Positions 1 through 64,000 of a stretch of 64,000 nt of DNA are shown piece after piece; the first letter of the stretch is position 1; the number at the start of each line of letters is the position of its first letter. Both the position numbers and the translations under genes were made by a program. This DNA comes from Arthrobacter sunyaminii (GTDB taxonomy: Bacteria > Actinomycetota > Actinomycetes > Actinomycetales > Micrococcaceae). The stretch covers positions 248,001-312,000 of the forward strand of contig NZ_CP076456.1 in NCBI RefSeq assembly GCF_018866305.1, in the 5' to 3' direction. The notes beneath the pieces were generated by a model, which was given only the letters and a program-made list of their open reading frames with translations, was not told the origin of the DNA and did no database searches.

Positions 1-1090
1 CCTCCTCCCGGGCCACCGCCAGCTCGGCGCGGGAACGCCGGACGTCCGCCGCGAGCCTGGCCGAGCTGAGCACCGCGGCGATCGACGGTGAAACCGCGTC
101 TATTTCTTCAGCGGCGTCTCCGGCCAGCTTCGGCGTGAAGAGGAACCCCTCTAGCCGGCCCAGATGAAGGAGCGTCACCCGGTGGTGGCCCGGATCGCCG
201 ACGGAGGCCACGACGTTTTCGCCGACCTTGATGGCGAGGCCCGAGACGCCAAGGTCGCGGGCGACTTCAGCGAGCGTCGTGTTCAGGGCGCTCGACGGAT
301 CGGCGGCGCCGTCGAGCTGGGGGCCCACCGAGCGGAGGGTGCGCGAGCCCGTGCCGATCGTGGTCAGGGACAGCGCGATCGGCAGGAGGGGGAGGGTTAG
401 TACCTGAATCAGGGGCGACCATTCATTCGCGGCTGCTCCCACTGCGATTCCTGCCAGGCCCGCGATGGCTGCGATCAGTACCGGCAACGCCTGCCGGCGT
501 CGGGCGGGACTCGTCAGCTGCAGCGCCAGGAACGCTGCCGCGGCGAAGGCGGTGCATGCGGTGAGCAGGACGCCTGTCAGGGACAGGGCAGGAGAAAAAG
601 GAAGCTCGAGGGGGTTGGGATACTCGACGCCTTCCTCCACTGTGACCGTTGGCAGTGTTGCGAATCCGAGTGCCATCACCGCGGTGCTGAGGACGGCGGC
701 AAGCTTAAGCCGGGAGGAACTCCGCCAGCGCGCAGCCCTCAGCACGCCCAGCGTGTAGGACAAACCGACGGCGCTGCCCCAGGCCCAGGTGCATATCCAA
801 CCCGCGGTGACGGACAGGGGCGAGCCCGCCACCGCCAAACCACCCGTCGCGGCCGCCACACTCCAAGCTGCCGCGATGGTCAGGACAGCCCCGGCCGGGC
901 GGCCGCGGACCGTCCAGATGGCCGCAAGCACCGTCCATGACAGAGCCGCCACCGTGTCCTGCACCAGGTTTGACGTGAGTGCCCGCTCAGGACCCACGAC
1001 GACGACTGCTCCGGCTGCGCCCACGGTCAAAAGGATGCAGACCGTGGGCCCTGTCAGGGCGCGAAGGCGGCGGGCGGTTGGCTGGTTCAT
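1..1090 (-). CDS. Sensor histidine kinase, partial (C-terminus beyond window edge)
   Basis: The reading frame starts at an ATG at 1090 and stays open to base 1, giving 363 codons with no stop. The N-terminal half has several hydrophobic helices (residues about 10-200). A GAF-like soluble stretch follows, containing the segment VASVGDPGHHRVTLLHLG. The visible end reads ADVRRSRAELAVAREE, the run that normally sits just before the phospho-acceptor H-box of NarL-type actinobacterial sensor kinases. The H-box and ATPase domain lie outside the window, so the kinase call is inferred from this architecture. A paired response regulator would be expected to the left. Confidence 0.7.
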   Translation of the reverse strand, partial: MNQPTARRLRALTGPTVCILLTVGAAGAVVVVGPERALTSNLVQDTVAALSWTVLAAIWTVRGRPAGAVLTIAAAWSVAAATGGLAVAGSPLSVTAGWICTWAWGSAVGLSYTLGVLRAARWRSSSRLKLAAVLSTAVMALGFATLPTVTVEEGVEYPNPLELPFSPALSLTGVLLTACTAFAAAAFLALQLTSPARRRQALPVLIAAIAGLAGIAVGAAANEWSPLIQVLTLPLLPIALSLTTIGTGSRTLRSVGPQLDGAADPSSALNTTLAEVARDLGVSGLAIKVGENVVASVGDPGHHRVTLLHLGRLEGFLFTPKLAGDAAEEIDAVSPSIAAVLSSARLAADVRRSRAELAVAREE

Positions 1091-1113
1091 AACGCCTCGT
1101 TGGGGACGTTCGT

Positions 1114-1755
1114 TTAGGCATCAGTGTGAACGCTTGCCGGTTGCGGAGCAAGGGAAAACACTTTGTAGACCGCAAGCGCGATCAGGGCGGCGACGAGTGG
1201 TATCTGGGTGAGTGCGACGACGGGACCTTGGCCGGCGGTGAGGAACCCTAGAACAACTCCGGCGAGCAACAGCAGGGGCATCCACCGGGGAGCTGACTTG
1301 GCGATCAGCAGGCCGATGCCCATGACGCTGAGTCCGATGCCGAACAGCGGAACCGACCAGTACGAGACCGCCAAACCCGCCGGGCCGTCTTCCAGGTGCA
1401 GGAGGGTTTGCATGGAGGCCCCGTGGTCGAGCCCCGGGGCCGTTGCTCCCCAGGCGGCGTAGCCCTGGACCGCCTGGCTGACGGCGTTGAAGAAGGTGCC
1501 CACAGCGGCGATGGCCGCGCCCGCGCGCGTGACAGTTCCGCCCAGTCCGGCCACCAGCCAGAACAGGGGAAGCAGCAGGTAGGCGCCGGCGGTCGTGAGG
1601 AGGCGGGAGAGGATGAGCTGATCGCGGTATTCCAGCATCAGGGGAAAGGCCGTGGCAGGGTCACGGCCCAGATTCGGCAGGAGCGCCTGACCGGTAACAA
1701 AGAGGATTGGAGCGGCGAGGGCCGCGGCGAGCAGAAGGATACGTGTTGGTGTCAT
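1114..1755 (-). CDS. Integral membrane protein of unknown function
   Basis: This 213-residue protein is mostly hydrophobic, with about six predicted membrane helices. It starts MTPTRILLLAAALAAPILF and ends in a short charged tail. An in-frame GTG at 1815 would add 20 residues rich in Pro, Gly and His that do not look like a membrane-protein start, so I chose the ATG at 1755. Neither start has a strong ribosome-binding site. It lies 23 bp upstream of the sensor kinase gene on the same strand and may be cotranscribed. I do not recognise the family. Confidence 0.6.
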   Translation of the reverse strand: MTPTRILLLAAALAAPILFVTGQALLPNLGRDPATAFPLMLEYRDQLILSRLLTTAGAYLLLPLFWLVAGLGGTVTRAGAAIAAVGTFFNAVSQAVQGYAAWGATAPGLDHGASMQTLLHLEDGPAGLAVSYWSVPLFGIGLSVMGIGLLIAKSAPRWMPLLLLAGVVLGFLTAGQGPVVALTQIPLVAALIALAVYKVFSLAPQPASVHTDA

Positions 1756-1827
1756 GTGCTGATGCTGGCCCGGGCCGTTCCCGGGCGGACAGAGGCGCAG
1801 GTCCCGGTTTGTCACCGTGCTTCGATA

Positions 1828-1992
1828 TCACTGTCCGTGCGCCGGTTTCCGCACCAGGGGCAGGATGCAGCATGACGGGTTCCTAGCATGAAGTTCCGTC
1901 ACCGCCTTGTCGATGAAAGCGGTGTCAGCGGGGTTGCTGCCGCCGCCGGCGAAATGCCCCCAGATGCCGGGAAGGACGCGCACTTCGGCCCG
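1828..1992 (-). pseudogene. C-terminal remnant of an alpha/beta-hydrolase (homoserine acetyltransferase-like)
   Basis: The frame read leftward from 1992 begins directly after an in-frame TGA and encodes RAEVRVLPGIWGHFAGGG followed by SNPADTAFIDKAVTELHA. The pattern WGHFAGGG...NPADTAFID is the C-terminal His-bearing end of homoserine O-acetyltransferase-type alpha/beta-hydrolases. No start codon, nucleophile elbow or core domain is present. Immediately to the right is the end of an unrelated membrane protein gene. About 55 codons remain before a TGA at 1828. I read this as the tail of a deleted gene; family recognition is from memory of the motif. Confidence 0.6.
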
Positions 1993-1996
1993 TCAT

Positions 1997-2371
1997 TTAG
2001 GCGCCGGCAGGACTCTGGCCCATCCGCCTTTGGGCGACTAGCCAGGTTATCGCCCAATATGCGGCTGGTGTCAGCGCCAGCAGCGAAACGGCAGCCAGGG
2101 GAATGGCGGCACTTGCTGTCCACGTAAAGAGCGGAACTAGCAGCGACAACGTGAGAGTAAACATTCCAATGACTGCAAGATATTTTGAAGAGTTTTCCGC
2201 TCTCATAAGATCAGCAACCGCGAACGTGCCCGCGCATAAGGATGCAAGCGCCGCAAAAACGGACAGCGGGATTAAGCCGTTTGCGCCAACGAAGACGGAA
2301 CCGATCGAGAAAAGTGCAGCCACCAGGATGGTGGTCCCAGTTGAAAGTCCCAGAAATTTGTGACGGCTCAT
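1997..2371 (-). CDS. Small integral membrane protein
   Basis: This 124-residue protein is predicted to have four membrane helices (near residues 12-30, 34-52, 65-83 and 90-112) and a short basic C-terminus. The start is well supported: AAGGAAGGAGG lies about seven bases before the ATG at 2371. A small open frame ends just upstream at 2389, so the two could be cotranscribed. I do not recognise a family. Confidence 0.65.
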   Translation of the reverse strand: MSRHKFLGLSTGTTILVAALFSIGSVFVGANGLIPLSVFAALASLCAGTFAVADLMRAENSSKYLAVIGMFTLTLSLLVPLFTWTASAAIPLAAVSLLALTPAAYWAITWLVAQRRMGQSPAGA

Positions 2372-2388
2372 GGGTGACGCCTCCTTCC

Positions 2389-2511
2389 TTACTGCGATTG
2401 CAGTTCTTCGCGCTTTTTCGCAAGCTCGCAGATTTCATTCCATTCGGAGGCAGCAACGCTAACAAGGATCAAAACTGCGGGCAAAGCGCAAAGTTTCCCG
2501 CCTGCGGGCAC
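2389..2511 (-). CDS. Possible small membrane peptide (40 aa)
   Basis: A frame from GTG at 2511 to TAA at 2389 encodes a hydrophobic segment (residues 9-21) followed by an amphipathic charged tail, SEWNEICELAKKREELQSQ. It ends 17 bp before the well-supported start of the next membrane protein gene, and that gene's ribosome-binding site overlaps the stop region, as in an operon. There is no clear ribosome-binding site of its own and the start codon is uncertain. The call rests on composition and spacing only. Confidence 0.3.
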   Translation of the reverse strand: MPAGGKLCALPAVLILVSVAASEWNEICELAKKREELQSQ

Positions 2512-2598
2512 GGCGCACCAATGAACCGAATCACCGGTTCATCACGGAGAGCTGCAGGTAGGCGCTGACAATCCAGTTGGGTGCACCCGGCTACAGCC

Positions 2599-3342
2599 TC
2601 AGAGTGCGGCCAAGCCGTTGCGTCCGTCGGCATCCAGATAGGCATCATGGGCGGCGGTGATGGAGCGGCGGGCCTGCTCGCCGGCGGCCGCGCTGTCCCC
2701 GCTGGCAATGGCACTGAAGAGCAGTCGGTCGCTGGCGGCGGCATCCCGCATGGCAGCCCCGGGGTCACCGGCCGAAGAGATTCGATCATTCATGAGGTCC
2801 AGGAGGGCGCCGGAGACGGCCTGGCCGCTGGCCTGCAGCAGCTGGTTGTGGCTGGCCTCCCAGACGACGGCGTGAAACTCCAGATCCGCTGCATTGAACA
2901 GGTCCATGCTGCCTGCCGCGGATTCCATGCGTTCCACCGCACCGTGCATCGCGGCAAGCTGCTCCGGCGTGTGCAGCGCGGCTGCCAGCCGGCAGGCGGA
3001 GCTTTCCAGGATGATGCGGAACTGGACGAGGTCCGAGAGGGACAGGGACGCGATCCGAGCCAGCGTGGTGAAGGACTGCTGAAGTGCCTGTCCGGTGAAG
3101 GGAAGCACCTCCGGTCCGGAGCGTCCGCCGGGACGGGAGGCGATGAGCCCCCGGCTCTGCAGCACCCGAAGCGCTTCACGCACCGTGGGGCGGCTGACCG
3201 AGAACTGGACCATCAGCTCGCGTTCGCTGGGCAGATGCTGTCCGGGCTGAACCTCGCCGGAAATGATGACCGCTTCGATCTGTTCCACCACGCGTTCGTA
3301 GGTCAGGACGGGGACTGCGGGGGAGAAACTGATTTTGCTCAT
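2599..3342 (-). CDS. GntR/FadR-family transcriptional regulator (FCD domain)
   Basis: This 247-residue protein has an N-terminal winged helix-turn-helix (residues about 10-75) with the typical GntR run PGQHLPSERELMVQFSVSRP, then an all-helical FCD ligand domain containing the metal-ligand-type segment LEFHAVVWEASHN. The ATG at 3342 is preceded by GAAGGG. A GTG-free upstream extension to 3387 has poor composition and was rejected. The gene is divergent from a peptide-type ABC operon and shares a 170-bp intergenic region with a perfect GntR-type palindrome, so it probably controls that operon and itself. The inducer is unknown. Confidence 0.9.
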   Translation of the reverse strand: MSKISFSPAVPVLTYERVVEQIEAVIISGEVQPGQHLPSERELMVQFSVSRPTVREALRVLQSRGLIASRPGGRSGPEVLPFTGQALQQSFTTLARIASLSLSDLVQFRIILESSACRLAAALHTPEQLAAMHGAVERMESAAGSMDLFNAADLEFHAVVWEASHNQLLQASGQAVSGALLDLMNDRISSAGDPGAAMRDAAASDRLLFSAIASGDSAAAGEQARRSITAAHDAYLDADGRNGLAAL

Positions 3343-3420
3343 GCGGCCCTTCACAATCGAAGTTTTTTCGAATGTACCGGGCCGCATCGGCCAGCGATAT
3401 ACCTCCGTCCAAAACTTTCA

Positions 3421-3433
3421 CTGGTAAGACCAG
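3421..3433. promoter_or_regulatory. GntR/FadR-type operator palindrome
   Basis: CTGGTAAGACCAG is a perfect inverted repeat (arms CTGGT/ACCAG, 3-bp centre). It contains TGGT-N3-ACCA, the general GntR/FadR operator form. It lies about 80 bp from both divergent starts (3342 and 3513). A near-identical element is found at 12543-12555. Confidence 0.7.
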
Positions 3434-3512
3434 ATAAATAGGTAGACAGGCTGGCACTCCATGAGGTTGTCTGGTTCAAATTGTTGGACTTGCCGGAGGA
3501 TGGAGATCCCCA

Positions 3513-5036
3513 ATGAATCGTGCACCTTCCCGGGCAGCTGCGGTCGCACTGCTGGCTGCATCGGCGCTCTTCCTGTCATCCTGCTCTGCGGGTTCGTCCG
3601 GGGAGGAGCCGGCCGAGTCCGCTGAGCAGCGGTCCGGGATCACGGTGGCCCTCACCGGAGAGCCCACCAACCTTGACTTCACCACCACCGCCGGCGCCGC
3701 CATTCCCCAGGCGCTGATGACCAACGTGTATGAAGGCCTGGTGGAAATTGACCAGGACGGTGCCATCCAGCCGCTGCTTGCCGAGTCCTGGGACATCAGC
3801 GAGGACCGCCGCACCTACACGTTCACGCTGCAGCCGGACGTCACCTTCTCCAACGGTGAGCCGTTTACCGCCGACGACGTGAAGTTCAGCCTCGACCGCG
3901 TCAACTCCGGGGCATGGGTTTCGAGCCTGAAGAACAAGATGGCCATTGTGGAGGCGGTCAACGTCCTGGGTGACACCGAAGTGGAGATTGTGCTGAGCCG
4001 TCCAAGCAACGCCTGGTTGTTTGACCTCGGCACACCGGTGGGAGCCATGTTCGATGAAAGCGGCGTGGATGATCTGGCGAACACCGCCATCGGCACCGGA
4101 CCGTTCACCATCGAGGCCTGGAACCGCGGGCAGTCCATCGAGATGAAGGCTCGCAACGACTATTGGGGCGAGGCGCCCAAGGTGGATACCGCCACGCTGC
4201 GCTACTTCGCGGACGCAACGGCCACCACCAACGCGCTGCGATCCGGAGATGTGGACGTGGTCTACAACATGCAGGCACCCGAGCTGCTCTCCACCTTTGA
4301 AAGCGACGACGCCTACCAGGTTCTGGACGGCACCTCCAACGGCGAAATCATCCTGTCCATGAACAACAAACAGGCACCCTTTGACGATGTCCGCGTGCGC
4401 CAGGCGGTCATGCACGCCATCGACCGGCAGGCCGTGCTGGACACCGCGTGGAGCGGCTACGGCACCGTGGTGGGGGCGGCCGTACCGCCCACCGACCCGT
4501 ATTACGAGGACCTGACCGACGTCAACGCCTATGACCCGGACAAGGCCCGCGACCTGCTCGCCGAAGCCGGAGCCGAGGACCTGAACATCACCTTCAGCGT
4601 TCCCACCCGCCCCTACGCCACAGCCGTGTCCGAAATTGTGGTCTCCCAGCTGGCGGAGGTGGGCATCAACGCCACCATCGAATCCGCCGAGTTCCCCGCC
4701 GTCTGGCTGGACAAGGTCTTCACGCAGCATGACTACGACATGTCAGTGGTCCTTGCCGTGGAAAGCCGGGATTTCCTGACCATGTTCAACAACCCGGACT
4801 ATTACCTGGGCTATGACAACTCCAAGATCGCAGAAACGGCCGCCACAGCGGACGCCGCCGACGAAGCCGGCTACGTCGACGGCATGAAGGACGTGGTCCG
4901 CACGGTGACCGAAGACGCAGCCGCCGGAGTCCTCTTCCTGTTCCCGAACATTGTGGTGGCCGATGCCGATGTCACCAACGTCCCCGCCAACTCCGTCACC
5001 GAGGCACTGGACCTGACCGGAATCGGCTGGAGCTGA
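3513..5036 (+). CDS. ABC transporter substrate-binding lipoprotein, family 5 (peptide/opine type)
   Basis: This 507-residue protein has a lipoprotein signal peptide ending LFLSSC, so the mature protein is anchored at Cys24. The body matches the family 5 solute-binding fold: TNVYEGLVEID near the N-terminus, then LAESWDISEDRRTYTFTLQP, DDVKFSLDRV, and FDDVRVRQAVMHAIDRQAV in the centre. GGAGGATGGAG precedes the ATG. It is the first gene of an operon with two permeases, a double ATPase and an amidase. The family binds peptides, opines, nickel chelates and similar ligands. The downstream amidase suggests an amide-containing ligand, but the ligand is not readable from sequence. Confidence 0.93.
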   Translation: MNRAPSRAAAVALLAASALFLSSCSAGSSGEEPAESAEQRSGITVALTGEPTNLDFTTTAGAAIPQALMTNVYEGLVEIDQDGAIQPLLAESWDISEDRRTYTFTLQPDVTFSNGEPFTADDVKFSLDRVNSGAWVSSLKNKMAIVEAVNVLGDTEVEIVLSRPSNAWLFDLGTPVGAMFDESGVDDLANTAIGTGPFTIEAWNRGQSIEMKARNDYWGEAPKVDTATLRYFADATATTNALRSGDVDVVYNMQAPELLSTFESDDAYQVLDGTSNGEIILSMNNKQAPFDDVRVRQAVMHAIDRQAVLDTAWSGYGTVVGAAVPPTDPYYEDLTDVNAYDPDKARDLLAEAGAEDLNITFSVPTRPYATAVSEIVVSQLAEVGINATIESAEFPAVWLDKVFTQHDYDMSVVLAVESRDFLTMFNNPDYYLGYDNSKIAETAATADAADEAGYVDGMKDVVRTVTEDAAAGVLFLFPNIVVADADVTNVPANSVTEALDLTGIGWS

Positions 5037-5092
5037 AACCGGCGCGAGAGCATCCTGCGGCGCCGACGGCACGGACTGAAAAGAGGCACGCA

Positions 5093-6040
5093 TTGGGCAT
5101 CAGGCTGCTGATCAACGCGGCACGGTTTGCCGTCACCTTCCTGGTGGCCACGGTGGCGGTCTTCATCTTCATGCGTGCAGTCCCCGGAGACCCGGCGCAG
5201 ATTGCGCTGGGCGTCAACGCCACACCGGAGCTGCTCGAGCAAACCCGGGCGGAGTTCGGCACTGACCGGCCCCTGCCGGTGCAGTACTTTGACTGGACGC
5301 TGGGCCTGTTCCGCGGAGATTTCGGCACCAGCTACGTCACCCGCCAGGACATCACGCCGCTGATTCTGGACCGGGTGCAGGTCAGCCTGATCCTGGTGGG
5401 CCTGGCCATGGCGGTTGCCCTGCTGATCGCCGTGCCTCTGGGCACCCTGATGGCCGTGAACCACCGCCGGATCAGCGGCATCCTGCTCAGCGGGCTGAGC
5501 CAGGTGGGCGTGGCGGTACCCGGGTTCCTGGCGGCCATCCTCCTTGTGGTGGTGTTCGCCGTCGGGCTGGGCTGGTTCCCGGCCAACGGCTGGACGCCGC
5601 CGGGGGAGGACTTCGCCGATTTCCTTCGCCGGGTGTTCCTGCCCGTGCTGGCCCTGGCCTCCGTCCAGGGCGCCATCCTGACCCGGTACGTGCGGTCCGC
5701 GGTCCTGGAGATCATGAGCGAGGACTATCTGCGCACTGCCCGCGCCAAAGGGCTGGGGCGGACCGAAGCACTGGTGAAGCACGGCCTGCGCAACGCCGCC
5801 ATTCCGGTGCTTACGGTCACCGGGGTGCAGCTGGCCGCGCTGATCATCGGCGCCGTGGTCATTGAGCGCGTCTTCGTCATCCCCGGGCTGGGCTCCCTGC
5901 TCCTGGACGCGGTGGGCAACCGGGACCTGCTGACCGTGCAGTCCGTGGTCATGGTGCTGGTGGCCATCACCCTCACCATCAACCTGCTGGTGGATGTCCT
6001 GTACACCGTGCTGGATCCCCGAATCCGGAAGAAGGCCTGA
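5093..6040 (+). CDS. ABC transporter permease, DppB type
   Basis: This 315-residue permease has about six helices and starts at a TTG at 5093 preceded by AGAGG. Family hallmarks are RAVPGDPAQIALG after the first helix, the EAA-type cytoplasmic loop around RTARAKGLGRTEALVKHGLR, and VIERVFVIPGLGSLLLDAV near the end. It is the first membrane subunit of the peptide-type importer. Its stop overlaps the start of the next permease (TGATG). Confidence 0.92.
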   Translation: MGIRLLINAARFAVTFLVATVAVFIFMRAVPGDPAQIALGVNATPELLEQTRAEFGTDRPLPVQYFDWTLGLFRGDFGTSYVTRQDITPLILDRVQVSLILVGLAMAVALLIAVPLGTLMAVNHRRISGILLSGLSQVGVAVPGFLAAILLVVVFAVGLGWFPANGWTPPGEDFADFLRRVFLPVLALASVQGAILTRYVRSAVLEIMSEDYLRTARAKGLGRTEALVKHGLRNAAIPVLTVTGVQLAALIIGAVVIERVFVIPGLGSLLLDAVGNRDLLTVQSVVMVLVAITLTINLLVDVLYTVLDPRIRKKA

Positions 6041-6927
6041 TGAGCGATCTCACCCCGGCTGCCCTCACCGGAGCCGCTCCGGTCCCCGTCGGGCGTCCCG
6101 GCCGCGGCAAACCGTCGCCCACCCTGCTGATCGGCGCGGCACTGGTGGCCGTCGTCGTCGCGGCCGCTCTCCTCTCCTTTTTCTGGACACCGTACGATCC
6201 GGTCCGGGCCGTACCCGAGGACCGGCTGCTCGGCTCCAGCGCGGAGCACCTGATGGGAACCGACCGCTACGGCAGGGACGTGTTTTCGGCAATCCTCTAC
6301 GGCGCCCGCATCACCCTGCTGGTGGGCCTGATCTCCGTCGGCATTGCCCTTCTCATCGGAACGCCGCTGGGCATCCTTGCCGGAATGCGCGGCGGTGCGG
6401 CCGAGGAGATCAGCATGCGCGCCGCAGACATCCTGATGGCGTTTCCTGCCCTGCTGGTTGCCATCATGTTCGGCGCGGTGTTTGGGGCGGGGACGACGAC
6501 GGCGATGGTCGCCATTGGCATCGGCTCAATCCCGGGCTTCGCACGGGTGGCGCGCAGCGGAACCCTGCAGGTGATGAGCACCGAATATGTCATGTCCGCG
6601 CGCGCTTCCAGCCAGAGCGCACTGCGCATTGCCCGCCGGCATGTGCTCCCGAACATTGCGGGGGTGCTGGTGGTCCAGTGCTCCGTCACGTTTGCGCTGG
6701 CCGTCCTGGCGGAAGCGGCACTGTCCTTCCTGGGACTCGGTACGCCGCCGCCAATTCCCTCCTGGGGCCGGATGCTGCAGGAATCCCAGCAGTTCCTGGG
6801 CACCTTTCCGGCGCTCGCCATTTGGCCCGGAGCCGCCATCGCCCTGGCGGTCCTGGGCTTCAACCTGCTGGGTGACGGGCTACGCGACCGGTTTGACCCC
6901 AAGCTGAACGGGGAGGCTCCCCGATGA
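6040..6927 (+). CDS. ABC transporter permease, DppC type
   Basis: This 295-residue permease is the partner of the preceding DppB-type subunit. It has a cytoplasmic N-terminal tail, one helix, the conserved LMGTDRYGRDVFSAILYGAR motif of DppC/OppC proteins, and the EAA loop SARASSQSALRIARRHVLPN. It ends with a helix and a short charged tail. Its last codons overlap the ATPase gene (ATGA), which implies translational coupling. Confidence 0.93.
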   Translation: MSDLTPAALTGAAPVPVGRPGRGKPSPTLLIGAALVAVVVAAALLSFFWTPYDPVRAVPEDRLLGSSAEHLMGTDRYGRDVFSAILYGARITLLVGLISVGIALLIGTPLGILAGMRGGAAEEISMRAADILMAFPALLVAIMFGAVFGAGTTTAMVAIGIGSIPGFARVARSGTLQVMSTEYVMSARASSQSALRIARRHVLPNIAGVLVVQCSVTFALAVLAEAALSFLGLGTPPPIPSWGRMLQESQQFLGTFPALAIWPGAAIALAVLGFNLLGDGLRDRFDPKLNGEAPR

Positions 6928-8735
6928 GCGAGCGGCTGCTGGAGGTGAAGGACATTCGGGTGTCCGCCGGCGAGCACACCCTGGTGGACAGCTTCAACCT
7001 GGAGCTGGGCAAAGGTGAACGGGTAGGGCTGATCGGTGAGTCCGGGTCCGGCAAGTCCATGACTGCCACGGCACTGATGGGACTGTTGCCGGAGGGGGTC
7101 TCCGCCACCGGCTCCATCCGGCTGGCCGGAACCGACCATGACCTGGTGGGGGCCCGGGACAGCCAGATGCAGCGGATCCGCGGCAACGCGATGACCATGG
7201 TGTTCCAGGAACCCATGAGCGCCCTCAACCCGCTCATGAAGGTGGGGCCGCAGGTGGCCGAGGTGATGCTCAAACACCGCACGGTGCCCAACCGGCGGGC
7301 GGCTGCTGCGAAAGCCGTGGAGATGCTGGCCTCGGTGCGGCTGCCCGATCCCGCGGAAGCCGCCCGGGCCTATCCGCATCAGCTCTCCGGCGGACAGCGG
7401 CAGCGCGCCATGCTGGCCATGGCGCTGGCCAACGATCCGGCGGTCCTGCTCTGTGACGAGCCCACCACGGCCCTGGACGTGACCGTGCAGCGCCAGGTCC
7501 TGGACCTCATCCTGGAATCCGTGAGCCGGCGCGACACCGGACTGCTGTTCATCACCCACGACCTGTCAGTGGTGGCCAGCGTCTGTGACCGCGTCCTGGT
7601 CATGAACAAGGGCCGCGTGGTGGAAGAGGGAACCACCGAACAGGTGCTGACCCGGCCCGCCCACGCCTACACCCGGGGGCTGTTGGCGGCCTCGGACCTG
7701 GAGGCTACGGACAGTGACGGCCGGTTGTTCACGGTGGCCTCGGCCGACGCCTATGTACCGCCGAAGATCGCATCCCCGCCCGCCGAAGGGACGACGGCGG
7801 TCTCCCGGCCTGTCCTGCCTGACCGGCTTAACTCGCCTGCCGTGGACGCCCTGCCTGACCGCGGAGGGAACGACGGCGCCGCCGAGCCGCTGATCAGCGT
7901 GCGGGACCTGGTGCGCACCTACCGGCGCGGCCGCACCTCGCTCTTTGGTGCGCCCGCCGAGGTGCAGGCACTGCGGGGCATCTCGTTTGAGGTGGCTGCA
8001 GGGCAGCGGTTCGGCGTGGTGGGAGAGTCCGGGTCCGGCAAGTCCACGCTGCTGCGCATCCTGGCCGGACTGGACCGGCCCACCTCCGGCAGCGTCAAAG
8101 TTGCCGGAAACGAGGTGGCCGGGGCACGGGAAAACGAACTGCGCCAGCTGCGCCGCGAGCTTCAGATTGTTTTTCAGGACCCCATGGGATCGCTGGATCC
8201 GCGGATGCGGGTGCGTGACATCATCACGGAACCGCTGCTGCTGCCGGGGGAAACGGCGCGCCGCGGCAGGCATGCTGAACGCGCGGCCGAAATGCTCCGG
8301 GCCGTTGACCTTCCGCCCGAAGCAGCGGACCGCTTTCCGCACCAGTTCTCCGGCGGACAGCGGCAGCGCATTTCCATTGCCAGGGCCCTGATCGGAGAAC
8401 CGCGCATCCTGGTGGCCGACGAACCGGTGAGCGCCCTGGACGTTTCAGTGCGCGCACAGGTGCTGAACCTGCTCTCGGATCTGGTGGACCGGTACAACCT
8501 GACCCTGGTGTTCGTGTCCCATGACCTCGCCGTCGTACGGCATCTTTGCGACAACGTGGTGGTGATGAACCATGGGCTCATTGTGGAAAGCGGCCCGACG
8601 GAGCAGATTTACGAGGACCCGCAGCACGAGTACACCCGGACGCTGGTGGCGTCCTCGATGTCGCTGCGGACGGAACTCGCCGGGCGGGCGATGGACAGCC
8701 GGGAAGAATTGACCAGTCAGGGAGAGGGAAAATGA
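6924..8735 (+). CDS. ABC transporter ATP-binding protein with two fused nucleotide-binding domains (DppD-DppF type)
   Basis: This 603-residue protein carries two complete ABC ATPase domains. Domain 1 (about 4-255) has Walker A GESGSGKS, signature LSGGQRQR and Walker B VLLCDEPTTALD. Domain 2 (about 315-575) has Walker A GESGSGKS, signature FSGGQRQR and Walker B ILVADEPVSALD. Each domain carries an oligopeptide-type C-terminal extension. A single polypeptide therefore supplies both ATPases normally encoded by separate dppD and dppF genes. It overlaps its neighbours by ATGA on both sides. Confidence 0.95.
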   Translation: MSERLLEVKDIRVSAGEHTLVDSFNLELGKGERVGLIGESGSGKSMTATALMGLLPEGVSATGSIRLAGTDHDLVGARDSQMQRIRGNAMTMVFQEPMSALNPLMKVGPQVAEVMLKHRTVPNRRAAAAKAVEMLASVRLPDPAEAARAYPHQLSGGQRQRAMLAMALANDPAVLLCDEPTTALDVTVQRQVLDLILESVSRRDTGLLFITHDLSVVASVCDRVLVMNKGRVVEEGTTEQVLTRPAHAYTRGLLAASDLEATDSDGRLFTVASADAYVPPKIASPPAEGTTAVSRPVLPDRLNSPAVDALPDRGGNDGAAEPLISVRDLVRTYRRGRTSLFGAPAEVQALRGISFEVAAGQRFGVVGESGSGKSTLLRILAGLDRPTSGSVKVAGNEVAGARENELRQLRRELQIVFQDPMGSLDPRMRVRDIITEPLLLPGETARRGRHAERAAEMLRAVDLPPEAADRFPHQFSGGQRQRISIARALIGEPRILVADEPVSALDVSVRAQVLNLLSDLVDRYNLTLVFVSHDLAVVRHLCDNVVVMNHGLIVESGPTEQIYEDPQHEYTRTLVASSMSLRTELAGRAMDSREELTSQGEGK

Positions 8736-10174
8736 CGGAGACGGCCAATCAATCACCGCAGCAGGAGGGCACCCCGCGCAGCCGGGGCCTCCACGACCTC
8801 TCCGCCGCCGAGCTCAGCAGCGCATATGCCGCCGGAACCCTGACCCCGGTGGAGGTGGCAGAAGCGGTCATCGAACGGATCCGGGAGCGGGAACCGGAGC
8901 TGAACGCGTTCTACCGGTTTGATCCGCAGGACGTTCTGCGCCAGGCGCAGGACAGCGCCGAACGGTGGCGGACGGGATCCTCCCGCAGCGCATACGACGG
9001 CGTGCCCTGCAGTATTAAGGAGAACATTTCCCGGGCCGGCATCCCCAAGCCGTCGGGAACGGCCCTGCCCGATCCGCCGGTGCCGGCCGGGAATGCGCCC
9101 GTCACGGACCGGCTGCTGGAAGCGGGGGTGGTGGTTCTCGGCTCCACCACCATGCCGGACTGGGGCATGCTCTCCTCCGGAGTGTCCAGCCTGCACGGGG
9201 TCTCGCGCAGCGCCTGGAATCCGGCCTGGACCACGGGAGGCTCCAGTGCCGGAGCCGGCAGTGCGGCGGCCGCCGGATACGGGCCGCTGCATGTGGGAAC
9301 CGACATCGGCGGATCCATCCGGCTGCCCGGAACCTGGCAGGGACTGGCCACGCTGAAGCCCAGCGCCGGGCTGGTCCCGCTCGACGCTCCGTACACCGGC
9401 CGGGCAGCAGGCCCGCTGGCCCGCACGGTGGCGGACGCCGCCGTCCTGATGGAGCTGGTGGCACGGCCTGACCCCCGGGACTACACCACCAGGCCGTTTC
9501 CACCCCAGCAGTGGAGCGCCGAACCGGCAGACCCGGCGCCGCTGCGCATTGCCCTGCAGCTGGACGCCGGCTGCGGAGAGGCACCCGACGCCGAGGTGCT
9601 GGCGGCGGTGCAGGCTGCCGCCGCCCTGTTTGAGCAGGCCGGAGCCGTGGTTGAAATCCTGGCTCCCTTCATCGACGAGGACATGCTGCACGGGCTCGAC
9701 GAATTCTGGCGGACCCGGTCCTACGCGGATCTGGAGGAACTGGAACCCGCGCACCGGGAGCTGGTCCTGGATTACATCGTCCGCTGGTGCTCCCGCGGCG
9801 CCGACGTCTCGGGCAGCCAGACCATCCGGAATTTCCACAGCATCGGACGGATGCAGCAGGCGACGGTGCTCGCCGTCGCACCTTACGACGTCGTCCTCTC
9901 ACCGGTGGCACCCATGGCGGCGTTCCCCGCTGAACAGCCCATGCCCCTGCCTGACCCCGAGCGGACCATGGGCCACATCGGATTCACCGTGCCGTACAAC
10001 ATGTCCGGCCATCCCGCTGCCACAGTGAACTGCGGATTCACGGCGAACGGCAGACCCATCGGTCTGCAGCTTGCCGGAGCTGTGGGCAACGATGCGGAGC
10101 TGCTGAGGGTTGCGGCCTGGTATGAAGCGGCGCGGCCGGTGTCTTCAACTCCGAACTGGACAGCCTTGGCCTGA
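8732..10174 (+). CDS. Amidase (amidase-signature family)
   Basis: This 480-residue enzyme has the full Ser-cisSer-Lys catalytic set: Lys in PCSIKENIS, cis-Ser in TTGGSSAGAGS, and nucleophile Ser in GTDIGGSIRLPG. The start is the ATG at 8732, overlapping the ATPase stop; longer upstream frames are antisense to or shifted from the transporter. No signal peptide is seen, so it should act in the cytoplasm. As last gene of the ABC operon it probably hydrolyses the imported amide or peptide-like substrate. The family is broad, and the substrate cannot be told from sequence. Confidence 0.92.
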   Translation: MTETANQSPQQEGTPRSRGLHDLSAAELSSAYAAGTLTPVEVAEAVIERIREREPELNAFYRFDPQDVLRQAQDSAERWRTGSSRSAYDGVPCSIKENISRAGIPKPSGTALPDPPVPAGNAPVTDRLLEAGVVVLGSTTMPDWGMLSSGVSSLHGVSRSAWNPAWTTGGSSAGAGSAAAAGYGPLHVGTDIGGSIRLPGTWQGLATLKPSAGLVPLDAPYTGRAAGPLARTVADAAVLMELVARPDPRDYTTRPFPPQQWSAEPADPAPLRIALQLDAGCGEAPDAEVLAAVQAAAALFEQAGAVVEILAPFIDEDMLHGLDEFWRTRSYADLEELEPAHRELVLDYIVRWCSRGADVSGSQTIRNFHSIGRMQQATVLAVAPYDVVLSPVAPMAAFPAEQPMPLPDPERTMGHIGFTVPYNMSGHPAATVNCGFTANGRPIGLQLAGAVGNDAELLRVAAWYEAARPVSSTPNWTALA

Positions 10175-10222
10175 TTCGGACGCAGCTCTGAACCAGGCCC
10201 GGAGCGAGCCCGGAATCAGGCC
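10168..10222. terminator. Inverted repeat spanning two convergent stop codons
   Basis: GGCCTGATTC (10168-10177) and its exact complement GAATCAGGCC (10213-10222) form a 10-bp stem. An internal GC-rich region around CCAGGCCCGG can extend the fold. Both convergent genes end in GCC-TGA, and each stop codon lies inside one arm. It probably acts as a bidirectional terminator, although no T-run follows. Confidence 0.5.
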
Positions 10223-10989
10223 GGAGGATCGAAGCGGCCGTCGACGGCGGTCCAGCCGCCGTCGACCGTCAGTACCGAGCCGGTGACGAAGGTAGAAGCG
10301 TCCGACGCCAGGTACACCACGGCGCCTGCCAGCTCTTCGGGCCGGGACCAGCGGCCCAGGGCGCTCTTCGCCGCGTAGGCTCCGTACCAGTCCGGATTGT
10401 CCTTGATCTGCGCGGTCAGCGGCGTCTCGACGACTCCCGGGGCGATGACGTTGACGCGCACACCCGCGGGACCGAACTCAGCCGCGGCGGTGCGTGCCAG
10501 CTGGACCAGGCCGGCCTTGCTGGCCGCGTAAACGCTCTGACCGGGCTCCACGACCGAGGCGCGGATCGAGGAGAACCCGATGATGCTTCCGCCTCCGTTG
10601 GCCGCCATCCGCGGTGCGAAAGCCTGCAGCAGCGAGAAAGAGGCGCGCAGGTTCAGGTTCATCACCCGGTCAAATTCCTCCAGGGTGTAGTCGGCAATCC
10701 GCTTGCGGACATTCGTGGCTGCCGTAAACACCAGGGCCGCGCAATCGGCGTACTGTTCAGCGGCCGCCTGAACGGCGTTCGGATCCAGCACATCGAGCAC
10801 CGCCGGTTCCCCGGCGGCGCCGATCAGGTCCGCCGTCGCTGCCGCGGAAGCCGCGTCCCGGTCCGCGCACACCACCTTGGCGCCATGGGCCGCCAGCGCC
10901 AGGGCGGACTCCCGGCCAATCCCGCTGCCGGCTCCCACCACCAGCACGCGCCGTCCGGCCAGGTCGAACAGTTCCGAGTAGTTCGTCAT
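10216..10989 (-). CDS. Short-chain dehydrogenase/reductase
   Basis: This 257-residue classical SDR has the cofactor motif VVGAGSGIGRE near the N-terminus, an acidic ADRD segment after strand 2, and the catalytic motif SVYAASKAGL with upstream Ser in GFSSIR. It ends with a typical SDR C-terminus (GSVLTVDGGWT). It lies 43 bp downstream of the aldehyde dehydrogenase gene on the same strand, so the two form an operon that could convert an alcohol to aldehyde to acid. Substrate unknown. Confidence 0.9.
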   Translation of the reverse strand: MTNYSELFDLAGRRVLVVGAGSGIGRESALALAAHGAKVVCADRDAASAAATADLIGAAGEPAVLDVLDPNAVQAAAEQYADCAALVFTAATNVRKRIADYTLEEFDRVMNLNLRASFSLLQAFAPRMAANGGGSIIGFSSIRASVVEPGQSVYAASKAGLVQLARTAAAEFGPAGVRVNVIAPGVVETPLTAQIKDNPDWYGAYAAKSALGRWSRPEELAGAVVYLASDASTFVTGSVLTVDGGWTAVDGRFDPPA

Positions 10990-11032
10990 CAGGGGTCCTA
11001 TCGCTGAGGGGAATGCTGGTGTGCGGCCGGGG

Positions 11033-12487
11033 TCAGGGGCGGATCATCGCCATGCGGGTGACCGTGAATTCCTCGATAGCGAACCGCGGCCCCTCCCTGC
11101 CGATTCCGGAGTCCTTCACGCCGCCGTAGGGCATGATGTCCGAGCGGAACCCCGGGATCTCATTGACCACCACGCCGCCGACGTCGAGCTGCTCAATGGC
11201 CTGGAAGGCGCGCTGAAGCGACGCGGTGTACACGGCGGCCTGCAGGCCGTACCGGGAATCGTTCACCGTGGCGATCGCTTCAGCCATCCCGGAAACGCGT
11301 TCCAGGCACACCACCGGTCCGAAGATCTCCTCGCTCCACACACTGCAGTCATGGGGTACACCGGCCAGGACTGTGGGGGCGATGCTCCGGCCCTCGGCGC
11401 CGCCGCCGGCAACCAGCCGTGCCCCGGCGGACACCGCCGCCTTGATCCACCCGAGGACCCGCTCCGCGGCCGCGGTGTTGATGAGCGGCGCCAGGCGGGT
11501 GGCTTCGTCGCGGGGATCGCCCACCACCACTTCGGGCAACCGGGCGAGCAGGCGCCGCTCGAACTCGTCAGCGATCGGCTCGGCCAGGACCACGCGCTGG
11601 ACCGAAATGCAGGCCTGCCCGTTGGCGTAGAAACCGCCGCGGATGACGGCGTCCACCGCATCGTCCAGGACAGCGTCTTCGGCAACAATCAGCCCGGTGT
11701 TGGAGCCCAGCTCAAGGACCGTTTTGCGCGGCGCGGCTGCTTTCGCGATCCGGTGGCCAACTGCGGCGGAACCGGTGAAGGAGACGACGGCGACCCTCGG
11801 ATCATCCACCAGCGCCGCACCGACGTCGGGCCCTCCGGTGACCAGCTGGACAGCAGCCGGCGTCACGCCGTGCTTGTGGAGGACTGTCCGGATGAGATGG
11901 ACGGCCCAGAGCGTGGTCAGCGGCGTATCGGGGGACGGTTTGATGATGACGGGGCAGCCGGCGGCGATCGCCGGGGCCAGCTTGTGGCTGGCCAGCAGCA
12001 GCGGATAGTTGAAGCCTGCAATGCCGACGACGACGCCGGCCGGCCGCCGGGTGAAGTAGCCGAGCATCCCTTCCCCCTGGGGCTGCAGATCCAGGGGAAC
12101 GGTTTCTCCGTGGATGCGTGCCGTCTCCTCTGCGGCGGCAGACCAGGTGGCGAGGGTGCGCTGGACTTCGGTGCGGCAGTCGACCAATGGCTTGCCGGTT
12201 TCCAGAACCAGCAGGTCGGCCATCGCCGTCGCTTCCCGGGAGAGCGCGTCATGGATGTCCATCAGCAGCGCCCGCCGGGTTCCAGTGCTCAGCTTGGCTG
12301 TCACCGCGAAGGCTGCGGCTGCTTCATCCAGGGCCTGCCCGGCATGCTCCACCGATGCCACCGGCGCCGAAGCCACCTCAGTGCCGTCATAGGGGAAGGA
12401 GATCACCGAGCTTTCCGGGCACGGAGCCCACTCATGGACTCCGGCTCCCAGAGGAAGTCCGTCGGGGTAGGGCGGCGCAAATATCAC
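11033..12487 (-). CDS. NAD(P)-dependent aldehyde dehydrogenase
   Basis: This 484-residue enzyme has ALDH hallmarks in order: substrate-channel segment AGFNYPLLLASHKL, cofactor loop VSFTGSAAVGHRIA, general base Glu in VLELGSNTG, catalytic Cys in NGQACISVQR, and EEIFGPVVCLE towards the end. The ELGSN variant and overall shape resemble the glyceraldehyde-3-phosphate/lactaldehyde/phosphonoacetaldehyde dehydrogenase branch. It is the first gene of an operon with the SDR. A GntR-type palindrome 56 bp upstream of its ATG links it to the regulator at 2599-3342. Confidence 0.92.
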   Translation of the reverse strand: MIFAPPYPDGLPLGAGVHEWAPCPESSVISFPYDGTEVASAPVASVEHAGQALDEAAAAFAVTAKLSTGTRRALLMDIHDALSREATAMADLLVLETGKPLVDCRTEVQRTLATWSAAAEETARIHGETVPLDLQPQGEGMLGYFTRRPAGVVVGIAGFNYPLLLASHKLAPAIAAGCPVIIKPSPDTPLTTLWAVHLIRTVLHKHGVTPAAVQLVTGGPDVGAALVDDPRVAVVSFTGSAAVGHRIAKAAAPRKTVLELGSNTGLIVAEDAVLDDAVDAVIRGGFYANGQACISVQRVVLAEPIADEFERRLLARLPEVVVGDPRDEATRLAPLINTAAAERVLGWIKAAVSAGARLVAGGGAEGRSIAPTVLAGVPHDCSVWSEEIFGPVVCLERVSGMAEAIATVNDSRYGLQAAVYTASLQRAFQAIEQLDVGGVVVNEIPGFRSDIMPYGGVKDSGIGREGPRFAIEEFTVTRMAMIRP

Positions 12488-12542
12488 GATGGCTCCCGTG
12501 CGTGGGGGACTTTTGCGGACAATCCAAGCGGTTCCAAGCTAA

Positions 12543-12555
12543 CTGGTCAGGCCAG
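12543..12555. promoter_or_regulatory. Second GntR/FadR-type operator palindrome
   Basis: CTGGTCAGGCCAG has arms CTGG/CCAG, and one more base on each side also pairs (ACTGG/CCAGT). It agrees with 3421-3433 at 11 of 13 positions (shared form CTGGTnAGnCCAG). It lies 56 bp before the aldehyde dehydrogenase ATG, a normal operator distance. This suggests joint control of both operons. Confidence 0.6.
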
Positions 12556-12642
12556 TACAGTGACGGTATCGGCCCGGAGGTTCGGGGTCAACGGTTTGAT
12601 AGGTTGTTCGACTACTGACCTGTAGATGGACGGAAGGACGTT

Positions 12643-12795
12643 ATGGCACCGGAAACAGCACTTCTTGTCATAGTCGCCGCGACAATCATCTTCCTGGTCG
12701 TGGTCGTGGTTCTCGTGCGCCGGTTCAGCAAGTCCAATGCCGGAAAGTACCCGCCGGCAACTAAGGGCAAGTGGTTTGAGGTCCGCCGCCGGTAG
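12643..12795 (+). CDS. Small single-pass membrane protein (50 aa)
   Basis: ATG at 12643 to TAG at 12793-12795 encodes 50 residues: a hydrophobic helix (residues 6-24, rich in Ile and Val), then a basic cytoplasmic-type tail with RRFSKSNAGKYPPATKGKW. A good ribosome-binding site, GGAAGGA, lies six bases upstream. It stands alone between the aldehyde dehydrogenase promoter region and telA. It is short enough to be missed by common length cut-offs. Family not recognised. Confidence 0.65.
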   Translation: MAPETALLVIVAATIIFLVVVVVLVRRFSKSNAGKYPPATKGKWFEVRRR

Positions 12796-13091
12796 GGAGA
12801 GCTCTGCCCGGGAGACCTGATCAAACAGCACCAGCTCGAACCTGAACAATGCAGGCCTCTCGAACTTCCATATGGATGCGTGGGATTTCCAGGTCATTGA
12901 ATCCGTCACCACTTACTCTTGAATTTCCTGAGTTTTCCGGAAGAATTCGCATGAATCACCTCAGGGCGCGCACGGTTTGGAATTACGGACAGCTGGTTCA
13001 TTCCGGACATCGGGATAAACAATTGCCCTGCCAGCGCAAACTACGGCAGCACAGCTAGACTGCAATCCTGCCGGAACCCCAAGGAGTAAAT
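12796..13091. other. Intergenic region upstream of telA-like gene
   Basis: This stretch of about 296 bp has lower GC than its surroundings (runs such as CTTGAATTTCCTGAGTTTTCC). I find no convincing gene, tRNA or terminator in it. A TAGACT hexamer near 13055 could be a -10 element for the telA-like gene but lacks a matching -35 at normal spacing. AAGGAG directly precedes the telA start. Confidence 0.4.
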
Positions 13092-14315
13092 ATGTCTAAC
13101 CCGCTCGACCTCAGCAATGCCCAATACTCAGAGGTGGAAAGCCCGCTGGTGTTGGAGCCGCCAAAGCCTGCGGTTGAGGTTACGGTTCACCGCCCTGAAA
13201 AGGTGGGCGGCATGATTCTCGTCGATGCCGAGGCCCAGGAGAAGCACGCCGCGACCGCTAAGAGTTTCCTTGATGACCTGCTGGCTACCCCGCTGCAAAG
13301 CCCTGAATTTCAGATGAAGCTGGCGCAGTTGACCCGTCTTGGTGAGGGCACCATGCAGCAGGCCAGCACTGCGTCCAACCGCATGCTGAAAAGGCCGGCA
13401 GCAGCGCTCGCCGCCACTGGGGATGACCCCGCATCGCGGACAGGTAAAAGCCTCGTAGAACTGCGGCAGATCGTGACGGAGCTGGACCCGAAGCGGCATG
13501 ATTTGACCGGAACGAAACGCATCCTGAGGTTCCTCCCCGGAGGCAGCGCCATCCAGCGGTACTTCATCAAGTATGAGTCCTCACAGGCGCAGCTCGATGC
13601 CATCACCAAAGCACTCAAGGGAGGGCAGGATGACCTGCGGCAGGACAACGCGGCCATCCAGACAGAGCGCGACGTCCTCTGGGAAGCAATGGGTCAACTC
13701 GCGAACTATGCGGTGCTCGCGAACCACCTAGGAGACGGTCTCGAGCAGCGAATCTCGGACCTTAGAAACCAGGGCAAAACGGATGATGCCGCCACATTGG
13801 AATCGGATGCGCTCTTCTACGTCCGCCAGCGGCACCAGGACCTTTTGACTCAGATGGCAGTATCCATCCAGGGCTATCTGGCCCTCGACGTGGTCAAGAA
13901 GAACAATTCGGAGCTGATTAAGGGTGTGGACCGGGCGCTCGGCACTACCCTGGCGGCCTTGCGGGTCGCTGTGATCGTTGCCCAAGCACTGGCGCAGCAA
14001 AAGATTGTGCTCGCCCAGATCGATGCCCTCAACTCGACCACCGCCGACATGATTGTCTCTACTTCAGAGCTCCTCCGCTCCCAGGGCACCGCCATTCATC
14101 AGAATGCCTCCAAGGCCACCATTGACCCCGCCAAGCTGCAACAGGCGTTCGACAACGTGTTCCAAGCCATGGACGAGGTCGACCGGTATAAGGCCGAAGC
14201 AGCCCAGTCCATGAAGCAGACGGTGCAGGTTCTTCAGGGACAGGTCAGCCGGGCCCAGCTGCAGCTGGAGCGCAGTCACGCCTCTGACGCCGCCACCCAA
14301 CCCTTGAAGGGATAG
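13092..14315 (+). CDS. telA: TelA/KlaA-family toxic anion resistance protein
   Basis: This 407-residue soluble, largely helical protein matches the TelA family in length and layout: an acidic proline-containing N-terminus, the segment RFLPGGSAIQRYFIKYESSQ around residue 150, and long coiled-coil-like stretches to the C-terminus (residues 165-400). AAGGAG precedes the ATG. The gene is followed after two bases by an XpaC-like membrane protein, a common pairing. Tellurite resistance is the historical label; the true cellular role is likely envelope stress. Confidence 0.85.
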   Translation: MSNPLDLSNAQYSEVESPLVLEPPKPAVEVTVHRPEKVGGMILVDAEAQEKHAATAKSFLDDLLATPLQSPEFQMKLAQLTRLGEGTMQQASTASNRMLKRPAAALAATGDDPASRTGKSLVELRQIVTELDPKRHDLTGTKRILRFLPGGSAIQRYFIKYESSQAQLDAITKALKGGQDDLRQDNAAIQTERDVLWEAMGQLANYAVLANHLGDGLEQRISDLRNQGKTDDAATLESDALFYVRQRHQDLLTQMAVSIQGYLALDVVKKNNSELIKGVDRALGTTLAALRVAVIVAQALAQQKIVLAQIDALNSTTADMIVSTSELLRSQGTAIHQNASKATIDPAKLQQAFDNVFQAMDEVDRYKAEAAQSMKQTVQVLQGQVSRAQLQLERSHASDAATQPLKG

Positions 14316-14317
14316 CG

Positions 14318-15133
14318 ATGTCACGTCTCACTCTGGGCAACGTCATCAAGGTCACGCTAGTTGTCCTGTTTTTTTACTTCATCGTTCTCCTCGTGCTCAT
14401 GATCGGAATACGCAGGAAGAATCCGAAAGTAATCCTGGAGGGTGCCATTTACGTTGCACTATTCATTGCAGCGTTCTCCATCCCCGGAGACAGCGCGCTC
14501 TCCACTGCGGCAGCCTTTATGGGTCTCGGGGCCATGGCCGTATCAGCCGTGCGGTCCTACATGCTTCGCGACCTGTGGCTGCACCGGCGAGACCGGGGGC
14601 GGCGGCAGCATGACGTCACGGTTCAGCAGGGTGCACCAAACTCACCAATGCCGGCTTACCAGCCCACCCCGGCGATGGCGCCGATTGTTCCGGCAACAGA
14701 CGATCTGTCATCCGCTTTGGCGTGGGTAGCCTCGCTCGCCAGGCAAAGCAAGAACCAGCTTCCTGCTGATGCGTACGTGACCGTCCTGGAAACATGCCAG
14801 ACGTTGGACGCAGTTATCGACGCGGAAACTCGGCAGCCCTCGGGGGATGCCCGGTTTGAATATGAGCTGGCGGCAGTGGTGCGGGAGTACCTGCCGGCCG
14901 TTCTCCGCGGCTACCTCGCCATTCCGCCAAGCATGGTGGGCAACCGGCAGCCCAATGGAAGAACCCCCAACCAGGAACTGGTCGAGCAACTGCAGCTCCT
15001 CTCGGGACAAGCCGATGCACTGCACGCCAACCGTCACAGCCACACGTCAGCTGAGCTGACGAGCACGGGCAACTTTCTCAGGGAGCGGTTTGGGCACCAT
15101 CAGCGCGGCGGCTTCGACTTCGGCGTTGAGTGA
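14318..15133 (+). CDS. Membrane protein with XpaC-like C-terminal domain
   Basis: This 271-residue protein has two or three N-terminal helices (residues about 8-28, 38-56 and 60-75) and a proline-rich linker near 100-125. A helical cytoplasmic domain follows, with segments DLSSALAWVASLARQ and YLPAVLRGYLAIPPSM. This domain and the position directly after telA match the XpaC pattern seen beside TelA proteins in many Gram-positive genomes. The start follows the telA stop by two bases, implying coupled expression. XpaC assignment is inferred from layout and context. Confidence 0.6.
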   Translation: MSRLTLGNVIKVTLVVLFFYFIVLLVLMIGIRRKNPKVILEGAIYVALFIAAFSIPGDSALSTAAAFMGLGAMAVSAVRSYMLRDLWLHRRDRGRRQHDVTVQQGAPNSPMPAYQPTPAMAPIVPATDDLSSALAWVASLARQSKNQLPADAYVTVLETCQTLDAVIDAETRQPSGDARFEYELAAVVREYLPAVLRGYLAIPPSMVGNRQPNGRTPNQELVEQLQLLSGQADALHANRHSHTSAELTSTGNFLRERFGHHQRGGFDFGVE

Positions 15134-15175
15134 GGCCAGACGCACTGGTTGCACTCTCGTTCAGGGAAGCCGCCG

Positions 15176-16555
15176 TCAGCTGAAGTCCGCCTTGCGGATC
15201 AGCCCGTGCACGCCCACGGTCCGGTCCACCACTTGGGAGACGGCGAAGTCCGCCGCAGCTGAGAGGTACGCGTAGGCGACGGCCCGGTCCATGCCCTTCT
15301 CCTGCTGTAGGAAGTCCAGGGCGTTGACCACGGCCCGCCGCATGGCCACATTCAGGTCGCTGCTGACCCCGCCGCCGCCCAGGCCGTCGGGGTCGGACAG
15401 CCCGATGGGAATCCATGCCTCCGCCGTTTCTCCGAACGGATACCGGTGCGCGAGTGCCGGGGCGTCACCAGCGCCGGGTTTGCAGACGGTCAGCCGGAAG
15501 GTGCCGCGCAGAGACCCTTCCATCGCGGTCAGGGCCACCTCGCCGTCGCCCATGCCCATGTGCGGATCGCCCACATAGAAGAGTGCGCCGTCGGCCTTCA
15601 CCGGCAAGTAGAAGGTGGACCCGGGACCGAGGTGGCGGATGTCGATGTTGCCGCCGCCGAGGGTGGGCGGCACCGAGTTGGCCTCCGGATCGGTCAGGCC
15701 GCTGCTTTCGGCGAAGGCCACGCCCATCATGCCCATGAACGGGCGCAGCGGAAAGCGCACCTTCATGTCACCGCTGGTCATCACACCCTTGCCGTCCTCG
15801 ATCGCGGTGAAAACGGAGACGTTGTGATAATCGGTCGGGATGCCGGACGCGCGGTTGTCCGTGGCGGCCGGCGGCATGACTTCGTCCAGCGTGATGCCGT
15901 CCGGCGCGGCCGGGCCCTTCTGCAGTGCCAGCGATCCCTTGCCGTGCCGGCTGGACACGACGCCGTACGGCACCCGGGGTACGGCAGCGAGGGTTTCGAT
16001 TTTGAGCACATCGCCGGGCTCGGCACCTTCCACCGCGACGGGGCCGGTCACCACATGCGGTCCGTCGGCATCAAAGTCCCGCGGCGTGCGGTTGTAGCCG
16101 GCGGCAATGTCGACGGCGTCCTGCAGCACGCCATTTTTCTCCACGCCGTGGCTGCCGAAGAAGGAGACCGGATCCCGTCCCTGGTCCTCCAGGATTCCTT
16201 CATGGGAGAGGGCATCGATGGTGATGGTCTGGCCGGATTTCATTCGCGCCACGGGCGTGGCATGCACGGTGGGAACGTAGCCCCACAGCACGTCGTCGGG
16301 GGTGGAAGCGAGATAGTGGTCACCGGGGATGTTCCCCGAGTGCGGCTGCAGGATTTCGCTTGGCTGTGCCTGAGACGGGTCCGGTGTGCCGGTACCCGGA
16401 GCTTCTGACACGGAAGGACTCTGGGCTGCCTGGGCAGTGCAACCGGTGGTGACGGCGAGGGCTCCAAGCCCGGCTGCGGCACCCAGGAATCCCCTGCGGC
16501 CCAGTCCCTTGGTCAGTACCTCGGCGGCCTCGCGTCCGATCAGCATTCTGTTCAT
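15176..16555 (-). CDS. Tat-exported acetamidase/formamidase-family lipoprotein
   Basis: This 459-residue protein begins with a twin-arginine signal (GRRGFLGAAAG) followed by a lipobox ending VTTGC, so it should be exported folded and lipid-anchored. The body matches the FmdA/AmdA family: LSHEGILEDQGRDPVSFFG, GDVLKIETLAAVP, and DPHMGMGDGEVALTAMEGS. Known members are mostly cytoplasmic enzymes that release ammonia from formamide or acetamide, so export is unusual. AGGAGG lies five bases before the ATG at 16555. It is monocistronic, with a divergent small gene on the left of its promoter. Confidence 0.85.
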   Translation of the reverse strand: MNRMLIGREAAEVLTKGLGRRGFLGAAAGLGALAVTTGCTAQAAQSPSVSEAPGTGTPDPSQAQPSEILQPHSGNIPGDHYLASTPDDVLWGYVPTVHATPVARMKSGQTITIDALSHEGILEDQGRDPVSFFGSHGVEKNGVLQDAVDIAAGYNRTPRDFDADGPHVVTGPVAVEGAEPGDVLKIETLAAVPRVPYGVVSSRHGKGSLALQKGPAAPDGITLDEVMPPAATDNRASGIPTDYHNVSVFTAIEDGKGVMTSGDMKVRFPLRPFMGMMGVAFAESSGLTDPEANSVPPTLGGGNIDIRHLGPGSTFYLPVKADGALFYVGDPHMGMGDGEVALTAMEGSLRGTFRLTVCKPGAGDAPALAHRYPFGETAEAWIPIGLSDPDGLGGGGVSSDLNVAMRRAVVNALDFLQQEKGMDRAVAYAYLSAAADFAVSQVVDRTVGVHGLIRKADFS

Positions 16556-16684
16556 CGTGTCCTCCTGTAGCTGTTGCCCTTCAAGGTAGACAGCTGGAGT
16601 TTCGGTGCTGTTTCCACCGGATGAACGCGCGATGCCGTGATCGTGTTGCTGGATGCCCCGGACCTCGCCCGTTAAGCTCCGTCC

Positions 16685-16882
16685 ATGGGGCCTAAACCAA
16701 ATCAGACACGCAAAAAGCAGCCCACCTGGGTGGTGCCGGTGGTTTACTGCCTGCTCATCATCGGTCTCGGATTATGGGTAAGTGTGGCCACGGGCGAGTG
16801 GATTGCGATGGTTTGCGCCGCCGGTCTGCTGGTGCTGCCGGTGCGCGGTTACAGCAGCCGGCGATCCACAGGATCAAAGTAG
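16685..16882 (+). CDS. Small two-helix membrane protein
   Basis: This 65-residue protein has a basic N-terminus (PKPNQTRKKQP), two hydrophobic helices (residues 15-34 and 40-52) and a short basic tail. There is no ribosome-binding site, but a TTAAGC hexamer ends just before TCCGTCC-ATG, which fits a leaderless actinobacterial transcript. It is followed by a strong hairpin at 16953-16989. Function unknown. Confidence 0.5.
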   Translation: MGPKPNQTRKKQPTWVVPVVYCLLIIGLGLWVSVATGEWIAMVCAAGLLVLPVRGYSSRRSTGSK

Positions 16883-16952
16883 GCCGGGGCATAGCGTTGA
16901 GCCGGGCCTGATGTGCGGCTGAACGCCGTGCGCGGCCCCTGCACTGAATTGA

Positions 16953-16989
16953 AAAAGCGGGCCATCCCGCATGGGGATGGCCCGCTTTT
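16953..16989. terminator. Bidirectional intrinsic terminator
   Basis: A perfect 16-bp stem (AAAAGCGGGCCATCCC at 16953-16968, complement at 16974-16989) with a 5-nt loop. The stem has A-runs on the left and T-runs on the right, so it can terminate both strands. It lies between the convergent genes ending at 16882 and 16999. Confidence 0.9.
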
Positions 16990-16998
16990 ACGTGTTCT

Positions 16999-17127
16999 CT
17001 ACTTCTGGTCGTCGTCTTTGTTGCCGTCCATTTTGTCTTTGACCTTGTCCTTGGCCTGATCAACCTGCTCCGGGTGATCCTTGGCCGCGTCCTTCGCCTT
17101 GTCTGCCATTCCGCCCAAATCAGCCAT
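16999..17127 (-). CDS. Small Lys/Asp-rich protein (MT0933-antitoxin/CsbD-like)
   Basis: This 42-residue, highly charged protein runs MADLGGMADKAKDAAKDHPE and continues with a repeating AKDKVKDKMDG pattern. AAGGAAAGG stands before the ATG at 17127. The repeating KDKAKD/EQVDQAKDK pattern resembles short actinobacterial proteins grouped as MT0933-type antitoxins, and also CsbD-like stress proteins. No toxin gene is adjacent. It ends just before a strong terminator. The family label is tentative; the gene itself is well supported by its ribosome-binding site and composition. Confidence 0.6.
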   Translation of the reverse strand: MADLGGMADKAKDAAKDHPEQVDQAKDKVKDKMDGNKDDDQK

Positions 17128-17329
17128 GGGATTTTGCCTTTCCTTCGAGGTCCAAGGCAGCACAGTGAGCGGCCTCGGTCTGACACGCCCCATCCTCCAC
17201 CCGGGGAGCGTCGAGTACCACCCCCGTCGGCTTATCCCTTCAGCCGGCTTCGGCGCGCGGCTCATTTCCGGCGCAACCGCGGGTGTAGCAACCCGGCAGC
17301 CGGCCGCTGCGGTCTGCGAAGAAAGAGCG

Positions 17330-18925
17330 TTATTGAGACGCGACCTTGCCGGCCCACGCCTGCGCGTAGAACAGCGGGGAATGCGAGTCCAGCAGCTCTG
17401 AGTAGGCGGCAGCTTCCTTGGCCTGCGCTGACCCGGCCGGGATGCCCGGCGAGAAGGCTGACACGCCCAGCCCTGCTTCATGATCCTGGAGCGTCAAGCC
17501 GGCGGCTTCCAGCACTGTGGGGTACATGCTCAGCTGGTCCACGCCGGGCCGCTGCTGGATGGTCTTGTCCTGTCCCGGAATCCAGATCCGGTTGAAGATG
17601 GTGCGGTTCTCGTGGAAATCCAGCTGTTCGTGGAAGGCGTCACCGGCACTCATGTGCTTGAGGTGGTCGCCCATGATGACGACGGCGGTGTCCTCAAGGT
17701 ATCCCTGTTCCTTCATGTGCCCCACGAATCCTGCCACCTGCGTCATGGAGCAGTGGAATGCGGAGGTGACCTCGTTCTGGGTGTCTACGTCGCAGTAGTC
17801 GTAAATGTGCACCGGCTCGTGGGTGTCCAGCGTCAGCATCGACAGATTGAACGGCTGGCCGGTCCTTTCGGATTCGGCGTGCAGCTCATCAACTTTGGCC
17901 TTGGCGTTGGCCATGAGCCGCTCATCGCTCAGGCCCCAGTCACTGCGGAAGCTGTTTTCCGGTTCGCCGGCAGCGCGCCAGTCCGCAAGACCCTTCACCT
18001 CGGAGTAGCCGTGGCTGGTCAGGAACGTGTCCTTTGCGGCGAAGGAGGAGCTGGCGCCGCCCATGAAGACACTGGTGTAGCCCTGCTCGTCCAGGACATC
18101 GCCCAGGCAGGTGATTCCGCCCAGGTAGGTGTCGGCGTCTTCATCGACCGTGGGTGAGGATCCGCTGTCCGAACCGAAGCCTGCGCCCTTCAGGGGAACA
18201 CCGCACTGGGTCGAGGCGAGACCGGCCATGGTCCAGCCCCCGCCCTTGTACTGCTGCAGGTCGTCGACACTCTGCCAGCCCTCTTCGGCCGCAGTGGCTT
18301 CCTTGAGCGGCACAAACGCGTCCTTTTCGAACAGCTGGTCGTCAGCGAGGGTCGCCTCGCCGGACTCCAGGTAGATCAGCACCAGGTTGCGCTTGTCCGT
18401 GTTGTCGGTGACTGTGGGCTCCACATAGTAATCACCGACGTCGTACGGGGACTGGCTCGCCTTGATGTAATCCGCCATGCCCACCGTGGTGCTGAAGGCG
18501 GTGGTACCGCCGACAACCACCGCGGACACCAGAACCGTGGAGATGCTGCGCAGGATCCATTGCTTGCGGCGGGGGAGCATGCCCTCACCGGCGCGGCGGC
18601 GTTTGCGCCGCCGGGTATGCCGCCAGAAGGCGATCGCCACCGTGATGAGCAGGGGCGCGACGCCGATCCCCAGGATGCCGGCCCAGACGATTGCTCCGCC
18701 TCCGCCGTCCGTTTCCACGGACACCAGGTTCAGGAGCATCTGGCCCACCGAAATCTCGCCCCAGTAGAAACGTATGCCGGCCGCGGCGATGAGGAGTGCA
18801 AGCCCCAGCCAGATCAGGACGTAGACCAGCAGCGATCCCACGACAGCACCGACCCGTCGGGTCACGTGAAAGATCCGGCCAGACATGACACCCCGCGTTC
18901 CGATACCGGCATTCCCGCCGGGCAC
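17330..18925 (-). CDS. Membrane-anchored phosphoglycerol transferase (OpgB/LtaS-like, alkaline phosphatase superfamily)
   Basis: This roughly 531-residue protein has three or four N-terminal helices (to about residue 160) and an extracellular sulfatase-fold domain. Visible motifs are NLVLIYLESGEATLAD, with the region that carries the catalytic Thr/Ser; GGWTMAGLASTQCGVPL; LTLDTHEPVH; and VVIMGDHLKHM, with metal-binding Asp-His. This fits enzymes that transfer phosphoglycerol to periplasmic glucans or teichoic acids. GTG at 18925 has AAGGAG at 11 bases; TTG at 18934 and ATG at 18886 are alternatives. A promoter lies at 18972-19000. Confidence 0.85.
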   Translation of the reverse strand: MPGGNAGIGTRGVMSGRIFHVTRRVGAVVGSLLVYVLIWLGLALLIAAAGIRFYWGEISVGQMLLNLVSVETDGGGGAIVWAGILGIGVAPLLITVAIAFWRHTRRRKRRRAGEGMLPRRKQWILRSISTVLVSAVVVGGTTAFSTTVGMADYIKASQSPYDVGDYYVEPTVTDNTDKRNLVLIYLESGEATLADDQLFEKDAFVPLKEATAAEEGWQSVDDLQQYKGGGWTMAGLASTQCGVPLKGAGFGSDSGSSPTVDEDADTYLGGITCLGDVLDEQGYTSVFMGGASSSFAAKDTFLTSHGYSEVKGLADWRAAGEPENSFRSDWGLSDERLMANAKAKVDELHAESERTGQPFNLSMLTLDTHEPVHIYDYCDVDTQNEVTSAFHCSMTQVAGFVGHMKEQGYLEDTAVVIMGDHLKHMSAGDAFHEQLDFHENRTIFNRIWIPGQDKTIQQRPGVDQLSMYPTVLEAAGLTLQDHEAGLGVSAFSPGIPAGSAQAKEAAAYSELLDSHSPLFYAQAWAGKVASQ

Positions 18926-18971
18926 CCTTGACAAAACTCCTTGACAACCAACCCGTTCTCGGGCTCGTAAC

Positions 18972-19000
18972 AGACTAGTACCGTTACGTTACCTGTTCAA
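18972..19000 (-). promoter_or_regulatory. Sigma-70-type promoter for the OpgB-like gene
   Basis: On the minus strand TTGAAC and TAGTCT are separated by exactly 17 bp, an almost ideal housekeeping promoter. It lies about 45 bp upstream of the proposed start at 18925. Confidence 0.6.
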
Positions 19001-19073
19001 CAGTGGCGTTTCGCGGGCATCAAGCCGTTTGCTGAAGGAAATTCATCCGATCGTTAGCGCGTCTGCGGCTGGT

Positions 19074-20147
19074 TTACCAGCCGCCGCGCGTCGGTGTGTG
19101 TCCCTTGCGGGCACTGTCGGGCATCGGCATTTCGGCCCGCAGGCCCAACAGCCGTATCGGCCTGCCGGGGTCGATGGCGCCGGCAAGATCCAGGGCCCTG
19201 GCCAGGACATCGTTCGTGTCGAACGTCTCGGGTATTTTCCGCGCGTGGGTCTTGGTGGTGAACGGCGCATACCGAACCTTGAGGGTCAGCCCGATCACGG
19301 GCCGCCCCTCGGCTGCCACGTCCTTCAGGACATCCGCAGTCAACTGCCGGATAGCTTCATCCACCTGGGCCGGCTCGGTCAGGTCCTGCTGAAAGGTGGT
19401 TTCCCGGCTGTGTCCACGGGCAACCCACGGGGTGTCATCCACCTCGGCGGACCCGTCTCCGCGCCCAAGCTCGGCATACCAGGGGCCCATCTTGGGGCCG
19501 AACTCCGGCACCAGGGCCTGCGGATCGGCTGCCGCGAGCTCGGCAACGGTGGAAATGCCAAGCTTGGCGAGCCGTCCGGAGATCTTGGACCCCACGCCCC
19601 ACAGCTCTTTCGTGGGCCGGCCGCCCATCACCTCCAGCCAGTTGTCGGCAGTGAGGCGGAAGACGCCGGCCGGTTTGCCGAGATCCGTGGCGTTCTTGGC
19701 CCGGACCAAGGTGTCTCCGATGCCTACGCTGCAGTGCAGCTGCGTGTCCTCAAGCACGGCGGCTTGAAGGGACCGGGCGTAGCTTTCGGGATCCTCCGTC
19801 TGCGTCCCCACAAACGCCTCATCCCAGCCCAGCACCTGCACGACGGCGCCGGGCTGGGTACGCAGGGTGGCCATGACGACGTCGGACGCCGCCAGGTAGG
19901 CTTCGGAATCGACCGGGAGGATCACGGCGTCGGGCACTTTACGGGCCGCAATCCGCAGCGGCATGCCGGACCCCACACCGAAGGCCCGCGCCTCGTAGGA
20001 CGCGGTAGAGACCACGGCCCGTTCCGCGGGATCGCCCCGGCCGCCCACAATCACCGGTTTCCCGGCAAGCTCCGGCCGCCGGAGCACCTCAACCGCGGCA
20101 ATGAACTGATCGAGATCGACGTGCAGTACCCACTGGTTTCCGCTCAC
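19074..20147 (-). CDS. dinB: DinB2-like Y-family DNA polymerase IV
   Basis: This 357-residue protein has the palm motif HVDLDQFIAAVE near the N-terminus, then VVSTASYEARAFGVGSGMPL, and catalytic Asp-Glu in LGWDEAFVG. Helix-hairpin segments KELWGVGSKISGRLAKLGIS follow, and the little finger ends LLGLRAEMPMP. GTG at 20147 is the start just before the first motif. The GWDEAF form and DLDQF palm match the mycobacterial DinB2 branch rather than E. coli DinB. The residue at the steric-gate position is Ile (residue 16) instead of Phe or Tyr; see findings. Confidence 0.9.
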   Translation of the reverse strand: MSGNQWVLHVDLDQFIAAVEVLRRPELAGKPVIVGGRGDPAERAVVSTASYEARAFGVGSGMPLRIAARKVPDAVILPVDSEAYLAASDVVMATLRTQPGAVVQVLGWDEAFVGTQTEDPESYARSLQAAVLEDTQLHCSVGIGDTLVRAKNATDLGKPAGVFRLTADNWLEVMGGRPTKELWGVGSKISGRLAKLGISTVAELAAADPQALVPEFGPKMGPWYAELGRGDGSAEVDDTPWVARGHSRETTFQQDLTEPAQVDEAIRQLTADVLKDVAAEGRPVIGLTLKVRYAPFTTKTHARKIPETFDTNDVLARALDLAGAIDPGRPIRLLGLRAEMPMPDSARKGHTPTRGGW

Positions 20148-20275
20148 GCGACCAGTCTGCCCCACGCACTCCGAATCAGCATCAGCTTTATCGGGCCCGG
20201 CCTCGATGCCGGGAAAGACGGGCCCTTTCGGCGGTTGCGCCAACGGCCCGCAACCCCTTCGGGCGTGGTAGATTT

Positions 20276-20292
20276 TGTGAGATTTAGTGTGA
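20276..20292. promoter_or_regulatory. Direct repeat TGTGA-N7-TGTGA upstream of deoR-galTK
   Basis: Two TGTGA half-sites 12 bp apart lie 33-49 bp upstream of the DeoR-family start, in an AT-richer island (GATTTTGTGAGATTTAGTG). DeoR proteins often bind spaced direct repeats, so this is a candidate autoregulatory site; a TAGATT hexamer nearby could be the -10. Confidence 0.35.
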
Positions 20293-20324
20293 ACTCGTCC
20301 TTTTGGTCCACCGGCAGGAGAACC

Positions 20325-21125
20325 ATGCTCGCAGCAGAACGCCAGGCAGCCATCCTGGACCGCCTGGACCGCCAATCCGCTGTCCGGGTCAGTGACCTTG
20401 CCCTGAACCTGAGGGTTTCGGAGATGACTGTCCGCCGGGACATCGATTCCCTCGAAGCGCGCGGTGCCCTGGTGCGCGTCCACGGCGGGGCGGTCCGGTC
20501 CGGAAGCCTCAGCTCGGTGGAGCCGGGGTTCGAAGCCAACCGCACCCGCAGCAGCGAGGCGAAGCAGCGGATCGCTCAGACGGCGGTGTCCCTGCTGGCT
20601 CCCGGCATGACCGTGTCCGTCACCGGCGGAACCACCACCTATGCTTTGGCTCCGCTGCTGTCCACCGTTCCCGGGCTTACCGTGATCACCAACTCGATGC
20701 CGCTGGCAAACGAGCTCCACCGGCTGCATGCCGCCGCCCCGCACGGCAGTGCACCGGAGGTGCTGCTGGCCGGAGGCCAGCTCACGCCGTCGCAGGCGCT
20801 GGTGGGGCCGCTCGCCACCCGGACCATCTCCTCCCTGCGGGCTGACCTTTGCTTTATGGGTGCTCACGGAGTGGATGCGGCCGCCGGCATCACCACGCCC
20901 AACCTCGCGGAGGCGGAAACCAACACCGCCTTCGCCGGAAACTGCGGCCGGCTGGTCCTCCTCGCCGACGCCACGAAGATCGGCGTCGTCAGCCTCGCCC
21001 GGGTGGCACCGCTGGACGCCGCTGCGGCACTGGTCACGGACCGCAGTCCCGGCGCCGAATACTCAGCCCTCACCCGCATCCTCACCGACCCCGTCTCAGA
21101 TCCGCATCTGGAAGAGCGCCCATGA
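20325..21125 (+). CDS. DeoR-family regulator of galactose genes
   Basis: This 266-residue protein has a DeoR helix-turn-helix at the N-terminus (LALNLRVSEMTVRRDIDSLE, then RVHGGAVRSG) and a C-terminal sugar-phosphate sensing domain with the DeoRC motifs SVTGGTTTYALAP, GITTPNLAEAETN and ADATKIG. GGCAGGAGAACC precedes the ATG at 20325. It overlaps galT by ATGA, so it is the first gene of the galactose operon and most likely its repressor. The inducer is probably a galactose phosphate, by analogy. Confidence 0.92.
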   Translation: MLAAERQAAILDRLDRQSAVRVSDLALNLRVSEMTVRRDIDSLEARGALVRVHGGAVRSGSLSSVEPGFEANRTRSSEAKQRIAQTAVSLLAPGMTVSVTGGTTTYALAPLLSTVPGLTVITNSMPLANELHRLHAAAPHGSAPEVLLAGGQLTPSQALVGPLATRTISSLRADLCFMGAHGVDAAAGITTPNLAEAETNTAFAGNCGRLVLLADATKIGVVSLARVAPLDAAAALVTDRSPGAEYSALTRILTDPVSDPHLEERP

Positions 21126-22294
21126 CCTTCATGACCCCTGCCCGCCTGTCCGACGGGCGCGAGCTGATCTACTTCGACGCCTCCGAGCACAGCGCCGCAC
21201 GGCACCGCGATGAAGCAGCCTCCGCGGATCAGCGGGGCCTTCCCGCACGGGGGGCCGCCGGAACAGCACGCTTCGATGCGCTCTCCGGTGAATGGATTGC
21301 CGTGGCGGCGCACCGCCAGTCGCGCACCCACCTGCCTCCGGCCGATCAGTGCCCGCTGTGCCCCGCCACCCCCGGAAACCTCTCGGAGATTCCCGCCGCC
21401 GACTACGAGGTTGTGGTGTTCGAGAACCGGTTCCCCTCCTTTGGGCCGGACCTCGGCGAACTTCCGGACTCACCGGAGTGGGGCACGACGGCGACGGCGT
21501 ACGGCCGCTGCGAAGTGGTCGCCTTCGATTCGGCGCACCAGGGCTCCTTCGGTTCCCTCAGCCCCGAGCGGGCCCGAACCGTCATCGACGCCTGGGCCCA
21601 GCGCACCGAAGCACTCTCCGCGATGCCCGGAATTAAGCAGGTCTTTTGTTTCGAGAACCGCGGGGCGGACATCGGGGTCACCCTGCTGCACCCCCACGGC
21701 CAGATCTACGCCTATCCGTTCATTCCGCCCCGGGCCGCAGCACTGGCGGACCGGGCAGCGCGGTTCCACGCTGCCTCCGGCGGCACGAAGACGCTGATGG
21801 GCCATATTCTTGCCTCCGAGCGCAGTGCCGGGGACCGGATGGTCATCGAAGGGAAGCACTTCAGTGCGTTTATCCCCTTTGCCGCACGGTGGCCGCTGGA
21901 AGTCCATCTGGTTCCGCACCGCCAGGTTGCCGACCTGGCGGGATTGACCGGTGAGGAGCGTGACGAACTTACTGCGGTCTACCTTGATCTCCTGGGCCGG
22001 ATCGATGCCCTCTACCCCACGCCCACTCCCTACATTGCCGCCTGGCAGCAGGCGCCGGTTGATCCTGTGCTCCGGCAGTCGGGCTATCTGCACCTGCAGC
22101 TGACCTCTCCCCGCCGCGCTGCCGACAAGCTGAAGTATTTGGCCGGCTCGGAAGCCGCGATGGGCGCCTTCATCAACGACACCACGCCTGAGGCGGTTGC
22201 CCGGTCACTGCGCAACGCGCTTCCGTCCGCTTCCCGTGCCAACGCCCAACCCGCCGTTGCGCGTCCCGCCACCGACCGAAAGGACCAGGCATGA
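21122..22294 (+). CDS. galT: Galactose-1-phosphate uridylyltransferase
   Basis: This 390-residue enzyme exchanges galactose-1-P and UDP-glucose in the Leloir pathway. It has the Zn-type CPLCPA pair near residue 78, the FENRFPSFGPDL segment, and the active-site histidine triad LLHPHGQIYAYPF. A second domain contains FAARWPLEVHLVPHR and ends with SGYLHLQLTSPRR. Both boundaries overlap neighbours by ATGA (deoR and galK), indicating tight coupling. The length is slightly above the usual 350 residues because of a disordered C-terminus. Confidence 0.95.
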   Translation: MTFMTPARLSDGRELIYFDASEHSAARHRDEAASADQRGLPARGAAGTARFDALSGEWIAVAAHRQSRTHLPPADQCPLCPATPGNLSEIPAADYEVVVFENRFPSFGPDLGELPDSPEWGTTATAYGRCEVVAFDSAHQGSFGSLSPERARTVIDAWAQRTEALSAMPGIKQVFCFENRGADIGVTLLHPHGQIYAYPFIPPRAAALADRAARFHAASGGTKTLMGHILASERSAGDRMVIEGKHFSAFIPFAARWPLEVHLVPHRQVADLAGLTGEERDELTAVYLDLLGRIDALYPTPTPYIAAWQQAPVDPVLRQSGYLHLQLTSPRRAADKLKYLAGSEAAMGAFINDTTPEAVARSLRNALPSASRANAQPAVARPATDRKDQA

Positions 22295-23448
22295 ACTCCA
22301 CGCCGGCAAAGCTCGCGGAAGCCTTCACCGAACGCTTCGGCGGGGAGCCGGACGGTCTGTGGTCCGCGCCCGGCCGCGTCAACGTCATCGGGGAGCACAC
22401 CGACTACAACGACGGCTTCGTCCTGCCGTTCGCCATCAAACACTCGACCACCGTAGCCGCCGCCGTCCGCCGCGGCCGGACGGTCCGTGTCGCGTCCACC
22501 TTCGCACCCCACGACGAGCCGGTTGCTGTTGATCTGGACAACTTGTCGGAAGGCAGCGTCCAGGGCTGGGCGGCCTATCCACTGGGGGTCCTGTGGGCCC
22601 TGGAACAGTCCGGCCACCGCTGCCCCGGCATGGACCTGCTGGTGGACTCCTCGGTTCCGGTGGGCGCCGGACTTTCCTCCTCTGCCGCACTTGAGTGCGC
22701 CGTCGCCGTCGCCGCCAACGACCTCTCGCGGGCGGGCGTGTCCCGCCGGGAACTCGCCGTCGTCGGCCAGATGGCCGAGAACCGGATGGTGGGCGCCCCG
22801 ACCGGCATCATGGACCAGTCCGCCTCCCTCCTGGGGGAGGAGGGGCACGCCGTCTTCCTGGACTGCCGTTCCGGTGAATCACGGCTGGTTCCCCTGGACC
22901 TGGAGGGTGCCGGGCTGGAGCTGCTGGTCATTGACACTCGTGTCAGCCACTCCCACTCCACGGGCGGGTACGCAGCCCGCCGTCGCTCCTGCGAGCAGGG
23001 TGCGGAAGCGATGGGCGTTCCTGCGCTCCGGGACCTTTCCGTTGAGGACCTGGCCCAGGCTGAGCGCCTGCTCGATGACGAGACGTTCCGGCGGATCCGC
23101 CACGTAGTCACCGAGAACGTGCGCGTGGAGGAGGCCGTGGCGGTGCTGACAGGCAGGGGCCCCGCCGAACTCGGGCCCCTGCTCACGGCCAGCCATGCTT
23201 CCATGCGCGACGACTTTGAAATCTCCTGCGCCGAGCTGGACGCCGCCGTGGAGGCGTCGCTCTCCGCCGGGGCGCTGGGCGCCCGCATGACCGGCGGCGG
23301 TTTCGGCGGTTCAGCCATTGCGCTGGCCCGCGCGGAGGACGTTCCTGGTATCCGGGCGGCGGTGGAGCAGGCATTCTCCGCCGCCGGCTTCCGGTCGCCG
23401 GCCATCTTCAGCGTCCTCCCCGGCGACGGCGCAGGACCGGCAGCGTAA
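22291..23448 (+). CDS. galK: Galactokinase
   Basis: This 385-residue GHMP kinase has the galactokinase signature GRVNVIGEHTDYNDGFVLP near the N-terminus, the ATP-binding glycine/serine loop VPVGAGLSSSAALECAVAV, substrate-loop GAPTGIMDQSASLLG, and the C-terminal GARMTGGGFGGSAIAL motif. It phosphorylates galactose for the upstream GalT. No galE lies in this operon; UDP-glucose epimerase must come from elsewhere. Confidence 0.96.
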   Translation: MNSTPAKLAEAFTERFGGEPDGLWSAPGRVNVIGEHTDYNDGFVLPFAIKHSTTVAAAVRRGRTVRVASTFAPHDEPVAVDLDNLSEGSVQGWAAYPLGVLWALEQSGHRCPGMDLLVDSSVPVGAGLSSSAALECAVAVAANDLSRAGVSRRELAVVGQMAENRMVGAPTGIMDQSASLLGEEGHAVFLDCRSGESRLVPLDLEGAGLELLVIDTRVSHSHSTGGYAARRRSCEQGAEAMGVPALRDLSVEDLAQAERLLDDETFRRIRHVVTENVRVEEAVAVLTGRGPAELGPLLTASHASMRDDFEISCAELDAAVEASLSAGALGARMTGGGFGGSAIALARAEDVPGIRAAVEQAFSAAGFRSPAIFSVLPGDGAGPAA

Positions 23449-23458
23449 CGGCCGTTGG

Positions 23459-24481
23459 TTAAGCGGTCTCGTCGCTGACGCGGATCAGGATCTTGCCGGT
23501 AGTGCCGTTTTCGACGGCGTCATGCGCGGCTGCGGTCTCTTCCAGCGGGAACCAGGTGAGCGGCAGGCCGGCGGACTCGCCCACGGGGAACACTCCGTCC
23601 CGAAGTGCGGCGGTGATGTCCTCCGCCGCGGCATGCTGGGCATCGGTTCCCACGGTGTAGATGAGTACGCCCTGCCAGCGGACGTTCTTCGCGAAGCTGG
23701 CCACGATGGGGGCCGTGAACTCGTCGCCGTTGTTGTTCGCGTAGTAGGCGATGCTGCCGTGGTTGGCGATGACGCTAACGTCGAGTGCCGCGTTCTGGGC
23801 GGGGGAGACCTCCACAATCTGATCCACGCCGTCGGGGGCGATCTCGCGGATCCGGTCAGCCTGGGCATCGTCGGGATAGCGGACAATGTGGTGCGCTCCG
23901 GCGGCGCGGGCGAGTTCGGCCTTAGCGTCGCTGCTGACTGTGGCGATCACCGTGGCGCCGGCCCAGACAGCGAACTGGATCGCGGCATGGCCCACTGCAC
24001 CGGCGCCGCCCTGGACCAGGACCATGCGTCCGGCCAGCGCACCCGGGGCCAGGCGGTCCGGACCGAACTCATGGACGGTCAGGGCCCGGTGGGCGGTCAT
24101 GGCCGGAACGCCCAGGCTGGCGGCGACGTCGAAGCCGATGCCTTCGGGAAGTTTCACGGCGCGGTCGGCGGGGAGGATGGTGAATTCCTGGGCGGTACCG
24201 GTCGGCCGGCCGTAGGCCGCCAGATAGATCCACACCCGGTCGCCCGGCTTCAGGTCGGAAACGCCCTCGCCGACGGCGTCGACGGTTCCGGCGCCGTCCT
24301 GGTTCGGAACCACTTCGGGGAACGCAAGATCGCCGGCGGCGCGCGCTTTCCAGTCGGTGGGATTCACGCCGGAGACGGCGACGCGGATCCGCACTTCACC
24401 CGGGCCCGGGGCGGCGACGTCCCGGTCTGCGGGCGTGAGGACGGACGAGGGACCTGTGGCGGAGTACACAATTGCTTTCAT
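23459..24481 (-). CDS. NADPH:quinone reductase-like oxidoreductase (zinc-independent MDR family)
   Basis: This 340-residue MDR protein opens MKAIVYSATGPSSVL and has the GroES-like half with NQDGAGTVDAVGEGV. The nucleotide-binding motif is VLVQGGAGAVGHAAIQFA. The catalytic-zinc cysteines of alcohol dehydrogenases are absent, which places it with quinone reductases and enoyl reductases. The ATG at 24481 was chosen because the family start MKAIVY is there. No ribosome-binding site is visible. It is convergent with galK. Confidence 0.88.
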   Translation of the reverse strand: MKAIVYSATGPSSVLTPADRDVAAPGPGEVRIRVAVSGVNPTDWKARAAGDLAFPEVVPNQDGAGTVDAVGEGVSDLKPGDRVWIYLAAYGRPTGTAQEFTILPADRAVKLPEGIGFDVAASLGVPAMTAHRALTVHEFGPDRLAPGALAGRMVLVQGGAGAVGHAAIQFAVWAGATVIATVSSDAKAELARAAGAHHIVRYPDDAQADRIREIAPDGVDQIVEVSPAQNAALDVSVIANHGSIAYYANNNGDEFTAPIVASFAKNVRWQGVLIYTVGTDAQHAAAEDITAALRDGVFPVGESAGLPLTWFPLEETAAAHDAVENGTTGKILIRVSDETA

Positions 24482-24560
24482 GGGCGGTACAAGTGCTCCG
24501 GTCAGCGTTCTATTCCCCAACCTCACCCTGCCCGTGACCCTGAACCCGCCGGACGGGTGC

Positions 24561-25385
24561 TCAGTTTCCGAACGTGTCCTGGAAGAAATGCCGGTTTGCG
24601 TCCGCCTTCTGCAGGAGCTCGTCGCCGGTGAAGTATTTGCGGTCAAACTCTTCCCAGTCGCCAACGAACATGGTCCATTCACCGTCCACCTGCACCGGCC
24701 AGCTGCGGCGGACCCGGTGGAGCTTTTCGTGCACCTGGTCCGGGTTCTCCGGATCGGCGGAGCTGTACTGCAGGACGGTGCAGTTGTGGATTATTTCCGT
24801 CTTGTCGGCATCACGGTCCAGGAATTCTTCATCACTCCAGCGCTCCAGCACCAGGCGCGTCGCCCACATGAACTCCCCGTGGGTCACCATCAGGACGTTC
24901 TCCCTGGGGTTCTCGCGGTGCAGGGTGCTGAGGATGTTGCGCACCCGGTTCTCAGCGACGTTCGCAATGGATTCGCCGGCCGGAGGCGACCAGTACAGCG
25001 GATCATTGTCGCGGTACTGGGCGTTCTGCGAGTACTTTCGGGCGAAATCCTGCTTCGACATGGAACCGATCTCGCCCCAGGACCGCTCGCGGATGACCCG
25101 GCTCTCCTCCCAGCGCACATCCAGTCCCAACATGGCAGCTGTCTCACGGGCCCGGGTGTAGGTGGAGACAACGGCGCGGTCGAACTTGATGTTCTGTTCG
25201 GCAATCCACGCCCCGGCCACCTTCGCCTGCTGAACTCCGAGTTCGGTGAGACGCCAGGACCGGTCGGGAACCGTCATTGTTTCCTCGGTGTAGAGGCTCG
25301 GATCACCTGCTTTGGAAGCCTTCTGCATGATGTTCGCTTCGCTCTGTCCGTGGCGGACAAGGAACAGGTTCCGGGGCATGACCAT
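24561..25385 (-). CDS. Histidine phosphatase family protein (phosphoglycerate mutase-like)
   Basis: This 274-residue protein has the catalytic LFLVRHGQSEAN motif at the N-terminus, Arg in STYTRARETAAML, Glu in RERSWGEIGSM and the second histidine in VLMVTHGEFMW. The C-terminal 80 residues extend beyond the minimal fold. AAGGAG lies about ten bases before the ATG at 25385. Members dephosphorylate small molecules or proteins; no specific substrate can be read. Confidence 0.88.
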   Translation of the reverse strand: MVMPRNLFLVRHGQSEANIMQKASKAGDPSLYTEETMTVPDRSWRLTELGVQQAKVAGAWIAEQNIKFDRAVVSTYTRARETAAMLGLDVRWEESRVIRERSWGEIGSMSKQDFARKYSQNAQYRDNDPLYWSPPAGESIANVAENRVRNILSTLHRENPRENVLMVTHGEFMWATRLVLERWSDEEFLDRDADKTEIIHNCTVLQYSSADPENPDQVHEKLHRVRRSWPVQVDGEWTMFVGDWEEFDRKYFTGDELLQKADANRHFFQDTFGN

Positions 25386-25432
25386 CGATCGGGTACTCCT
25401 TCTTATAACGAACAGAACCAGCCGGTTACATC

Positions 25433-25478
25433 TTAGAAGGTCTGCTCAGGACGGATTAGAAGGTCTGCTCAGGACGGA
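25433..25478. repeat. Perfect 23-bp tandem duplication at a gene 3' end
   Basis: TTAGAAGGTCTGCTCAGGAC plus GGA occurs twice head-to-tail (25433-25455 and 25456-25478) without a mismatch. The right copy contains the last codons and the TGA stop of the membrane protein gene read on the minus strand. The left copy lies just past the stop. Confidence 0.95.
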
Positions 25479-26662
25479 CGCTGCCGCACCTGCGGAAGGA
25501 AGCACCACACCAGCAGCCCCGCCGACACCAGCGGCGCAATAAACCCGGCACCAGCCACAATGAACACACCGACGACTGTTCCGGCAAACCCAACGCCAAC
25601 GGTCACGCCAAGGCGCAGCAGCGAAGATCCGGGGACAAGCTTCCCGGCGGGCAGGGCAATCCCGAAGCCCAGTAAAACTGCTCCGGACAGTGTCAGCGGC
25701 CACTGCCAGGGGTGGCCTGCGCCAGCGAACTGGGATGCTGCTTCGCACAGGAACGCTCCGGACACCAGCAGCGCTGTCCAGCGAATGACGCTGCCAAACC
25801 GCGGCAGAAGCATCAGGCCCACTGCCACCGTCAGCGGGACGGCGTTGAGCGCACCCGCCGCGAGACCGAGGTTCATTGCCGCGGTGGAATCCTCCGCAAG
25901 ATTGGACCAGGTGCTGCCGGACAGTGCGAATCCAATGCAGAGCAAACCAACAAGGAGGGTTCCGCCCGCAATGACGACGACGGCGGTCCGCACGCTTCGG
26001 GAGTCCGGCAAGCGCGTGGTCGGTTCCATCGGCCGAGGGTCCGCGCTTTCCGCTCTCAACGCCACATACAGCAGCCCGGCCGCGGCAAACGGAGCAAACA
26101 GGAAACCAACCATGAACGCGATGACAAGGGCCAGCGCCGCCGGCGCTGCAAGCAGGAGGCTCTGGGTGGTGCGGGATGCCAGGGGACGGTGCGGACTCCA
26201 CAAGGTGTTGACGATCGGTAGGAGAGCGGCCGTCCCTGCGATCAAGGCAAGGGCCAGGATGGGCAAAGTGGCCGCTTCGAACCAGTTCAGGGGGACGCCT
26301 GCATCAGCGGCGGTGAACCCGGCGGACCAGCTGATAGCCGCCGCTGCTGTCAAGCCCCAGCCCGGCACTGCTGCCGCGGCTGTAAGCAGGGCTTCCGGTG
26401 CTGACAGCCGGCCGGACTGATAGGACAGCGCCGCTGCCGTGAGTGTCAGGCTCAAGGGCCCGAGAAACATCGAGGCCAGGATTCGGACAAGGTCAGCCCC
26501 CGGCCAGTAAAGGGCTCCGGTCAGCAGGATGCCCGCTGCCAGGAGGAAGGCAGCCAAAGAAACCGCTGCACACCCGGCGGCCCACTTGTACGTTGCGCGT
26601 CCGGCCAGGGCATCGGCACGCGCGGCCCGCGTTTTCGCAGGTGAGAGGCGGTCCGGGTTCAT
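25469..26662 (-). CDS. Polytopic membrane protein of unknown function
   Basis: This 397-residue protein has about ten to twelve hydrophobic helices starting near residue 25, separated by short polar loops. A Pro/Arg-rich loop lies near the middle (SADPRPMEPTTRLPDSRS). The ATG at 26662 is preceded by AGGTAGG; upstream in-frame extension is discarded because it has non-coding composition. The last codons lie inside a 23-bp tandem duplication. No family recognised. Confidence 0.7.
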   Translation of the reverse strand: MNPDRLSPAKTRAARADALAGRATYKWAAGCAAVSLAAFLLAAGILLTGALYWPGADLVRILASMFLGPLSLTLTAAALSYQSGRLSAPEALLTAAAAVPGWGLTAAAAISWSAGFTAADAGVPLNWFEAATLPILALALIAGTAALLPIVNTLWSPHRPLASRTTQSLLLAAPAALALVIAFMVGFLFAPFAAAGLLYVALRAESADPRPMEPTTRLPDSRSVRTAVVVIAGGTLLVGLLCIGFALSGSTWSNLAEDSTAAMNLGLAAGALNAVPLTVAVGLMLLPRFGSVIRWTALLVSGAFLCEAASQFAGAGHPWQWPLTLSGAVLLGFGIALPAGKLVPGSSLLRLGVTVGVGFAGTVVGVFIVAGAGFIAPLVSAGLLVWCFLPQVRQRPS

Positions 26663-26768
26663 GTCGAACAACCTACCTGCCGGGAAGGCCTCCGCATACG
26701 ATCCGGGCGGAGCAAAACCGGGCAGAGGATCCGGCGCTCGCACTCTGATCGCCGCGTAGGCTGGAAGC

Positions 26769-27374
26769 GTGCGAAAAGAAACCCTCTGGGAAGCTCAAAA
26801 ACGTTCATCGCCCGGCCACTCCGCCTGGTACATCTCGCGGTTCGCCCAAATGCGCGAGCAGGGCGCGGATCTGCACGGCGAAGCACGGCTGATCGACGCC
26901 ATGGTGCCGCGCGGAGCACGGATCCTGGACGCGGGCTGCGGCCCGGGCCGGGTGGGCGGCGAGCTGGCGGCCCGCGGGCACGACGTCGTCGGCGTGGACG
27001 TTGATCCGGAGCTCATCGAGGCCGCACAGCAGGATTTCCCGGGTCTTCCCTGGCTGGTCGGGGACCTGGCGGAACTGGACCTTCCCGCCGCCGGCATCGC
27101 GGAGCCGTTTGACGTAATTGTCTGTGCCGGCAACGTTCTGACCTTCGTGGCGCCCGGCACCCAGCAGGAAGTCCTGACCCGCCTGCGGAACCACCTTGCC
27201 GCCGGCGGCCGGCTGGTCACCGGTTTCGGCGCCGGCCGCGGGTACGACTTCGGGACCTTCCTCGAGGACGCCGCCGCGGCGGGGCTGAAGTGCCAGCAGA
27301 AATTCTCCACCTGGGATCTGCGTCCGTTTGAACCGGATTCCGATTTCCTGGTGGCCGTCTTCGGACGGGCCTGA
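26769..27374 (+). CDS. Class I SAM-dependent methyltransferase
   Basis: This 201-residue protein has motif I ILDAGCGPGRVGGELA, the acidic motif II VVGVDVDPELIEAA, motif III WLVGDLAEL and the post-motif VIVCAGNVLTFV. The GTG at 26769 is preceded by TAGGCTGGAAGC, where TAGGCT may be a -10 element of a leaderless transcript. Substrate unknown. A GC-rich hairpin follows at 27395-27415. Confidence 0.85.
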   Translation: MRKETLWEAQKRSSPGHSAWYISRFAQMREQGADLHGEARLIDAMVPRGARILDAGCGPGRVGGELAARGHDVVGVDVDPELIEAAQQDFPGLPWLVGDLAELDLPAAGIAEPFDVIVCAGNVLTFVAPGTQQEVLTRLRNHLAAGGRLVTGFGAGRGYDFGTFLEDAAAAGLKCQQKFSTWDLRPFEPDSDFLVAVFGRA

Positions 27375-27394
27375 CGCGTTCCACTTTCACTGTG

Positions 27395-27415
27395 GCGGCG
27401 GTTCGGATCCGCCGC
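27395..27415 (+). terminator. Short GC-rich hairpin after the methyltransferase
   Basis: GCGGCGG and CCGCCGC form a 7-bp stem around a 7-nt loop, 21 bp after the stop. No T-run follows, so termination would be weak. Confidence 0.4.
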
Positions 27416-27424
27416 TAGCCTTCG

Positions 27425-27446
27425 GAGAGACCGTATTAGTTCTCTC
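27425..27446. promoter_or_regulatory. Inverted repeat GAGAGA-N10-TCTCTC before an SDR gene
   Basis: A 22-bp interrupted palindrome 14 bp upstream of the SDR start, enclosing a possible -10 (TATTAG). Its place suits a repressor-binding site. Confidence 0.4.
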
Positions 27447-27459
27447 GTAAGGGCAGGCC

Positions 27460-28257
27460 ATGGAACTTGTCGGCAGCACAGCAATCGTCACCGGCGGGTC
27501 AAAGGGCATCGGCTACGCGGTGGCCGGTGCCCTCATGGCGCACGGGGCCGACGTCGTGATCACCTCGCGGCACGATAAAGAGGTGGCCGAGGCTGCGGCA
27601 ACCCTGGAGGCCGCCCATCAGGGCCGGCGTGTCCTTCCGGTGGCCGCGGACGTGACCAGCGCCGTCGACGTCGAACGCCTCTACGCGCGCGCGGAGGCCG
27701 AACTTGCCCCAGTGGCAATCGCGGTGAACAACGCCGGCATCCACTCCTATGAAACCATCGCCCATCTGTCCGAAGACGACTGGAACGGTGTGGTGGACTC
27801 CCACCTAAAAGGCACCTTCCTCGGGACCAAAGCGGCTCTGGCGCACATGCGGGCCAGCGGCACGGCCGGAGCGATCATCAATCTCGGCGCGGTGGACGCC
27901 ATCGCAACGACGCGCGGCACAGCCCACTACGCGGCGGCGAAGGCCGGCATCGCGAAGCTCACGGAAGTGGCCGCGCTGGAGGCCGGCCGTCACGGCATCC
28001 GGGTCAACACGGTGTCGCCGGGGGTGATCGTGACCCCGGAGAACGCCGGGACCTTCAGCCCCGACTTCGAGGCCGCCTGGCACCGCAGCTTCGCCATCGA
28101 CCGGATGGGCGAGCCGGCAGACGTGGCCAAGGCCGTGGTTTTTTTGGCCTCTGACTATGCCGGCTGGATCACGGGAATCAACCTGCTGGTCGACGGCGGC
28201 ACCCACCTGCGCGGACTGCCCGACTATGCGGATTACCTGCTCGGAGGCAACGAGTGA
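27460..28257 (+). CDS. Short-chain dehydrogenase/reductase (FabG-like)
   Basis: This 265-residue classical SDR has cofactor motif VTGGSKGIGYAVA, ITSR after strand 2 (NADP preference likely), NNAGIHSYE, and catalytic Tyr-Lys in HYAAAKAGIAKL. The Ser of the triad is not obvious: the region reads IINLGAVDAIA, where Gly-Ala replaces the usual Ser-Ser. The C-terminus is GINLLVDGGTHL. The ATG at 27460 is preceded by AAGGGCAGGCC. Substrate unknown. Confidence 0.88.
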   Translation: MELVGSTAIVTGGSKGIGYAVAGALMAHGADVVITSRHDKEVAEAAATLEAAHQGRRVLPVAADVTSAVDVERLYARAEAELAPVAIAVNNAGIHSYETIAHLSEDDWNGVVDSHLKGTFLGTKAALAHMRASGTAGAIINLGAVDAIATTRGTAHYAAAKAGIAKLTEVAALEAGRHGIRVNTVSPGVIVTPENAGTFSPDFEAAWHRSFAIDRMGEPADVAKAVVFLASDYAGWITGINLLVDGGTHLRGLPDYADYLLGGNE

Positions 28258-28293
28258 GGGGTATCCGAGGGGGCACGGTCATAACCGGCAGCG

Positions 28294-30006
<1,713 letters not shown>

Positions 30007-30116
30007 AGAGTCATCTTTCAGATTGGGACCGGCTTTCCGCGAGTCTACGTGATGCCCCGGACCGGGCCGCCGGCTCTGCCGGCCATACAGCACCTCCGGG
30101 GCGGGCTGCAGGCCGG

Positions 30117-31700
30117 TCAGTCGTTCCAGTTCCGGGGCGTTACGGTGAGGTTTATCCCGGCGGTGCCGCCCAGCAGCTCCTTTGAGAATTCCGGGACATC
30201 CACATGGCCTTTCCACCGGGCTGCGGTGGGGTCGATGTCCGCCAGGAGGTTCTCCTCCGCGGGAACCCAGTCCCTGAGTGCAGTGGGGATGGAGCTGTTC
30301 CACGCCGCCCAGGCACGGGGCAGGGCCCGGTCAGATGAAGGAGGCTCGATGTCGACGAGCAGAGTGTCCTGCCAGTCTTCGGTTTGCTCGAGGTGGTCGG
30401 CGAAAAAGAAGTGACCTTCGCTCTCCCGGATGGACATCAGCCTCAATCTCAGTGCCTGGCGGAGCGTGGAGACCTCCCTGCCGTTGATCTGGGGGCGCGG
30501 CGCAGCGGAGGACAGGAAAGTGGTGAGCAGGGGAACCGGGGAGTCAATCGGGTCGCCTTCCTTCCAGTGCTCCACCTGAATAGGGCAGAAATGAGCCGCG
30601 CTCTGTTCGTGGACCAGGACCGGAAGGCCGCGAATAGCCAAACCAACATCCAGCTGGAACTCGACTCCCGGCGGGGCGGCCCTTCCGACGGTAAGTCCAA
30701 CCAGTTCCACTTCAACCTTGAGATCGCCGAAAAGGAATCGCTGCAGGTTCTGGTATCCCTCTTCTGAGTTGACGATGCCGTACCGTCCGCTGTGGCTTCG
30801 GTGCACCACTGCCAGCTGTGCGCCCCTGACCGCGGCATTGTCGATTTGCACCAGGCCGTCGCTGCGGGCGCCCACCGCTTTTGAGGACATGCCCATGGCG
30901 ACGTCATAGTCCTCCGGGTTGGACCCCACCAGGCAGAAGAGGTTTTCCACGGGGAACCCGTCCGCCGGCATGACGGTTCCCTGGAAGTCTTCCCGGGTCA
31001 GCTCCTGCCTCTGCGCCTGCGGGGTCAAATAGTCGTACATCCGGTCCGGCCCGAAGATGTCCGCGCCGTGGACGCCCGTGGCATCACGGAGGCGTTCCAG
31101 CAGCCCCATGCCCAGGGCGAAGTTGATTCCGCCGTGGGGAGTTGCATAGGTAAAGACCCGGGCCACATATTTGGTGCCGGCGGCGGGATCAAACACGCCG
31201 GTCTCTGCGGCCACGCTTTCCGGGATGACCCGCTGCAGCATGCAGCGGCAGATCAGTCCTCCCATGGAGTGGGCAACCAGAAACACCTTCGGTGCGCCCG
31301 TCTTTTCCAGTACCAGCCGGACGAGTGCAAAGAGGCTGGCGGCGGCTTCCTCGAGGGAAAACTTCTCCGGGTCCTCGGCAAAGGTGGTGGCGGCGTCGTC
31401 GTAAAACCGGTGGATCCAGACGGAAGCAGGGTTCAGGCTCCCCGCGTCAACGCTGTTCAGGAACGTCCATTGGTCCCCGTGGACCGGCACTTCGTAGGTG
31501 TGGTCGCTGATGAGGCGCAGCATCGGGGATTCGAATTGATGAAACTTGGCCCGTCCGCTGCTGTCAGCGCGGACGTGGACCGATCCCTGGCTAAAGCCGT
31601 AGAACGGGTCATCCACGGCATCGTTGATGGCCGAACCTGCACCGGCAAACCCGCGGACGTAGATCACCGGGAGTTTGCCGTCATCACCGGAAGAATGCAT
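30117..31700 (-). CDS. Alpha/beta-hydrolase (lipase/esterase-like)
   Basis: This 527-residue protein begins LPVIYVRGFAG, a typical first strand with an oxyanion-region turn. It has the nucleophile elbow VFLVAHSMGGLICR near residue 130 and TYATPHGG further on. The last 180 residues look like an added beta-rich domain. No signal peptide is seen. AGGAGG lies seven bases before the ATG at 31700. Length is about twice that of a minimal hydrolase. It lies 110 bp upstream of the alpha-glucosidase on the same strand. Confidence 0.75.
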   Translation of the reverse strand: MHSSGDDGKLPVIYVRGFAGAGSAINDAVDDPFYGFSQGSVHVRADSSGRAKFHQFESPMLRLISDHTYEVPVHGDQWTFLNSVDAGSLNPASVWIHRFYDDAATTFAEDPEKFSLEEAAASLFALVRLVLEKTGAPKVFLVAHSMGGLICRCMLQRVIPESVAAETGVFDPAAGTKYVARVFTYATPHGGINFALGMGLLERLRDATGVHGADIFGPDRMYDYLTPQAQRQELTREDFQGTVMPADGFPVENLFCLVGSNPEDYDVAMGMSSKAVGARSDGLVQIDNAAVRGAQLAVVHRSHSGRYGIVNSEEGYQNLQRFLFGDLKVEVELVGLTVGRAAPPGVEFQLDVGLAIRGLPVLVHEQSAAHFCPIQVEHWKEGDPIDSPVPLLTTFLSSAAPRPQINGREVSTLRQALRLRLMSIRESEGHFFFADHLEQTEDWQDTLLVDIEPPSSDRALPRAWAAWNSSIPTALRDWVPAEENLLADIDPTAARWKGHVDVPEFSKELLGGTAGINLTVTPRNWND

Positions 31701-32011
31701 CGTTTTCCTCCTCATGCTCCAGCGCCTTCGGCTCGGCGCGCCCGGGCCAAAGAAGTCCCATCAGGTGGCTGCGCAGAGAGGGGCGTCGCACGGCGAGTGC
31801 GGCGGGCAGACGGTGCTGCCGAGTGGTGACGTGAGTGACCGCTCCGTCGCGGCGACTGCAGGGCCTAGCAGTAGGATCCTCAACGCGCTGCGTTGTGTCA
31901 ATGGAGATTCCGGTGGTTGACCCCGGGCCTCCTCATTGCCTCAGCAGCCAGCGGGCAGATGCAAAACGGCGCCGCCGGCAACCAGCCGGGCAGCGCCGTC
32001 GTGCCTGCGCG
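31701..32011. other. Intergenic region between hydrolase and oxygenase genes
   Basis: This stretch of 311 bp shows no convincing gene. It holds the lipase-like gene's promoter and ribosome-binding site at the left. At the right is a terminator-like hairpin for the oxygenase gene (31966-31999). Confidence 0.4.
31966..31999 (-). terminator. Hairpin terminator after the oxygenase gene
   Basis: On the minus strand ACGGCGCTGCCCGGC pairs, with one bulge, with GCCGGCGGCGCCGT and is followed by TTTTG, 12 bp past the stop at 32012. Confidence 0.65.
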
Positions 32012-33043
32012 TTACTTGGCGGAAACCAGCTCCGGGTGATGCAGCTGGGCAACCTGCGGATGGGCGCGCAGCCAGCCCTTGAGAACATTGGAGCCGTAGG
32101 ACGCCAGCATGGGGTTTTCCGGATCATCGGAGATGCCGCGGGACTGTGCCGCCAGCTCGGCGGGAAGTTCCACCGAGTCAATGACGGCGTCCAGGCGCGG
32201 GGACCAGAAGAACGGAATGGCGTAGCGGTCCACGCCGGGAGCCGGTGCGGTGACCCGGTGAATGGTGGCGGAAAGGTAGCCCTGCGTGGCAACCTCGAGC
32301 ATCTCGCCCAGGTTGACCACCAGCGCACCCGGGATCGGATCCACCGGAATCCACGTATCCGATTCATGCGGACGAACCTCCAGGCCGCCCACCGAATCCT
32401 GCAGCAGCAGGGTCACGAAGCCATAGTCGGCGTGCGACCCGACGCCCTGGGTGCCTGCTTCCTTGACCACGCCACCCACGTAGTGGATGAGCTTGGCCAT
32501 CCACGCGGGAGTTCCTTCGAAGGGCTCGGCGAAGTGGTCTTCGGGCAGATCCAGCGAGACGGAAATGGCGCTGAGCAGTTCGGCGCCCACTTCCGACATC
32601 AGCTCGCCCCACTCCATCGACTTCTGCCGCAGCTCGGGCAGCACCTCATCGGGGAACAGGTTGGGACCCTGAACCAGCCAAAACGGCTGATCTTTCGGGT
32701 AATCCGCCACGGGCTCGCGCTCCGGGCCGAAGTCCACCTGCTCGCGGGCATCCGGACGTCCCTGCGTCAGCTCGGTGCCCAGCCTGGTGTACCCGCGGAA
32801 GTGCGGAGACTTCCGGTTATCCAGCTCCAGCCGGTTTTCCAGCGGCAAATCAAAGAAGCGCTTTGTGACGTCAAACAGATCGTCCACCTTGGCTTCGCCT
32901 GCGCCGTAGCCCACCAACTGGAAGAAGCCGATGCGGTGCGTGGCATCACGCAGCTGTGCAATGAACTCGGGGTTGAAGGAACCGTCGGCATTACGGGCGG
33001 TGCTCAGGTCCAGGACGGGAATCGAGGTGGGGATCTCAGTCAT
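32012..33043 (-). CDS. 2-oxoglutarate/Fe(II)-dependent oxygenase (isopenicillin N synthase-like family)
   Basis: This 343-residue protein has the DIOX_N-type N-terminus (IPVLDLSTARN, then RIGFFQLVGYG) and the double-stranded beta-helix core. The metal ligands are visible: His-x-Asp in GSHADYGFVTLLLQD and the distal His in SATIHRVTAP. The R-x-S cosubstrate motif is altered: after VDRYAIPFFWS the Arg is R-Y-A. The family oxidises amino acid-derived or small-molecule substrates; no substrate can be named. It is divergent from the iron-uptake operon and shares its regulatory region. Confidence 0.88.
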   Translation of the reverse strand: MTEIPTSIPVLDLSTARNADGSFNPEFIAQLRDATHRIGFFQLVGYGAGEAKVDDLFDVTKRFFDLPLENRLELDNRKSPHFRGYTRLGTELTQGRPDAREQVDFGPEREPVADYPKDQPFWLVQGPNLFPDEVLPELRQKSMEWGELMSEVGAELLSAISVSLDLPEDHFAEPFEGTPAWMAKLIHYVGGVVKEAGTQGVGSHADYGFVTLLLQDSVGGLEVRPHESDTWIPVDPIPGALVVNLGEMLEVATQGYLSATIHRVTAPAPGVDRYAIPFFWSPRLDAVIDSVELPAELAAQSRGISDDPENPMLASYGSNVLKGWLRAHPQVAQLHHPELVSAK

Positions 33044-33260
33044 AGAGCGAAGCTACCACCGGCCGCTGTCAAGTAAGTAGCAAATGTTACGACGGCGCCG
33101 TCTTGTCCCTTGCTGACCTGCGCTTTTATTCCGGCCACTGTGGACAGGTGCGTAATACGGCGTCTTGTGGCGACACGATCAGGGGTTAGACCGGCCCGGC
33201 GGCGGATGGGGATTCGTGCCGGGGTGAGTGATTGTATCCGCGCGGGGCACCGTCGAATAA

Positions 33261-33284
33261 TTAGTACACATAAATGTGCGCTAA
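33261..33284. promoter_or_regulatory. Imperfect 24-bp inverted repeat upstream of the iron operon
   Basis: TTAG-N2-CACAT-AA-ATGTG-N2-CTAA: both outer (TTAG/CTAA) and inner (CACAT/ATGTG) arms match. It lies between the divergent oxygenase and iron-operon starts, 35 bp left of the IdeR-type box. It looks like a second operator; the binding protein is unknown. A further short repeat, CTGAT-N6-ATCAG, occupies 33300-33315. Confidence 0.45.
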
Positions 33285-33318
33285 TCCGTTCCATATGGTC
33301 TGATATACACATCAGTCT

Positions 33319-33337
33319 TTAGGTAAGCCTTACCTAC
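33319..33337 (+). promoter_or_regulatory. IdeR/DtxR iron box
   Basis: TTAGGTAAGCCTTACCTAC contains a perfect 17-bp palindrome (TAGGTAAG-C-CTTACCTA) and matches the known IdeR/DtxR consensus TTAGGTTAGGCTAACCTAA closely. It ends 20 bp before the start of the substrate-binding protein gene, so iron-loaded IdeR should repress the operon. Confidence 0.92.
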
Positions 33338-33357
33338 CAACCCCGATAGGAACGTTG

Positions 33358-34491
33358 TTGAGCGCCTCCCACCCTCCCCGCGGAACCTCCCGCCGCCATG
33401 TTCTCGGCGGTGCCGGTCTGGGTCTTCTTGCCCTTGCCCTCGGTGCCTGCTCCTCCCGTGAAACCGTTGCGGCAGCCGGAAGCGCGGCGGGTTCCGGCGG
33501 CTTCACCGTCACCGACATGCGCGGCATAGAGGTGTCCTTCGACGCTCCCGTGCAGCGGATTGCGACGACGGTCATCCCGTCGCCGTCGATGCTCGCCGCA
33601 GTGGACGGCGGCTACGAGCGCATTGTGGGCATCAACGAATCCACCCTCCAGGCCAACAAGCAGGGCCTGTTCGGTGAGATGTACCCCGAGTCCAAGAGCA
33701 CCACCACCATTTCCCCGTCGAGCTTCACGCCCAACATTGAAACCATCACCAAACTGCAGCCCGACGTCGTGTTCCAGTGGGCGGACCAGGGCGACGGACT
33801 GGTGGAACCGCTGGAAAACGCGGGCTTCAAGACCGTCTGCCTGCTCTACGGCACACAGGAATACCTGGAAACCTGGGTGCAGCTGTTCTCCACCATCCTG
33901 GGCAAGCAGGAGCGCGGCACCGAAATTGTGGACTGGATGCACGCCGAGATCGCCCGGCTGGAGAAGGAACTCTCCGGCGTGTTGACTCCGGTGCGCGTGG
34001 TCCATCTGGGCCAGTCCGGTGACGGCTACTCGGCCTCCAACAAGTCCTCCTACATGCACTACTGGATGGAACTGGCCGGCGGGCGGAACATGGCAGCGGA
34101 CAACATTTCCGCAGAAAACGTGGTCAGCGCCGAACAGCTCATCACCTGGGATCCGGAGGTCATTACGCTGGGCGGTTTCGACGCCCGCACCCCCGCAGAG
34201 GTTTACGCCGACAAGTCCCTGGCCTCCGTTTCCGCGGTCCGCAACCGCCGTGTGTACAAGGCGCCGCTGGGAGGCTACCGCTGGGAAGTTCCCTGCGCCG
34301 AGTCTCCGCTGATGTGGCAGTGGGCCGCCGAGCTCTACCATCCGCAACTCACCGGCCACACGCTGCGCGCCGCCATGGCCGAGAAAATTGCCTACCTGTA
34401 CAACTACGAGATGTCCGAAGCCCAGATTGATGCCGCTCTCCGGATGGAACTCAACAGGGAAAGCGCCGGCTATGACGTCTTCCGCGGTTAA
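33358..34491 (+). CDS. Iron-siderophore ABC transporter substrate-binding lipoprotein (Tat-exported)
   Basis: This 377-residue protein begins with a twin-arginine signal (TSRRHVLGGAG) and a lipobox ending ALGAC. The mature part follows the FepB/FhuD-type fold: VTDMRGIEVSFDAPVQRIA, then LQPDVVFQWAD, a long connecting helix near the middle, and ITWDPEVITLGGFDART. TTG at 33358 was chosen because AGGAAC sits seven bases upstream; the adjacent TTG at 33355 would be too close. It is the first gene of the operon behind the IdeR box. The ligand is probably a ferric siderophore or heme-like compound. Confidence 0.92.
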   Translation: MSASHPPRGTSRRHVLGGAGLGLLALALGACSSRETVAAAGSAAGSGGFTVTDMRGIEVSFDAPVQRIATTVIPSPSMLAAVDGGYERIVGINESTLQANKQGLFGEMYPESKSTTTISPSSFTPNIETITKLQPDVVFQWADQGDGLVEPLENAGFKTVCLLYGTQEYLETWVQLFSTILGKQERGTEIVDWMHAEIARLEKELSGVLTPVRVVHLGQSGDGYSASNKSSYMHYWMELAGGRNMAADNISAENVVSAEQLITWDPEVITLGGFDARTPAEVYADKSLASVSAVRNRRVYKAPLGGYRWEVPCAESPLMWQWAAELYHPQLTGHTLRAAMAEKIAYLYNYEMSEAQIDAALRMELNRESAGYDVFRG

Positions 34492-35578
34492 GCCCGGCAC
34501 GACGACGACGGCGACAGCTCCCCGCCCGCCGGCGCGCAGCCACCGGGTGCCGCTGCTGCTGTGCGTCCTGCTCCTGTGTGCGGTCGCGCTGATTTCGATG
34601 GCGGCCGGCCGGTACTGGGTTCCGCCGAACGAAATCCTGCGCATCCTGGCCAACGAAGCCACTGCACTCTTAGGGGCCGGCGGCGGTGAGGGCGCCGTGC
34701 GCCGGACCTGGACCGAGCAGGAAGCTACCGTGGTCCTGGATGTGCGTCTTCCGCGGGTCCTGCTGGCCTTCCTGGTGGGCGGCGCCCTGTCCCTGGGCGG
34801 CGCCTGCCTGCAGGCACTGTTCCGCAATCCGCTGGTCAGCCCGGACATTATCGGCGTCACCGCCGGGGCGTCGTTTGGCGGCGTCTTGGTGCTGACTCTG
34901 GGCCTGTCCGGCGGCGCGATGGTGGGCGGAGCATTCGGCTTTGGACTGGCCGCCCTCGCCGTCGTGCTCCTGCTGGGCCGGCTGGGCGGCAGCGGCGGAC
35001 CCATGCTGATGATCGTGCTCGGCGGCATTGTGGTGGCGGCGTTCTTCAACGCCCTGGTCTCCTTCATCACGTACACAGCGGACCCGTATTCCGAGCTGCC
35101 GTCGATTGTGCACTGGTTGCTGGGGTCCATCGCCGCCGCCGGGTATGACAAGGTGCTGACCGCGCTGATCCCGGTTGCCCTCGGCGCGGCCGTGGTCCTG
35201 GCTATGCGGTGGCGGCTGAACGTGCTCTCGCTGGGCGACGACGACGCCGCTGCCCTGGGCGTTAATCCGCACCGCTCCCGCGTGGTGCTGCTTTGCGCCG
35301 TGGCCCTGATGACCGCCGGGACCGTGGCCGTGGCCGGCGCCGTCGGGTGGGTGGGCCTGGTGGTTCCGCACCTGGCCCGGCTCTGGGTTGGCCCGGACCA
35401 CCGTGTGCTGCTGCCCGCGTCACTGCTGCTCGGCGGCACCTATCTGATGCTCATTGATACCCTCAGCCGCTCCCTCACCAGCAGCGAACTGCCCCTGGGC
35501 ATCCTGACCGCCGTTATCGGCGCCCCGGTGTTCGTGTGGCTGCTGGCCCGTTCCCAGAAAAAAGGCGAGATGCAATGA
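34472..35578 (+). CDS. FecCD-family iron ABC transporter permease
   Basis: This 368-residue permease has about nine or ten helices. Family motifs are VRLPRVLLAFLVGGALSLGG, GACLQALFRNPLVSPDIIGV, VLGGIVVAAFFNALVSF, and AGAVGWVGLVVPHLARLWVG near the end. The ATG at 34472 overlaps the preceding gene by 20 bp. It overlaps the ATPase by ATGA. A single permease gene suggests a homodimeric channel. Confidence 0.93.
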   Translation: MTSSAVKPGTTTTATAPRPPARSHRVPLLLCVLLLCAVALISMAAGRYWVPPNEILRILANEATALLGAGGGEGAVRRTWTEQEATVVLDVRLPRVLLAFLVGGALSLGGACLQALFRNPLVSPDIIGVTAGASFGGVLVLTLGLSGGAMVGGAFGFGLAALAVVLLLGRLGGSGGPMLMIVLGGIVVAAFFNALVSFITYTADPYSELPSIVHWLLGSIAAAGYDKVLTALIPVALGAAVVLAMRWRLNVLSLGDDDAAALGVNPHRSRVVLLCAVALMTAGTVAVAGAVGWVGLVVPHLARLWVGPDHRVLLPASLLLGGTYLMLIDTLSRSLTSSELPLGILTAVIGAPVFVWLLARSQKKGEMQ

Positions 35579-36474
35579 CCACCCTTCCTGTCCTGGATTC
35601 CGGCTCCGACGAGGCTTCCTCCCAGGCGGCTGCCGCATCGGAGGCCACCCTGATGCAGGTTTCCGGGCTGGGTTTCCGCTACTCCCGGGTGCGGCCCTGG
35701 CTGTTCCGAAATCTCGGCTTCACCCTGGAGCGCGGGGAAATCCTGTCCATCCTCGGGCCCAACGCACGCGGCAAAACCACGCTGCTCAAATGCCTGTCAG
35801 GCCTGCTTGCCCCGCGCGAGGGGCAGATCACCACCGCGGCTGCCGTGGGCTATGTTCCGCAGGACCACGGCGCCGGCGGTACGTCCTACACCGTGGCCGA
35901 GATGGTGCTCATGGGCCGCAGCCGCCACCTGCGCGCGTATCAGAGCCCCCGCCGGGAGGACCACGACGCTGCCGACGCGGCCATGGAACGGGTGGGTGTG
36001 GCCGGCTGGGCCAACCGCTCCTACGCCGAGCTGTCCGGCGGCCAGCGGCAGCTGGTCCTGATCGCGCGGGCCGTGGCCTCCGGCTCCGAGCTGCTCGTCC
36101 TGGATGAGCCCGCCTCGGCACTGGACCTGCACAATCAGTCACGCGTGCTCGGTGTCCTCGCGGGACTTGCCTCGGACGGGATGGGTGTCATCATGACCAC
36201 CCACCATCCGGACCACGCCCTGCATGTTTCGCGCAACGCGCTGCTGTTTGTCGGCAGCGACGACACCCGCTGGGGACCCACTGACGACATGCTGACCAGC
36301 TCCGCACTCTCGGCGGTCTACGGACTCCCCATCTGCACCCCAACTGTCGGCACCGAGTCGGGCAACCGGGTGATCGCGGTGCCGGATTTCGGCCCTTCCT
36401 GCCGCAAGGACTGCGCACTGCCCTTCGGCTCCGCGCCCCTCACCTCCATCCCCCTTCGAAAGGACCTCCCGTGA
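35575..36474 (+). CDS. Iron ABC transporter ATP-binding protein (FepC-like)
   Basis: This 299-residue ATPase has Walker A ILGPNARGKTTLLK (Ala replaces the usual Gly, still GxxxxGKT), Q-loop YVPQDHG, signature ELSGGQRQLVLIARA, Walker B LLVLDEPASALD and the switch His in TTHHPDHAL. The C-terminus extends 30 residues past the domain with two cysteines (PSCRKDCALP). It is coupled by overlap to permease upstream and to the duplicated protein downstream. Confidence 0.94.
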   Translation: MTTLPVLDSGSDEASSQAAAASEATLMQVSGLGFRYSRVRPWLFRNLGFTLERGEILSILGPNARGKTTLLKCLSGLLAPREGQITTAAAVGYVPQDHGAGGTSYTVAEMVLMGRSRHLRAYQSPRREDHDAADAAMERVGVAGWANRSYAELSGGQRQLVLIARAVASGSELLVLDEPASALDLHNQSRVLGVLAGLASDGMGVIMTTHHPDHALHVSRNALLFVGSDDTRWGPTDDMLTSSALSAVYGLPICTPTVGTESGNRVIAVPDFGPSCRKDCALPFGSAPLTSIPLRKDLP

Positions 36475-37868
36475 TTTTCCGGCTGATCGGCGGTACGCCG
36501 ATGCGCGCCCAGAACGACCCGTCCTGGCGCGGCGCACTCGAAGACGTTGACGCGTACGACTTGGACGACGACGCCGCCCGCGCCCGGATCCTGTCCGCGG
36601 ACGCACTGGTGATCGGCGGGGGTGCTGACCACCTGCTGCTGTGCCGGCACCGCGAGGCACTGAGTGGTTTTGTCCGCTCCGGCGGCCGGGTGCTGGTCAA
36701 CGGCCAAGTGGTGAAGCCCTTCATTGACGGACTGGCGGTCTGGCGAAAACTAGAATTCCGCGGCGCACAGGACGTCCGTCCGCATTCGGTCACCGCCCAT
36801 CCGGTCTGGCACGGCGTCGACTATCGGGACCTGCACTACCGCACGGGTGTGCCCGGAACACACAGCTACGAGAAGCTGGAAGAGATCGGCGTCGCCGGCT
36901 TCTACGGCCGCGGCTACCATCTGGACCTGCCCGAAGGTGCCAGCGTTGTCACGGGCATCGGCCAGTATTTGCTGCCGCTGGACTACAGCTACCGGCTGGG
37001 CGACGGCGAGGTGCTGGTCCACGGCGGCAATGATCTGGAGAGCTTCAGTGATGACAGGTATTCGATCGGAGAGATCGGTCCCAACCTGGTGCACTGGCTG
37101 GAGGGCGGAACTCGGACTCCCGGCAAGAAGCTGGCCGGACCGGAAACCGCGGAACGGAACTCGGTTGCCGCAGTTCCGCCGCCGCCGTCCGCCGGCCAAT
37201 CCGTCGCCGTCGGGCGCCGAGAACCGGCACCCGGCGCCGCCCCGCGGATCGGGCTGCTGCACGGCGGCACGTTCCCGGCGCTGCGCACGCTCGCCGATCC
37301 CGCCCTGGCCCCCTATCGGATTGAATCCGTGTACCTGCCTGAAGCTGATCCCTCAGCGCTTGCCGGCCTGGACGTGATCATCGTGGGGGACCGCCTGCAC
37401 CAGGGCCAGCTGGCCCGATTTGCCCCTGCAGTTCGCGCCGCACTGCAGGACCCGGCCAAGACCGTGATTATCCTCGGCGAGAACAAGGTGGAACAGTGGC
37501 TGCCCGGCGTCGGCTACACCTTCCGGCCCACCGTGTTCTGGGCCTGGCGCACCGGCGAGGACAACGGCACGCGGTTGCGGCTGCCCGAGGACCCGATGTG
37601 GGAATACTTCACGCCGCGGGCGGTGTCCTGGCACCATCACGGACTGCTGCATCCGCCCGCCGGTGCCCGGTCCCTGGTGGTCATGGAGGAGGACGGCGCC
37701 GACTCCGGGGCCCTGCTATACGTGGACGAGGTGAACCAGCCGGCCCGTCTGCTGGTGACCACTATGGATCCGGTCTATCACCACGGTTCGGGGTTCATGC
37801 CCGGTGCTTCGCAGCTGCTGTACTCGCTGCTGCGCTGGGTGACGGCCACGCACGTTCCGAGCAGCTAA
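36471..37868 (+). CDS. Internally duplicated glutamine-amidotransferase-like protein of the iron operon
   Basis: This 465-residue protein starts at a GTG that overlaps the ATPase stop (GTGA). It consists of two related halves joined by a Pro/Ala linker (about 225-255). Half 1 has ADALVIGGGADHLLL, HPVWHGVDYRDLHY and a closing NLVHWL helix. Half 2 repeats the plan with LDVIIVGDRLHQGQL, DPMWEYFTPRAVSWHHHG and LLYSLLRWV. Each half resembles a flavodoxin-like class I amidotransferase/ThuA fold without an obvious nucleophile Cys. Its place in the IdeR-controlled operon suggests a role in handling the imported iron complex. Function unknown. Confidence 0.75.
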   Translation: MIFRLIGGTPMRAQNDPSWRGALEDVDAYDLDDDAARARILSADALVIGGGADHLLLCRHREALSGFVRSGGRVLVNGQVVKPFIDGLAVWRKLEFRGAQDVRPHSVTAHPVWHGVDYRDLHYRTGVPGTHSYEKLEEIGVAGFYGRGYHLDLPEGASVVTGIGQYLLPLDYSYRLGDGEVLVHGGNDLESFSDDRYSIGEIGPNLVHWLEGGTRTPGKKLAGPETAERNSVAAVPPPPSAGQSVAVGRREPAPGAAPRIGLLHGGTFPALRTLADPALAPYRIESVYLPEADPSALAGLDVIIVGDRLHQGQLARFAPAVRAALQDPAKTVIILGENKVEQWLPGVGYTFRPTVFWAWRTGEDNGTRLRLPEDPMWEYFTPRAVSWHHHGLLHPPAGARSLVVMEEDGADSGALLYVDEVNQPARLLVTTMDPVYHHGSGFMPGASQLLYSLLRWVTATHVPSS

Positions 37869-37919
37869 GCGTTCGTTCCCGCCGGCGGTAAATCGACCAG
37901 CCCCAATCCAGAATGAGCG

Positions 37920-38516
37920 TCAGCCCAGAGCTAGCCGGACGGCCAGAACCAGCATCACGATGCCGATGAGCAGGTCCAGTATCTGCCAGGTTCGGGGCCG
38001 GTTCAGCACGCGGGACAGCGAGCGCGCGCCGTAACCCAGCGCAGCGAACCAGAGACAACTGCCGACGGCGGCACCGGCCGCAAAAACCCAGCGGGCGTCC
38101 GGCCCGTGCTGGTTCGCCAGGCTGCCCAGCAGCACCACGGTGTCCAGATAAACATGCGGATTCAGGAAGGTCAGCGCAAGGGTGGTCAGGATGACGGTTC
38201 CTTTGGCGCGCGGCGCCTGGGCGGTCAGGGCAGCGGGGCGCAGGGCAGAGATCAGCGATCGGATACCCCACCAGGCCAAGTAGGCGGCCCCGCCCCAACG
38301 GAGAATTTCAAGGGCGGCGGGAAAGCGGGCCACCAGCGCGCCGATCCCCGCGGTGCCGCCGAATATCAGCAGCACGTCACTGACGATGCACAGCATCACC
38401 ACCACCGAGATGTGCTCGCGGCGCAGACCCTGCCGCAGCACAAAAGCGTTCTGGGCTCCGATAGCCATGATGAGTCCCAGACCGGTGACCATGCCGGTTG
38501 CCGCGATGCTTAACAT
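37920..38516 (-). CDS. LysE/ArgO-family basic amino acid exporter
   Basis: This 198-residue protein has five or six helices and the family N-terminus MAIGAQNAFVLRQGLRREH, an internal AAYLAWWGIRSL segment, and LTFLNPHVYLDTVVLLGS, typical of LysE. It exports lysine or arginine by analogy. It is divergent from a LysG/ArgP-type regulator, the same arrangement as lysE-lysG of Corynebacterium. Confidence 0.92.
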   Translation of the reverse strand: MLSIAATGMVTGLGLIMAIGAQNAFVLRQGLRREHISVVVMLCIVSDVLLIFGGTAGIGALVARFPAALEILRWGGAAYLAWWGIRSLISALRPAALTAQAPRAKGTVILTTLALTFLNPHVYLDTVVLLGSLANQHGPDARWVFAAGAAVGSCLWFAALGYGARSLSRVLNRPRTWQILDLLIGIVMLVLAVRLALG

Positions 38517-38541
38517 GTGTTCACCGTAGCCAGCGGCACGG

Positions 38542-38557
38542 ATTCAATCCAACGAAT
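38542..38557. promoter_or_regulatory. Candidate LysG-type operator in the lysE-lysG intergenic region
   Basis: ATTC-N8-GAAT is a short interrupted palindrome of the T-N-A form used by LysR regulators. It is central in the 69-bp region between the divergent genes. No other clear repeat is visible there. Confidence 0.4.
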
Positions 38558-38585
38558 GATTTTCAGGATGCATTAGCTTTGCTTC

Positions 38586-39455
38586 ATGAACTTTGAGCAT
38601 CTGAGGGCACTGGCCGCCGTCGTGGACGAGGGTACTTTCGAAGCGGCGGCGGACCGGCTGCACATCAGCCCGTCAGCGGTAAGCCAGCGGATCAAGGCCC
38701 TGGAAAACGCGGAGGGCCAGATCATGATCCGCCGCGGCGTGCCGTGCAGTCCCACGGAACCCGGAGCCGTCCTGCTGCGGATGGCCCGGCAGATGCAGCT
38801 GCTGGAGGCCGAGGCCCGGGAGGCACTGGGGTCCCAGGCGCCGGGACTGGCCGCCACACGGTTGGCCGTGAACGCCGATTCCCTGGCCACGTGGTTCCTG
38901 CCCGTGCTCGCGGAAGCCGCTAACTGGGCGGACACCACCCTTGACCTGCACGTTGAGGACCAGGATTACAGCAGCCGGCTGCTGCGGCAGGGTGACGTGA
39001 TGGGGGCGGTGACGTCGGACCGGTCTCCGGCGAACGGCTGCCGGGCGATCCGGCTGGGAGCAATGCGTTACGTCCCTGCCGCCGCTCCCGGGCTGCGGGA
39101 CCGGTTTGCCGGGGCAGGCGGCCCCGACTGGGACGCCATGCCGGTGCTGCAGTTCAACGCCAAGGATGACCTGCAGCGCGGTTTCCTGGCCTCCCGGAGC
39201 ACCTCCGGCAAACCTCCGATGCACACCGTCCCCTCGTCGGAGGCTTTCGTAGCTGCCATACGCGCCGGGCTGGGCTGGGGGATGGTGCCGGAACTGCAGG
39301 TGGATTCGGACTTCGACGACGGCACGCTGGTACTGCTCGATGCCCGGGCACACCACGACGTCGTTCTGTACTGGCAGTCCTGGGGGCTTCAGTCCAAGCG
39401 CCTTGACCGGCTCACAGCAGCGGTCCGCCGGGCAGCCCGTCAGCTGCGAAACTAG
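38586..39455 (+). CDS. lysG: LysR-family regulator (ArgP/LysG type)
   Basis: This 289-residue protein has the LysR helix-turn-helix (FEHLRALAAVVDEGTFEAAA, then LHISPSAVSQRIKALE), a linker helix and a periplasmic-binding-like effector domain. The DNA-binding segment and divergence from the LysE exporter fit the LysG/ArgP subgroup, which senses intracellular lysine, arginine or histidine and activates the exporter. The length is typical of the family. Confidence 0.9.
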   Translation: MNFEHLRALAAVVDEGTFEAAADRLHISPSAVSQRIKALENAEGQIMIRRGVPCSPTEPGAVLLRMARQMQLLEAEAREALGSQAPGLAATRLAVNADSLATWFLPVLAEAANWADTTLDLHVEDQDYSSRLLRQGDVMGAVTSDRSPANGCRAIRLGAMRYVPAAAPGLRDRFAGAGGPDWDAMPVLQFNAKDDLQRGFLASRSTSGKPPMHTVPSSEAFVAAIRAGLGWGMVPELQVDSDFDDGTLVLLDARAHHDVVLYWQSWGLQSKRLDRLTAAVRRAARQLRN

Positions 39456-39467
39456 CCCACCTGAAAA

Positions 39468-40361
39468 TCAGCTCACGCCGTCGTCGCCGGTTGCCCTGCC
39501 CGCAGCCATGGAAGCCCAGCGCGCAAAGTAGGCACCGCCGGCGTCTTCATGGATGCGGTCGCCGGCGGTGAGCACCGGATACGGTTTGGCCGGAACGCCG
39601 TCGGCCGGGCGGACGTCCACGTGCGCAACGTCGTAACCCAGCGCGTGCAGCTCATCCGCCATCGCGTAATCCGTGCGGGAATCCCCGACCGTGCGCCAAA
39701 TGTGGGGAATCTCCGTGCCGGCTGACTCCAGCAGCGAGAGAGCGCGGCGGGCGCCGAGGTCCTTGCCGACGCCCAGCGCTTCTATATCGGTGGAAATGAT
39801 CGTGGGATCGATGCGGTAGTCAATGGAATCGTCGCTGTCGGGAGCGTGGTGTTCCAGCCGGCACACCCCGAGGTCGAACTTCTCCATCAAGGCCAGGGCA
39901 TCGGCGTCGAACTGCTGCTGCTCGGCCAGGTAATCGGCGTTGGCCACGTCCACGTGCTGCTCCACGGACACCATGGCCCGTTTCGTTTCGTCGTAGAACA
40001 TGTGCCCGCTGTACTTAGCTGCCACCAGCTGCCGGACGGCGTCGGCGTAGTTGCCGGGAAGGGCCAGAGCGGAATCAACCTGCGGCTCATCGGGACCGGA
40101 GCCGGTGAAGGAGAACCAGACAGCGCCCTTTTCGCAGATCGCATGCACAGTGGTGTCAGCCGGAAGGCCCGCGGCGATCATCGGCGCCATCACCTGCTCG
40201 CGGATGAAGGCATCGGACCGGCCGGTATTGAAGATGACAGGCCATCCGGCGGTTGCAAGCTCCACGAGATCCGCAATAATCCCAGCGGGCACGGATCGGG
40301 TCACCGGGCTGGCCACCGGGCCGTCGACGTCGAGCAGGAGTCCAAATCGGGAGAAAGTCAC
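39468..40361 (-). CDS. HAD-superfamily hydrolase (phosphatase)
   Basis: This 297-residue protein has HAD motif I near the N-terminus (LLLDVDGPVAS), motif II in FNTGRSD, and motif IV in TVGDSRTDYAMADEL. The cap region between them (about 80-210) is of the Cof/IIB kind. GTG at 40361 was chosen because motif I begins a few residues later, as usual in the family, and an AATACT hexamer lies 12-13 bp upstream, suggesting a leaderless transcript. Substrate unknown. Confidence 0.82.
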   Translation of the reverse strand: MTFSRFGLLLDVDGPVASPVTRSVPAGIIADLVELATAGWPVIFNTGRSDAFIREQVMAPMIAAGLPADTTVHAICEKGAVWFSFTGSGPDEPQVDSALALPGNYADAVRQLVAAKYSGHMFYDETKRAMVSVEQHVDVANADYLAEQQQFDADALALMEKFDLGVCRLEHHAPDSDDSIDYRIDPTIISTDIEALGVGKDLGARRALSLLESAGTEIPHIWRTVGDSRTDYAMADELHALGYDVAHVDVRPADGVPAKPYPVLTAGDRIHEDAGGAYFARWASMAAGRATGDDGVS

Positions 40362-40547
40362 TGTGCCAGTATTCCACCGGGCCAGGTCCCGGAAAAATGC
40401 CCGCTGCCATGCGGAGGGCTGCATTTGTGCTGGTGGGAGGCCGGATCCGGCCCATCAGGGTCCGCGGTGACCGTTTTGTAACCGAATGCGAACGCCCCGC
40501 CGGGGTGCGCTGTTTCAAAGGATGCAGATCTTCTTTAGTCTGTATTA

Positions 40548-40847
40548 GTGATCTTCAAAGCTGTTGGCGACGGACGCCCTTACCCCGACCATGGATATGT
40601 AACACCCAAGGACTGGGCAGCGGTGCCTCCCCGGCAGGTCCGGCTCGATGAGCTGGTCACCACCAAGAGCACTCTTGACCTTGGTGCCCTGCTGGCAGAG
40701 GATTCCACCTTCTTCGGAGATTTATTTCCGCACGTTGTGCAATGGAGGGACACCATGTATTTGGAAGACGGACTTCACCGGGCGGTGCGAACCGCCCTGC
40801 ACCAGCGGACCATCCTGCATGCACGCGTCCTGGTAATCGATGACTGA
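40548..40847 (+). CDS. VapB-like conserved small protein
   Basis: This 99-residue protein starts at a GTG at 40548, with TAGTCT seven bases before it, as in leaderless actinobacterial transcripts. Conserved-looking stretches are GRPYPDHGYVTPKDWAAVPP, TTKSTLDLGALLAEDSTFFG and YLEDGLHRAVRTALHQRTI. I recall homologues in related genera labelled as VapB-family antitoxins, but no VapC toxin is adjacent and I see no DNA-binding motif, so the antitoxin role is doubtful. It overlaps the next gene by 8 bp. Confidence 0.7.
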   Translation: MIFKAVGDGRPYPDHGYVTPKDWAAVPPRQVRLDELVTTKSTLDLGALLAEDSTFFGDLFPHVVQWRDTMYLEDGLHRAVRTALHQRTILHARVLVIDD

Positions 40848-41523
40848 CAAGCCCTCCGGTGTGCAGCATCGGAACAGGGCAGCCAAGAGCGATCCCACCG
40901 AATGGCACGGTCACCGGATTGTCACGGAGGATGATCTCGGGGCCGTGTTTGACGCGGAGGCGAATGAAGCGGCAAGGGTGCGGCTGGCGCGCCGCCGGCA
41001 GCAGCGGCACCGGATTGTCATAGGCCTGCTTCTGGCGGTGCTGCTGGCCGCAGCACTTTTCGCCCTAGCTGTCCTGCGGGGCTGGATTGTCCTCTCGGAA
41101 CCCGAAACAAAACCGGTTGCCTCCACGGAATGTCCCGCGGGACCGTTTACCTATCAGGATCCGGACACCATCACGGTGAATGTCTACAACACGACGGCGA
41201 CCGCCGGGCTGGCCTCCCAGGTCTCCGAAGCGCTCGCCCAGCGGGGCTTTCAAAAGGGAATCGTGGGCAACGGCTCGGTCAACCGCGAGGGCATGACCGC
41301 TATCATCATCTCCGGTCCGGACGGTGAAGAGGCTGCGTTTACGCTGCAGCAGCAGATCCCCGCAACACAATATGTCCAGGATGACCGGGCCGACACCACG
41401 GTGGACGTGGTTCTGGGGTCAGGGTATGCGGCACTGGTGCCCGCGGATAAAATTTCGGCCTCAGCCGCCGGACCGATGAGCTGCCCGTGGATGTCCGAGA
41501 CGCCGGCACCGCCGGCAGGCTAG
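40840..41523 (+). CDS. Membrane-anchored LytR_C-domain protein
   Basis: This 227-residue protein has a cytoplasmic N-terminus (about 1-65, highly charged), one membrane helix (LLLAVLLAAALFALAVL) and an extracellular domain. That domain matches the LytR C-terminal fold: TVNVYNTTATAGLASQVSEA, GFQKGIVGNG and VDVVLGSGYAALV. Such domains occur in cell-wall polymer attachment proteins; here the catalytic LytR-CpsA-Psr part is absent. The ATG overlaps the previous gene, and the next gene follows three bases after the stop, forming a three-gene operon. Confidence 0.85.
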   Translation: MTDKPSGVQHRNRAAKSDPTEWHGHRIVTEDDLGAVFDAEANEAARVRLARRRQQRHRIVIGLLLAVLLAAALFALAVLRGWIVLSEPETKPVASTECPAGPFTYQDPDTITVNVYNTTATAGLASQVSEALAQRGFQKGIVGNGSVNREGMTAIIISGPDGEEAAFTLQQQIPATQYVQDDRADTTVDVVLGSGYAALVPADKISASAAGPMSCPWMSETPAPPAG

Positions 41524-41525
41524 CG

Positions 41526-41915
41526 ATGAGGCGCACCCCGGAAGAGCGCGCACTGATCGGACTGGAATTTGCAACGTCCGCGGCGGCTCTTGGCGGCGGG
41601 CTTCTCCTGGCCGTGCGGCCGGACGGCGCTTTCCTGCATGCCGACCCGTCAGCGCTGCGGCGGACTCCGTTTACCGACTGGAGGCTCCCCGGCCTGCTTC
41701 TGGCCGCCGGCTGCGGAGGCGGCTACCTGATCGCCGGGCTGCTCACCCTGCGGCGGCACCGGGCCGCACCCCTGGTCTCCGCTGCCGCCGGAACTGCGTT
41801 GATCGGACTGGAAGCGTGGGAAATCGCCTTCATAGAATTCCAGCCGCTGGAGGCGGTGTTCGCGGGGGTGGGAGCCGCCGTCGTCGTGCTGGCGCTCCGC
41901 ACCCGGCCCGTCTAG
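41526..41915 (+). CDS. Small integral membrane protein
   Basis: This 129-residue protein has four predicted helices (near 10-28, 50-70, 78-97 and 103-124). The ATG at 41526 lies just after the stop of the LytR_C gene, so it is the third gene of that operon. No family recognised. It is convergent with the APC permease gene, only four bases from its stop. Confidence 0.65.
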   Translation: MRRTPEERALIGLEFATSAAALGGGLLLAVRPDGAFLHADPSALRRTPFTDWRLPGLLLAAGCGGGYLIAGLLTLRRHRAAPLVSAAAGTALIGLEAWEIAFIEFQPLEAVFAGVGAAVVVLALRTRPV

Positions 41916-41919
41916 TTTC

Positions 41920-43341
41920 TTAGGCCGAGGAATCCGCCCGGGAGTCGACCGTTTCATCCGCCAGATCGGCCCGCACCCGTCCGTCGCCTCGGACCCACAG
42001 ACGGTAGGCCACGAAGAGCAGCGCTATCCAGGCGGCGCCCACGATAAGGGCCACCCGGGTGCCCGGCATGACACCGAGCAGCACCACAATGAACACCATG
42101 AAGGCCAGCGCAGCATAGGAAGCAACGGGCCAGAACGGTACACCGAACTCCGAGGCGGGCAGGTTGCGGCGGGCGATGTCGCGCTTCATCGAAATGTGCG
42201 ACAGCAGGATCATCAGCCAGACCCACACAGTGGCGAAGGTGGCAATCGAGGCGATGATCGTGAACAGCGATTCGGGCAGCAGGGCGTTAAGCACGACGCC
42301 GGCCAGCAGCACTCCCGCCATAGTGGCCACGGTCATCCAGGGCACACCGTTTTTCGAGACTCTGGCGAACGACGCCGGTGCCTGGCCCTGCCTCGCAAGC
42401 CCGTACATCATGCGGCCGGCACCGAAAATATCGGCGTTGATGGCGGACAGTGCGGCGGTGATGACCACTGCGTTGAGGATGTGCGCCGCGGCGGTAATGC
42501 CGAGCGAATCAAAGATCTGCACAAAGGGACTGGTGGAGCCGTCAATATCCTGCCACGGGAAAATCATCATCAGCACGGCCAGGGTGCAGACGTAGAACAG
42601 CAGGATCCGGAACGGCACGGTGTTCACCGCAGCGGGGATGGCCTTCTTCGGATCCTCCGCCTCGCCGGCGGTGATGCCGATGGTCTCAATGCCGCCGAAG
42701 GCAAACATCACGATGGAGAAGGACGCCAGCAGGCCCCAGAAGCCGTTCGCGAAGAAACCGCCGGAACCCAGGAGAGTGCCCATGCCCGGGTTGGCGCCGT
42801 CGTCGAGTCCGAAACCGAACACGATGATCGCAATACCGCCCACAATCATGGCGATGATGGCACTGACCTTCAGGATGGAGAGCCAGAACTCGGTTTCGCC
42901 AAAGACCTTGACCCGCATCAGGTTCAGCGCCGCGATGAGCAGCACCACCGCCAAAATCCAGATCCAGCGCGGCACGTCCGGGAACCAGAAGCCCATGTAG
43001 ATGCCGAAGGCGGTGACGTCGGCAATGGCCACCACCGCCATTTCGAAGGCGAAGGTCCAGCCCGTGATGAAGCCGGCAAACGGGCCCAGGTAGCGGCTGG
43101 CATAGTCGCCGAACGAGCCGGAGACCGGATGCCGCACCGCCATCTCGCCGAGCGCCCGCATGACCAGGAACACAGCCGCGCCGCCGATCATGTAGGCCAG
43201 CAGGACTGCCGGCCCCGCGGACTGGATGGCCGACGCCGAACCGTAGAACAGTCCGGTGCCGATGGCCGAACCCAGCGCCATGAAGCGGATGTGCCGGACA
43301 TTCAGGCCGCGGGCCAGCGCCTGGGTAAAGGAGGACTTCAA
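41920..43341 (-). CDS. APC-family amino acid permease
   Basis: This 473-residue transporter has twelve helices. The APC hallmarks are [20 protein letters not shown] at helix 1, [20 protein letters not shown] before helix 3, and [20 protein letters not shown] at helix 6. This pattern is typical of the amino acid:H+ symporter branch (proline, GABA, aromatic or histidine permeases). The substrate cannot be chosen from sequence. The gene is preceded by a perfect inverted repeat overlapping the promoter. Confidence 0.92.
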
Positions 43342-43365
43342 AGAGAACGCACCTTGGAGATTGGG

Positions 43366-43391
43366 GGATAGGCCGAATAGTCGGCCTATCC
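43366..43391. promoter_or_regulatory. Perfect inverted repeat between -10 and start of the APC permease
   Basis: GGATAGGCCGA and TCGGCCTATCC flank a 4-bp centre. On the minus strand it begins two bases after a TAATAT -10 hexamer, so it overlaps the expected transcription start. It is either a repressor operator or a 5'-leader hairpin. Confidence 0.75.
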
Positions 43392-43450
43392 ATATTACGC
43401 CCGTGCGTGTGGATCGTGATTTTCAGCCCTTGAACCTGCCGGCTAAGTCC

Positions 43451-44164
43451 CTAGCAGCCGTCCGGGCCGCAGGCTGGGCCGTCGGCGGAGGCCGAGGCCG
43501 GCGTGAGGTTCACCAGAGGGTGGGATTCCTGCCAGGCCTGTTCCAGGGCGGAGGTGAAGAGTTCGACGGGTTGGGCGCCGGAAATCCCATACTTTTCATC
43601 GAGGACGAAGAACGGCACGCCGCTGACTCCGAGGGACCGGGCCTGCGCAATGTCGGCGTTTACGGCGTCGGTGTATTCGTCGGTGGCCAGCATGGAGCGT
43701 ACCCGGTCCGGGTCAACGCCCGCTGCGGCACCGATCCCGCTCAGCACCTCCGTTGACCCGATGTCCTGCCCCTTCTCGAAGTGGGCCGAAAGCAGCGCCT
43801 CCTTGACGGCGTCGGCCGCTTCGGAGCCGCCCTCTGCACGGGCCAGATGGATCAGACGGTGGGCCGGAAAACTGTTGGCCACCACCAGGGAATCGAAATC
43901 GTAGGACAAGCCCTCACCGGCGGCCTGGGCGGTCACCTGCTCCAGCATGCCGGCCAGCTGCTGCGGATCGATGCCCTTGCGTTCGCTGAGGTACTGGACC
44001 TCGGTGCCGTCATAGTGAGCCGGCAGGGAGGGATCGAGCTGGTAGCTGCGCCAGGTCACCTCCACCTCATTCCGGTGCGGGAAAGCTGCCAGGGCAGCCT
44101 CGAAGCGGCGCTTGCCGATGTAGCACCACGGGCAGGCAATGTCGGACCAAATATCAATCTTCAT
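43451..44164 (-). CDS. DsbA-family oxidoreductase (FrnE-like)
   Basis: This 237-residue cytoplasmic protein has the redox motif SDIACPWCYIGKRRFE at the N-terminus (Cys-Pro-Trp-Cys), HRLIHLARAEG in the helical insert, and the cis-Pro loop GVSGVPFFVLDEKYG. FrnE proteins are disulfide isomerases linked to oxidative stress or polyketide redox steps. The C-terminal tail carries two more cysteines (GPACGPDGC). AGGGG lies before the ATG at 44164. It lies downstream of aceB, behind strong hairpins. Confidence 0.9.
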   Translation of the reverse strand: MKIDIWSDIACPWCYIGKRRFEAALAAFPHRNEVEVTWRSYQLDPSLPAHYDGTEVQYLSERKGIDPQQLAGMLEQVTAQAAGEGLSYDFDSLVVANSFPAHRLIHLARAEGGSEAADAVKEALLSAHFEKGQDIGSTEVLSGIGAAAGVDPDRVRSMLATDEYTDAVNADIAQARSLGVSGVPFFVLDEKYGISGAQPVELFTSALEQAWQESHPLVNLTPASASADGPACGPDGC

Positions 44165-44183
44165 AACCCCTGCAACGCAGAAA

Positions 44184-44281
44184 GGACCGGGACCCATTCC
44201 CGCAGCGTCATGGAACGCTTTACGGAAAAACGGTCCCGGTCCTCCCGCCGGTGCGGATACTGAAGGCGTATCCGCACCGGC
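44184..44281. repeat. Cluster of hairpins between aceB and the DsbA-family gene
   Basis: Three inverted repeats fill this gap. GGACCGGGACC (44184-44194) pairs with GGTCCCGGTCC (44232-44242), enclosing AGCGT/ACGCT. GCCGGTGCGGATAC (44247-44260) pairs perfectly with GTATCCGCACCGGC (44268-44281). The last one, seven bp past the aceB stop, probably terminates the glyoxylate operon; no clear T-run is present. Confidence 0.7.
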
Positions 44282-44287
44282 AAAAGG

Positions 44288-45919
<1,632 letters not shown>

Positions 45920-45961
45920 GGCGTTCTCCTTGGGATGATTCAAAGCTGTGGGGTAGACGCA

Positions 45962-45992
45962 GCGGGGGTGGGGAAGATTCCGCCACCCCCGC
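45962..45992 (-). terminator. Hairpin between aceA and aceB
   Basis: GCGGGGGTGG (45962-45971) and its complement CCACCCCCGC (45983-45992) form a 10-bp GC stem with an 11-nt loop. Without a T-run it may attenuate or stabilise the upstream transcript rather than stop it fully. Confidence 0.5.
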
Positions 45993-46017
45993 CGCATCCG
46001 GCTTCTGAGAGCCGGGG

Positions 46018-47331
46018 TTAGTGGAACTGGGCGGACTCTGTGGAGCCGGCCAGGGCCAGGGTGCTTCCGGTCGGGTTCAGCGCGGTGGCGATGGCATCGA
46101 AGTATCCGGTGCCGACCTCGCGCTGATGCTTGGTGGCGGTGTAGCCGCGGGATTCGGAAGCGAATTCCTTCTCCTGCAGTTCCACGTAGGCGCTCATGCC
46201 GTTGCGGGCGTAGCCGTGGGCCAGGTCGAACATGGAGTAGTTCAGGGCGTGGAAGCCGGCCAGGGTAATGAACTGGAACTTGAAGCCCATGGCGCCGAGC
46301 TCGCGCTGGAACCGGGCGATCGTGTCATCGTCCAGGTGCTTCTTCCAGTTGAAGGACGGCGAGCAGTTGTAAGCCAGCATCTGGTCGGGGAACTCGGAGC
46401 GGACGGACTCCGCGAACTTGCGGGCCAGCTCCAGGTCCGGGGTGCCGGTCTCCATCCAGATCAGGTCCGAATACGGGGCGTAGGCCTTGGCTCGGGCGAT
46501 GCAGGGCTCGATCCCGTTGCGGACCTTGTAGAAACCTTCGGGGGTGCGAACTGGCTCTCCGTTCTCACGGATGATGAACTCCTGATCACGCTCGTCCACA
46601 TCGGAGGTGATGAGCGTGGCTGCCTCGGCGTCGGTGCGGGCAATGACGACGGTGGGCGTGCCGGCAACATCCGCCGCCAGGCGGGCGGCGTTCAGGGTGC
46701 GGACGTGCTGTCCGGTGGGGATCAGGACCTTGCCGCCGAGATGGCCGCACTTCTTCTCCGAGGCGAGCTGGTCTTCCCAGTGAACGCCTGCCGCACCGGC
46801 CTGGATCATGGACTTCATCAGCTCGTAGGCGTTCAGCGGTCCGCCGAAGCCGGCTTCGGCGTCGGCCACGATCGGGACCATGTAGTCCTCCACGCTCTGG
46901 ATGCCCTCAGCAAACTCAATCTGGTCGGCACGGAGCAAAGCGTTGTTGATGCGGCGGACAACGGTGGGAACCGAGTTGGCCGGGTACAGGGACTGGTCCG
47001 GGTAGGTGTGGCCGGAGTTGTTCGCGTCAGCTGCGACCTGCCAGCCGGAGAGGTAGATGGCCTTGAGGCCGGCCTTGACCTGCTGCACGGCCTGGTTGCC
47101 GGTAAGGGCACCCAGGGCGTTGGTGTAGCCCTCGTCGCCGGCGTTGCGGAGCTGGTCCCAGAGCTTCTCAGAACCGCGGCGTGCCAGCGTGTGCTCTTCC
47201 TGGACGCGGCCGCGGAGCTTCACGACGTCGTCGGCGGTGTAGTCGCGCTCGATGCCTGCCCAGCGGGGATCCGAAGCCCATTCGGAAGTAAGCTGCTCGG
47301 CGGTGGGTGCGGTGTTCTGTTCCTGGGTCAT
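46018..47331 (-). CDS. aceA: Isocitrate lyase
   Basis: This 437-residue enzyme cleaves isocitrate to glyoxylate and succinate. It carries the family signature Lys-Lys-Cys-Gly-His in [12 protein letters not shown] with the catalytic Cys, plus [20 protein letters not shown] for metal binding, [12 protein letters not shown] and [20 protein letters not shown] lies before the ATG at 47331. It is divergent from a RamB-type regulator and upstream of aceB, forming the glyoxylate bypass for growth on acetate or fatty acids. Confidence 0.97.
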
Positions 47332-47387
47332 GACCAACGTCTCCTTGAAGTGTTGCTGCATCTCCGGCCGTTTCAACCGGTGATTTC

Positions 47388-47446
47388 CTCTGTGCAACCA
47401 ACTCTGCGGCAATAACAACCCCCTTTCTAGGAGTTTTCTCTGGCAA
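47388..47446. promoter_or_regulatory. Three CTCTG-n-GCAA repeats in the aceA-ramB intergenic region
   Basis: On the plus strand CTCTGTGCAA (47388-47397), CTCTGCGGCAA (47402-47412) and CTCTGGCAA (47438-47446) repeat in the same direction between the divergent starts. The TTGC core read on the minus strand resembles the TTTGCAAA type of RamB site. They are candidate sites for the adjacent regulator. Confidence 0.45.
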
Positions 47447-47476
47447 GAAATGCAGTTCTTCGCATAATGTGAATTT

Positions 47477-48976
47477 GTGACCGACACAACATGGAACCGG
47501 CCCGCTCCGGCAGCCCGCAAATCCGCTCCGGGGTCCGAAGCGGAGCGCACTTTGGACGTGATCAGCCTGGGCCGGCGCGTCCGGCACCTGCGCAAAGCCA
47601 AGGGGATGACGCTCGATGACCTGGGCGCCGCCGTCGGAACCGCGGCCTCCCAGCTGTCGCTGATTGAGAACGGCAAACGCGAACCGAAGCTGGGCATGAT
47701 GCAGGCGCTGGCCGCCGCACTGGACGTCAGCATCGATTCGCTGCTGGGTGCCGAGCCGCCCAGCCGGCGTGCTGCCCTTGAGATTGAGTTGGAGCGCGCC
47801 CAGCGCGGGCCCCTCTACGCGTCCTTGGGACTGCCGAAGGTGAGGATCGGCTCCCGGCTGCCCATCGATGTCCTCGAATCCCTGGTGGGACTGCAGGCGG
47901 AGCTCGAGCGCCGCCTCAATGAACAGGTGGCCACGCCCGAGGAAGCGCGCCGGGCCAACGGTGAGCTGCGGGCCATGATGCGCGAGCGGAACAACTACTT
48001 CCCCGAATACGAGGCCGAGGCGCAGAAGGTGCTGGATTCGGTGGGACACACGTCCGGTCCGCTGTCCCAGCATGTGATCGCCGATATCGCTGCGCACCTG
48101 GGCTTCAGCCTGCATCATGTGAATGACCTGCCGCACTCCACCCGGTCCGTCACGGATCTGAAGAACCGGCGGATCTATCTCACGCAGTCGCAGCGTTCGG
48201 ACCACGATCCGCGCTCGGTGCTGCTGCAGGCGCTGGGCCACTTTGTGCTCCAGCACCAAACTCCCAGCAGTTACGGCGAGTTCCTGGGCCAGCGGGTGGC
48301 CACAAACTACTTTGCCGCGGCACTGCTGCTGCCCCAGAAGGCCACCGTGGAGTTCCTGCAGCGGGCCAAGGCCGCCAAGGAGATTGCCGTCGAGGACATC
48401 CGCGATGCCTTCGCCGTGTCCTACGAGACCGCGGCGCACCGGTTCACGAACCTCGCCACGGAACACCTGGGCATCCCCACCCACTTCCAGAAGGTTCACG
48501 AGAGCGGCATTGTCTACAAGGCCTATGAGAACGACGGCGTGACGTTCCCTGCCGATCACACCGGCGCCATTGAGGGGCAGCCAATCTGCCGGTACTGGAC
48601 CTCCCGGGAGGTCTTCTCCGTCCCGGACCAGTTCAGCGCGTTCAACCAGTACACCGATACACCGGCAGGCACCTACTGGTGCACGGCACGCATTGAACGG
48701 GGATCGGCCGGCAAGTTCTCACTCAGCATTGGCGTGCCGTACCAGCACGTGAAGTGGTTCCGGGGCCGGGACACCACCGAGCGGTCCAAGTCCCGCTGCC
48801 CCGATCCGGACTGCTGCCGCACGCCGCCGGGCGAATTGGCATCGCAGTGGTCGGGGTTTGCCTGGCCCAGCGCCCGGGCCCACTCACACCTTCTGGCGGC
48901 GCTGCCGCCGGGCGCATTTCCCGGTGTGGATGAGACAGAGGTGTATTCATTCCTGCAGGCCCACGCCGGGGACTGA
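47477..48976 (+). CDS. ramB: RamB-type regulator (XRE helix-turn-helix plus IrrE-like domain)
   Basis: This 499-residue protein has an XRE helix-turn-helix ([18 protein letters not shown], then [16 protein letters not shown]), a long middle region, an ImmA/IrrE-like segment ([13 protein letters not shown]) that lacks the Glu of HExxH, and a C-terminal cysteine-containing domain with RCPDPDCCR. This layout and divergence from aceA match RamB of Corynebacterium, a regulator of acetate genes. GTG at 47477 is the start. The missing Glu suggests a sensory rather than proteolytic domain. Confidence 0.9.
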
Positions 48977-48996
48977 CCGCAGCGCAGCGCCCGCAG

Positions 48997-49773
48997 TTAC
49001 GACGACGAAGGCAGCGTGAGGATCTCCGCGCCGTCGTCCGTTATGACGATGGTGTGTTCGCTGTGCGCGCTGCGGGCGCCGGTGGCACTTCGAAGCGTCC
49101 AGCCGTCGGCATCGAAGGTGAGCTGGGCTGTGTCGGCCATGATCCACGGTTCCAGTGCCAGCATCAGTCCCGGCCGGAGCGTGTAACCGCGTCCCGGCCT
49201 GCCCGTGTTGGGGACATGCGGGTCCTGGTGCATGGTTGACCCGATGCCGTGGCCGCCGAACTCGGTATTCACCTGATACCCGGCATCAGTGAGCACCGTT
49301 CCGATCGCGTATGAGATGTCACCGATGCGTGCCCCCGGTCCGGCGGCGGCAATTCCGGCAGCCAGCGCGCGCTCGGTGGCGGTGATGAGCTTAACGCTCT
49401 GTGCCGGTCTGGTGTCTCCCACGATGAAGCTGATGGCGGAGTCGGCGGCAATTCCGGTCTTGGCTACGGCCAGGTCCAGGCTCAGGAGATCCCCGTCCTG
49501 CAACTCGTAATCGTGGGGCAGGCCGTGCAGCACTGCATCGTTGACGCCCGTGCAGATGTAATGCCCAAACGGTCCGCGGCCAAAGGACGGGGCATAATCC
49601 ACGTAGCAGGATTCTGCTCCGGCATCCTGGATCATCCGGGCTGTCCACTGGTCGATCTCCAGCAGGTTGGTGCCCACGGCGGCTCGCTTTTTCAGGGTCT
49701 GCAGGATGTCTGCGACCAGTCTGCCGGTGACCCGCGCCTTTGCTACTTCGGCCGGGTTCAGGATCTCGATCAT
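48997..49773 (-). CDS. map: Methionine aminopeptidase, type I
   Basis: This 258-residue enzyme has the pita-bread fold and all metal ligands: the two Asp in LLSLDLAVAKTGIAADSA, His in GGHGIGSTMHQDPHVPN, Glu in LMLALEPW and Glu in SAHSEHTIVIT. It removes N-terminal Met from nascent proteins. Substitutions around the metal site (DLAVAKTG instead of the usual DxxxxxxG) suggest a second, accessory copy rather than the ribosomal-protein-operon map gene. Confidence 0.92.
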   Translation of the reverse strand: MIEILNPAEVAKARVTGRLVADILQTLKKRAAVGTNLLEIDQWTARMIQDAGAESCYVDYAPSFGRGPFGHYICTGVNDAVLHGLPHDYELQDGDLLSLDLAVAKTGIAADSAISFIVGDTRPAQSVKLITATERALAAGIAAAGPGARIGDISYAIGTVLTDAGYQVNTEFGGHGIGSTMHQDPHVPNTGRPGRGYTLRPGLMLALEPWIMADTAQLTFDADGWTLRSATGARSAHSEHTIVITDDGAEILTLPSSS

Positions 49774-49843
49774 GTGGCGCCTTTCTTGGGCGGTGGAAAT
49801 ATGGATCTGTTCTGCAGTCTGGCAGACCGTCTAGGGTGTATGC

Positions 49844-50731
49844 ATGCCTGAGATGCCGGAAGTGCAGGGACTGGCCGATTTTTTGCGGACCAAGCTGCTG
49901 CCCGAGGACGCGCCGCCGGCCCGGGTGGCCGATGTTGAAGTGCTTTCCTTCGCTGTGCTGAAAACTGCCGGCGTCCCGCTCGACGCACTGCAGGCGGGAC
50001 CTGTGACGGCTGTGGAGCGCCGGGGCAAGTACCTCATCATTACCGCCGGGGGAGCGCATCTGGTGATGCACCTTGCCAAGGCCGGCTGGCTGCGGTGGTC
50101 GGACGCGCTCAAGCCTGGAAAACTGCGTCCCGGCAAGGGGCGGATGGCGCTGCGGGTCCGGTTCGCATCCCGGGAGGCGGGCGGTGATGAGCCGGGGTTC
50201 GACCTCACCGAAGCGGGAACCAAGAAGTCCCTGGCCGTGTATCTGGTGCAGGACCCGGCGGAGGTGCCGGGCATTGCGCGGCTGGGACCGGAGGCGTTCG
50301 ACGTCGGCTTCGAGGCGTTTGCGGCGCTGGTGGCCGGGCACCGGGGCCAGATCAAGGGGCTGCTGCGGGACCAGTCAGTGATCGCGGGAATCGGCAACGC
50401 ATACAGCGATGAAATCCTGCACGCGGCTCACCTCTCACCTTTCGCCAACGCATCCAAGCTTCATCCGGAGGAAGTGGAACGGCTCTACCAGGCCATGCGT
50501 GCGGTACTGGAGTCCGCGAACGAGAATGCTGCGGGCCGTCCGGCGGCTGAACTCAAGGATTCCAAACGCCGTGCCCTGCGGGTGCACGCCCGAACAGGGG
50601 AGCTGTGTCCGGTGTGCGGGGATACGGTTCGCGAAGTTTCCTTCGCCGATTCCTCACTGCAGTACTGTCCCACCTGCCAGACCGGCGGCAAGCTGCTGGC
50701 GGACCGCCGGATGTCCAGGCTGCTGAAATAA
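49844..50731 (+). CDS. Nei/Fpg-family DNA glycosylase
   Basis: This 295-residue base-excision enzyme begins MPEMPEVQGL, giving the catalytic Pro2-Glu3. Met-loop HLVMHLAKAGWLRWSD follows, then the helix-two-turn-helix LRDQSVIAGIGNAYSDEIL and a C-terminal zinc finger of four Cys (CPVCGDT and YCPTCQTGG). It excises oxidised bases and cuts the backbone. Choice between Fpg and Nei cannot be made confidently, though the Lys of the beta-F loop is present in HARTGELC. It is monocistronic. Confidence 0.92.
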   Translation: MPEMPEVQGLADFLRTKLLPEDAPPARVADVEVLSFAVLKTAGVPLDALQAGPVTAVERRGKYLIITAGGAHLVMHLAKAGWLRWSDALKPGKLRPGKGRMALRVRFASREAGGDEPGFDLTEAGTKKSLAVYLVQDPAEVPGIARLGPEAFDVGFEAFAALVAGHRGQIKGLLRDQSVIAGIGNAYSDEILHAAHLSPFANASKLHPEEVERLYQAMRAVLESANENAAGRPAAELKDSKRRALRVHARTGELCPVCGDTVREVSFADSSLQYCPTCQTGGKLLADRRMSRLLK

Positions 50732-50749
50732 CACCAGTGCAGGACAGCA

Positions 50750-50788
50750 AAACAGCGGGCCCGGGAGATTCTCCCGGGCCCGCTGTTT
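50750..50788. terminator. Bidirectional intrinsic terminator between glycosylase and subtilase genes
   Basis: A near-perfect 39-bp palindrome (AAACAGCGGGCCCGGGAGA and its exact complement around one centre base) has A-runs on the left and T-runs on the right. It serves both convergent genes. Confidence 0.92.
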
Positions 50789-50802
50789 GTAACCGCAGGT
50801 GC

Positions 50803-53800
50803 TTACTTGCAGCTACCGCCGTTGTCGGTGGTGTAACCGTCCAGGCGGTTGATGAACGCCGCCATGGCTTCACGCGAGACATCCTCAAGCGGACGGAACG
50901 TGCTGTCCGGCCAGCCTGTGGAAACGCCCGAATCCTTCATCCACGAGATTTCCTTGTGGAAGAGGTTGTTCGTGGCAACGTCGGTGAAGGAAGCCGCACC
51001 CGGGGACTTGTAGCCCGAGGCGTCCTCAACGGAGCACTGCTCGCCGGCGAACCGGTTCATGAACGCAGCCATCGCGTCACGCTTGACCGGAGCCAGCGGG
51101 CGGAAGGATCCGTCCGGGTAACCGGTGGAGATGCCGGTCTCGGCGAGCCAGGAGATTTCCTTGTAGAACTGGTTATCCGTGGCTACGTCCGTGAACGGGC
51201 TGGTCGCCGGCGCGTTGTACGACGGGGATCCGGCCAGGCGGTAAAGGAACGCCGCCATGGCGTCACGGTTGATCGAGCCGAGCGGGCGGAAGGTACCGTC
51301 CGCATAACCCGTGGTCAGGCCCTGATCGGCCATCCAGTTGATTTCAGTCTCGAACTTGGTTCCGGCGACGTCGGAGAAGCGCAGGGCGCCCACCTCAATC
51401 GGAGTGACCTGGTCCTTGACCCCTTCGGCGTTGTGGTGCTGCAGGAACAGGGCCTTGGCGTCCGTGGTGCCCGCCTGGCGGTTGACACCCAGAACGGTCT
51501 TGTCCTGTGCAACGAAGGTGCTGACATTTTCGCTGCCCTCTGTGCCGTTGAACCACACAGCGGGCTGTGCGACGTCGAAGGCGATCCAGTCGGTGGAATC
51601 GACCGGAACCATCTGTCCGCTCTCATCCACGTTCATGACGTTGGAGGTCATGACGCGGTAGTTGATCGGTGCCGAGGTGCTCAGGTCCAGGCCCAGTGCA
51701 GCGGCCGGGATCGGAAGCGTCACCACGTTGGTGTCGAAGATGTTGGTATCAACATCACCGAACTGGCCGTTGGCCAGTCCCAGGAAGTCCAGCGGAGCAG
51801 CGATTTCATCGTTTTCCACGGACAGGATCTGGAACACGGTCTGGTCCAGGCCGGTGGCCCGGGCGGTCAGGGCAACGAAGTTGGCCTTGCCGTCCGAGTC
51901 GGTGTCCAGTTCGACCTGGATCTGGCTGTTGCTGTTCAGCGTGGCCCAGTTCTGCCACGTGCTCAGGCCGATGGTCAGGTCCGCTGCATTTACATCCGCG
52001 CCCGCTGCTGCGAGTGCGGGTGCATTGGAGGACGCTCCCACAGTCCGCAGGTCCAGTGAGGACAGGGACTCCAGTGCCAGGTTGGTCCGGCGCGGGCTTT
52101 CTGCACCGAGGACCAGCGGGGTGACCAGTGAGACGTAGCCTTCGCTCTTCTCGCCCTGGGCAAGGCCACGGCCGTTGAACGTGGCTGCAGTGGAGAGGGC
52201 GTCCGCGCTCGGGAACGTGATTTTGCCACCGGTCTTGAGGTCCGAAACAGGCTTCGGAGCCGAGTACACCGGAACCCGCAGGACCGAGTCGTCGCTGGTC
52301 AGCTGCAGGCGGCCGGAGGCTTCAGCCAGGTACTGGCGGGGAACGCCAAGCTGATCCTTCTCAGCGGCCGGGTCAATGGTCTTGGCCAGTGCTGCAGGAT
52401 CGTCAACACGCAGGGTGACGGCAATTTCGGTCTTGCCGTTGGCGGGGACCGTTACCGGACCGCCGTCAACAGTGATCGATACTCCCGGGACCTTGGTGGC
52501 TTCGAGGTACTCGGCCGTGTAGGTCTTCGGGGAATCGCCCTTGTTCTCGATGGTCACCGAACGTGAGAGTTCAACCGGGGAGGCACCGACTTCCAGGACA
52601 CCAAAGTTGACTGACGTCAGGCCCTGCTGGTCGGTGGCGTAGGCGAAGACCTTGGTGTTCAGGGCATCGAGCGCATCCACGCGGCCCGAACCAACACGGT
52701 TCGGCGCGTAGGCCACTCCGTCGCCGGTCAGGAGGTCATGGGTGGCCGTATTCATGATGATCGACTTGACCTCATACGGGTTGTAATCCGTGGCGCCCAC
52801 AACCAGCGCGGCAAGGCCGGCAACGTTCGGGGCGGCCATGGAGGTGCCGCTCTTGATGGAAGCTCCGCTGCCGGTGCCTACCTGTGCGGACTTGATCTGC
52901 GTTCCGGGTGCAGCGACGTCGGGCTTGATGACGCCGTTGGTACCGTGGACGCCCCGCGAGGAGCTGTCGTTCAGGGTATCGAGTGCACCGGACTCGCCGG
53001 TCACACTGCCCACGAGGGTCGGATCCAGCCGGACCTCAAGGGTTCCGGCCTCGGCGGCGGGACGCAGTTCCTCGGAGGTCTTGGCCGTGAACTGCATGCC
53101 CGGGATGGCGGCGTTTCCGGCAATGCCGGCGCTGAAGCCATTGAGGGTGGAGTCGATGACGACGCCGGCGTAACCGGCTGCTGCTGCGTTGTTCCAGCGG
53201 ACGCCGGAACCGCATTCGCGGGTGGCCGCATTCTCATCCCAGGAAAGCCAGACCCACTTGCCGGCATCAGCGCCGGCGTCGAGCGGTGCGCAGCCGTCGG
53301 AGTTGTCACCCTCAGGGCCCATGACGACGGTTCCCGTCAGAGCCTCGGTCGAAGCATTGGCGTAGTTGAAGCTGGCGGTGTACTGGCCGGCTGCGACGGC
53401 TTCTGCCGGGGCAACAACCTGACCGGCGTCCAGAGTGGTCTGGGAGCCGACGCTGTTGGCCACGGTCAGTGCGGTTTCGGCGCTGCCGGGGGAGCCGCCA
53501 ATGTCGTAGATATCTCCGGAGTTACCGGAGGAGACCACGGACAGGATGCCCTGGGCGGTGAGGGCGTTGACGATGTCGTTTTCGGGATCGTCATAGGCAG
53601 GGAAGCTGGAGCCGAGGGACATGTTGACGACCTGTGCGCGGTCGCTGAAGTCGCCGTCGTTATTGGGGTCAAGGACATAGTCCAGGGCCTGGCCGACAAC
53701 TTCGGAGGAGCCTTCGCAGCCAAAGACGCGGATGCCGACAATCTTGGCTTCGGGTGCCGTGCCCGGGCCGATTCCCATCTTGTTGACGTCCTCGGCGGTG

Positions 53801-54693
53801 AGCGCTGAGTAGTCGCCCTTGAAGGTGGTGCCGTCGGCGTTGGTGCCGTAGCCCGCGGCGGTGCCCGCCACGTGCGAGCCGTGGCTCTGGCAGTCCAGGG
53901 GATTCGCGTCAGGCTTCGGAATGGGGCTGTACAGTGCGGGATCCGAGGGATCCGCGTTGTATTCGTCGCCTACCAGGTCCCAGCCGCCGGCGAACTTCTC
54001 CGGGTCATAGAGGCCCGAGTCCGCGGCCGGCACAGTGTCGGAGGCCTGCGCCTGGGCGAAAGCCTCAAGGGTGCCGGGGCCGCCGAAATCGGAGTGGGTG
54101 TAATCCAGTCCGGTATCCAGCACGGCGATGGTGACACCCTCGCCGGTCTGGTCCCGCTGAACCCAGGAGTCCAGAGCGCGGACGTCGATATCCCCGCCCT
54201 TGTTGTCGAAGGTCTTGGGGACGATACCGGTGATCTTGGCAACGTCCCCGCGGGCTGCCAGGGCACGGATGGCTTCGGCGTCTCCGTTGATGGCTACGCC
54301 CGGAAGGGTATTGGTGGTGGTGTAGATGATGCTCGATGAAGCCTGCGCTGCAACTTCCTCAGCCTGCGCTTCAATGGCAGCCCGGATCTGCTGGACTTCC
54401 GGGGCCTTATTGAGCGGTGCAGCGAATCCGTCCCGGACTTCCTGCGGCTGGGTCTGTTCAAAGGCGCCCTTGCCCGTGAACTGGACGAAGACGGACACTG
54501 GGCCCTGCTTCGTCTTCAAATCTGTAGAGACTTTCAAATCCGGCGTTACCCGGGGAAGTCCCTGGGCTGTCGGATCCCCCGGTGTGTTCCCCTCAACGGC
54601 CGCAGCCGGGGTCCACATGCTGGAGACCAAGGCCAGGCCGGCAATTGTTGCCAGCGCAGCCTTTCCTGATCTCCGATGGTTTGGATTGTTCAT
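50803..54693 (-). CDS. Secreted S8 subtilisin-like protease with C-terminal SLH-like repeats
   Basis: This 1296-residue protein has a signal peptide ending near PAAA and an I9-type propeptide (VSVFVQFTGKGAFEQ). The S8 domain has catalytic Asp in IAVLDTGLDYTHSDF, His in SHGSHVAGTAAG and Ser in SGTSMAAPNVAGLA. A PA-like insert lies between His and Ser, followed by Fn3-like and beta-sandwich domains. Three C-terminal repeats each carry FTDV...ISW...STGYPDGSFRP...RDAMAAF, the SLH form used for cell-wall anchoring. AAGGAG lies before the ATG. Terminator at 50750-50788. Confidence 0.93.
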   Translation of the reverse strand: MNNPNHRRSGKAALATIAGLALVSSMWTPAAAVEGNTPGDPTAQGLPRVTPDLKVSTDLKTKQGPVSVFVQFTGKGAFEQTQPQEVRDGFAAPLNKAPEVQQIRAAIEAQAEEVAAQASSSIIYTTTNTLPGVAINGDAEAIRALAARGDVAKITGIVPKTFDNKGGDIDVRALDSWVQRDQTGEGVTIAVLDTGLDYTHSDFGGPGTLEAFAQAQASDTVPAADSGLYDPEKFAGGWDLVGDEYNADPSDPALYSPIPKPDANPLDCQSHGSHVAGTAAGYGTNADGTTFKGDYSALTAEDVNKMGIGPGTAPEAKIVGIRVFGCEGSSEVVGQALDYVLDPNNDGDFSDRAQVVNMSLGSSFPAYDDPENDIVNALTAQGILSVVSSGNSGDIYDIGGSPGSAETALTVANSVGSQTTLDAGQVVAPAEAVAAGQYTASFNYANASTEALTGTVVMGPEGDNSDGCAPLDAGADAGKWVWLSWDENAATRECGSGVRWNNAAAAGYAGVVIDSTLNGFSAGIAGNAAIPGMQFTAKTSEELRPAAEAGTLEVRLDPTLVGSVTGESGALDTLNDSSSRGVHGTNGVIKPDVAAPGTQIKSAQVGTGSGASIKSGTSMAAPNVAGLAALVVGATDYNPYEVKSIIMNTATHDLLTGDGVAYAPNRVGSGRVDALDALNTKVFAYATDQQGLTSVNFGVLEVGASPVELSRSVTIENKGDSPKTYTAEYLEATKVPGVSITVDGGPVTVPANGKTEIAVTLRVDDPAALAKTIDPAAEKDQLGVPRQYLAEASGRLQLTSDDSVLRVPVYSAPKPVSDLKTGGKITFPSADALSTAATFNGRGLAQGEKSEGYVSLVTPLVLGAESPRRTNLALESLSSLDLRTVGASSNAPALAAAGADVNAADLTIGLSTWQNWATLNSNSQIQVELDTDSDGKANFVALTARATGLDQTVFQILSVENDEIAAPLDFLGLANGQFGDVDTNIFDTNVVTLPIPAAALGLDLSTSAPINYRVMTSNVMNVDESGQMVPVDSTDWIAFDVAQPAVWFNGTEGSENVSTFVAQDKTVLGVNRQAGTTDAKALFLQHHNAEGVKDQVTPIEVGALRFSDVAGTKFETEINWMADQGLTTGYADGTFRPLGSINRDAMAAFLYRLAGSPSYNAPATSPFTDVATDNQFYKEISWLAETGISTGYPDGSFRPLAPVKRDAMAAFMNRFAGEQCSVEDASGYKSPGAASFTDVATNNLFHKEISWMKDSGVSTGWPDSTFRPLEDVSREAMAAFINRLDGYTTDNGGSCK

Positions 54694-54988
54694 TTTTCTC
54701 CTTGTTAGAGAGTTCGCCGGAGCTTGGGGCCGCAATCTGGTGATTCCGGAACCCACCGACCGTGACCGGGCAATGAGGAAGTGACTAAATGGCTGAGCTG
54801 GTTATGGTGGAGCTGAATTAGGTCCATGATTCTTTCGGTCAGGATCCAAATCATGGCGCTACTGGTACTTTTGTTTGTCTCTAATCGGATGTCAACAGTA
54901 AGTAGCATTCCTTTTTTTCATTACGGCGCAGCCCGTTGGAGGATCGGTATATCGTGGTAGCTGAACCCGACCGAACCGTGGGAGTGAA
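54694..54988. other. Divergent promoter region between subtilase and glycosyltransferase genes
   Basis: This 295-bp region has no gene. It contains a perfect 8-bp inverted repeat CCATGATT/AATCATGG (54824-54831 and 54849-54856), probably an operator or leader hairpin for the subtilase. A TTGACA hexamer on the minus strand (54890-54895) is a good -35, but no strong -10 lies at the right spacing. Local GC is lower than in the genes. Confidence 0.45.
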
Positions 54989-55966
54989 GTGCCAGCGCAG
55001 GATCCAGTAGCCGTCATCGTCCGGACCAAAAACCGGCCGCACTTCCTCCAGCGGGCCCTCCAAGACATTTTTGACCAGACCTACCGTCAGTTCCGCGTGG
55101 TGATCGTCAATGACGGCGGCAGCGCCGAGCCGGTGGACAACGTGATCGCCGGGTTGCCGGAGGCGGCCAGGGAACGCGTTGACATCCTGCACAACAAGCA
55201 GAGCCTGGGGATGGAAGCTGCATCCAACTCCGGTGTTCAGAGCTGTGATTCCGAGTACATCGTCATCCATGATGACGATGACCTTTGGCACCCGGAATTC
55301 CTGCAACGGACAGTTTCCTATTTGGAAAACTCTTCGGATGCAGGGGTTGTTGTGAGAACCCAAATAAGGTATGAGGAAATTGTCGACGGACAAATCCTCA
55401 AGACCGGTTCGGCGCCTTTTTGGGAAAACATGCAGCAGATATCACTGGGCGACATGCTGCAGATTAATCGCGCGGTGCCCATCTCGTTCCTTTACCGCCG
55501 CTCCCTGCATGAAGAACTTGGCTATTACAACGAATCCCTCCCTGTCTGCGGTGACTGGGAATTCAACCTCCGGGTGCTGTCGCGCCATCGTATTGGATTC
55601 CTCGACGGGGAGCCGCTGGCGTTCTGGTGCCAGCGGCCCTCAACAGGAGGTGACGACGCCAACAGCCTGTTCGCCAAGGCGCGGGACCACGAGCGGTTCG
55701 ACCGCAGCATCCGGGATGAGTATCTGCGCAGGGACCTCAGCAGCGGCAGGGACCTGGGAGTCCTTCTCCAGATCAGCGCCATGATGGCCGAGCAGGAACA
55801 GATGCTGCTGGAGAACCGGCAACGGATGGTCCAAATGCAGGAACAGCTAACCGAGGCCACGCAGCGGCTGGAACACATCATGATGCAACGGACCAGCATC
55901 CTCGCGCGGGCGGGCACGGCGGCAGCAAAGCTCAAGGGTGCGCTTAAGGGAGTGCGACGGCGATGA
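54989..55966 (+). CDS. Family 2 glycosyltransferase
   Basis: This 325-residue protein has the GT-A start VAVIVRTKNRPHFLQRAL, VVIVNDGGSAEPV, a DxD-type metal site in IVIHDDDDLWHPEFL, and GYYNESLPVCGDWEF near the acceptor site. The last 80 residues form a predicted coiled coil (QEQMLLENRQRMVQMQEQLT) and a basic tail. GTG at 54989 was chosen. The sugar and acceptor are unknown. It is coupled by ATGA overlap to a pyruvyl transferase, which suggests synthesis of a cell-surface glycan. Confidence 0.9.
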   Translation: MPAQDPVAVIVRTKNRPHFLQRALQDIFDQTYRQFRVVIVNDGGSAEPVDNVIAGLPEAARERVDILHNKQSLGMEAASNSGVQSCDSEYIVIHDDDDLWHPEFLQRTVSYLENSSDAGVVVRTQIRYEEIVDGQILKTGSAPFWENMQQISLGDMLQINRAVPISFLYRRSLHEELGYYNESLPVCGDWEFNLRVLSRHRIGFLDGEPLAFWCQRPSTGGDDANSLFAKARDHERFDRSIRDEYLRRDLSSGRDLGVLLQISAMMAEQEQMLLENRQRMVQMQEQLTEATQRLEHIMMQRTSILARAGTAAAKLKGALKGVRRR

Positions 55967-57414
55967 CCCTGCGGATTGCCGTCCTCGCCGATCTCGGCCA
56001 GGACACGTACCATGCCGGTGACGAGGCCATGGGGCACGCGGCCGCGGATGAACTCCGGAGCCGCGGACTGCAGGTCCTGATGCTGTCCCGTAATCCTCAG
56101 CAGACGGAACAGCTGTTTGGCTTGGACGCAGCACCTGCGCTTGCTTTCCCCTGGCCGCCTGCCGAGCGGGAAGACTACCTGCGCCGAATCCGGGCACACC
56201 TGGCCGGCTCTGCCGAATTGCCGGCCGGCGACCCGGCGCTGGGGCTGATCAGTGAGCTGGGGAAGTGCGACGGTCTGGTCATTGCCGGCGGGGGAAATCT
56301 AAATTCACGCTATGGCTGGCTGCTGTATGAACGTGCCGCTGTGGTCGCCATCGCGCGGTCGCTGAACATGCCCGTTGTGGTCTCCGGGCAGACGCTGGGG
56401 CCGCAGCTCAGCGCCGCGGACACCGTAGTCCTGGCAGATCTGCTCCGCGCCGCGGAGTTGACCTCCGTGCGGGAGCAATCTTCAGCTGAACTCGCGCGCC
56501 GCATTGGTGTTCCCGCCGTGCGGGGGGTGGACGACGCGTCATTCCTGTCCGGAGGGCGCACCTTTGATCCGCCGGAACCCCGGTACGTAGCGGTCACAAT
56601 TTCTCCGCTTTCCGGTTCCCTGGAAAATCTATATGCCTTGCTGGGCGCGGAGTTGGACGCTCTGCACCGTCAAACCGGGCTGCCTGTGCTGTTCCTTCCC
56701 CATGTAGGGATCGGAGACGAGGACGGTTGGGACAAGTCCGCCCATGCCCGCATTGCCGAGTCCATGTCCTCTCCCTTCCGCCTCATGCCGGTTCTCACCG
56801 CACGGGAAACTGCTGCACTGACTGCCGGCGCTTCGCTGATTGTGACGTCCCGTTACCACCCGGCGGTATTCGGGCTTTCCCGCTCAGTGCCCGTTGTCGG
56901 CCTTGCCGTGGATGATTACAGTGCGGTTCGGCTGAAGGGCGTCTTGGCCAACTGGGGTCTTGATGATTTTGTCCTTCCCCTTCCGGGGCTGCAGGAGGGG
57001 CTGCTGGCTCCGGCCCTGACAGAGGTCTGGGAGCGGAAGGAGGAAGTATCAGCTCATCTGGGCACAGTCCTGCCCGCCCGGAACCGTTGGTCCAAGCAGT
57101 GGTGGGACGGTGTGACGGCAGTCTTCTCGGACCGGGCAGTATCCGGCCCGCCGCAGGATCTTCCGCCGGTGCCCGTCTTTCGCGCTGCCGGGCAGTGGGC
57201 GGCAGCAGCCAGGGCCCTTGGCGAGAAGTTCTACGCGCAGTCTGCGATGGCTGCCCAGTCCGAGGCCGAGGAGGATCGGCTGGGGTCCTACCTCGCTCAA
57301 GCGCACGGGGAGCTGGCCTCCCTTCGGGCTGAACACCGGCGGCTGGTGAACTCCCGAACGGTCAAGACGGCTCTTTCCCTGCACCGGGTGTACGCGAAGC
57401 TTCGCCGGCGTTAA
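55963..57414 (+). CDS. Polysaccharide pyruvyl transferase family protein (CsaB/WcaK-like)
   Basis: This 483-residue protein has the family pattern: an N-terminal nucleotide-fold start IAVLADLGQDTYHAGDEAM, the glycine-rich LVIAGGGNLNSRYG, VVSGQTLGPQL, and SRYHPAVFGLSRSVPVVGL near residue 305. It would add pyruvate ketals to a surface glycan, possibly the SLH anchor; the nearby SLH-repeat protease fits that idea but is inference. The C-terminus ends in a coiled coil and basic tail like that of the preceding glycosyltransferase. Confidence 0.85.
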   Translation: MTLRIAVLADLGQDTYHAGDEAMGHAAADELRSRGLQVLMLSRNPQQTEQLFGLDAAPALAFPWPPAEREDYLRRIRAHLAGSAELPAGDPALGLISELGKCDGLVIAGGGNLNSRYGWLLYERAAVVAIARSLNMPVVVSGQTLGPQLSAADTVVLADLLRAAELTSVREQSSAELARRIGVPAVRGVDDASFLSGGRTFDPPEPRYVAVTISPLSGSLENLYALLGAELDALHRQTGLPVLFLPHVGIGDEDGWDKSAHARIAESMSSPFRLMPVLTARETAALTAGASLIVTSRYHPAVFGLSRSVPVVGLAVDDYSAVRLKGVLANWGLDDFVLPLPGLQEGLLAPALTEVWERKEEVSAHLGTVLPARNRWSKQWWDGVTAVFSDRAVSGPPQDLPPVPVFRAAGQWAAAARALGEKFYAQSAMAAQSEAEEDRLGSYLAQAHGELASLRAEHRRLVNSRTVKTALSLHRVYAKLRRR

Positions 57415-57433
57415 CCGGCGGCGTTAACTGATG

Positions 57434-57478
57434 CCGCAGAAGGTACCGGCGGCCATTGGCCACCGGTACCTTCTGCGG
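57434..57478. terminator. Bidirectional hairpin terminator
   Basis: A perfect 16-bp stem (CCGCAGAAGGTACCGG at 57434-57449, complement at 57463-57478) encloses a loop that can itself fold (GGCCA/TGGCC). It lies between the convergent pyruvyl transferase and kinase genes. Confidence 0.85.
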
Positions 57479-57496
57479 ACCAAAGTTGCAGGGTTA

Positions 57497-58342
57497 TTAC
57501 AGCGCCGGGCCATTCCCCGCGTTACCCTGCCACAGGGCGTCAAACGGGGTGTGGGAGGAAACCCGGTTCCGGATCCCCTCGGTCACAAAAGCCTTTGCGG
57601 TCTTCGCCGCTTCCAGCGGGGTGGCTCCCTTGGCGAGCTCGGCAGTAATGGCTGCCGCCAGGGTGCAGCCGGCGCCGCTGACAGCCACTTCGCCGACCTT
57701 GGGCGCCCGGAGCACTTCCATCGTCTGGCCGTCGTAAAACACATCCACGGCGTCGTCGCCCTCCAGGCGTACTCCGCCCTTGGCGAGTACCACGGCTCCG
57801 GACGCTTCGTGGATGCGGCGGGCTGCCTCCTGCAGGTCTTCGACGCTTTCGATGGAGTCCATGCCGGACAAGGACATCGATTCAAAGTGGTTGGGGGTAA
57901 CGAAGGTTGCCAGCGGCAGGATCTGCGCCTTGAGTGCCCGGTCCGTGTCCAGGGCGGCTCCCGGCTCCTGACCCTTGCAGATCAGCACCGGGTCAAGGAC
58001 GATGTTGGTCCATTCCTGGCTCTGGAGGGCCTTGGCAACGGTGTCGATCGTGGCGGGCGTTCCCAGCATGCCGAGCTTAACAGTGGTCAGGTCATAGGCG
58101 GTCTGGATGGCCTCGAGCTGGTCACTGATGACCTGGGGTTCCACCGGGACAAAGCGGTGACTCCAGTTATCTTTCGGATCAAAGGAAACGATGCAGGTCA
58201 GGGCGGCTATCCCGTACGTTCCGAGTTCCTGGAACGTTTTTAGGTCGGCCTGGGCGCCGGCGCCGCCGGTGGCCTCGGAGCCGGCAATAGTCAGGGTGAC
58301 GGCCGGGGAGGCTGTTTCGGCAGAGTGTGTGTTAGCAGACAT
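57497..58342 (-). CDS. pdxK: Pyridoxal kinase / HMP kinase, dual-cysteine Gram-positive type
   Basis: This 281-residue kinase has the substrate loop TIAGSEATGGAGAQADLKTF, LTCIVSFDPKDNWSH, the lid segment VLDPVLICKGQEPGA with one Cys, and the anion-hole GEVAVSGAGCTLAAAI in which Cys replaces the usual catalytic Asp. The paired cysteines mark the ThiD-related dual-cysteine pyridoxal kinases known from Staphylococcus. The ATG at 58342 fits the family N-terminus; upstream frames are discarded. It salvages vitamin B6. Confidence 0.88.
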   Translation of the reverse strand: MSANTHSAETASPAVTLTIAGSEATGGAGAQADLKTFQELGTYGIAALTCIVSFDPKDNWSHRFVPVEPQVISDQLEAIQTAYDLTTVKLGMLGTPATIDTVAKALQSQEWTNIVLDPVLICKGQEPGAALDTDRALKAQILPLATFVTPNHFESMSLSGMDSIESVEDLQEAARRIHEASGAVVLAKGGVRLEGDDAVDVFYDGQTMEVLRAPKVGEVAVSGAGCTLAAAITAELAKGATPLEAAKTAKAFVTEGIRNRVSSHTPFDALWQGNAGNGPAL

Positions 58343-58439
58343 GAGTCCATCTTCCACCCAAAGCGATCTTCGGTGCCACCGCGGCTTAATGCCGGACAGG
58401 CGGGGTGTTTGAGGCGGGAACAAGGCCCGGAACCGGAAG

Positions 58440-58916
58440 CTAGGCGCGGGCGAAAGGCCAGATGGTCGCCCGGCCGGCTGCCATGGCCAATCCGATGGCA
58501 ACACCCATGAGCAGCGGCACCAGGACGGCATGAACGCTCAGCCCGATGATGACCCAGCCGAGCAACAGCGGCACGATGAAGAAGGCGAGTACATGCAGGC
58601 CCTGGTGCTGGACGCCGCGCAGGAACCATCCCAGAAGCAGGGCGAGGGGAAGTGCGGTGAACAATCCGAGACCGGCTGCGTAGAAGGCGGCCACAATAAC
58701 GGTCCAAACGTAGCCCCAGAAGTCCCGGGACGTCCCCCACCCCACCACAATTGTGGCGATTGCGGCCAGGACAATGCAGGCAACTCCGTATCCCAGAGCG
58801 ACGGCCAGCGGGCCGGGTGGAACATATTGGTGCTGTGTCGCAACGGCGGCGGGAGACGCCTGGGCGGGTATCAACGCGGGCGGAAGCACGACGTCGTCGC
58901 CGCCTTTGTCAGTCAT
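58440..58916 (-). CDS. Membrane protein cotranscribed with a TetR regulator
   Basis: This 158-residue protein has a polar N-terminus (about 1-35) and four predicted helices (near 38-60, 68-90, 92-104 and 110-145). Its ATG overlaps the TetR stop region by 8 bp, so it lies second in the TetR operon. No family recognised. It may be the target or effector of that regulator. Confidence 0.65.
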   Translation of the reverse strand: MTDKGGDDVVLPPALIPAQASPAAVATQHQYVPPGPLAVALGYGVACIVLAAIATIVVGWGTSRDFWGYVWTVIVAAFYAAGLGLFTALPLALLLGWFLRGVQHQGLHVLAFFIVPLLLGWVIIGLSVHAVLVPLLMGVAIGLAMAAGRATIWPFARA

Positions 58917-59586
58917 CGCGTCGGGCTCCCTGGAAGAGGTGGACTACATCCTCCACAATATTGCGAACCACGGGCAGGCGGGAGAGGATGACCAGCTTCG
59001 CGGCCAGCGGAGCGACGTTCTCCACCAAACGGCGCGAGCGGCGCTGTCCCGGCGAGCGGTCATAAATCCAAAAAAGTGTCACCCCCATGTGCACCAGCCA
59101 CAGGAGTTCGGGCAGGTCGTCGCGGATGGCGAGCGGCGGCTGCGGGCGTGACACGGTGACGGCCTGACGGAACATGGCGATCGATTTGGCCCGGCCAACT
59201 CCCGTATCCGCACCGGCGCGGCTGCCCTGCGGGGAGGCCGACGACGGCGGCATGGCAGTGCGCAGGAAATGGGCGCCAAAATCGTGAAACGGTCCCATGA
59301 CGTCCAAGTTGGCCAACAGAATCAGGCGCAGGTGCTCACCCAGGTTGTGTCCGTCGCGAAGAAGGGGCAGGGCGGCGCTGCGGTGTTCATCCTGCAGATG
59401 CCGGTACAACTCGGCAACGAGTTCATCTTTGGAACGGAAGTAATAGTACGCATTGCCCACTGACACCCCTGCCGTTTCGGCGATGCAGCGCATTGTGGTG
59501 TCGGCGTAGCCCCGGGTGCGGAACAGGGTGAGGGCGGAATCAACCAACAGCCGTCGGGTCTTTTCACTCTTGACCGTCGCCGTCAT
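58909..59586 (-). CDS. TetR-family transcriptional regulator
   Basis: This 225-residue protein has the TetR helix-turn-helix (LVDSALTLFRTRGYADTTM, then IAETAGVSVGNAYYYFRSKD) and a helical ligand domain of usual size. It overlaps the membrane protein gene downstream by 8 bp. A perfect 20-bp palindrome about 100 bp upstream (59685-59704) is the likely operator, shared with the divergent transporter. Confidence 0.92.
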   Translation of the reverse strand: MTATVKSEKTRRLLVDSALTLFRTRGYADTTMRCIAETAGVSVGNAYYYFRSKDELVAELYRHLQDEHRSAALPLLRDGHNLGEHLRLILLANLDVMGPFHDFGAHFLRTAMPPSSASPQGSRAGADTGVGRAKSIAMFRQAVTVSRPQPPLAIRDDLPELLWLVHMGVTLFWIYDRSPGQRRSRRLVENVAPLAAKLVILSRLPVVRNIVEDVVHLFQGARRDD

Positions 59587-59684
59587 CAGCGCTCCTTAGT
59601 TCAGTTGTTGGCGCTGGTTCGGTTAGAGGCGCAGATCCGCTTATGTGCGCCCGGTTTCCGGCACGCCTGCAAGAATACAGCACC

Positions 59685-59704
59685 TTTTTGAACCTGTTCA
59701 AAAA
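59685..59704. promoter_or_regulatory. Perfect palindromic operator, TetR type
   Basis: TTTTTGAAC-CT-GTTCAAAAA is a 20-bp inverted repeat with 9-bp arms and a 2-bp centre. It lies between the divergent TetR (59586) and transporter (59836) genes. The form is typical of TetR operators. Confidence 0.8.
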
Positions 59705-59835
59705 AGACGGTGGCGGTGCGGCCGGACAGAACGTGGCAGAATTGACGGCGGCCCCCTGCGGGCCGCCCGGTGCAGCGGGCACAGTGCTAATACAGCCGGC
59801 GGAAGCCAGGCGAACCACTAGGAAACGGAAGACCC

Positions 59836-60576
59836 ATGCACACCTCCACCGGCATCGATCCGGCGCCTGCTCCGGCATTTGCCGTCCGCGGCAGCTCTCA
59901 TTACGACATCATCCTGACGCTCATGTGCGTGGTGATCGTCATTTCCAATATCGGTGCCACCAAGGGCGTGGTGCTGGGACCGTTCTTCGGCGACTTCAGC
60001 ATCGTGACCGACGGCGGGTTTTTCCTCTTCCCGCTGGCCTACATCCTTGGCGACGTCATTAGCGAGGTCTACGGCTTCAAGGCGGCGCGGCGGGCCATCT
60101 TCACGGGCTTTGCGGTTGCGGCACTGGCTGCGGCCAGTTTTGCCGTGATCATCGCACTGCCGGGATTCGACGACGACTACGGGCAGGCCAAACAGGCGGC
60201 GCTGGAGCTGGCACTGGGCCCGGTGTGGCAAATCGTGCTGGCCAGCCTGCTCGGCTTCCTGGCCGGACAAACCCTGAATTCCTGGGTCCTGGTCCGAATG
60301 AAGGAAAAGTTCCGGGAACGGGCACTGATCGGACGGCTCATGGCCTCCACCGGCGTGGGAGAGTTCGCCGACACCCTGATCTTCTGCGCCATTGCCGCGC
60401 CGGTCATCGGCATCACCGACGCCGGCGGCTTCATCAATTACGTGATCTTCGGTTTCGTCTACAAGACGCTCATTGAGTTCCTGTTTGTTCCGGTTACCGC
60501 CGTGGTCATCAAGGCCATCAAGAAGCGCGAACCAAGTTACGGCGCTGCAGTGCCTGCCGGTACGCCGGAAGGCTGA
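59836..60576 (+). CDS. Queuosine precursor transporter (YhhQ family)
   Basis: This 246-residue protein has six helices and the YhhQ pattern: ISNIGATKGVVLGPF, FLFPLAYILGDVISEVYGFK, and STGVGEFADTLIFCAIA. The end reads IKKREPSYGAAV. The family imports preQ0/preQ1 or queuine. It is convergent with tgt, whose stop lies 9 bp past this gene's stop, and the two together form a queuosine salvage module. Confidence 0.9.
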   Translation: MHTSTGIDPAPAPAFAVRGSSHYDIILTLMCVVIVISNIGATKGVVLGPFFGDFSIVTDGGFFLFPLAYILGDVISEVYGFKAARRAIFTGFAVAALAAASFAVIIALPGFDDDYGQAKQAALELALGPVWQIVLASLLGFLAGQTLNSWVLVRMKEKFRERALIGRLMASTGVGEFADTLIFCAIAAPVIGITDAGGFINYVIFGFVYKTLIEFLFVPVTAVVIKAIKKREPSYGAAVPAGTPEG

Positions 60577-60584
60577 GCTGCCGG

Positions 60585-61859
60585 CTAGACCTTGGCGCTG
60601 TAATAGTTCCCGAGCGTTTCGGCCTTGAAGTCGAAGAACGATCCGTTTTCAATGGCCAGCCGTGCGTCGTCCACAAGCTTCACCGTGAAGCGTTCATTGT
60701 GGATCGACACCAGGGTGGAGGCAACCATTTCCTTGGCCCGGAACAGGTGGTGGATGTACGCCTTCGTATAGTGCGCGCAGGCATAGCAGTCGCAGCCCTC
60801 CACCAGGGGAGTGAAGTCCTTTTTGAAGCGGGCGTTGGAGAGGTTCAGCCGCCCGTGCGGCGTGTAAAACGCCGACGTGCGGGCCACGCGGGTGGGGGAG
60901 ACGCAGTCGAAGGTGTCGGCACCGTTTTCAATGGCGGTGAAGATGTCGTCCGGTTCGGAAATCCCCAACAGGTGGCGAGGCTTGTCTTCGGGCAGTTCCT
61001 CGGTGCACCAGCGCACGATCGTTCCGAGGTTTTCCTTCTCGAGTGCTCCACCGATACCGAACCCGTCAAAGTCCATGGCGCCCAGATCCCGGGAAGCCTT
61101 CCGGCGCAGGTCCTCATACTGGGCACCCTGCAGGACGCCGAACAACGCCTGGTAGGGCTTTCCGACGCGCTCCTCGGTGAGCCGCTGATGCTCGGCGATG
61201 CAGCGCAGAGCCCACAGCCGGGTGCGTTCCAGTGACATTTCCTGATATTCGCGGGAGTTCATCAGCGTGGTCAGCTCATCGAACGCGAACATGATGTCGG
61301 CGCCGATCTGGTGCTGCACTTGCATGGACACCTCGGGCGTGAAGCGGTGCTTGTCGCCGTTGAGGTGGGACTTGAACCAGACACCGTCGTCATCGATGTG
61401 AGCCAGGCGTTCCTTGCCGGGGGCGACGGCGTCATCCGCGCCGGTTGCGTGCGTGGTGCCGTCCGCATTCATGTTGATGACCTTCTTGAAGCCGGCGCCC
61501 AGGCTCATCACCTGGAAACCGCCCGAGTCGGTGAAAGTGGGACCGGACCAGTTCATGAACTTGCCCAGCCCGCCCGCGGCGTCGAGCACGTCCGGACCGG
61601 GCTGCAGGTACAGATGGTAGGCGTTGGCCAGCAGCGCCTGTGCGCCAAGGTCCGCCATGGACTCGGGCAGGACCGCCTTGACCGTGGCCTTGGTGCCTAC
61701 GGCAATAAAGGCCGGAGTGGCAATTTCGCCGTGCGGCGTGGTGATGGTGCCGGTGCGGCCCTGGAACTCACCGCCGTTGGCCTGCGTCTGCTCAGCTGAG
61801 GGGGCAGTGGTTTCACGCAGGCGCTTACCGAGGGCGAAGGAAAATGTTGAGGAGGACAC
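60585..61859 (-). CDS. tgt: tRNA-guanine transglycosylase
   Basis: This 424-residue enzyme exchanges guanine-34 for a 7-deazaguanine in tRNAs for Asp, Asn, His and Tyr. It has catalytic Asp in FTDSGGFQVMSLG, the nucleophile-region FDCVSPTRVARTSAFY, and the zinc site CDCYACAHYTKAYIHHL. The length is about 40 residues longer than E. coli Tgt. GTG at 61859 was chosen, but GGAGGG lies right against it, so the true start may differ slightly. No queC-queF genes lie in this window. Confidence 0.93.
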   Translation of the reverse strand: MSSSTFSFALGKRLRETTAPSAEQTQANGGEFQGRTGTITTPHGEIATPAFIAVGTKATVKAVLPESMADLGAQALLANAYHLYLQPGPDVLDAAGGLGKFMNWSGPTFTDSGGFQVMSLGAGFKKVINMNADGTTHATGADDAVAPGKERLAHIDDDGVWFKSHLNGDKHRFTPEVSMQVQHQIGADIMFAFDELTTLMNSREYQEMSLERTRLWALRCIAEHQRLTEERVGKPYQALFGVLQGAQYEDLRRKASRDLGAMDFDGFGIGGALEKENLGTIVRWCTEELPEDKPRHLLGISEPDDIFTAIENGADTFDCVSPTRVARTSAFYTPHGRLNLSNARFKKDFTPLVEGCDCYACAHYTKAYIHHLFRAKEMVASTLVSIHNERFTVKLVDDARLAIENGSFFDFKAETLGNYYSAKV

Positions 61860-62028
61860 CCCTCCATTTTGCCTTACCCGCCGACGTCGGCAGTCCGCCG
61901 GAGCCCGGGACGTTCCGGCTGGGATGCGCGCCACATATTTCCGGGTGCGGCAACAGGCGGGCGTACGGTGGAAAGGCCGGCATCGGCCGCACCCCAGACA
62001 CCTGCAAAACGTACCTGAAAGCTGCCTC

Positions 62029-63096
62029 TTGAACCTGCTGCGCGATATGTTCCGGATCGCACCCGCCAACAATGATCATCAGGTGGCGGTGCGCTGCGGT
62101 CTGGGGGTGGGGATTCCCCTGCTGCTGCTCTTGGCTTTCGGCCGGATTGACCTGGCCATCTTTGCCACCTTCGGTGCCTTTACCGGCATCTACGGCCGGA
62201 ATGAGCCGCATCGGCAGCGGTTCGGCCACCAGCTGCGGGCCGGTGCGCTGATGCTCGCTGTCATCACCGCCGGAGCGCTGACCTCCCGGCTGGAGCCGGA
62301 CGCGTGGGGAATCGTCCTGGGCACCACCGCGGTGGCGGGACTGGGGACACTTGGCACCGGGTTCTGGCGGCTTCGTCCCACCGGTTCACTGTTCCACATT
62401 TTTGCCTACGCCGCCATCTCTTCGGTGCCGAACCAGCCGCCCGTGTGGCAGGCACTCTTGGTGGCTGTGGGAACTGTTAGCTTTTCCGTGCTGCTCGGCC
62501 TGTCCGGGCGGCTCCATTCTGCGCACCGCACCCCGTGGGTGAAGCCTGAAAGGCCCCGCTTTACTGCCGCCCAGCGCAGAACCGTATGGATCGACGCGGG
62601 CCTCTACGCAATCGCTGCCGCGGTTGCCGGGTCCATCGCCACGTTGATGGGCATCGGCCACAATTACTGGGCGATGGTTGCGGCAACCGTGCCGCTGGTG
62701 GGGGTGGGCGTGCGCCACCGGCTCTACCGGGGCCTGCACCGCATCCTGGGGACCTTTGCCGGGCTGGTGCTGACCGCACTGATTCTGCTGCCAGGGCTGG
62801 AACCGTGGCAAATGGTCGTCGTGATTGCGCTGCTGCAGTTTGGGGCGGAAATGCTTGTGGTCCGGCAATATGCACTGGCCCAGGTGGTCGTCACGCCGCT
62901 GGCACTGGTCAGCACCGAGCTGGCGCATCCGAGCAACTCGGCGTTGCTGATCAAGGACCGGGCAGTGGAGACGGTTATCGGAGCGGCAGTGGGAATGGTC
63001 ATGGTCCTGATCATTCACTTGCACAGCCGGCGCACGCGTCGCCGTGCGCATCCGGAAGCGGCTTCGGGGCAGCTGCCGTCCGCGAGCCGTCCCTAG
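62029..63096 (+). CDS. FUSC-family membrane protein (aromatic acid exporter-like)
   Basis: This 355-residue protein consists of two blocks of four to six helices joined by a polar linker with RPRFTAAQRRTVW. Pattern elements are LAIFATFGAFTGIYGRNEPH in the first and GHNYWAMVAATVPLVGVGVR in the second, which is characteristic of the FUSC fold. A TTG at 62029 and an ATG at 62047 are both possible starts; neither has a good ribosome-binding site. The gene is divergent from tgt. Substrate unknown. Confidence 0.78.
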   Translation: MNLLRDMFRIAPANNDHQVAVRCGLGVGIPLLLLLAFGRIDLAIFATFGAFTGIYGRNEPHRQRFGHQLRAGALMLAVITAGALTSRLEPDAWGIVLGTTAVAGLGTLGTGFWRLRPTGSLFHIFAYAAISSVPNQPPVWQALLVAVGTVSFSVLLGLSGRLHSAHRTPWVKPERPRFTAAQRRTVWIDAGLYAIAAAVAGSIATLMGIGHNYWAMVAATVPLVGVGVRHRLYRGLHRILGTFAGLVLTALILLPGLEPWQMVVVIALLQFGAEMLVVRQYALAQVVVTPLALVSTELAHPSNSALLIKDRAVETVIGAAVGMVMVLIIHLHSRRTRRRAHPEAASGQLPSASRP

Positions 63097-63100
63097 GGTT

Positions 63101-63157
63101 CCGGCCGCTACAGACGGCCCCGGCCGCTACAGACCGGGCCCCGGCCCGCTACAGGTC
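63101..63157. repeat. Three imperfect tandem repeats of about 19 bp at a gene 3' end
   Basis: CCGGCCGCTACAGAC (63101), CCGGCCGCTACAGACC (63120) and CCGGCCCGCTACAGG (63141) repeat head-to-tail with a period of 19-21 bp. The right copy contains the stop codon (TAG on the minus strand) of the gene at 63149-64000. Confidence 0.8.
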
Positions 63158-64000
63158 GAGGTTCAGGCCGCGGACGGCAATCAGCTCGTTGCGGATGCGC
63201 CGGTCCAGCTCATGCTCCGAAAGCGTTTGGGATCCGCCGTGGGCGCGCAGGTACAGCAGGGCATCCAGCCTCAGGACACGCCAGTCGCGTTCGCCGTGTT
63301 CATCGCCGGCCTCCCCTGCGCGGTGGATTTCCCGGTCATACAGGTTGGGTTCATTCAGCTGGCGCTGCAGCAGTTCCGCGGCCAGCTTGGCCTTCAACGG
63401 ATCGCTTTCCGCTGCGTCTCCGGCGCGGACAGCCTGCGCATAGGCGGCTGAAGCTTCTTCGTCGCCCGCTTCATGGGTGATATGCGCGGCCAGGGAGAGG
63501 GCCCCCTGGATCCAGTTCCACCGGCCAAAGTTGCCGTCAAAGGGCAGCCCCGTGATGATGTTGCAGACCTGCAGGGCGTTTTCGGCGTCGTCCAGGTCCA
63601 CGTACAGGGTGTGTGCCAAATCCCGGACGTCCTGCAGGTTGCTTCCGGACTTCACATTCAGTCCACGGCCGAGCCGTGCAGCCACTTCCTGGACACGGTC
63701 CGCATCCGGGTGCGCAGCGGCGGCCGCAGCAACGACTGCGGCGTAGTCCTCCTCCTCCACCGGTGCCACCCGGACCGCGTCCGCCGGAGAACCGGACGGT
63801 GCCGGTGCCTGGACACGCACGGAGGAGCCGTAGGCCAGGCGCAGCGTCATGCCGTCTTCGAGAACAAGGAGAACCAGGGCGGGCACGCCGAAGTCGTCAT
63901 TCTCCACGGAGCTGTCCTTCACCGGAGCCAGTGAGGTGCTTTCATGCACCGGAATTTGCCCGGGTGCAAGCAGCTCGGCATTGACCCGGAATGTGTAAGA
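63149..64000 (-). CDS. Conserved-looking protein of unknown function, partial (N-terminus beyond window edge)
   Basis: The frame is open from the stop at 63149 to base 64000 (284 codons). The segment upstream of the first possible GTG (63949) still looks coding (SYTFRVNAELLAPGQIPVHE), so the real start lies outside the window. The visible part has a beta-rich N-terminal region (VPALVLLVLEDGMTLRLAYG), an Ala-rich stretch, and helical repeats reminiscent of TPR-type scaffolds (LAHTLYVDLDDAENALQVCN). No family recognised with confidence. Confidence 0.7.
   Translation of the reverse strand, partial: SYTFRVNAELLAPGQIPVHESTSLAPVKDSSVENDDFGVPALVLLVLEDGMTLRLAYGSSVRVQAPAPSGSPADAVRVAPVEEEDYAAVVAAAAAAHPDADRVQEVAARLGRGLNVKSGSNLQDVRDLAHTLYVDLDDAENALQVCNIITGLPFDGNFGRWNWIQGALSLAAHITHEAGDEEASAAYAQAVRAGDAAESDPLKAKLAAELLQRQLNEPNLYDREIHRAGEAGDEHGERDWRVLRLDALLYLRAHGGSQTLSEHELDRRIRNELIAVRGLNLDL

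Follow-up and report, generated by a model that had tools for sequence, protein, structure and literature searches.

A GntR-linked pair of operons in Arthrobacter sunyaminii as a candidate system for the import and degradation of pantothenate

Pantothenate (vitamin B5, pantoyl-beta-alanine) is degraded in bacteria by the successive action of pantothenase, pantoate 4-dehydrogenase, dehydropantoate dehydrogenase and dimethylmalate dehydrogenase. We take these activities to be EC 3.5.1.22, 1.1.1.106, 1.2.1.33 and 1.1.1.84, respectively. Operators of FadR-type GntR regulators, another point of comparison for this work, have the form TGGT-N3-ACCA. A pantothenate hydrolase was described by 1966, judging from a title cited in PMC10393543; the available part of that source also places the degrading activity in Pseudomonas fluorescens and calls the pantothenase protein unknown as of 2023. 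EC 1.1.1.84 and 1.2.1.33 are both among the validated orphan activities tabulated in 2007 (PMC1940265, accessible portion), and no reference pantothenase sequence was found in the literature searched. Breakdown of the CoA side chain is known from thienamycin biosynthesis, where ThnT, termed a pantetheine hydrolase, degrades the pantetheinyl group to cysteamine (ThnT paper, available text).

Here we describe two operons within a 64,000-nucleotide stretch of the A. sunyaminii genome, hereafter the window. The gene families linked here and in relatives match the reaction types of bacterial pantothenate degradation (an amide hydrolase, alcohol, aldehyde and beta-decarboxylating dehydrogenases, and use of beta-alanine), a likeness by type of reaction. 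A preliminary description of the locus recognised no described system of this make-up. That holds for the genes, which appear unassigned in the literature searched, but not for the pathway itself, which has its own biochemical literature.

The first operon is headed by a divergent regulator of the GntR/FadR type (2599..3387, minus strand; alternative ATG at 3342), which has the winged helix-turn-helix and FCD domains of FadR-type proteins (PF00392, E = 4e-21; PF07729, E = 2e-19) and stays below the cut-off for all 25 NCBIfam matches listed. On the plus strand follow a family-5 solute-binding lipoprotein of a Dpp/Opp-type ABC importer (3513..5036; PF00496, E = 1e-88), a DppB-like permease (5093..6040; PF00528), a DppC-like permease (6040..6927; PF00528), a fused DppD-DppF ATPase (6924..8735; PF00005 twice, oligo_HPY) and an amidase-signature enzyme (8732..10174; PF01425), our candidate pantothenase (EC 3.5.1.22). 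The importer has the full family-5 domain set of Dpp/Opp systems with AgaA/GsiB-type binding proteins, and the solved chain that scores highest for its binding protein is AgaA, while the GsiB-type YliB also ranks high, but among the matches listed the binding protein and permeases reach no substrate-specific NCBIfam cut-off. The second operon, on the minus strand, encodes an aldehyde dehydrogenase (ALDH; 11033..12487; PF00171, E = 7e-134) and an SDR dehydrogenase (10216..10989; PF13561), the candidate 4-dehydropantoate dehydrogenase (EC 1.2.1.33) and pantoate 4-dehydrogenase (EC 1.1.1.106). The SDR shows the motifs GAGSGIG, CADRD, which reads as the NAD type, and YAASK; the ALDH shows GQAC and ELGSNTG, and its best NCBIfam match, lactaldehyde dehydrogenase, reaches 424 bits, below the cut-off of 650. 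Pfam bears out the earlier calls for all eight genes.

The amidase carries SIKEN (94), GGSS (169) and GTDIGGSIR (189), which presumably supply a Ser-cisSer-Lys catalytic triad, and is the only one of the genome's five matches to NF005450 to exceed its cut-off (620 bits, against 458). Among solved structures it matches aryl acylamidases, urethanases and a 6-aminohexanoate cyclic-dimer hydrolase at 81-107 bits, and GatA subunits higher, at up to 143. The first group of matches would suit the scavenging or detoxification of other hydroxylated amides, such as N-acyl amino alcohols, urethanes or nylon-type oligomers; we hold this to be most improbable, as it leaves the LeuB-like, ThnT-like and beta-alanine-type genes described below unexplained. 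N-acyl amino alcohols, which had been offered as an example substrate, were rejected: they would give the LeuB-like and beta-alanine-type genes nothing to do, and what the genes nearby suit is beta-alanine as one half and a hydroxy-diacid of the malate type.

Two palindromes connect the operons. Palindrome 1, CTGGTAAGACCAG (3421..3433, no strand), a putative operator conserved in relatives, occupies the gap between regulator and transport operon, 33 nt from the start of the longest GntR reading frame (3387), 78 nt from the alternative ATG and 79 nt ahead of the ATG of the binding-protein gene (3513). Palindrome 2, CTGGTCAGGCCAG (12543..12555, no strand), the putative ALDH-SDR operator, lies upstream of the ALDH gene, 55 nt from its start (12487). 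A check of the coordinates in the window found both at the places first reported and identical at 11 of 13 positions, while scans of both intergenic regions for sigma-70-like promoters and terminators returned none. The two-mismatch pattern is not enriched in the window (12 matches, against 11.6 ± 3.5 in shuffles), and we therefore rested the argument on conservation in relatives. Eight exact CTGGTNNGNCCAG places are listed for the whole 3.91-Mb genome, of which only palindromes 1 and 2 also fit CTGGT[AC]AG[AG]CCAG; no pathway gene was seen among the called reading frames in the 3-kb surroundings of the other six, which were read without a family search. The genome listing of CTGGTMAGRCCAG holds two sites only, both in the cluster described here. 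With one mismatch allowed, the genome has 231 + 217 matches and the reversed control has more (327 + 320); this loose pattern is therefore uninformative. With a matrix from the relatives' transporter promoters, one of whose training sites (in the near relative L031) is identical in sequence to palindrome 1, palindromes 1 and 2 rank as the top two in the window (20.5 and 19.9; next 16.0).

For the comparison with relatives we kept 80 of 238 amidase loci found; in all counts given here, related genomes are counted singly, without correction for phylogeny. The GntR-ABC-amidase genes are linked with SDR-ALDH across several genera, and ALDH and SDR are both present in 29 of the 80 loci, which upholds the idea of the two operons as a single conserved unit. 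In a separate order sample of 297 genomes, four of the five ALDH genomes other than that of the window also carry the amidase, 2-7 kb away, whereas 27 of 296 genomes overall have it. The unit also varies. In seventeen Brevibacterium loci the stretch holds the importer and amidase but lacks GntR, SDR and ALDH, and an M20 hydrolase replaces the amidase in two variant loci (L200 and L208). The SSS symporters of variant loci were rejected as PanF, since they match the pantothenate symporter model weakly (36-72 bits, against a cut-off of 328) and a monocarboxylate permease better. Predictions had been written beforehand for four loci of the phylum sample: one had substrate-telling genes (ThnT-like and MmsA), two had the importer only, with or without the SDR, and in the fourth GntR and SDR stood with another kind of hydrolase.

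Conservation of the palindrome was scored on the ten fixed letters of CTGGTNNNACCAG, with a threshold of at least nine matching; gene starts came from a simple in-house caller and some are wrong, for instance that of the ALDH in L073. In 25 of 64 loci a site that reaches this threshold precedes the binding-protein gene; the ALDH gene has one in 13 of 31 loci and the LeuB-like gene in 7 of 23. Among 764 further genes from these loci the number is 13, and none of them has all ten letters. When the motif was trained solely on the relatives' transporter-promoter sites, 8 of 31 ALDH promoters outscored the best of the 764 controls. The palindrome is thus kept before orthologous ALDH-SDR operons as well as before the transport operon, and in L208 it recurs between GntR and a variant operon of M20 hydrolase, ALDH and SDR.

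These sites suggest that one regulator may control both operons. Another GntR, 36-42% identical to that of the window, lies beside the SDR in five of the 80 loci (L033, L035, L037-L039), in addition to the transporter-side GntR in four and as the sole GntR found in L037, and for this reason we propose single-regulator control without asserting it. The same five relatives would favour an alternative in which there is one pathway, but palindrome 2 is a relic or is read by another GntR and the regulator of the window controls its own operon only. In line with this, the palindrome centres of L033, L037, L038 and L039 are AAG at the transporter site and CAG at the ALDH site, as in the window; loci with a single GntR, among them L050, L059, L077 and many Leucobacter, however, keep matching sites before both operons, and we regard this alternative as rather doubtful.

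The relatives add a further enzyme to the cluster. A LeuB-like Iso_dh gene is divergent from the ALDH gene in 24 of 32 ALDH loci, at a distance of 118-305 bp in 19 of these, and in none of the 48 loci without ALDH; one of the eight ALDH loci that lack it, L065, ends 280 bp past the ALDH. The encoded proteins group in a clade of their own (support 0.996) that excludes the LeuB-type proteins encoded alongside them in these genomes, and have the pocket motif ERGFILxMR where the latter have ER(E/G)(M/L/F)LLKLR. They differ in these two respects from actinobacterial LeuB (3-isopropylmalate dehydrogenase), although those of three relatives exceed the PRK03437 cut-off. A role as a mere second leucine enzyme was rejected, a separate LeuB-type protein being present in all 11 genomes checked. 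The caveat is G272, where a close relative of the clade is the genome's leucine enzyme and adjoins leuC, leuD and leuA; judged from sequence alone, the clade may therefore have isopropylmalate activity. In L048 the LeuB-like gene is split into two frames, and the Segeticoccus cluster (L062) holds a different, non-orthologous Iso_dh enzyme. No gene of this clade was found in the cluster of the window, in the rest of its genome, or in the L031 and L032 genomes. The genome of the window has two tartrate-type candidates for this step (C1, 2067725-2068810 and 2068921-2069910), unlinked to the cluster.

Genes of a beta-alanine type also accompany the amidase. A PRK06062-type aminotransferase occurs in 10 of the 80 loci and an MmsA-like (methylmalonate-semialdehyde-type) dehydrogenase in six; both sit beside the amidase in L194, and MmsA directly follows it in L211. 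In the genome of the window the counterparts (73% and 83%, respectively) are adjacent to each other and to a PucR-like regulator gene, unlinked to the cluster. The 18-kb stretches around these genes (L153) and the tartrate-type pair (L152) contain no intergenic palindrome, their sole near-palindrome lying inside a gene. The PRK06062 aminotransferase family is labelled "hypothetical protein", without a known substrate. In L040, valine-degradation genes adjoin the cluster, which fits 2-oxoisovalerate as the product of the pathway.

S58 proteins, the group to which we take DmpA and BapA to belong, are present in eight loci. The four that were compared with solved structures (L194, L196, L074 and L099) are each nearest to ThnT, at 348 bits against 145 for the next chain in L194, 321 in L196 and 172 against 115 in L099. 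Those of L194 and L196 share a gene row with ALDH-SDR, and here, unlike in thienamycin biosynthesis, the S58 protein would feed catabolism. DmpA and BapA act on beta-alanyl peptides (PMC9235088, available part), and together with the Dpp-type importer and the beta-alanine-type genes near the amidase, the S58 hydrolases might be read as a system for beta-peptides or beta-alanyl peptides of the carnosine type, with SDR-ALDH serving something else. We consider this very unlikely: SDR, ALDH and an Iso_dh enzyme share the palindrome and the cluster and would have no evident role there, and the L194 protein scores 124 bits against a chain named as DmpA-type (9yys, L-aminopeptidase/D-esterase), far below its score against ThnT.

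The same ThnT-like proteins would suggest pantetheine as the substrate in their lineages, and so bear on an alternative that keeps the chemistry and changes the substrate from free pantothenate to another amide, of pantoate or of a related 2,4-dihydroxy acid (pantetheine, panthenol or an N-acyl-beta-alanine yet to be named). Peptide-type importers can accept larger ligands, and the exchange of the amidase for an M20 hydrolase noted above would also agree with it. A ThnT-like gene is nevertheless found in the stretch in only one of the 32 ALDH loci among the 80 (L102), and none was found in the genome of the window, in a search that had no positive control and whose empty answer shows little. 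From this distribution we infer that the bond cleaved should be that of pantoyl-beta-alanine, and we judge the alternative unlikely.

Taken with the conserved linkage, palindromes and extra families of the relatives, the gene content makes it likely, in our view, that the two operons are a GntR-controlled system for the import and degradation of pantothenate or of a compound that contains it, for instance pantetheine. The earlier suggestion of an amide with an oxidisable alcohol on its acid half, with a pantothenate-like compound as one example, fits the genes linked in relatives. Points against the proposal are the missing LeuB-like gene in this genome and at eight ALDH loci, the lack of palindromes near the unlinked genes, the leucine enzyme of G272, the reduced Brevibacterium loci, the poor symporter matches and the mixed outcome of the written predictions. 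In this proposal the Dpp-type importer would bring in pantothenate as a pseudo-peptide and the amidase would cleave it to give pantoate and beta-alanine. Oxidation of its C4 alcohol by the SDR would turn pantoate into aldopantoate, the ALDH would convert this to 3,3-dimethylmalate, and a beta-decarboxylating dehydrogenase would yield 2-oxoisovalerate and CO2, this enzyme being the LeuB paralogue of the cluster in most ALDH relatives and perhaps one of the two unlinked tartrate-type enzymes in A. sunyaminii. Beta-alanine would pass to the aminotransferase and then to a malonate-semialdehyde dehydrogenase, encoded elsewhere in the genome, and GntR, bound at the two palindromes, would keep both operons repressed as long as no ligand releases it. 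All substrate assignments, like transport and repression, are thus predictions from gene families and their neighbourhoods.

With somewhat less assurance, we lean towards a wider reading, namely that a regulon for consuming vitamin B5 and the pantetheine part of CoA is widespread, chiefly among actinobacteria. It would comprise peptide-type import, a ThnT-like pantetheine hydrolase, an amidase-signature pantothenase (or M20 hydrolase), SDR, ALDH, the LeuB paralogue as dimethylmalate dehydrogenase and a GntR that would read CTGGTMAGACCAG. The cluster offers a specific candidate for each step and a regulator with a defined site. If the proposal is true, it would provide genes for four enzyme activities, of which pantothenase (in 2023) and two others (in 2007) were still without a gene in the available parts of the sources cited above. 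Vitamin B5 would then be a source of carbon and nitrogen for common actinobacteria, with a bearing on vitamin exchange in communities, and the cluster would supply enzymes for pantoate chemistry.

The stretch 2599-12555 of the window (248001-312000 of one single 3.91-Mb contig) starts with a GntR/FCD regulator on the minus strand. It is followed on the plus strand by a Dpp-type importer operon encoding a binding protein, two permeases, fused ATPases and, as last gene, an amidase-signature enzyme whose closest relative in our amidase scan comes from an Arthrobacter (92%). An ALDH-SDR pair on the minus strand is convergent to this operon. Two genes outside the cluster were also noted. The product of 15176-16555 (-) belongs to the Pfam family FmdA/AmdA (acetamidase/formamidase), scores far below the NCBIfam formamidase cut-off and has a 91% identical counterpart in relative locus L031; 17330-18934 (-) encodes a membrane protein that, by sequence inspection, resembles an LTA-synthase/sulfatase-type enzyme.

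The preliminary description had linked the two operons through a palindrome between the regulator and the importer operon (3421-3433) and another upstream of ALDH-SDR (12543-12555). Both lie where it placed them and they differ at 2/13 positions. The window by itself does not show the pattern more often than shuffles do; among the sites listed for the whole genome, only two fit CTGGTMAGRCCAG. The scan for amidase relatives yielded 238 loci, the best 80 of which formed the comparison set. In these kindred genomes, whose counts are not independent draws, at least 9/10 fixed palindrome letters occur upstream of the binding-protein gene in 25/64 loci, of ALDH in 13/31 and of c8, a LeuB-like gene family, in 7/23, against 13/764 for the other genes of the same loci. 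A matrix trained solely on the 25 transporter sites, and run on ALDH upstream regions of the same kin, placed 8/31 above the best of 764 controls, 13/31 above a score reached by 7/764 and 22/31 above one reached by 37/764. The upstream counts and the matrix test thus bear out the proposed link, the palindrome being conserved before orthologous ALDH-SDR operons of relatives, and speak against an unconserved site and unlinked operons. A shifted variant, (A/C)TGGTAAG(A/G)CCAC, precedes both operons in many Leucobacter loci.

GntR is present in 46 of the best 80 of 238 loci, and the window's GntR could control both operons. Such dual control may not hold everywhere, since five relatives (L033, L035, L037, L038 and L039) carry beside SDR another GntR, 36-42% identical to the window's. 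In L037 it is the sole GntR found, and in L033, L037, L038 and L039 the sites of the two promoters differ at the centre (AAG vs CAG).

The same best 80 of 238 loci contain ALDH (>55% identity) in 32 cases, SDR in 30, both in 29 and the binding protein in 65. The c8 gene is divergent from ALDH in 24/32 ALDH loci and was found in 0/48 of the remaining loci; where it is divergent from ALDH, the gap is 118-305 bp in 19 loci, 883-889 bp in three and ~1.9 kb in two. It is split into two frames in L048, and one of the 8 ALDH loci lacking it, L065, has a stretch that stops 280 bp beyond ALDH. The family is Iso_dh by Pfam (one member checked) and scores above the PRK03437 LeuB cut-off (three members). 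A separate LeuB-type protein was found in 11/11 genomes searched among those of the 24 c8 loci, and in a tree the 24 c8 proteins (23 called proteins of these loci and that of genome G140) form one clade (0.996) and 15 LeuB-type proteins another (0.995). The segment that we take to be the part of LeuB contacting the substrate side chain reads ERGFILxMR in c8 (it is absent from the L048 fragment) versus ER(E/G)(M/L/F)LLKLR in the LeuB type. A c8 search of 297 genomes of the order gave 2 matches, in G140 and G272. The G272 copy (L198:9872-10996) adjoins leuC, leuD and leuA and is evidently the leucine enzyme of that genome; as no other protein outside the c8 clade stands closer to it in the tree than this leucine-operon LeuB, c8 may have originated by transfer from such a LeuB. 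Another Iso_dh enzyme outside the clade, L062:3958-5025 (-), lies between binding protein and amidase; its best model is tartrate dehydrogenase, below that model's cut-off, and it looks like a separate recruitment of the same reaction.

Beta-decarboxylating dehydrogenases act on 2-hydroxy-dicarboxylates. Given this reaction class for c8, family chemistry predicts a 2-hydroxy-dicarboxylate as ALDH product, a 4-oxo-2-hydroxy acid as ALDH substrate and, as the substrate of SDR, a 2,4-dihydroxy acid, for example pantoate. The pantothenate idea preceded the reading of neighbour genes and the expected gene types were not fixed beforehand, so this first match is a retrodiction. The window's cluster itself is without c8. 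The best c8 match in its genome (52%) is LeuB by tree position, and two further matches (45 and 41%) are tartrate-dehydrogenase-type enzymes encoded convergently side by side, one above the model cut-off and the other, with a shortened start, just below. L031 and L032, also without c8, retain tartrate-type enzymes, while in 8/11 searched c8 genomes only c8 and the LeuB type were seen, which suggests that a tartrate-type enzyme may substitute for c8 in the genomes that lack it.

Genes fitting beta-alanine use are found nearby as well. Among the best 80 of 238 loci, 10 have a PRK06062-type class III aminotransferase and 6 a methylmalonate-semialdehyde-type dehydrogenase, where ~0.4/80 would be expected by chance per gene (kinship ignored) given that a 20-kb stretch is ~0.5% of a genome. 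In L040 the latter enzyme sits among valine-degradation genes (acyl-CoA dehydrogenase, 3-hydroxyisobutyryl-CoA hydrolase, HIBADH). A single stretch of L073 contains amidase, SDR, ALDH, c8, an aminotransferase, an MmsA-like enzyme and a PucR regulator. The amidase of Novosphingobium L099 has an MmsA-like enzyme next to it; an SSS symporter and an S58 protein precede, and an AptA-type aminotransferase is ~9 kb off. The window's genome carries an aminotransferase (73%), MmsA (83%) and a PucR-like regulator together at ~945 kb.

Relatives of the S58 protein of L194 occur in the stretches of L074, L099, L102, L107, L194, L196, L201 and L211. Compared with all solved structures, four of these proteins each have ThnT as nearest: it leads clearly for three of them, at 348, 321 and 338 bits against ≤145 for the runner-up, and less so for that of L099 (172 vs 115 bits); a chain with a DmpA-type name (9yys) reaches 97-124 bits across the four. 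ThnT is named a pantetheine hydrolase in a 2026 paper (PMC13062082). To break down CoA's pantetheine arm, a cell would need just such a set, with a pantetheine hydrolase next to an amide hydrolase, SDR, ALDH and beta-alanine-type genes. A search of the window's genome, run without a positive control, found no ThnT-like protein.

Across the 297 order genomes, ALDH occurs in 6 and the amidase in 28 (own genome counted). Leaving out the own genome, 4/5 ALDH genomes have the amidase, each 2-7 kb away; in the fifth, G031 (L200 1181-4209), the contig measures 4.2 kb and an M20 hydrolase of ArgE/DapE type occupies the amidase's position directly before ALDH-SDR. Importer, S58 protein, ALDH and SDR form a single row in L194 (G016), where MmsA and an aminotransferase adjoin the amidase, and likewise in L196; L197 (G140) combines c8, a perfect palindrome, ALDH-SDR, amidase and importer. 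Among 396 phylum genomes, ALDH was found in 3 and the amidase in 5 (own genome counted), and for the four new loci the expected gene content was fixed before reading. G405 has a PucR-like regulator, a ThnT-like S58 protein, importer, amidase and MmsA; G512 has importer, SDR and amidase, and G654 importer and amidase only. G478 (L208 7362-13750) has GntR, an ArgE/DapE-type M20 hydrolase in the amidase's place directly before ALDH-SDR, and then an SSS symporter; CTGGTCTGACCAG separates GntR from the M20 hydrolase-ALDH-SDR operon. Substrate-telling genes are therefore present in 1/4 of these loci, and in a second the same site precedes an operon whose hydrolase has been exchanged. Separately, 17 Brevibacterium loci (e.g. 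L072, L075, L104) have importer and amidase at a position that is conserved in the chromosome, and their stretches contain neither GntR nor SDR nor ALDH.

From the gene families, linkage and sites observed, we infer substrates, direction, transport and repression as follows. In a system repressed by GntR, the substrate would be imported and hydrolysed to pantoate and beta-alanine; pantoate would undergo two NAD-type oxidations and an oxidative decarboxylation to 2-oxoisovalerate, which would enter valine metabolism, and beta-alanine would be routed via malonate semialdehyde. The reaction list of pantothenate degradation is older biochemistry. EC 1.1.1.84 and 1.2.1.33 stand in a 2007 survey's table of validated orphan activities, ranked excellent and difficult (PMC1940265). 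Among the open-access PMC matches listed, we found no printed gene assignments for the pathway. The cluster thus represents a set of genes predicted for a pathway that is known, though still largely orphan. If the prediction is true, its new features would be a dedicated peptide-type importer, a common GntR site, a LeuB paralogue that has been recruited, and a ThnT-like partner.
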